From positions 1 to 21,625 of IMG/VR virus record IMGVR_UViG_3300006875_000200: a stretch of DNA of 21,625 nt. The stretch is one strand, 5' to 3'. The DNA is from a virus. The notes under the pieces were generated by a model. The model saw only the letters and a program-made list of their open reading frames with translations, made no database searches and was not told where the DNA came from. Shown here piece by piece: positions 1 through 21,625 of the stretch (positions are counted from its first letter, which is position 1; the number at the start of each line of letters is the position of its first letter). The position numbers and the translations under genes were made by a program.

Positions 1-33
1 CCATAGAATTGATAAAATATTAAGAGAACTTAA

Positions 34-2124
34 ATGAACAGGAATTATAAAAGAAGACCAACATCAAGAGAATTAAATAAAGTTGTAAATTCATTCACTG
101 TTTATAAATTTGTAAAAGCATTAACAACAGACTTTACAGATATGCAAGCTTATCGCGCTGGTGTAATTGACAAGCGTGGTAATTTTATAATGAATCCCGA
201 AGGAAAAATAAGTGTATTTGATAGGTTGATTATCAACCTTAAAGTGCTATTGAATATGATTCCAAATCCATCAATCAAAGCACGCTTAAATTATCTAACC
301 ACTGGAATTTCACTTCTTGCCGAGGACTATGGAGAAAATCCAGAAGAAGTAAAACAAGAAATAGAACAATATCTAGGGGAAACTATGTTACTGACTGAAC
401 AAGATGAATCAAAAAAAGAAGTAGAAACTACTGGACATATGACACACACTGGAGATTGGTCATACACTCCACATAAAGGTGTTGTTGATCCCCATCTTGG
501 TTTAAAGCACATGAAAGCAATGCATGATTGGTTTCAGGGAAAACAAACACACGGTCATAGTGTTGATATAAAAGCAGACGGCGGTGTGAGTGCTTTATTC
601 GGTAGATTGCCAACAGGTGAGCATGTTGCTGGATATAAATCTGGAAAAGTATTCACAGAAGAACAACTAAAAAAACACGATGCCCCCTGGGCTCCAGATG
701 CTCTTCGTCTGTTACATCACACAAAACATATGACAATTCAACCAGGTCATATTTTTCAAGGTGATTTGCTATGGGCACACAAAGGACAATTAACATCAGA
801 AGGACATGCAAAACCAAATACCATAGCATATAATCCAACTCACCACGAAATTGGAATTGCTGTTCACGGTCATTTGAAACTTGATGAAAAAGGAAACTTA
901 CTCAGAATCGGAAAACCAGACCATAAACAATTACAAAGTCGTTCTATATTTGTTCCAAAATTAGAATTACCAAGAGGTGCTGCAAAATTAAGTGCCGCCA
1001 GACATAAAGCAATATCACATTCACTTAGACAAGCAGAATCAGAATTAACGCCAGAAGTAGCAGATTACGCAAGAAATTTACACAAGAATAAAAAGTTTGC
1101 TAAGTTTTTTCAAGAATATTCAAACGAAGTTGTCGCTACCACAGGTAAAAGAAGTTTATCTGCAATGAAAAAATATATTCACAGAGCTATATCTCCAGCA
1201 AAAACTTCAAAAGCATACATGGAAAAAGCAACTCAGAAAAAATTATCAGACAAGGGAAAGTCTGCATTAATTTCTGAACTTGAAAATCATATTAATCAAC
1301 ACAAACCACATATAGAAGCATTATTAAGACATCAACAACATTTAACTACTGCTAAACATCATATGTTAGATGCTCTAGCAGAACATCATGGAGTAAGTGA
1401 ACTTCATCCTGCACAGGGAGAAGAGCACGAAGGATTGGTTTCTGTTATTGGTGGAACAATGGCAAAACTAACGAGAGAAGGTCCAAAAGGATTTAGTGCA
1501 AGAAATAGAGCAAACTCGTTGACTCGATTTGGACCTGTTCAAGAAGATGGTGCAATGTCGGCAGGAGCAATGACGGCATCTTCTGGTGCAGTAACAGGCG
1601 TGACTCCAGGCAAACCAGAAGAAACTATTGTTCGTAAGAGAAAAAGAAGAATAAGTGTTCTGAGAGAAATATGGAATTCTCTAAACGAAGAAGAATTAAG
1701 AAAAGGTAGTAGAATACTTGGATTATCTAAAACCAATGCAACAAATAAAGATGTTATTTCTATTGCAAATAAACACGGATTCAGAGTAGAAAAAGGTTCT
1801 AAACATATTCATATATTTGATGGGAAAAATAAAATAGCAGGATTAAGTTCAGGTTCTGCTTCTGGGGATAGAAGTAGCATACCACATGCAATTAGAACAA
1901 TGTATAAAATTATCAGGGCAAGACAGCAATCCCAAGAAGACACAACAACTCCAAAAATAGTTCAAAAAGCAGCTGCCATTTCGCCTGGAAATAAAGAAGG
2001 AAGAATGAAAAGAGTTGTAAAAGCGATTAAAAAACTAGAAAGTCGATCTGGAACCATTTCTCCAGAGGCAGTTGCCGCAAGGGAGAGAGTAAAAGATATG
2101 TTGAAAGCAAGAGAGAAAAGATGA
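34..2124 (+). CDS. Large phage protein with ligase-like nucleotidyltransferase motifs
   Basis: A 696-aa protein I cannot name. Residues 176-247 and 466-480 hold, in order, the landmarks of covalent nucleotidyltransferases (ATP-dependent DNA/RNA ligases, capping enzymes): motif I KADG at 180-183 with K180 as candidate nucleophile, SALFGR at 186-191, a motif III-like FQGDLLW at 241-247, a IIIa-like strand at 271-280, motif IV EGLV at 466-469 and motif V-like AKLT at 477-480. A Lys/His-rich, helix-prone stretch (about 320-460) separates IIIa from IV. The C-terminal part (about 567-626), with HGF and GSKHIHIF, resembles the small HicA/dsRNA-binding fold. The N-terminal 110 residues are a separate unassigned domain. 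The ATG follows TAAGAGAACTTAA, with no strong ribosome site. Its stop overlaps the next gene as ATGA. The motifs are seen; ligase or AMP-transfer activity is inferred. It could also be a virion protein that has kept only the fold. Confidence 0.6.
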   Translation: MNRNYKRRPTSRELNKVVNSFTVYKFVKALTTDFTDMQAYRAGVIDKRGNFIMNPEGKISVFDRLIINLKVLLNMIPNPSIKARLNYLTTGISLLAEDYGENPEEVKQEIEQYLGETMLLTEQDESKKEVETTGHMTHTGDWSYTPHKGVVDPHLGLKHMKAMHDWFQGKQTHGHSVDIKADGGVSALFGRLPTGEHVAGYKSGKVFTEEQLKKHDAPWAPDALRLLHHTKHMTIQPGHIFQGDLLWAHKGQLTSEGHAKPNTIAYNPTHHEIGIAVHGHLKLDEKGNLLRIGKPDHKQLQSRSIFVPKLELPRGAAKLSAARHKAISHSLRQAESELTPEVADYARNLHKNKKFAKFFQEYSNEVVATTGKRSLSAMKKYIHRAISPAKTSKAYMEKATQKKLSDKGKSALISELENHINQHKPHIEALLRHQQHLTTAKHHMLDALAEHHGVSELHPAQGEEHEGLVSVIGGTMAKLTREGPKGFSARNRANSLTRFGPVQEDGAMSAGAMTASSGAVTGVTPGKPEETIVRKRKRRISVLREIWNSLNEEELRKGSRILGLSKTNATNKDVISIANKHGFRVEKGSKHIHIFDGKNKIAGLSSGSASGDRSSIPHAIRTMYKIIRARQQSQEDTTTPKIVQKAAAISPGNKEGRMKRVVKAIKKLESRSGTISPEAVAARERVKDMLKAREKR

Positions 2125-2321
2125 AATCGTTTAAGACTTTCGTTGCAGAAACCTCCGTACCCCCTGTCGGTAAAGGGCAACCCGCTGGAGACAATCCTAA
2201 CCGTCCTAAAGACGAAAGGAAACCATCTGGTAAACCATCGGAGGGAAGAAAAGAACCAAAGGATGAGTTTATTCCTTCAAAAGATTTAGGACCTAAACCA
2301 TACAAAGGAAAAAGCAGATGA
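2121..2321 (+). CDS. Small protein with T4-type capsid-targeting N-terminus (candidate internal head protein)
   Basis: A 66-aa protein, very rich in Lys, Pro, Gly, Glu and Asp after its first 12 residues, so probably disordered. The N-terminus MKSFKTFVAE closely follows the capsid-targeting sequence of T4 internal head proteins (MKTYQEFIAE-like), which sends them into the prohead and is cut after the Glu by the gp21 protease. Here the cut would fall in VAE|TS. By analogy it may be packaged with the DNA and injected, or act in head assembly. The start overlaps the preceding stop (ATGA) and the stop overlaps the next start, so translation is probably coupled. The targeting match is by eye; the internal-protein role is inference. 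Confidence 0.55.
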   Translation: MKSFKTFVAETSVPPVGKGQPAGDNPNRPKDERKPSGKPSEGRKEPKDEFIPSKDLGPKPYKGKSR

Positions 2322-2599
2322 AAACATTTTTACTCAGTCTAGTTCTATTATTTACACCATTAGCTAACGCCGAAACTATAATAATACCTGTTCAGGACTT
2401 ACTTCTGGAAGTGCCTAATTTTGAAGCGCCTAAACACGGTTTCAATGCGGCATTAAACGGTCAATATACTGTAACACAGATAAACAAGTCAAAAAGAGAC
2501 AGAAATATAGAGAAGAAAATGATTAATTTGGCATGGGATGTTTACCCAGATGCAACAAATATACGCATCTGGAGGGGTAACTTTATCATAACCAAATAA
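2318..2599 (+). CDS. Small secreted or periplasmic protein, unknown function
   Basis: A 93-aa protein with a clear Sec signal peptide: MKTFLLSLVLLFTPLANA followed by ET, giving a cleavage site after residue 18 and a mature protein of about 75 residues. The mature part ends in a strand-rich segment with several aromatics (IRIWRGNFIITK). An AAGGAA ribosome site sits upstream of the ATG, which overlaps the previous stop codon by four bases. I recognise no family. Its place just ahead of the lysis-like genes fits a late, envelope-directed role, but that is inferred from position only. Confidence 0.6.
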   Translation: MKTFLLSLVLLFTPLANAETIIIPVQDLLLEVPNFEAPKHGFNAALNGQYTVTQINKSKRDRNIEKKMINLAWDVYPDATNIRIWRGNFIITK

Positions 2600-2607
2600 C
2601 AAAGTCT

Positions 2608-2620
2608 TATAAATACTATT
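2608..2620 (+). promoter_or_regulatory. T4-type late promoter
   Basis: The 13 bases TATAAATACTATT match the extended consensus of T4 late promoters, read by host RNA polymerase carrying gp55 with gp33 and the sliding clamp. The expected start would be near 2621, giving a leader of about 13 bases that includes the AAAGGAG ribosome site of the gene at 2634. It lies in the only real gap (34 bases) between plus-strand genes. Confidence 0.8.
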
Positions 2621-2633
2621 AAAGGAGTTCTAA

Positions 2634-2831
2634 ATGAACAATAAAAATACGACAATCGCAGGTATCGGTGCTATATTAGTTGCAGTTGGAGCAGTTTTGA
2701 CCGCTATGTTTGACGGAGATGCAGCAACCAATGCAGACTTTGCTTCAGCAATTGCTGCTGTAATTGCTGGTGTAGGTCTTATTCTTGCTAAAGATGCCTC
2801 AAATAATGGCACAACACCACCAGCTGCTTAA
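2634..2831 (+). CDS. Small two-helix membrane protein, holin-like
   Basis: A 65-aa protein with two hydrophobic segments (about residues 8-25 and 37-53) joined by a short acidic loop, and a polar tail. This is the layout of class II holins and of many small phage membrane proteins. It has a strong AAAGGAG ribosome site and sits directly behind a T4-type late promoter. The next two genes look like a spanin pair, which supports a lysis role. No endolysin is visible in the window, and T4 itself uses an unrelated holin, so holin is only the best guess. Confidence 0.5.
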   Translation: MNNKNTTIAGIGAILVAVGAVLTAMFDGDAATNADFASAIAAVIAGVGLILAKDASNNGTTPPAA

Positions 2832-2858
2832 TTATCAATAATTATATAATGGAGTAAA

Positions 2859-3128
2859 ATGCTTGAAAAAATTGTTGCACAAGTCGCGCTCGCCCTCTTC
2901 AATTGGCTTGAAAAAAGAATTCAAGCCAGTAACATTGCGGTCGATGCAGATTATGATCGTGAGCGTCTTCGTCGTGCTGGTTCTAGGATTGATGAGTGGC
3001 TGCGGGAGCAGAACCGTCTTCATCCCAGAGGACTCACCAATTCGTCTGGGCCCCAACTGCCGAACCAGAGTATACACACTCCAACAGGGGCAATGGGTAC
3101 TCAGCAACCACCAAGTGGGCTTACCTGA
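2859..3128 (+). CDS. Rz-like partner of an overlapping lipoprotein (possible inner-membrane spanin)
   Basis: An 89-aa protein with a GGAG ribosome site just upstream. The first 20 residues are amphipathic to hydrophobic (IVAQVALALFNWL), then comes a charged helix to about residue 52 and a Pro/Ser/Gly-rich tail. Most of its 3' half is overlapped in another frame by a lipoprotein gene, the arrangement of Rz/Rz1 spanin genes. A true inner-membrane spanin should have a full transmembrane segment followed by a coiled coil; the hydrophobic run here is only about 13 residues. It may anchor peripherally, or be a different conserved partner of the lipoprotein. Confidence 0.5.
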   Translation: MLEKIVAQVALALFNWLEKRIQASNIAVDADYDRERLRRAGSRIDEWLREQNRLHPRGLTNSSGPQLPNQSIHTPTGAMGTQQPPSGLT

Positions 3129-3204
3129 AGGATGGTATTGCGTACCACCTTCATATGTGACTGAAGTAGATCCACTTCAAAAGAAACCAGTAAAAACCCC
3201 TTAG
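2944..3204 (+). CDS. Outer-membrane lipoprotein embedded out of frame (Rz1-like spanin candidate)
   Basis: From ATG 2944 this is an 86-aa protein with a hydrophobic signal sequence ending in the lipobox LMSGC (Cys at residue 20), so it should be lipidated. The mature part holds RLGPNCRTRVYTL and LPEGWYCVPPSYV, a pattern I associate with small phage lipoproteins often found overlapping another gene. It overlaps the 89-aa gene in another frame and runs on to the terminator. The start is uncertain: ATG 2953, or TTG 2935 which would add an Arg to the n-region, are also possible. A longer reading from ATG 2863 has a 46-residue leader and no ribosome site. The lipoprotein call is firm; the spanin role is inferred. 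Confidence 0.65.
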   Translation: MQIMIVSVFVVLVLGLMSGCGSRTVFIPEDSPIRLGPNCRTRVYTLQQGQWVLSNHQVGLPEGWYCVPPSYVTEVDPLQKKPVKTP

Positions 3205-3222
3205 AGAGTATCTAAGGCCTGA

Positions 3223-3242
3223 CAACCCCCGAAAGGGGGTTG
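3223..3242 (+). terminator. Rho-independent terminator after the late plus-strand genes
   Basis: A perfect 8-bp stem CAACCCCC/GGGGGTTG with a GAAA tetraloop is followed by TTTCTT on the plus strand. It lies between the convergent ends of the lipoprotein gene and the RuvC-like gene. On the minus strand the stem is followed by GTCAGGCC, so termination in that direction is doubtful. Confidence 0.85.
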
Positions 3243-3246
3243 TTTC

Positions 3247-3798
3247 TTATATACTCTTTATTACTTTATAAAGATATTTGCAAATATAAAAAGAATCAAC
3301 AATATCGGTAACTGGACTTGATACTTTTTCTTTGTTTGGAGTTATTATTTGTTGTAAATCCAAACCAGTATCCATATAAAAAGTTTTTACCATAGATTCT
3401 TTATCTGCATTTCCCTTACCAGTTGCATATTTTTTTACATGCGTTGGTTCTACAACTTCGACTGGCATTCTCTGTTGATATAATTTATATTTCAATACTC
3501 CAGTATTTTCTGCGATATTAAAAACTCTACCAGTTGCATTATAAGCATATCCTTCTAACGCAACTTGTTCAACACCAGCACATATTCTTAATACCCAATC
3601 TGAAATTGTATCATATCTTTCACAATCTCCATCGTAATCTTGAAAACATTCACCATGAATATTACTAAGAAAGGTTTTACAATATTTTTGTGTATCTGTT
3701 AAATAATAAACATTACATTTGCTAAAAGAAAATGTATCACCATTAAATACACATATTGCTGGGCCATTTAATGAATAGTCTATTCCTGCTATTAACAT
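3247..3798 (-). CDS. RuvC-like RNase H-fold endonuclease
   Basis: A 183-aa protein with the RuvC resolvase layout: first strand IAGIDYSLNG with D7, strand and acid VALEGYAY with E82, VVEPTHVKKYATGKGNADKESM (118-136, broadly the RuvC segment before the last helix), and a C-terminal TDIVDSF with D165/D168 as closing acids. The family cuts Holliday junctions or branched DNA. T4 uses the unrelated gp49 for debranching before packaging, so this enzyme may do that job here; many phage RuvC-like proteins have only been predicted. It is the last gene of the 9008-to-3247 group, 8 bases after the preceding stop, and it converges on the plus-strand terminator. Confidence 0.8.
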   Translation of the reverse strand: MLIAGIDYSLNGPAICVFNGDTFSFSKCNVYYLTDTQKYCKTFLSNIHGECFQDYDGDCERYDTISDWVLRICAGVEQVALEGYAYNATGRVFNIAENTGVLKYKLYQQRMPVEVVEPTHVKKYATGKGNADKESMVKTFYMDTGLDLQQIITPNKEKVSSPVTDIVDSFYICKYLYKVIKSI

Positions 3799-3806
3799 AA
3801 AATTAT

Positions 3807-6254
3807 TTATGGAAGCTGATCGTATAAATTAGTGAACCCAAGAGAATCTAATCCCATTGTTATTCCACCTTTCATACATGCATAAAGCAATTCAAACTCC
3901 GATGATTCGTAACTTCCAGTCCAATAATTTTGAGGTGGGGTTATTGGTGTTTTTCTTGGAAATGGGTCTGATGATACGAAAGGATATGGTTTATTTTCCA
4001 TACCTTCCACAAAATCTGTTCCTAATCTAACATCAAACCAACCACTCGGTTGAGTGCTCTGGTATGGCATCGCACAATATCCCAAACCACTGTGCATGTA
4101 ATCGACAATAGTTGCATTCAATGCTAACATTAATGGAAAATGATAAAACAATCTAAATCTTCTATCTTGATTCCAAGGAACTCCTGTGGCAGCAGGATCA
4201 TTATAGTTTCCATATTTTGTTCCTTGCACTTTTTTCCATTTTAAAGAGGTTCCATCATGTTCTATAAATGTTTGATAATAAAACGGATAAACATCTAAAA
4301 ATTCATTATTTACTTCTGGATTTTCATGTGAAAGTATTTCTCCAAGTTTTTTTCTACCATTTGATTTCCATATACTTTCGACATAATCTCTTCCATATTT
4401 TCGTTGAGCGCATAATAAATCAAAACTAGAAGAATATAAATCAGGTGCAGCATCATCATCATTACACCAGTGCATTGGCGCAGGGTCATTCTTAAATCTT
4501 TGTTGTTCAGATTGTCTATTTTCCCATTTAAATGAATAAAATACAGAATGTCTTTCAACTCCAAATAAAACACCTTTGTCTGGATTTGGGCTAGAAATGC
4601 CTCTAGTATAATTATATTGGTCTTTAGCCCAACTAAAAGGTATATTTTCAACAAAACTTACACCAGATGGTAAAACATTATCCCATGTTAAATAATCTGG
4701 TCCTTTGAATGTATGATAAGTTCTTTCTGTTAAAATTGAAGCATCAAAGAAAACATGAGCAAATCCATCAATAGGAGATTTGAATTTTTCCTTCCAGTGA
4801 GAAACGGCAGCATTAAATCTCCATTTCATGTATCTTACATTTTCTGGAACTGTTGGATCTAGATAAAGATTATCTGGAACTCTAGGCATACCATGCATAC
4901 CACCAAGATGTGCAATAAATTCTATCTTGTCTCCCCAGTCCAAGCTTAATTGATTTAAACTATCTAAATTTGCTTGAAAGTATCCATAAGAAAGTCCTCT
5001 AAATCCAGTAAATTTATTCCAATAATTAAAAGGAATACCCGATGGATTAAAGGTCGTATCTACTAAATTTGGTCTAGAATTTATTGATTGTCCATTATTC
5101 AACACCATTGTTTCTATATTAAAGTTAAGAGTAATACCTTCACCACTCCACCAACCACCATTCCAAGTTATTCCAGTAGGAAATGGTAAGAAAGCAGGTC
5201 CAACCTTTATTGCATACGGATATCCACCATTGTTATGATTATTGCCATTGTAATCAATAGGAAAAGGAACAGTTCCAACAGGGAAACTTAAATCCCTATG
5301 TAAATCATTTAATTTACTGTCAGCAACACCATCAACAAGAATACCAAGTGAAGCATCTCTGGAAGTATTTACAGGATCTGGTAATAAATCTCGTATGGTT
5401 GTGGATTCTTTAGTCAAAAGATACTGATCGTATCGCCAATCATCACCAGTATATCTATTGGTTAACCAAGGATATCCTCTTTGTCTTCCAATAGTAGCCC
5501 ACAATCCAACACCAGTATACATTGGACTCTTAAATGCACCATACGGAGTATGAATATTTGCTCTTTCAATTTTATTTTCTATAAGTTTTGAAGGATTTAA
5601 AGTTAAACATTTTGAGTGAATTTCATTTGGATTTAATGTATCTGGCCACCATCTAAAACTCGGTGCTAAATTAGAAAAAGCAGCTGCTCCGCCGCCTTCA
5701 TAATAATATACAGATTGTGTTGCAATTCCAGCAAAATATTTTTCCACAAATCTGTGATTTGCTTGTTCTGGATTTCTTGATCGCTCATACGGAGAATATT
5801 GAGAATGAACAGCACTTGCAAAGTTTTTAGGATTGGTGAATATATCAAAATATCCTGTTGGATTTATTGTTGTGTATCTAAAAAGTTGATCCGCTATTGG
5901 ATCGCTTCCATCAAATGGATTTTTAGATTCTTGAACACCCAATGCAGATATTGTTGCAAGTTTTCCTTGTTCATCGGATACATTTGTCCAAGTTGGCTCA
6001 TATCTTGAAATTAAATAATTAAAAACCTTATTATATTTTTCTTCAAATGAAATTTCATTTGTTGGAATAGGTTGCCTAACATCACCTTGAATTGGATTTG
6101 GAGATAATGTTCCAGATGGTAAAACAATTCTTGAATTAAAAGGTGGTTTTGATAACGGAGAATTTGATACGATTGACTGAGGTTTTGCCATATTTGTTCT
6201 CTTAAATAAATTTTCAATAAACTCAATTATGATTAATATTGTTTTTTTAAACAT
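3807..6254 (-). CDS. Large protein of unknown function, possible TIM-barrel fold
   Basis: An 815-aa protein that matches no family I recognise. It is rich in Trp, Tyr, Phe, Asn and Pro, with long stretches of loop-and-strand character. Around residues 440-590 strands alternate with helices: KIEFIAHLGG, a long helix ending HWKEKF, GFAHVFFDAS, GVSFVENIPF and GVLFGVERHS. This suggests a glycosidase-like (beta/alpha) barrel with D and E at strand ends, but only as a weak inference. The ATG at 6254 overlaps the upstream nuclease gene by 8 bases and adds a 21-residue hydrophobic/basic leader. An alternative ATG at 6191 (MAKPQS) follows TTAAGAGAACAAAT, similar to the sequence before the gene at 34. 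Neighbours (glycosyltransferase, cohesin-like protein) suggest a surface or carbohydrate role. Confidence 0.6.
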   Translation of the reverse strand: MFKKTILIIIEFIENLFKRTNMAKPQSIVSNSPLSKPPFNSRIVLPSGTLSPNPIQGDVRQPIPTNEISFEEKYNKVFNYLISRYEPTWTNVSDEQGKLATISALGVQESKNPFDGSDPIADQLFRYTTINPTGYFDIFTNPKNFASAVHSQYSPYERSRNPEQANHRFVEKYFAGIATQSVYYYEGGGAAAFSNLAPSFRWWPDTLNPNEIHSKCLTLNPSKLIENKIERANIHTPYGAFKSPMYTGVGLWATIGRQRGYPWLTNRYTGDDWRYDQYLLTKESTTIRDLLPDPVNTSRDASLGILVDGVADSKLNDLHRDLSFPVGTVPFPIDYNGNNHNNGGYPYAIKVGPAFLPFPTGITWNGGWWSGEGITLNFNIETMVLNNGQSINSRPNLVDTTFNPSGIPFNYWNKFTGFRGLSYGYFQANLDSLNQLSLDWGDKIEFIAHLGGMHGMPRVPDNLYLDPTVPENVRYMKWRFNAAVSHWKEKFKSPIDGFAHVFFDASILTERTYHTFKGPDYLTWDNVLPSGVSFVENIPFSWAKDQYNYTRGISSPNPDKGVLFGVERHSVFYSFKWENRQSEQQRFKNDPAPMHWCNDDDAAPDLYSSSFDLLCAQRKYGRDYVESIWKSNGRKKLGEILSHENPEVNNEFLDVYPFYYQTFIEHDGTSLKWKKVQGTKYGNYNDPAATGVPWNQDRRFRLFYHFPLMLALNATIVDYMHSGLGYCAMPYQSTQPSGWFDVRLGTDFVEGMENKPYPFVSSDPFPRKTPITPPQNYWTGSYESSEFELLYACMKGGITMGLDSLGFTNLYDQLP

Positions 6255-6636
6255 TCTTTCTTTTCTCTAAAAGAGTGTTGATATTATTTGATTTTTCTCC
6301 ACCATCATATTCCCAAGCATATCCCTTTTCTAGAAGAATGTCATTCAAACACTCACCGCGTTCATTAAAAATTTCACCTAACATTCTTCCATACTTATCA
6401 TCTTTTAATGTTTTTATGGTTAATTTATTTTGATTAACTAACCACATTGCAACAAATTCTTTTGCTTCTAGAGCTAACTGTTTTTCTTGAATGTTTTTAC
6501 TATTTGTTTCTGGAGTGTCTATTCTATTTATTCTGATTCTTTGTTTTGTTGATATATTAAAACCTACATCAAGTATAATATCAATAGTGTCCCCATCAAT
6601 TACCTTTATAATTTCTTTTATCAAATAGTTATACAT
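6247..6636 (-). CDS. Staphylococcal nuclease-like (thermonuclease) endonuclease
   Basis: A 129-aa SNase-fold protein. Seen: VIDGDTI with D14/D16, RIRINRIDTPE with R35, D40, T41 and E43, and DKYGRMLG with R84, matching the Arg-Glu-Arg catalytic set and the Asp residues that bind calcium in staphylococcal nuclease. The family cuts DNA and RNA. It has no signal peptide, so it should act in the host cytoplasm or be packaged. Its ATG overlaps the previous stop as TAATG and its end overlaps the next start, so it is translationally coupled in this group. A role in host DNA degradation is plausible but inferred. Confidence 0.85.
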   Translation of the reverse strand: MYNYLIKEIIKVIDGDTIDIILDVGFNISTKQRIRINRIDTPETNSKNIQEKQLALEAKEFVAMWLVNQNKLTIKTLKDDKYGRMLGEIFNERGECLNDILLEKGYAWEYDGGEKSNNINTLLEKRKNV

Positions 6637-7940
6637 TATGGAATAATTCCGTTGATTGTAACTGAAGGTGTTTGTGTTCCAAGAACACCAACGCCTGGAA
6701 TGTTGCTACCAATTGGTCTGGATTCTTCTGGAACCCATAATCCAACTAATCTAGCATCATTTTGTTTTGCAATTTGAATTGTTGTTGTATTAAAATTAAC
6801 AAGCACCTTAAATTTAAGAGTTACAATAAGTGCTTCTTTATCAAGATAGTTTTTATTAGTAAGAGGACTTAACCAAACATGAGATGCATTACCATCTTTT
6901 GGAACAAGTGCTTCATTAATGTTTGTTGGACCAACTTGCGGAAGTGAGTTATCCATACTTGCCAAAGCACCAGTTTTATCTAATCCAACAAACTCAACAA
7001 TATTATTGTCCCATATAAAATTTGTTGCCACAGATGAAATCCATTGTGGTTTTGTTTCTGGTTTAATCATAATTTTTACTGGAACAATATCACCCACTTT
7101 AAACTGAGTAACTGGAGCAGTAAGATAATGTGCAACTTTATAGTCTGGTGGCGCGCCAAATACTACACCTTCACATTCAGTATGAATATCTTTAAATACA
7201 TTTGTACCAATTGTTGGACTACCATCTACTTTAGTATAAATGGTATTTCCTTGATGTATTGTAAATGGCAATAGACGAACAAAAGATTTTTGATATCCTT
7301 TTGTCGGAAGGTAATAGTCATCTTTAACTTTAAACTTTATTTGCCCAAGTTTACGATAAGCTGCTTGCCACATATATCCATCAAAATTCCATTGATAATA
7401 CTGTGCCTTAGTTCTTACTTCTGGAACTTTAAGAGCTTCGCTATGAAACACAAATAAACCATCACTAAGTAATGTATATTTTGACTTGGTTGCATCCATT
7501 ACTGCTGAATCAAATCCGTTTCCTTGAGATTCTGGTGTTGTTTCTACTGGTAGTAATTCTAAACGAGTATGGTCATATTGAATGACCGCATCGGTAGAAC
7601 GGTAAATACTCCATAGATAAACGGTCTTACCATCCACAACTTTGGTCTTAGCATAGGGCATTGCAAGAATATCTACAGTAATAACTTGATTTTTAAAAGC
7701 AGTAAGACCATTCTTTGTTCCACCATTCCAACTCTTGTTTGTCCATTGACTAGTTAAATACACCTGATACTGCATCGTTGGGTCGATGAAATATGGAGTA
7801 TAAACAATTGCTGGCGGAACTGGAACTAATTGAATTGTTCCATCTGGTTGTGGAACTTGTGTTGGTGGACTCCATGTAGTTTGTGCCATGGTCGACAGAG
7901 TTAGAAATAAATAAACGATAAAAGATAAAATAGTTTTCAT
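6636..7940 (-). CDS. Secreted protein with two cohesin-like beta-sandwich modules
   Basis: A 434-aa protein with a Sec signal peptide (about residues 1-19, cleavage before QTTW), then a Pro-rich linker. Two segments share the cohesin-like pattern of a framework strand, an Asp/Asn-containing turn ending in a hydrophobic strand, and a late IKFKV-type strand. The first runs from VITVDILA (86-93) through AVIQYDHTRLELL to IKFKV (201-205). The second runs from FKVGDIVPVKIMI (280-292) through NFIWDNNIVEFVGL to LIVTLKFKV (371-379) and TTTIQIA. Cohesin-like modules bind partner proteins or carbohydrates. The start has an AAGGAA site overlapping the glycosyltransferase stop. The module call is by pattern, not alignment. 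A signal peptide is odd for a virion protein, so it may act in the periplasm or at the cell surface. Confidence 0.55.
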   Translation of the reverse strand: MKTILSFIVYLFLTLSTMAQTTWSPPTQVPQPDGTIQLVPVPPAIVYTPYFIDPTMQYQVYLTSQWTNKSWNGGTKNGLTAFKNQVITVDILAMPYAKTKVVDGKTVYLWSIYRSTDAVIQYDHTRLELLPVETTPESQGNGFDSAVMDATKSKYTLLSDGLFVFHSEALKVPEVRTKAQYYQWNFDGYMWQAAYRKLGQIKFKVKDDYYLPTKGYQKSFVRLLPFTIHQGNTIYTKVDGSPTIGTNVFKDIHTECEGVVFGAPPDYKVAHYLTAPVTQFKVGDIVPVKIMIKPETKPQWISSVATNFIWDNNIVEFVGLDKTGALASMDNSLPQVGPTNINEALVPKDGNASHVWLSPLTNKNYLDKEALIVTLKFKVLVNFNTTTIQIAKQNDARLVGLWVPEESRPIGSNIPGVGVLGTQTPSVTINGIIP

Positions 7941-7949
7941 ATGTTTTCC

Positions 7950-9008
7950 TTATGCTATTAATAATTTTTTCCATGCTTTTTCCGAATTAACATTACTACG
8001 ATTCAATAAATATTTATTCATTGTATTCAATCCACAAGAAACAAAAGATGTAGATAGATTCATTACATTAACTATTTCTTCATTTGAAATAGAACTCTCA
8101 ACCCTGCTAAATGGATTAACAAATTTTACTTCTTCTGATACTACGATAGGAACACCCATATACACAAAATCTGCTGCTGTTATATTAAAAGTTTCTGAAA
8201 AAGAAACTTGAAGTCCCATATCCATTTTTGACACTAAATTTAAAAATTTTGCGTGAGGATACCAAGGATGCTGTATCAATCTACAATTATTATTTGTGTT
8301 TAAAAATAAATTTTTGATATTTTTCAATACAGAAGATGTATTGCTATTTAATATTTCATGTTCTGATGCATTTATATGAACTGCAATAGGTACTTCATTT
8401 TTGTTAGAATATTCAATGGCCCACATTGCTTGTTTTAAGTGATTCTTTAATGGTCTTAAAGCACCAAAAAGACCAATATGAATTTCATCATCATATTTTT
8501 TAAATTCGTTATAACGACATAAATTATTTGGTTTACTTGGATAATATATGTTTGGAGAAAAATTGACACAAGCTTCATCAAAAAGGGTACGGAGATCGTC
8601 AAAAAAATCTTCACTATTCGCACTTAAGTTTATATCTATTCCATTTCTTCTTAATTTCATATATGAATTTATCCACTCAAAAGCTATATTTTCGGTAGCT
8701 ATGAATGAAGTTTTGGAGTGAAGTCTTATATGCCATTTAACATTTGGATGTAAATTGGATAAAATTTTGAATTTTTCAGGGACAACCCAAAGAGCTTCTA
8801 TGAATACATCGGTTGGTTTATATAAACTTACTTCTCTGTCTATAGAATTATTATCAATTACTGAAACAACCTTAGATTCAACTCCTATTTCATTCAGATA
8901 TCTAGAAATAAAATCGCATGAATTATAAAGACCATAAGCATTGGTTTGCTCACCATAACAATATCTCTGTTTTACTATAAACAATACTCTTCTTTTGTTA
9001 TTATGCAT
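7950..9008 (-). CDS. GT-B fold glycosyltransferase
   Basis: A 352-aa protein with two Rossmann-like halves. The C-terminal half opens with IHIGLFGALRPLKNH (176-190), typical of group 1/GT4 enzymes, and contains MGLQVSFSETF and ADFVYMGVPIVVS (264-291), the donor-binding segment with its acidic residue. Such enzymes move a sugar from a nucleotide-sugar to a glycan, protein or DNA base. The acceptor is unknown: modified phage DNA, a virion protein or host surface sugars are all possible. I chose ATG 9008 because GGAGG lies directly upstream; a longer TTG-started reading to 9068 would run through a terminator. First gene of the downstream minus-strand group. Confidence 0.75.
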   Translation of the reverse strand: MHNNKRRVLFIVKQRYCYGEQTNAYGLYNSCDFISRYLNEIGVESKVVSVIDNNSIDREVSLYKPTDVFIEALWVVPEKFKILSNLHPNVKWHIRLHSKTSFIATENIAFEWINSYMKLRRNGIDINLSANSEDFFDDLRTLFDEACVNFSPNIYYPSKPNNLCRYNEFKKYDDEIHIGLFGALRPLKNHLKQAMWAIEYSNKNEVPIAVHINASEHEILNSNTSSVLKNIKNLFLNTNNNCRLIQHPWYPHAKFLNLVSKMDMGLQVSFSETFNITAADFVYMGVPIVVSEEVKFVNPFSRVESSISNEEIVNVMNLSTSFVSCGLNTMNKYLLNRSNVNSEKAWKKLLIA

Positions 9009-9022
9009 ATAATCCTCCATAT

Positions 9023-9030
9023 TATTTATA
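9023..9030 (-). promoter_or_regulatory. Possible T4-type late promoter for the glycosyltransferase group
   Basis: TATAAATA on the minus strand lies between a terminator and the glycosyltransferase start. The predicted transcript start (about 9017) falls at the GGAGG site, leaving a leader of only about 9 bases, which is short. The downstream CTATT extension is absent, and an 8-base AT-only match is weak in AT-rich DNA. Confidence 0.4.
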
Positions 9031-9034
9031 AATA

Positions 9035-9063
9035 AATATCCCCCGCTCGGAACGGGGGATATT
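9035..9063 (-). terminator. Terminator at the end of the replication operon
   Basis: An 11-bp perfect stem (AATATCCCCCG/CGGGGGATATT) with a 7-base loop, followed on the minus strand by TATTTATAAATA. It lies 24 bases after the stop of the beta-barrel gene and before the glycosyltransferase. It should end or attenuate transcription from the polymerase-to-barrel operon. Confidence 0.8.
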
Positions 9064-9086
9064 ATCAATATTTTAGTTGAGTATGA

Positions 9087-9830
9087 TTAGAATTTAAACC
9101 CGACTCCGAAAGAAACCACGGTATCCATATCTTCAAGGTCTAAATTATCATTCAGAACAAAATCTACACCACCATGAATATCAATATTATTTGTCACAGT
9201 GTAAGTCAATGAAGGACCAGCAGTAATTGTACTTTGTCCATCTGTATAATATTGACCTACATTTGCTGACACATTAAAAACATCACTAGCTGCATATGAA
9301 AATTTTGTATTACCTTCAAACATATTATCATATATAAATCCACCTAAAATTGGAACATAAGTATAATCATTTACAAAATTATATTTTGCAGTTTGGGAAA
9401 TTGAAAAAGAATCCCACTTATATGAAACTACACCACCGAAAGCAAAAACTGCTTCGCTGGATGAATAATCTCCACCAAGGGGAATTCCGACGCCTGCAAT
9501 CAGGTCAACAGAAACTTTATAAATGGTTGCAACATTTTGTAAAGTGAAGGTAACATCAACATCACCAACTCCAGTTGATGAATTAGTATCCAATACTTCA
9601 TTATACAGGGGAAGAGAAACATCTACCTTAATATTATCGTCAAGTTTAAAATCTAGATTTGTTCTGGATTCAACAATTTGACCATCATCAAAATTATAGA
9701 AAGATACATTCTCCACAAGATTCATCTTGAATGTATCACACTTTGCTGGTTGAACTTCCTGTGCAACAACAAAGGTATTTGCAAAAAGTGCTACGAATGC
9801 TACTAACGCTGTTTTAATTGAATTTTTCAT
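9087..9830 (-). CDS. Outer-membrane beta-barrel protein (porin-like)
   Basis: A 247-aa protein with a signal peptide (about residues 1-23, cleavage near VVA|QEV). The mature part is a run of alternating amphipathic strands (VDVSLPLYNEV, VSVDLIAGVGIPLGG, SISQTAKYNFVND, FSYAASDVFNVSANVG, ITAGPSLTYTVT) and ends VSFGVGFKF. The C-terminal Phe with alternating aromatics is the signal read by the BAM assembly machine. It resembles small outer-membrane transporter barrels with about 12 strands. It has an AAGGAG ribosome site and starts 9 bases after the ribonucleotide reductase stop, as the last gene of the replication operon. Possible roles are superinfection exclusion, changed permeability or an acquired host porin; none is shown by the sequence. 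Confidence 0.7.
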   Translation of the reverse strand: MKNSIKTALVAFVALFANTFVVAQEVQPAKCDTFKMNLVENVSFYNFDDGQIVESRTNLDFKLDDNIKVDVSLPLYNEVLDTNSSTGVGDVDVTFTLQNVATIYKVSVDLIAGVGIPLGGDYSSSEAVFAFGGVVSYKWDSFSISQTAKYNFVNDYTYVPILGGFIYDNMFEGNTKFSYAASDVFNVSANVGQYYTDGQSTITAGPSLTYTVTNNIDIHGGVDFVLNDNLDLEDMDTVVSFGVGFKF

Positions 9831-9839
9831 CTATTCTCC

Positions 9840-11765
9840 TTAATTAATTAAATCTACTAGTTCACACTTATCTCCGCTACAAGCGAATGTCTGTGTGCCT
9901 GTCGTCTTATCCTCTTTCTCATATTTGGATAAGTTTGACCAATCAATATCTTTTGGCATTTTGTTTAATTCCTCAAGATATTGTTCCTTGGTGCAGTCCT
10001 GATATGGTGCTTGTCGATATGAATGGTCCGAGTGTGGAAGAAATGAGATACCTGATATCTCATCAAAGTGTCTATACACCCAAGCACCAACTTCCATCCA
10101 TTCATGTTCTTTGACTGTAATAGTAATACTGGGCTTGTGTTCGCACCAGTATCGTTGATATGTTAACCATAAATTTAAATGTTCAATTGCTGATAAATCA
10201 TCTCGTGTTATAGAACCTTCTGCTTTCATGGGGAAAGAAAATACCATAGTATGGTCTGGTTTCATTACACATGGTTCATTTGGAAATCCCATATCCATCA
10301 TCATCTGACATAATGGGTCTTTTCTATCCGCACGAACAGTACGAATATAATATTCGTTATGACGAGGATGAATGCCTGATGCAGCATCTGTAAGCTGTGA
10401 TACAGTGCCCGATGGTTTTACACAAGTAATGGAGGCAGAAGGATTAATTCCAATCTTTGTTGACCATTCCTTGTTTGTATCAATTGCTACTTGCTTCAAA
10501 ATAATTAATGAATTTCCTACATCAGATGAGCGCATCATTGGATTGTCTAGTATACCAGTTAGTGAAACTCCAAGTAATGCTTCTTCTTCACAATTCTTTT
10601 TCCAAGAGGAAGAAAGATATGGGAAGTGTGTCAAACTTGCTTGCCAAGTTCCAAGAATTGTCGCAAGACGAACTTTTCTACGAAGAGAATCTATGTCATC
10701 TTCCTTACGAACAATCACTTCTGTTAAATTACAGAATTGTTTATCACGAAGAATAATCTCAGAGCAAGGATTTGTTCCGAAGTCGTGATTTGGATTTCTT
10801 CTGTCTCCTAATTTCGCAACAGTTTTTTTGCACGCTTCACGGTTAAAAATGCCTCGTTCTCCACTTTTACTTTTGTAGAGAGACACCCATTCTTCCATAA
10901 AAGTTCCAATTTCTGGCTTTTCCTTATAAGCAACTGAATTATTTGCCAAGGCTCGTTGAGGATTAGACTCCCACCAAGCTCCTGTCTTAGCTTCTCGCAT
11001 TCTCTCGTCTGTGAGGTTGGACAGAGAAATAAGCGCAGAACGGCGCACGCCTCCGACAACGACAATCTCCGCGATCTTACAAACAATATCGTGACATTCG
11101 ATGGAAGTAAGTTTTCTTCCCGCCGCTCTTGTAAAAGTTTCCACGGTGAATTTGAATAAATCGTTGAGAGGTCTTGGCCCCGAAGCTCTACCTCCAAAGG
11201 TTTTGAGTCGAGCTCCAGCAGGACGAATTTTAGACATATCCCATTTTGGAATTTGACCTCCAACAAGAAGGGATACGAGTTCTCTATACGCTTTAGCCCA
11301 ACCAATCTTGCTGTCCTGTACAGCAATAATGGTTTCAGAATCAGTAAATTGTTCAGCGATTGTAGGAAGTTTTTCCACATATTGACGCTCCACACTAAAT
11401 CCTACACCAGTACCACACATTAAAATATAAAGTATTTCATCAAATGCACGAATATTGTTTACAGATACATACGAGCAATTATATCCTGCCGTATTGTCTC
11501 TTTCCAAAGCTTCTCCTGCGGTCATCAATGCGCGCATGGATGGCATAATTTCCAAATTTAAAACAGCATCTTGTAATTCTTTTCTAAGTTCAGGGGTAAC
11601 TGTAAAATTTCTATTGCCCTTTAAATTCTTTTCAAAAAAATCAAAATAGCGATTTACAGTTTCGCTCCAAGTTTCTCTCCTCTTCTCACTTTCTAACCAT
11701 CTGCTGTAACGCGAAAGATGGATAAATTGTTGATAAGAGGTAGGAAGATTTACATCATCACTCAT
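9840..11765 (-). CDS. nrdJ: Adenosylcobalamin-dependent (class II) ribonucleoside-triphosphate reductase
   Basis: A 641-aa single-chain reductase that makes deoxyribonucleotides from ribonucleotides with coenzyme B12. The N-terminus (YQQFIHLSRYSRWL, residues 11-24) is typical of the monomeric Lactobacillus-type RTPR. Catalytic residues are visible: C97 and C345 as the redox pair, NPCSEI at 332-337 with C334 as the thiyl-radical Cys and E336 beside it, and a C-terminal CSGDKC (C629/C634) shuttle pair. It is about 100 residues shorter than the 739-aa Lactobacillus enzyme. An AAAAGGAG site precedes the ATG. Lying between thyX and the barrel gene in the replication operon, it supplies dNTPs. Dependence on B12 implies a host that makes or imports the cofactor, and it frees the phage from needing a small subunit. 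Confidence 0.93.
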   Translation of the reverse strand: MSDDVNLPTSYQQFIHLSRYSRWLESEKRRETWSETVNRYFDFFEKNLKGNRNFTVTPELRKELQDAVLNLEIMPSMRALMTAGEALERDNTAGYNCSYVSVNNIRAFDEILYILMCGTGVGFSVERQYVEKLPTIAEQFTDSETIIAVQDSKIGWAKAYRELVSLLVGGQIPKWDMSKIRPAGARLKTFGGRASGPRPLNDLFKFTVETFTRAAGRKLTSIECHDIVCKIAEIVVVGGVRRSALISLSNLTDERMREAKTGAWWESNPQRALANNSVAYKEKPEIGTFMEEWVSLYKSKSGERGIFNREACKKTVAKLGDRRNPNHDFGTNPCSEIILRDKQFCNLTEVIVRKEDDIDSLRRKVRLATILGTWQASLTHFPYLSSSWKKNCEEEALLGVSLTGILDNPMMRSSDVGNSLIILKQVAIDTNKEWSTKIGINPSASITCVKPSGTVSQLTDAASGIHPRHNEYYIRTVRADRKDPLCQMMMDMGFPNEPCVMKPDHTMVFSFPMKAEGSITRDDLSAIEHLNLWLTYQRYWCEHKPSITITVKEHEWMEVGAWVYRHFDEISGISFLPHSDHSYRQAPYQDCTKEQYLEELNKMPKDIDWSNLSKYEKEDKTTGTQTFACSGDKCELVDLIN

Positions 11766-11784
11766 AGTTTCTCCTTTTGAGATG

Positions 11785-12474
11785 TCAAGTATTTATACTT
11801 TCTGTTAGAACCTTCCATGATACTGGAAACAAAGGTTCTATAATTTCACCAATGATTTTTGCATATTGCTGAACTTCCCATTGAGCATGAGCATCTATTC
11901 TTTGTTTATATACTCTTGCATATGCAGACAATGAGCCGGTCCACCACCATTCAGTATATGTTCCTTGAGGAAGAACTGAACGAGCCTGTTCGGGCGCAAT
12001 CCCAAGGTGCAATAAACTTTTATATGCTGCAATTGATTTTTCAACAGATGAATTAAATACATCATCTGCGCTTTTATTGTAGATGCTAAAACCAGAGGAA
12101 CCTTGTTTTGCTCCATCTTTTGGTGCATCTCTCCAATGCGGATTATAAACTTCTGCATCAAATGTAACATATCGCCTAGAAATTTCATTCTCGGTGAATC
12201 CAACTTTATGTTTAAAAAGTTGTGTGCGAACAAAGATTGGTGCTTTGATTCTCAATGAAATAACAGGATGAGCAAATGGTGTCCAATGATTATTTTTAGC
12301 AAGATACTTGATTAGTTTCTCGTCCTTGATTGAAAGAAATGTCAATCCATCCTGCTCTTCCCATTCACTTTCCTTGTTAAATGATACTCTTGCCGCATTC
12401 ACAACAGTTAAATCACTGCCCATATAATCAATCAAGGAAACAAATCCTTTATCAAGCACATCAGTTTTGTTCAT
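11785..12474 (-). CDS. thyX: Flavin-dependent thymidylate synthase ThyX
   Basis: A 229-aa enzyme that methylates dUMP to dTMP using FAD, NADPH and methylene-tetrahydrofolate. The ThyX signature is present as KHKVGFTENEISRRY (88-102), with KHK in place of the textbook RHR, a conservative change. RTQLFKH before it and ARSVLPQGTYTEW (164-176) are also family hallmarks. I placed the start at ATG 12474, whose ATGA overlaps the primase stop; a reading from 12486 would use a TTG. It sits between primase and ribonucleotide reductase, a nucleotide-supply role in the replication operon. T4 uses the unrelated ThyA-type Td instead. Confidence 0.93.
   Translation of the reverse strand: MNKTDVLDKGFVSLIDYMGSDLTVVNAARVSFNKESEWEEQDGLTFLSIKDEKLIKYLAKNNHWTPFAHPVISLRIKAPIFVRTQLFKHKVGFTENEISRRYVTFDAEVYNPHWRDAPKDGAKQGSSGFSIYNKSADDVFNSSVEKSIAAYKSLLHLGIAPEQARSVLPQGTYTEWWWTGSLSAYARVYKQRIDAHAQWEVQQYAKIIGEIIEPLFPVSWKVLTESINT
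11790..11797 (-). promoter_or_regulatory. TATAAATA element upstream of the ribonucleotide reductase
   Basis: TATAAATAC on the minus strand overlaps the last codons of thyX (Ser-Ile-Asn-Thr-stop), 25 bases before the reductase start and ahead of its AAAAGGAG site. It matches the core of a T4 late promoter, but the bases also encode protein and a late promoter for a reductase is unexpected. Chance is quite possible. Confidence 0.25.
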
Positions 12475-13484
12475 ATTTTTTTCCAATAATTTAAAATAAG
12501 TTTTGCTTTTGGTCCTCTGAAAATATTTTCAGAAATCATCTTCAATACATTTGCTTTACCATTTAAGTTACACATTTCGTTTATATCTTTTCCCTGTATA
12601 TTTGGAGGAAAAACACAAACCTTTACATTTTTATCAATCAGAAGTTCTAGAGTATTTACAACTTCTTTGTTTCTTGGTTCATTATCTACCACAAAGATAG
12701 CATTGGAATATTTTTCTGCCATGTCAAGAAATTTTCCCAGCCCAAGACATGCAACTGCATTTGGTAGGAAAATGCTATCTATTGGCCCTTCCACCACAGT
12801 AATTGGCAAATCTTTTTTAATTTTGTCGATTCCAAATAAAAGTTGCATATCGTCATTCTTTTTTATAGTAATATACTTTGGAATATTTTTATTGTCGATG
12901 AAGGAACGACCCTGAGCTCCAATTATGTTGCCATTCTCATCTCTTACAAATATGATTAGTCTTTTTTCATCACCGAATGAATAGTTTTCATTGAATTGTT
13001 TGGCAAACTCACCAAAGTTTGAAGTATATCCAAAATCATCCCAACGACTTTTTGGAATATTTCTTCGATTAAGATACTTAACACAACTATGATTGCCATG
13101 CAATTCTTCTATTGGTGTATAATTTTTAATTGTATCAAACTCTATCTTTTCTTTGAATGGATAAAGTTCTTCATTTGTTGGTTTTTTGTAATTGGAATTT
13201 CCATTCTCACCAATTGTGTATCTTTCAAGAGCATACTGCTTGCAAAGATTTGGCACGACTCTATCTAACATATTATAAATGTTATGCCCTATACCACAAT
13301 TATGACAACGATAAAAATAGTCATTTCCCTTTTGATAAAAATATCCTCTAGCCTTTACTTTGCTTTTGTCTGAATCGCCACACAGAGGACATCTACAATT
13401 AGCAAGATTTTCCCTAGTCCACTTAAATCTTTGAAGTGAGCTTGACATGAGGTTGATATATTTTTTATCAATATAAAGCGACAT
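12471..13484 (-). CDS. 61: DNA primase (T4 gp61-like)
   Basis: A 337-aa primase, close to the 342 aa of T4 gp61. Zinc ribbon: CPLC (C32, C35) and CHNC (C60, C63), used to read the priming site. TOPRIM domain: VVEGPIDS with E232 and FVVDNEP with D267, which bind the catalytic metals. It makes RNA primers for the lagging strand and works with the helicase encoded just upstream. I chose ATG 13484, whose TAATG overlaps the helicase stop; the longer reading from 13496 would use TTG. Its own stop overlaps the thyX ATG. Confidence 0.93.
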   Translation of the reverse strand: MSLYIDKKYINLMSSSLQRFKWTRENLANCRCPLCGDSDKSKVKARGYFYQKGNDYFYRCHNCGIGHNIYNMLDRVVPNLCKQYALERYTIGENGNSNYKKPTNEELYPFKEKIEFDTIKNYTPIEELHGNHSCVKYLNRRNIPKSRWDDFGYTSNFGEFAKQFNENYSFGDEKRLIIFVRDENGNIIGAQGRSFIDNKNIPKYITIKKNDDMQLLFGIDKIKKDLPITVVEGPIDSIFLPNAVACLGLGKFLDMAEKYSNAIFVVDNEPRNKEVVNTLELLIDKNVKVCVFPPNIQGKDINEMCNLNGKANVLKMISENIFRGPKAKLILNYWKKI

Positions 13485-14887
13485 TAGATATTCCAATCAT
13501 CAAAATTTTTCTTCTTGTGATTATTCCAACCGTCTACTTCTTTCTTTTCTTTCTTAGGTTCAAAGAACTCTTGAATTTTCTTTTCACCAGAATTTATGAT
13601 TGCTTGGTCTTCTTTCTTAACATCAAACAATTTCATTTTTCCACGCTCAATACCAACAATGAACTTCTTGTTTTTTGCTTTGTCATTATAACGATTCTTC
13701 AATTGCTTGACAAGTATCTGATTCAATTCATCTAATTCATCTGTAGAAATCAAAGCAAACATAAAGTCACAAGTAGCAGGCAATCCAAAGGACTCTGAAG
13801 TGTTCTCTAAGTCAACATCAGTATTTCCATATCCCGAACGATTGGTTTGTGTTGCAGTAAAGATTGGTAAGTTATATTCAATAGCCAATCCTCGGATTTC
13901 CTCTGCAATTGCCTTGACATATTCATATGAATTTTCCCTTCCTTTCTTTATTCTAGAAGAGGCACAGATGTTTAAATAGTCAATAAAAATAACATCAGGT
14001 TTAAACTTCTTCTTTAGTTTTAGCTCGTCAAGTAAAAATCTAAAGTGATTGGCATTTGGAGTTCCTGTTGGATATTCCTTGATGATAAGTTTACCAGTTG
14101 AAGTAGAGGCAATTGCTTGAATCTTCTTTTCATAGATTGTCTTACTCATATCACGAAGGTCATCTAGATTTGTGTCTAGAATATTTGCATCAATTCTTTC
14201 TGCAATCTTTTCTTCTGCCATTTCACATGTAATATAAAGAACATTCATATTGTTCTTCAGACAATATGCTGCATGATGACATAGGAACAACGATTTGCCA
14301 ACACCAGTTCCCGCCATAACAACATTCAAAGTTTTTGCAGTTACTCCATCTTTTGTAATTAGATTGAAATACTCCAAATCAAATGGAATCTTCTTCTCAA
14401 TGGTATGATAAAAATCATATCGTTTTGAGTAATCCTCAATATAATCATGTCCGATATTTGGGTCAAAAGAAATAGCCAGTGCTTTGCTCAGAATATCAGG
14501 AATAGCACCTTTTGTATTTGAAGATTTTCCATCAATAATATTGATGGATTCCATTATCGCATTATATACTGCCTTTTCTTTGCAAAAATTTTCTGTCTCT
14601 GAAATAAGCCAATCTAAATCACATGAATCTGTATTTTTACATATCTCATCCAAGGTACTCAATATATCTTTATTTTCTTTCTCTGATAATCCTTTATTTT
14701 TATCAAGAGTAATAATTAATGCTTCCTTTGTAGGAAGATTACCGTATTTTACAATATATTGTTGAGCAGTTTCAAAAATCAAACGCTCAATCTTATCAAG
14801 AAAATATTCCTTCTGTAAAAAGGGAAGAACCTTTCTAGAATAAGAATCATTTTTAATAAGATTATGAAGTATAAGTTCTTCTACCAA
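13484..14887 (-). CDS. 41: Replicative DNA helicase (T4 gp41/DnaB-like)
   Basis: A 467-aa hexameric helicase, close to the 475 aa of T4 gp41. Walker A is AGTGVGKS (192-199), Walker B is VIFIDYL (299-305), and YITCEMAEEKIAERIDAN (218-235) is the DnaB-family H1a region. KNRYNDKAKNKKF and ERGKMKLF correspond to the arginine-finger region. The N-terminus ([11 protein letters not shown], then LPFLQKEYF) lines up with T4 gp41, so the apparent TTG start at 14887 is probably real; there is no ATG until residue 112. It overlaps the preceding 65-aa gene by 7 bases. It unwinds DNA ahead of the polymerase and activates the primase. Confidence 0.94.
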   Translation of the reverse strand: MVEELILHNLIKNDSYSRKVLPFLQKEYFLDKIERLIFETAQQYIVKYGNLPTKEALIITLDKNKGLSEKENKDILSTLDEICKNTDSCDLDWLISETENFCKEKAVYNAIMESINIIDGKSSNTKGAIPDILSKALAISFDPNIGHDYIEDYSKRYDFYHTIEKKIPFDLEYFNLITKDGVTAKTLNVVMAGTGVGKSLFLCHHAAYCLKNNMNVLYITCEMAEEKIAERIDANILDTNLDDLRDMSKTIYEKKIQAIASTSTGKLIIKEYPTGTPNANHFRFLLDELKLKKKFKPDVIFIDYLNICASSRIKKGRENSYEYVKAIAEEIRGLAIEYNLPIFTATQTNRSGYGNTDVDLENTSESFGLPATCDFMFALISTDELDELNQILVKQLKNRYNDKAKNKKFIVGIERGKMKLFDVKKEDQAIINSGEKKIQEFFEPKKEKKEVDGWNNHKKKNFDDWNI

Positions 14888-15078
14888 AGTAATGCACCAA
14901 TATCCATGTGTGTAGTTGTCTTTAGCGCCATTTGAGCAACAGCAGAAATTTCTTTTGGATTAATGCCGTCTACTAATTTTTTGTATTCTTCATCTGTTAT
15001 CAAACAGATTGCACATTCACCAATCCTATACCAACTTCCATCTTTTGTTATAACAACTAAATTTGTATTAAAGTTCAT
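14881..15078 (-). CDS. Small orphan gene between uvsX and helicase
   Basis: A 65-aa protein with a beta-rich start ([29 protein letters not shown]) and an acidic, helical end. No signal peptide or membrane segment. Its position between uvsX and the helicase is that of T4 gene 40, but it is shorter and I see no similarity to gp40. It overlaps uvsX by 11 bases and the helicase by 7, so it is surely translated with them. Function unknown; a small replication or recombination accessory protein is a fair guess. Confidence 0.7.
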
Positions 15079-16114
15079 AATCTGTTTCCATTGTATCTGA
15101 ACCGTATTTGAATTCCTTAGAAGCAGCTTCGTTAATTTTATCCATCAATTCTTTAGTAAAATATTTTGACGGATCTTCATAAATATTCTTCTCAAATACC
15201 TTGACTCCATTTGGAAATTCAATTCGTGTTCCCGATTTACTCAGTATACCATGCTTTAGTGCTAAGTCAATAAGACCATAATATGGATCGAGTCCTGTTT
15301 CGTAATTCAAACGAACATCTACCATTTGATTCTCTTTTGCAAATCTTCCCTTGTGTAGTTTACAATGAATAATATTTCCGATTACTTCACCCGATGAATC
15401 TTTATCCTTTTTCTTTGAAAGATAAACAATAACAGACGCGGCATACTTTAGTCCAGTACCACCACCCATTTCTTTCATCGGAACATAGGAACCAACAACA
15501 TCATAAGTATGATTTGTTAGAAGCATAGGAATCTTTGCAAATCCTAACTTTACCGTTAAAACACGGAAAGTAGCTTTGATTACTTGTGCTCTGGTCATAT
15601 CTCGAACTTCCTTACCTTCGGCAGTATCAGTCATTTCTTTAGAAGTTGACAACATACCCAAAGAATCTAGAACAATCATCATCTTCTTTTGTTTCTCTTT
15701 TGGAAGTTCAAGATACTTATCAACAATCGTGATTGCTTGCTTTCTAAACTCTTCAACAGTTCCTACAGGGAATACTGCAACTCTGTCTGGGTCGATTCCG
15801 CGTGACTTAAACATATCAGATGTTACTGCTTGTTCTGAATCAAAATAAAGAACAAACGCTTCGGGATTATCATTCAAGAACTTTGAAATAATTCCCATTG
15901 TAATATAAGTTTTACCAGTAGCTTGTTCTCCTGCCAAAGCAATAATTTTATTGTCAGGAATCCCTCCATGAATATCACCACAAAGAAGAGCATTCAAAAT
16001 ATAACAACCAGTATCCAAATACTTCTCAACATCGCTGCCAGGAAGACCATTTGAAACTAGTGATGCATACTTATTACCAGACTCTTTAATCAATGAATTT
16101 AAAATATCAGACAT
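15068..16114 (-). CDS. uvsX: UvsX recombinase (RecA family)
   Basis: A 348-aa strand-exchange ATPase. Walker A is GEQATGKT (62-69), FDSEQAV (91-97) holds the catalytic Glu, Walker B is MMIVLD (145-150), and [11 protein letters not shown] carries the sensor-like polar residue. The disordered DNA-binding loop carries [11 protein letters not shown]. The acidic tail ([12 protein letters not shown]) is typical and may contact partners. In T4-like phages UvsX drives recombination-dependent replication and repair together with UvsY, gp32 and UvsW, none of which is seen here. A TGAGGTAA ribosome site overlaps the polymerase stop, 8 bases upstream. Confidence 0.95.
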
Positions 16115-16122
16115 AATTTACC

Positions 16123-17274
16123 TCATTCAAATAAACTTTCAAGTGTTGACTTTTGTTCCATTTGCCAACCGATTGCATTTACAATTGTGGAGAGAGGGTC
16201 AATAAACGACTTCTCAAAATGCATGTTGTAATCCACATATCCTTCAATTTTGAATTCCTTTGGTACTACTGAAGGAAACGATAGTACCTGGTCTTCACCC
16301 TTAAATCCACCAAGAGGATTTGGTTTCTTTAGATGAAGATATTTAATCTTCTCACCTTCACCAACCATTCTATACTTCTTATCTAGTCCTAGTTTTTGAA
16401 TGTGGTGATTGTAAATCAAAGCACCCTTGACCGCAATAGGAGTAGATTTCTTATAGATTTGATATGGGTCTGCATACTTATCCATTCCATTCACGGAACG
16501 AGGAAATGCAATAACTTCCATTGGCATTTTCATAAACCGAGTTTTGAAGTTTTGAACATATTCGATAAGCGTATTGCAGTCTTTGTTTAATATGATATCA
16601 ATTGCTTTTTCCAACTCTTCTCGCACAACCTTCGGTGTAGAGCTTCGGGTAGTCTCAATACCCATGATTTTTAATTTAGGAGAAGTATAACGAACTCCTT
16701 CTGAATCCCAAACATTCAACATATATCGCTTCTTGGCAGTCCATACACCCTTGTTTGCGATGACTTCTCGACCCATCTTCATCTTATTCTCATACGCATT
16801 CATAAGATTTGCAAGTTCTTCAAACTTCTTATCAATGAATGGAACAACCACTTCCTCTGCAAACTTATCCAAGAAATCAACAACGGTTTTATTATCAGGC
16901 AAGGAAACTGGTTTACCATCAAAAAGACCCTTGTTAGGATAAATCTTCTTGACAATTGCATCAAGGCAAAGATAAACAGAATCAGTGTCTGACGCCACAA
17001 CATAATCAAAATCAGCAGTGCCTACCATCTTGTTGATGTATCTGTTAAGTTCTTGTCCAATCCATTGAATAGACAACTGACCAGACAGAGTGATTGCCTC
17101 TGCGAGTTCAGTTGAATAATATCGGAACCATTCGTTTCCAATAGCGCCGTATGCTGAATTAAGTTGAATCTTACGAACAAGTTGAAAGTTATGATATTTT
17201 GAAATGTCATATTCAAATTGTTTCTTCAACGACAATAATTCGTCGTTTGTCATCTTACTGTAGTCTTTTGACAT
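16123..17274 (-). CDS. 43: C-terminal half of a split family B DNA polymerase (gp43-like)
   Basis: A 383-aa protein matching only the C-terminal part of T4 gp43: motif B KIQLNSAYGAIGNEWFRYY (35-53), motif C ASDTDSVY (94-101) with the two catalytic Asp, KKRY at 181-184, then the thumb, ending in SLFE like a clamp-binding tail. The exonuclease domain, motif A (DxxSLYPS) and most of the fingers are missing, and nothing upstream in the window encodes them. It starts cleanly at ATG 17274 behind a GAGG site, right after a terminator, so it is a separate gene and not a broken ORF. No intein-like sequence precedes motif B. A separate N-terminal subunit must exist elsewhere if the polymerase is active. 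First gene of the replication operon. Confidence 0.92.
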   Translation of the reverse strand: MSKDYSKMTNDELLSLKKQFEYDISKYHNFQLVRKIQLNSAYGAIGNEWFRYYSTELAEAITLSGQLSIQWIGQELNRYINKMVGTADFDYVVASDTDSVYLCLDAIVKKIYPNKGLFDGKPVSLPDNKTVVDFLDKFAEEVVVPFIDKKFEELANLMNAYENKMKMGREVIANKGVWTAKKRYMLNVWDSEGVRYTSPKLKIMGIETTRSSTPKVVREELEKAIDIILNKDCNTLIEYVQNFKTRFMKMPMEVIAFPRSVNGMDKYADPYQIYKKSTPIAVKGALIYNHHIQKLGLDKKYRMVGEGEKIKYLHLKKPNPLGGFKGEDQVLSFPSVVPKEFKIEGYVDYNMHFEKSFIDPLSTIVNAIGWQMEQKSTLESLFE

Positions 17275-17290
17275 TTAATCCTCGTTCACA

Positions 17291-17296
17291 ATTATA
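17291..17296 (-). promoter_or_regulatory. Possible -10 box for the replication operon
   Basis: TATAAT on the minus strand, with TG directly before it, lies between a terminator and the polymerase gene. A weak TTGTGC lies 16 bases upstream, inside the terminator stem. The predicted start would be close to the GAGG site. A promoter is needed here if the terminator works, but the box itself is weakly supported. Confidence 0.4.
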
Positions 17297-17300
17297 CATC

Positions 17301-17331
17301 AATAAAAAATCCGCACAAGGATTACTTGTGC
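17301..17331 (-). terminator. Terminator after the metallophosphoesterase
   Basis: On the minus strand a 7-bp stem GCACAAG/CTTGTGC with loop TAATC is followed by GGATTTTTTATT. The stop codon TAA of the metallophosphoesterase lies in the loop, so the end of the gene and the terminator are the same bases. Confidence 0.8.
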
Positions 17332-17873
17332 AGATTATAAAGTTCAAGAATTCTCTCTATCGCTATTGGTTTATAGTTTAAACTTTCAGAGTCAACACCA
17401 ATATCAAATCTCATAAATTCACCCTCTCTTGGTTTTGTGATAAATCCAAGTTTTCCATGGCAATGACCATGAAGATTTATTGGACAGGATTTATTCCATG
17501 TGTGAAGAGGATAATGAGAAAGGCAGATACCGTTTTTCTTGTAGTTGAGTTCAAGATAAGTATTTACACTTTTAAATTTTGCCTTCTTAAGAAATTCAGA
17601 AGTTGGTTTTGGATCGTGATTTCCAAGAACTAAATGAATACTCTTGCATTTTAGATGGTCAAGAATTTCATTTGTTTTTTTTAGCCAATGAATATTTCTA
17701 TCCATGCAAAAATCACCAAGATGGTACAGGGTGTCTTTCTTTGTAACCACCGAATTAATATTCTCAATAAGAGACTTATTCATCTCTGCTACATTTTCGT
17801 AGATAAGATGACGGTCGGTGTATTTAAGAATGTTGTTGTGGTTAAAGTGTGTGTCACTTATGAAGTATATCAT
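17322..17873 (-). CDS. Calcineurin-like metallophosphoesterase
   Basis: A 183-aa two-metal phosphoesterase. All family motifs are present: SDTHFNH (D7, H9), GDF (D54), GNHD (84-87), SHYP (H120) and HGHCHG (H135, H137). It is the short, single-domain form common in phages. The substrate may be a nucleotide, a cyclic nucleotide, RNA or a phosphoprotein and cannot be told from sequence. Its ATG overlaps the previous stop as ATGA, and its stop codon lies in a terminator. An anti-defence role (breaking signalling nucleotides) is possible but is only a guess. Confidence 0.88.
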   Translation of the reverse strand: MIYFISDTHFNHNNILKYTDRHLIYENVAEMNKSLIENINSVVTKKDTLYHLGDFCMDRNIHWLKKTNEILDHLKCKSIHLVLGNHDPKPTSEFLKKAKFKSVNTYLELNYKKNGICLSHYPLHTWNKSCPINLHGHCHGKLGFITKPREGEFMRFDIGVDSESLNYKPIAIERILELYNLHK

Positions 17874-18070
17874 TCAATTAAAAAGTCACGAGTATCAACT
17901 TTACTTCGTGCATCCTCTAAAATTCTCCGTGAAGCTTCAGAATATCCAATTTTATATTCTTCCCAATATGGGGAATCGGGTTCTAATGAAATAACTGACC
18001 TATTTGTTTTTCCCATCATTCGGTCTTGATATCCGTCTTTGTATCCCTGTCCCGCAGTATAACTATTCAT
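17870..18070 (-). CDS. Small orphan protein
   Basis: A 66-aa charged, Tyr- and Gly-rich protein with GQGYKDGYQDRMMG near the start and YKIGYSEASRRILED later, which look like two related GY-centred helical segments. No signal or membrane segment. I chose ATG 18070 because its ATGA overlaps the previous stop; the longer reading would start at TTG 18136. It is coupled at both ends to its neighbours. Function unknown. Confidence 0.65.
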   Translation of the reverse strand: MNSYTAGQGYKDGYQDRMMGKTNRSVISLEPDSPYWEEYKIGYSEASRRILEDARSKVDTRDFLIE

Positions 18071-18339
18071 TTTGTATCCAATCTGTACAAAACTATATCT
18101 CTTTCCCCAAGGTCTGTATCTTTCCAACGAATCCAATAACCATCACGAATTAAATCATTCATGGCATTTACTTGATATTCTTTGAAAAAAGAAATCCTGT
18201 TGTCTTTATTTCTAATCACATCAAGAACTTCATACTCTACATCCACATACCAACCAGCGCAATGTATATCTTCAGAATATTTTGATATTGCGTCTTCAGT
18301 TATTTCTTTCAAGTGTTTTAGTCTTAAGGTATTTACCAT
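18067..18339 (-). CDS. Small orphan protein
   Basis: A 90-aa protein, charged and apparently soluble, with a helical N-terminus (LRLKHLKEITEDAISKY) and a mixed strand/helix remainder rich in Trp and Asp. GGAG five bases before ATG 18339 sets the start; the longer reading would begin at a TTG in the ribosome site. Its first 44 bases overlap the end of the metallopeptidase gene in another frame, a larger overlap than elsewhere in this operon. I recognise no family. Confidence 0.65.
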   Translation of the reverse strand: MVNTLRLKHLKEITEDAISKYSEDIHCAGWYVDVEYEVLDVIRNKDNRISFFKEYQVNAMNDLIRDGYWIRWKDTDLGERDIVLYRLDTK

Positions 18340-18622
18340 TTTTATCTCCAAACATTTTAATTATAGCTTCAGAAATTATAGATGCAGTGTTTCCAACTGC
18401 TTCTTCACAGAGCTCAGGGCGAGATGCATGCAAAACTTCATGTACCAAAGTGTCAAGCGTATCTTTCGTATTAAGGTCATTTCTTATCCAAATCTCAGGA
18501 GCTTTAATTGTATGGTCATAAGCATCATCACACTCACCATAGGACTCTGGGAGATATTTAGGATCGACTATTTTGATTGTCCAAACCTTATTGTCGATTT
18601 TTAATTTAATTTTGCTTTTCAT
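18296..18622 (-). CDS. Small HExxH zinc metallopeptidase-like protein
   Basis: A 108-aa protein with LVHEVLHA (59-66), a zinc HExxH motif with H61, E62 and H65, and an acidic LCEEAVG (71-77) that could supply the third ligand, as in minimal gluzincins. The part before it (YGECDDAYDHTIKAPEIWI) fits the strand that borders the active site in these small peptidases. The target is unknown. The ATG lies 4 bases after the tRNA-Thr 3' end, and no ribosome site is evident, so it probably relies on tRNA processing or a structured leader. Confidence 0.7.
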   Translation of the reverse strand: MKSKIKLKIDNKVWTIKIVDPKYLPESYGECDDAYDHTIKAPEIWIRNDLNTKDTLDTLVHEVLHASRPELCEEAVGNTASIISEAIIKMFGDKNGKYLKTKTLERNN

Positions 18623-18625
18623 AAA

Positions 18626-18697
18626 AGCCGCCTGTGAGATTCGAACTCACGACCTATGCTTTACAAAAGCATGGCTCTACCGCTGAGCTAAGGTGGC
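18626..18697 (-). tRNA. tRNA-Thr (TGT)
   Basis: Cloverleaf on the minus strand: acceptor GCCACCT/AGGCGGC with an A.C mismatch at the fourth pair, D-stem GCTC/GAGC, anticodon loop TTTGTAA (anticodon TGT), T-stem GTGAG/CTCAC with TTCGAAT. No encoded CCA. It lies between the ParB-like gene and the metallopeptidase and is probably cut from their shared transcript. Confidence 0.93.
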
Positions 18698-18704
18698 TAG
18701 AGTT

Positions 18705-19916
18705 TTACTCTTCTAGATTAAGAATATTATTAAGTTTGTTGGTTGCTACTTTCTTTCCAACAATCTTAACCGAAGTGGTATGTGGTGTAGTAAGATTGGT
18801 CTTGAGTCGTTCGTCCACTGGAATAATATCTCGTCCAGAAGCAATCTCATCAAGAGTTGCAGCCGCAAATCCAATAACTTCATAAATCTTATTCTTTGGG
18901 CGAATATTTTTGCCAGATCCACTCAAATCGTATGCACGGATTGCAGTATTATAGCAATTATCAAGATCACGAATAAGTGCTCGACTCTTTTTCTTCAAAT
19001 CATTTTCATCTTGAGTCTGAAAGTCATTAACATTAAATACAATCTTTTGACGCCGACCAGTTTCAGAATAATCAGCAATCATTCGACCATAACCTCGGGT
19101 TGGATCGGAACAATCAAACAAATGATATTCTCCCTTTCCAAATTTATTTAGAATTTCATTTCCACCAGACTTCAAAGCCCTCTTGAATTCCTTTTGAGTG
19201 CGAATAACAACATCAGTTCTACCTTGCCTCTGTTGTGCAATTCTAATAATTTCAGTCAAAGTCGCATCGGATTTTGTGAAAGAAATATAATCAGGATTCA
19301 TTGAAATAGTATGACGAATCTCATCTTCATCTACTTCACCATACTTATCAATAAAGGTTCCATCACTGATGCCAGATGCAATCACCTTTGCAACATCATA
19401 CTTTGTAGCCTTTGTTTGTACAAGATGATCCACATTAGACTTTAGACTATAAAAATTGATGACCGAATCACGGGAAAACTTGCCATTCTTCTTTGCAGAA
19501 ATAATGTTAAAAACAAACTTTTCCATACCCAATGACATCATTGCTTCTGACCTGTGGTGTCCCTGAACAAGTCGATACTTCTTATTATTATATTTCTTCA
19601 TCTCTGTGCCATCATTAGCAATGACACATGGAAGGGGTTGACCAATACACCAACCTCGGGTTTCAAAATCTGCCTTTAGACCCTTAATGGCGACTTCATT
19701 TGCCTTATCTTCTCGGACCTCATTGGTGCCATCATTCTGAAAGAAGATATCATCAAAATCAATTTCTTTGCGGTCAACAATCGTGACGCCTGGAACAGAC
19801 CCTGATGCCAATTCACCCAACTTGAAGTTTTCAAAAGTCTTCAAACTTACAGTAGTAATGTCAATAAAATTTGACATAGTTAAAAATTTTCTGCCACTAA
19901 GTGGCATATTAAGCAA
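18705..19916 (-). CDS. ParB-like N-terminal domain protein
   Basis: A 403-aa protein. Residues about 67-140 form a ParB/Srx-like domain: VREDKANEVAIKGL, then GQPLPCVIA, then YRLVQGHHRSEAMMSLG with the GHHR box (119-122) that in ParB binds CTP and in relatives forms a nuclease or kinase site. The C-terminal two thirds are helical and charged, with no domain I recognise. A GGAGGTAAAA site precedes TTG 19916, so I kept this start; ATG 19907 and ATG 19877 are alternatives. It is the first gene behind a strong sigma70-type promoter with an overlapping palindrome, so early expression and repression are likely. Phage ParB-like proteins have varied roles; partitioning is not implied. Confidence 0.75.
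   Translation of the reverse strand: MLNMPLSGRKFLTMSNFIDITTVSLKTFENFKLGELASGSVPGVTIVDRKEIDFDDIFFQNDGTNEVREDKANEVAIKGLKADFETRGWCIGQPLPCVIANDGTEMKKYNNKKYRLVQGHHRSEAMMSLGMEKFVFNIISAKKNGKFSRDSVINFYSLKSNVDHLVQTKATKYDVAKVIASGISDGTFIDKYGEVDEDEIRHTISMNPDYISFTKSDATLTEIIRIAQQRQGRTDVVIRTQKEFKRALKSGGNEILNKFGKGEYHLFDCSDPTRGYGRMIADYSETGRRQKIVFNVNDFQTQDENDLKKKSRALIRDLDNCYNTAIRAYDLSGSGKNIRPKNKIYEVIGFAAATLDEIASGRDIIPVDERLKTNLTTPHTTSVKIVGKKVATNKLNNILNLEE
19892..19906 (-). other. Hairpin at the start of the ParB-like gene
   Basis: TGCCAC TTA GTGGCA on the minus strand is a perfect 6-bp stem with a 3-base loop, 14 bases before ATG 19877 and just after TTG 19916/ATG 19907. It could mask or pause translation between the alternative starts, or be an operator. 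Confidence 0.4.
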
Positions 19917-19940
19917 TTTTACCTCCGCTCAACTACATCG

Positions 19941-19956
19941 TTGAAACTGTTTTCAA
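19941..19956 (-). other. Hairpin in the ParB-like leader
   Basis: TTGAAA and TTTCAA form a 6-bp stem with a 4-base loop in the predicted 67-base 5' leader, upstream of the GGAGG site. With a CAAC/GTTG pair beside it and the hairpin at 19892-19906 it gives a structured leader. Confidence 0.3.
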
Positions 19957-19989
19957 GGTGTGCTTTTACTTGCACTTGCTATGTGAATA

Positions 19990-20017
19990 ATTATACTCAT
20001 TGAACTTTTAGTGTCAA
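19990..20017 (-). promoter_or_regulatory. Strong sigma70-type promoter of the ParB-like operon
   Basis: On the minus strand TTGACA (20017-20012) and TATAAT (19995-19990) are both perfect consensus boxes with a 16-base spacer. The start should be near 19983, about 67 bases before the gene. This is a typical early phage promoter used by unmodified host polymerase. Confidence 0.85.
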
Positions 20018-20026
20018 GCACTAAAA
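20006..20026. promoter_or_regulatory. Palindromic operator candidate over the -35 box
   Basis: TTTTAGTG and CACTAAAA form a perfect 8-bp inverted repeat with a 5-base centre that contains part of the -35 hexamer. A dimeric repressor bound here would block the promoter. There is no U-run after it, so it is not a terminator. Confidence 0.55.
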
Positions 20027-20043
20027 CAATGAATGTTTAAAAA

Positions 20044-20116
20044 CTCTCTGAACTGGATTCGAACCAGTGACTTGCGAGTTAACAGCTCGCCGCTCTACCT
20101 GCTGAGCTATCAGAGA
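20044..20116 (-). tRNA. tRNA-Asn (GTT)
   Basis: Acceptor TCTCTGA/TCAGAGA with discriminator G, D-stem GCTC/GAGC, anticodon stem GCGAG/CTCGC with loop CTGTTAA (anticodon GTT), T-stem ACTGG/CCAGT. No encoded CCA. Its first bases also hold the stop codon of the small ORF upstream. Confidence 0.95.
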
Positions 20117-20223
20117 AGATATTCAATAATTAAAAAAAATGTTACCATGAACACAACGGCGGTTATTAGACCTAAAAAATAGGCATAAATCATAGAACGG
20201 TCTTCATTATCTTTTAATTGCAT
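20110..20223 (-). CDS. Possible 37-aa membrane peptide between two tRNAs
   Basis: ATG 20223 lies 2 bases after the tRNA-Tyr 3' end and the TGA stop lies in the first bases of tRNA-Asn. The product has a charged start (MQLKDNEDR) and one 20-residue hydrophobic helix (FLGLITAVVFMVTFFLIIEYLL). There is no obvious ribosome site outside the tRNA. A clean transmembrane helix filling the whole gap argues for a real gene, but it could be chance. Confidence 0.4.
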   Translation of the reverse strand: MQLKDNEDRSMIYAYFLGLITAVVFMVTFFLIIEYLL

Positions 20224-20225
20224 AA

Positions 20226-20306
20226 TGGATGATGAAGGACTTGCACCTACGAAGTCTAAGACAGCAGATTTACAGTCTGCCCCCGTTGCTGCTTGGGTAA
20301 TCATCC
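20226..20306 (-). tRNA. tRNA-Tyr (GTA)
   Basis: Acceptor GGATGAT/ATCATCC with discriminator A, anticodon stem GCAGA/TCTGC with loop CTGTAAA (anticodon GTA), and the long variable arm expected for bacterial-type tRNA-Tyr. No encoded CCA. Confidence 0.94.
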
Positions 20307-20309
20307 TCA

Positions 20310-20381
20310 AGCGGAAGACGAGATTCGAACTCGCAACATTTAGATTGGAAATCTAAAGCTCTACCGTTGAGCTACATCCGC
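20310..20381 (-). tRNA. tRNA-Gly (TCC)
   Basis: Acceptor GCGGATG/CTTCCGC with one T.T mismatch at the sixth pair, D-stem GCTC/GAGC, anticodon stem TTAGA/TCTAA with loop TTTCCAA (anticodon TCC), T-stem GCGAG/CTCGT. No encoded CCA. Confidence 0.93.
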
Positions 20382-20382
20382 A

Positions 20383-20742
20383 TCATTTCAAAGTCAAGAG
20401 ATACTTGGTCTTGTGTAATTCACCAAGCATATCGTCACGAATATTTAAAAGGTCAGTATCAGATGATTGTAGTCCCTTTGGAAGTTCATTAATCAAATAA
20501 TTTATAGCATTATCGACTACTTCTAGTGGAGTAGCTGGTTCATAATTTGCTAATGAAATATCAAAAGAAGAATCTGTTCGAATACGACCGTATTTACCAA
20601 AATATGTCTCTGCAAAAGTATCAATCAAATCATCAAGCGATTCATATAGACCACCAAGTGCTTGATGTTCTGCATAAGATTTAGTCTGCCAATGAAAAAT
20701 ACGAATTTGATTATGTAGTGTCAATAGTTTAGATACAAACAT
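20383..20742 (-). CDS. Dps/ferritin-like small phage protein
   Basis: A 119-aa helical protein. Its first 50 residues follow the Dps ferroxidase pattern: LLTLHNQIRIFHWQT with H10 and H17-W18, then H26, and DLIDTFAETYFG with D41 and E45 spaced four apart as in Dps. Dps proteins oxidise iron and protect DNA; at 119 aa this is shorter than the usual 150-170, so the four-helix bundle is cut down. A GGAGG site precedes the ATG. It lies among tRNA genes, ending 2 bases from tRNA-Gly. Iron binding is inferred from the pattern; it could be a ferritin-like fold without metal. Confidence 0.65.
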   Translation of the reverse strand: MFVSKLLTLHNQIRIFHWQTKSYAEHQALGGLYESLDDLIDTFAETYFGKYGRIRTDSSFDISLANYEPATPLEVVDNAINYLINELPKGLQSSDTDLLNIRDDMLGELHKTKYLLTLK

Positions 20743-20769
20743 CAGATGCCTCCTTTCTTATATATTCAA

Positions 20770-20840
20770 TTCCTTTGCTTGGATTCGAACCAAGAAACGA
20801 AGAACCAAAATCTCCAGTGATACCGTTTCACCACAAAGGA
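20770..20840 (-). tRNA. tRNA-Gln (TTG)
   Basis: Acceptor TCCTTTG/CAAAGGA with discriminator A, D-stem GTG/CAC, anticodon stem GGAGA/TCTTC (one G.T) with loop TTTTGGT (anticodon TTG), T-stem CTTGG/CCAAG. No encoded CCA. Only 1 base from the next tRNA. Confidence 0.93.
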
Positions 20841-20841
20841 A

Positions 20842-20923
20842 TGTCCGAGGTGGGGGTCGAACCCACATGCCGTGAAGCAATTGATTTTGAATCAATCGTG
20901 TATGCCAATTTCACCACTCAGAC
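20842..20923 (-). tRNA. tRNA-Leu (CAA)
   Basis: Acceptor GTCTGAG/CTCGGAC with one T.G pair and discriminator A, anticodon stem ATTGA/TCAAT with loop TTCAAAA (anticodon CAA), long variable arm TGCTTCACGGCA, T-stem GTGGG/CCCAC. No encoded CCA. Confidence 0.94.
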
Positions 20924-20935
20924 AAGTTTAATTAA

Positions 20936-21295
20936 TTAATCTAAGATATAATGTTGCACTCTATGACAATTAGCACAAAGAACAATACATTTATTCATTT
21001 CTTCTGTTAAAGATTCTAAAGAATGACAAGATTTGCTTAGCCTTGCTACATTTTCGTTTTTAGAATGAAGATGGTGAAAATCTAAAGCACACGCATATTC
21101 TTTATATCCACATTTATTGCAACCTTTTTCTAATTTGTATTGGTTTACAAATTCTGTATTTCTACTTCTAGTTTTTAGATTTCTTTCACGATACTTTTGT
21201 TTGTTTTGACTGTAGTATTCGTGTGCTTGTTTTTTTGTTTTTTGATAATAATCTTTTCTGTGTTGTTTTCTTTGTTCTGGATCTTTATATGGCAT
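20936..21295 (-). CDS. HNH endonuclease inside the tRNA cluster
   Basis: A 119-aa protein. The basic N-terminal half (about residues 1-50, rich in Lys, Arg, Gln and Tyr) is a probable DNA-binding arm. The HNH core follows: CNKCG (C59, C62), LDFHH (H74, H75), LCANCHRVQH (C107, C110, H111, H115), two Cys pairs holding zinc around a beta-beta-alpha metal site. Small free-standing HNH enzymes are common homing genes in T4-like phages and often sit between tRNA genes. I chose ATG 21295, 9 bases after GGAGG; the upstream ATG 21313 overlaps that site. Confidence 0.85.
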   Translation of the reverse strand: MPYKDPEQRKQHRKDYYQKTKKQAHEYYSQNKQKYRERNLKTRSRNTEFVNQYKLEKGCNKCGYKEYACALDFHHLHSKNENVARLSKSCHSLESLTEEMNKCIVLCANCHRVQHYILD

Positions 21296-21322
21296 GGTTA
21301 CAAACCTCCACATCTATATATG

Positions 21323-21337
21323 AATCCCAATGGGATT
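21323..21337. repeat. Inverted repeat at the tRNA-Leu(TAA) 3' end
   Basis: AATCCCA and TGGGATT are separated by one base. On the minus strand the tRNA 3' acceptor strand is followed directly by a copy resembling the 5' acceptor strand (TGGGATT), so the trailer could pair with the acceptor in place of the true 5' strand. Confidence 0.5.
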
Positions 21338-21411
21338 GGCGGGAGTCGAACCCGCACGCCGTTTGGCAACGCATTTTAAGTGCGTCGTGGCTGCCATTAC
21401 ACCACAATCCC
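21331..21411 (-). tRNA. tRNA-Leu (TAA)
   Basis: Acceptor GGGATTG/CAATCCC with discriminator A, anticodon stem ACGCA/TGCGT with loop CTTAAAA (anticodon TAA), long variable arm TGCCAAACGGCG, T-stem GCGGG/CCCGC. No encoded CCA. Confidence 0.95.
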
Positions 21412-21430
21412 TTTATATTCCCTTTATATT
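21409..21430. repeat. 11-bp tandem direct repeat at the 5' edge of tRNA-Leu
   Basis: CCCTTTATATT occurs twice back to back, 21409-21419 and 21420-21430. The first copy includes the first three bases of the tRNA and the second reaches the stop codon of the methyltransferase gene. Confidence 0.7.
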
Positions 21431-21625
21431 TACATTACTTTTGAACAATAATCATACATAACAATACCAGATGCCGTTCCTACATTTAGACTACGCACCG
21501 ATCCATACTGCTTGATATAAAGCAGATTTGCACACATTTGCATCACTTCCTTTGGAAGTCCTACCTGCTCTTGACCAAAGGCAATAACATAGTGAGTGTC
21601 TTTGTCCCATTTGAAACCCTCAATA
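21430..21625 (-). CDS. SpoU/TrmH-family RNA 2'-O-methyltransferase, C-terminal part
   Basis: The last 64 codons of a gene running off the window. Seen in the frame ending at TAA 21430: HYVIAFGQEQVGLPKEV, then LLYIKQYGSVRSLNV, then GTASGIVMYDYCSKVM. These match the SPOUT-class SpoU motifs 2 and 3 (G-E-x-x-G-L and the SLNV-x-x-A-x-x-I knot), which bind S-adenosylmethionine. The family methylates ribose in tRNA or rRNA. Next to seven tRNAs, the phage tRNAs or the host tRNA pool are likely targets, but this is inference. The 5' part lies beyond 21625. Confidence 0.85.
   Translation of the reverse strand, partial: IEGFKWDKDTHYVIAFGQEQVGLPKEVMQMCANLLYIKQYGSVRSLNVGTASGIVMYDYCSKVM

Follow-up and report, generated by a model that had tools for sequence, protein, structure and literature searches.

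A 43B-like gene in an uncultured T4-like virus: probable C subunit of a two-chain DNA polymerase with a tRNA island at the break

A gene encoding only the second half of a replicative DNA polymerase was found in a virus fragment, and the question raised by the locus is whether this half is a working subunit and, if so, where the other half lies. The window, i.e. the whole stretch of DNA analysed, is the entire IMG/VR record of 21,625 bases. The gene concerned is the following:

16123..17274, minus strand: C half of a T4-gp43-type family B DNA polymerase (43B-like), from profile and homology searches and PHROG_1918

The open reading frame (ORF) is intact and complete, starts with ATG and encodes 383 aa. 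It belongs to the T4-type gp43 family B by sequence and fold homology to T4/RB69 gp43. Residues 6-382 were aligned to T4 gp43 528-897 (E 1.7e-68), the C half of the T4/RB69 enzyme, and PHROG_1918 (382 positions) was spanned end to end, residues 3-383 matching positions 11-381 (E 1.6e-138). The encoded domains are the second finger helix with motif B (K-IQLNSAYG), the palm with motif C (SDTDS) and the thumb. Both alignments thus agree with an earlier note on this DNA, in which the gene was read as encoding only motif B, motif C and the thumb of a gp43-type polymerase. The exonuclease and motif A, described there as absent, were looked for across the 21.6-kb window and were not found. Directly after the C half, the genes of uvsX, a DnaB-type helicase and a primase were identified with Pfam and PHROG, corresponding to the T4-like replication cluster 43-uvsX-41-61. 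The dN/dS of the window C half against that of L003, the nearest related contig, was about 0.05 (dN 0.12, dS near saturation), which indicates a conserved gene and not a decaying fragment.

The scan of viral contigs (IMG/VR) for relatives resulted in 80 loci. A stand-alone C half of about 365-400 aa was detected in about 60 of these (L003-L061, L063, L064, L082), a few being interrupted or cut by the contig end. In the same clade both halves were recovered in 29 IMG/VR loci, 18 of them distinct at 95% identity, and all 29 have a separate N-half gene upstream on the same strand; the N half, about 490-510 aa, is present wherever a clade contig is long enough. It contains the exonuclease, the DxxSLYP motif A and the first finger helix; it corresponds to Pfam DNA_pol_B_exo1 plus the first part of DNA_pol_B and matches PHROG_2062. 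PHROG_2062 is a family of split N halves and PHROG_1918 a family of split C halves. A gene of this kind, with exonuclease motifs and ending in the fingers, is what the earlier note had proposed to search for, and its constant presence supports, at the level of sequence, the proposal that the active site would be built from two proteins. The dN/dS was far below 1 for the N half as well as for the C half, i.e. both are under strong purifying selection. The best fold match of the AlphaFold models of both halves was T4/RB69 gp43. In these single-chain models the palm was of low confidence in both halves (pLDDT under 50, only 17-20 sequences in the alignments), and they are usable for fold identity only; the poor palm confidence would fit a mutual dependence of the halves and would equally fit the shallow alignment, and is weak evidence.

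As the window covers only part of the genome, the C half could in principle be a leftover, or an extra paralogue without a role in replication, in a phage that encodes a complete gp43 at another locus. This is very unlikely. A complete gp43 was sought in split relatives of 156.7, 123 and 117 kb and none was found, each carrying one N and one C half; moreover, the C half lies in the gp43-uvsX-gp41 cluster, keeps its catalytic residues and is under the purifying selection mentioned above. The probability that one polymerase gene was merely cut by an assembly or frameshift artefact is close to nil. Frameshifts or internal stops do occur in L019, L061 and L082, but dozens of independent contigs from different metagenomes share one layout, in which the halves have their own starts and are kept apart by tRNAs and kilobases of genes, and this rules out the assembly error that the earlier note had considered. 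The C half of L019 (928-2082) has an internal stop near residue 305, either a real interruption or a sequencing error.

The break point was located by alignment to RB69 gp43. The N halves end at about RB69 residue 512 and the C halves start at about 527, between the two long helices of the fingers domain (residues 469-572). The RB69 positions checked were D114, E116, D222, D327, D411, Y416, R482, K486, K560, N564, Y567, D621, D623, K705 and K706. All 15 of these catalytic or dNTP-binding positions are conserved across the two chains in every one of the 15 clade members aligned with both halves, R482 and K486 being in the N chain and K560, N564, Y567, D621 and D623 in the C chain. The window ORF keeps those that fall in the C half.

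A joining of the halves into one chain, by a split intein or a (trans-)splicing intron, has precedents. Split inteins with homing nucleases are known in phage replication genes, a split PolB with an intein was reported in phage MIJ3 (PMC6892783), and a group I intron is present in 43B of Aeromonas phage 25. For the present clade such a joining appears highly improbable. Past the conserved helices the N halves extend by about 15-25 residues and the C halves by about 12-20, and all these extensions resemble the long T4-type fingertip. Intein N or C parts were not found at the break, and a split intein would have no room in extensions of only 12-25 residues, in agreement with the earlier note, which had seen no intein remnant. 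Rfam introns were absent from the window, L003, L035, L037, L053, L058, L006 and L082, and from L055 at a relaxed threshold; only tRNAs were returned. Throughout the clade the N and the C half are bounded by start and stop codons of their own, and the shortest gap between them (L037/L038) measures 166 bp and contains one tRNA-Leu.

The window gene is therefore very probably the C subunit of a two-chain, non-covalently assembled replicative polymerase of the T4 gp43 type, whose N subunit would come from a separate upstream gene. The N subunit would supply the N-terminal domain, the 3'-5' exonuclease, the first palm half, which bears motif A, and the first finger helix, which carries the two dNTP-binding basic residues. 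The two chains would be translated separately and then fold together, and with the break at the tip of the two-helix fingers a single active site would be built non-covalently. The nearest tested relative is Aeromonas phage 25, of a distant lineage, whose 43A and 43B are reported to co-purify and to have polymerase activity (PMC2988022).

What lies between the halves was recorded from the part of the insert present in the window:

17322..17873, minus strand: metallophosphoesterase (Pfam PF00149, PHROG_547)
18296-18622, minus strand: small protein with a HEVLH zinc-protease-like motif, matching only PHROGs of unknown function
18625..18698, minus strand: tRNA-Thr(TGT) of the island (tRNA/Rfam searches, as for all tRNAs below)
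18705..19916, minus strand: ParB-like protein gene (weak PHROG_4715 match; homologue in L003)
20043..20117, minus strand: tRNA-Asn(GTT)
20226..20306, minus strand: tRNA-Tyr(GTA)
20310..20381, minus strand: tRNA-Gly(TCC)
20383..20742, minus strand: DUF5856/PHROG_858 protein (Pfam and PHROG)
20769..20841, minus strand: tRNA-Gln(TTG)
20841..20924, minus strand: tRNA-Leu(CAA)
20936..21313, minus strand: free-standing HNH endonuclease inside the tRNA island (PHROG_2255, E 5e-24)
21331..21411, minus strand: tRNA-Leu(TAA), common to 28 of 29 clade loci
21430..21624, minus strand: SpoU-type RNA methylase, C-terminal 64 aa, cut by the contig edge (Pfam PF00588, E 2e-13)

The window, L003 and L053 are collinear. 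L003 carries a Ser tRNA in addition to the seven types of the window, which follow the same order in both. The window breaks off within the SpoU methylase gene; in L003, whose N half lies at 4149-5615 and C half at 9998-11146, the N half is followed after 27 nt by the 184-aa homologue. From this layout and the synteny of the insert and its tRNAs, the phage's own N half is expected to end some 0.4 kb beyond the right edge and thus probably lies just outside the window. In 13 of 18 loci compared, a SpoU-type RNA methylase gene was observed next to the tRNA island, and its product may modify the phage tRNAs.

Two features had escaped the earlier note: the break is occupied by a tRNA island, and an entire uncultured clade is fixed for the split. 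In each of the 29 two-half loci described above at least one tRNA gene separates the halves, and all 99 tRNAs detected in those loci fall in the gap, which makes up 17% of the bases. Near the polymerase of the intact sister loci no tRNA was detected (0 in 18). Some sister genomes, and also longer split-clade contigs, have tRNAs elsewhere. A mobile endonuclease at the split, which is a common but not universal trait of the 43A/43B type, is present in the window. The HNH gene sits between the two Leu tRNAs and is absent in L003, where these are 4 nt apart. An HNH gene was found with PHROG also in the gap of L055, and HNH-like homologues occur in further loci, so that free-standing nucleases are frequent in the gap; the minimal gap of L037/L038 contains no mobile endonuclease. 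In L055 (6205-10936) the polymerase is in three pieces on one contig, in the order of a 423-aa piece with the exonuclease and motif A, a Mom-like/homing-nuclease-like gene, an approximately 100-aa piece with the first finger helix, tRNA-Leu, an HNH gene and the C half. The search for a second contig with this arrangement returned only the same contig.

The split would be old in the clade in which it is fixed, and the tRNA island with its mobile HNH nucleases would be the most likely trace of the insertion that opened the gene. PMC10448857 cites work in which T4 SegB is described as a homing nuclease needed for the T4 tRNA region to be inherited preferentially. By analogy with this precedent a nuclease-driven spread of the tRNA island into the polymerase gene is plausible, cause and effect being inferred. 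It is quite conceivable, if somewhat short of probable, that the polymerase is two-chain as proposed and that the island came later, into an already split and permissive gap. The gaps of Aeromonas, Acinetobacter and Stenotrophomonas phages, ACG-2014f and L082 are without tRNA, and for phage 25 PMC2988022 leaves room for an invasion of an already split gene by the nuclease gene. In contrast, at least one gap tRNA is found in every clade member examined, Leu(TAA) is common to nearly all of them, and the minimal form is one tRNA-Leu. On these grounds, taken from sequence comparison, a gap tRNA was probably already present in the common ancestor of the sampled clade.

The following signals were found before the C half:

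17280..17283, minus strand: Shine-Dalgarno-like GAGG, 5 nt ahead of the ATG (sequence)
17291..17318, minus strand: promoter-like TTGTGC-16-TATAAT directly before the C half (9 of 12, consensus match only)
17308..17336, minus strand: terminator-like hairpin with a T run, 12 pairs, between the C half and the phosphoesterase gene upstream of it

The own start and ribosome site that had been claimed for the gene were confirmed by the ATG and the GAGG at 17283-17280. As to the probable own promoter behind a terminator, the 12-pair hairpin and the -10 TATAAT (17296-17291) are present, the -35 TTGTGC is weak and the promoter is a consensus match only, 9 of 12. The pairing of the hairpin survives a double change in L053/L004, from CTGCACAAG/CTTGTGC to CTACACAAG/CTTGTGTAG. 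Strong promoters of the form TTGACA-16/17-TATAAT ending 6-7 nt before the ATG were observed for 31 of 452 split-clade ORFs (L003-L064), compared with 49 over 68 other distances. The same spacing occurred once among 158 ORFs in intact sisters and never in the T4-like or cyanophage controls. Examples are the C halves of L034, L014 and L052, as well as L003:4149 and L003:5642; this sequence pattern suggests leaderless mRNAs, those of polymerase halves included. Among the window's own genes none has the 6-7 nt spacing. A perfect TTGACA-16-TATAAT match is located at 20017-19990 on the minus strand, downstream of tRNA-Asn and before the ParB-like gene.

The break point was compared with those of known split systems, as the earlier note had proposed for 43A/43B of Aeromonas phages. 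The fingertip break of the clade is at the same position as in Aeromonas phage 44RR2.8t, Acinetobacter phages Ac42 and Apostate, Stenotrophomonas phage IME13 and the Synechococcus cyanophage ACG-2014f. In 44RR2.8t, phage 25 and IME13 gp43 is split there into about 498 + 391 aa, in two genes on one strand, and the 44RR halves, which were tested, correspond to PHROG_2062 and PHROG_1918 as in the clade. Unlike in the clade, their gaps contain no tRNAs: the gap is about 50 bp in 44RR and IME13, and phage 25 has a nuclease gene together with the group I intron in 43B. The Aeromonas/IME13 lineage is distant from the clade (N half about 30% identity). Aeromonas phage Aeh1 was considered as a further split case and rejected, its gp43 being intact. 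In Ac42 and Apostate several kilobases of small genes lie between the halves, with a MobE nuclease gene in Apostate; the split gp43 of Acinetobacter phage ZZ1 was noted previously (PMC4177764). The gap of the Acinetobacter phages is also without tRNAs, in contrast to the clade, and their polymerases group with the T4 type in the tree.

ACG-2014f was the best-ranked isolate match to the window ORF (50.7% over 99%), and no isolate at 60% identity or more was found. Its halves have nearly the same termini as those of the clade, the N half ending ...AEMKRRGVL and the C half starting ...DYSKLSDKQL. About 0.4 kb separates them; the gap holds small ORFs and lacks tRNAs, and in the tree the polymerase groups with the intact cyanophage-type ones. 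The annotated C half of ACG-2014f (L109) starts with GTG just before motif B, while an open frame continues upstream of it and the homology reaches about 90 nt further. The start has probably been annotated too far downstream, although there is no standard start codon in that stretch of about 90 nt. The intact sisters, of uncultured phages (L062, L065-L081), show about 60% identity in the C half; their fingertip is built differently, and no tRNA lies near the gene. Their polymerase is one uninterrupted chain about 810-860 aa long (complete ones measure 843-877 aa from stop to stop); L062, L071 and L078 run off the contig in the same long frame. In archaea a family B polymerase is also encoded in two genes (Methanobacteriales; Nanoarchaeum equitans; PMC4104785). 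These belong to an unrelated lineage with a proposed intein origin and are likened to the clade by the two-gene state. Relatives of the clade were sought in bacterial genomes as a route to the host, and none were found.

The gp43 tree was built without the fingertip columns. The window grouped with L003 and L053 (100/100), and this group was nested among 16 split rows that form one clade (100/100). The split groups are Aeromonas, Acinetobacter, ACG-2014f, L082 and the window's clade. The split label required 6 changes, at least 5 of them forced by the starred branches; repeated splitting and an old split with re-fusions would both fit.

A split of gp43 at the fingertip was already known; new are the lineage, the fixation across the clade and the constant tRNA island. 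No description of a constant tRNA island in a split gp43 was found in the literature searched, most subscription journals lying outside it. A broader reading is put forward only tentatively and seems, as a whole, rather unlikely: the fingertip of gp43 may be a recurrent insertion hotspot, at which the essential polymerase has repeatedly and stably become two-chain (in L055 apparently three-chain) and the tRNA island has become a fixed resident of the clade, while expression of the chains from separate, often leaderless-type promoters might permit independent control of the exonuclease-bearing and thumb-bearing subunits.

For the family, the finding means that a two-chain replicative polymerase is more than a curiosity of some isolates: it is probably fixed in an entire environmental lineage of T4-like phages, and a break at the same fingertip is seen at about five separate points of the gp43 tree. 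The clade will be miscounted by pipelines that take short polymerase ORFs for fragments or rely on full-length gp43 as a marker. The constant tRNA island in the polymerase locus would be a clear case for studying how essential phage genes come to be invaded by mobile nucleases and tRNA genes.
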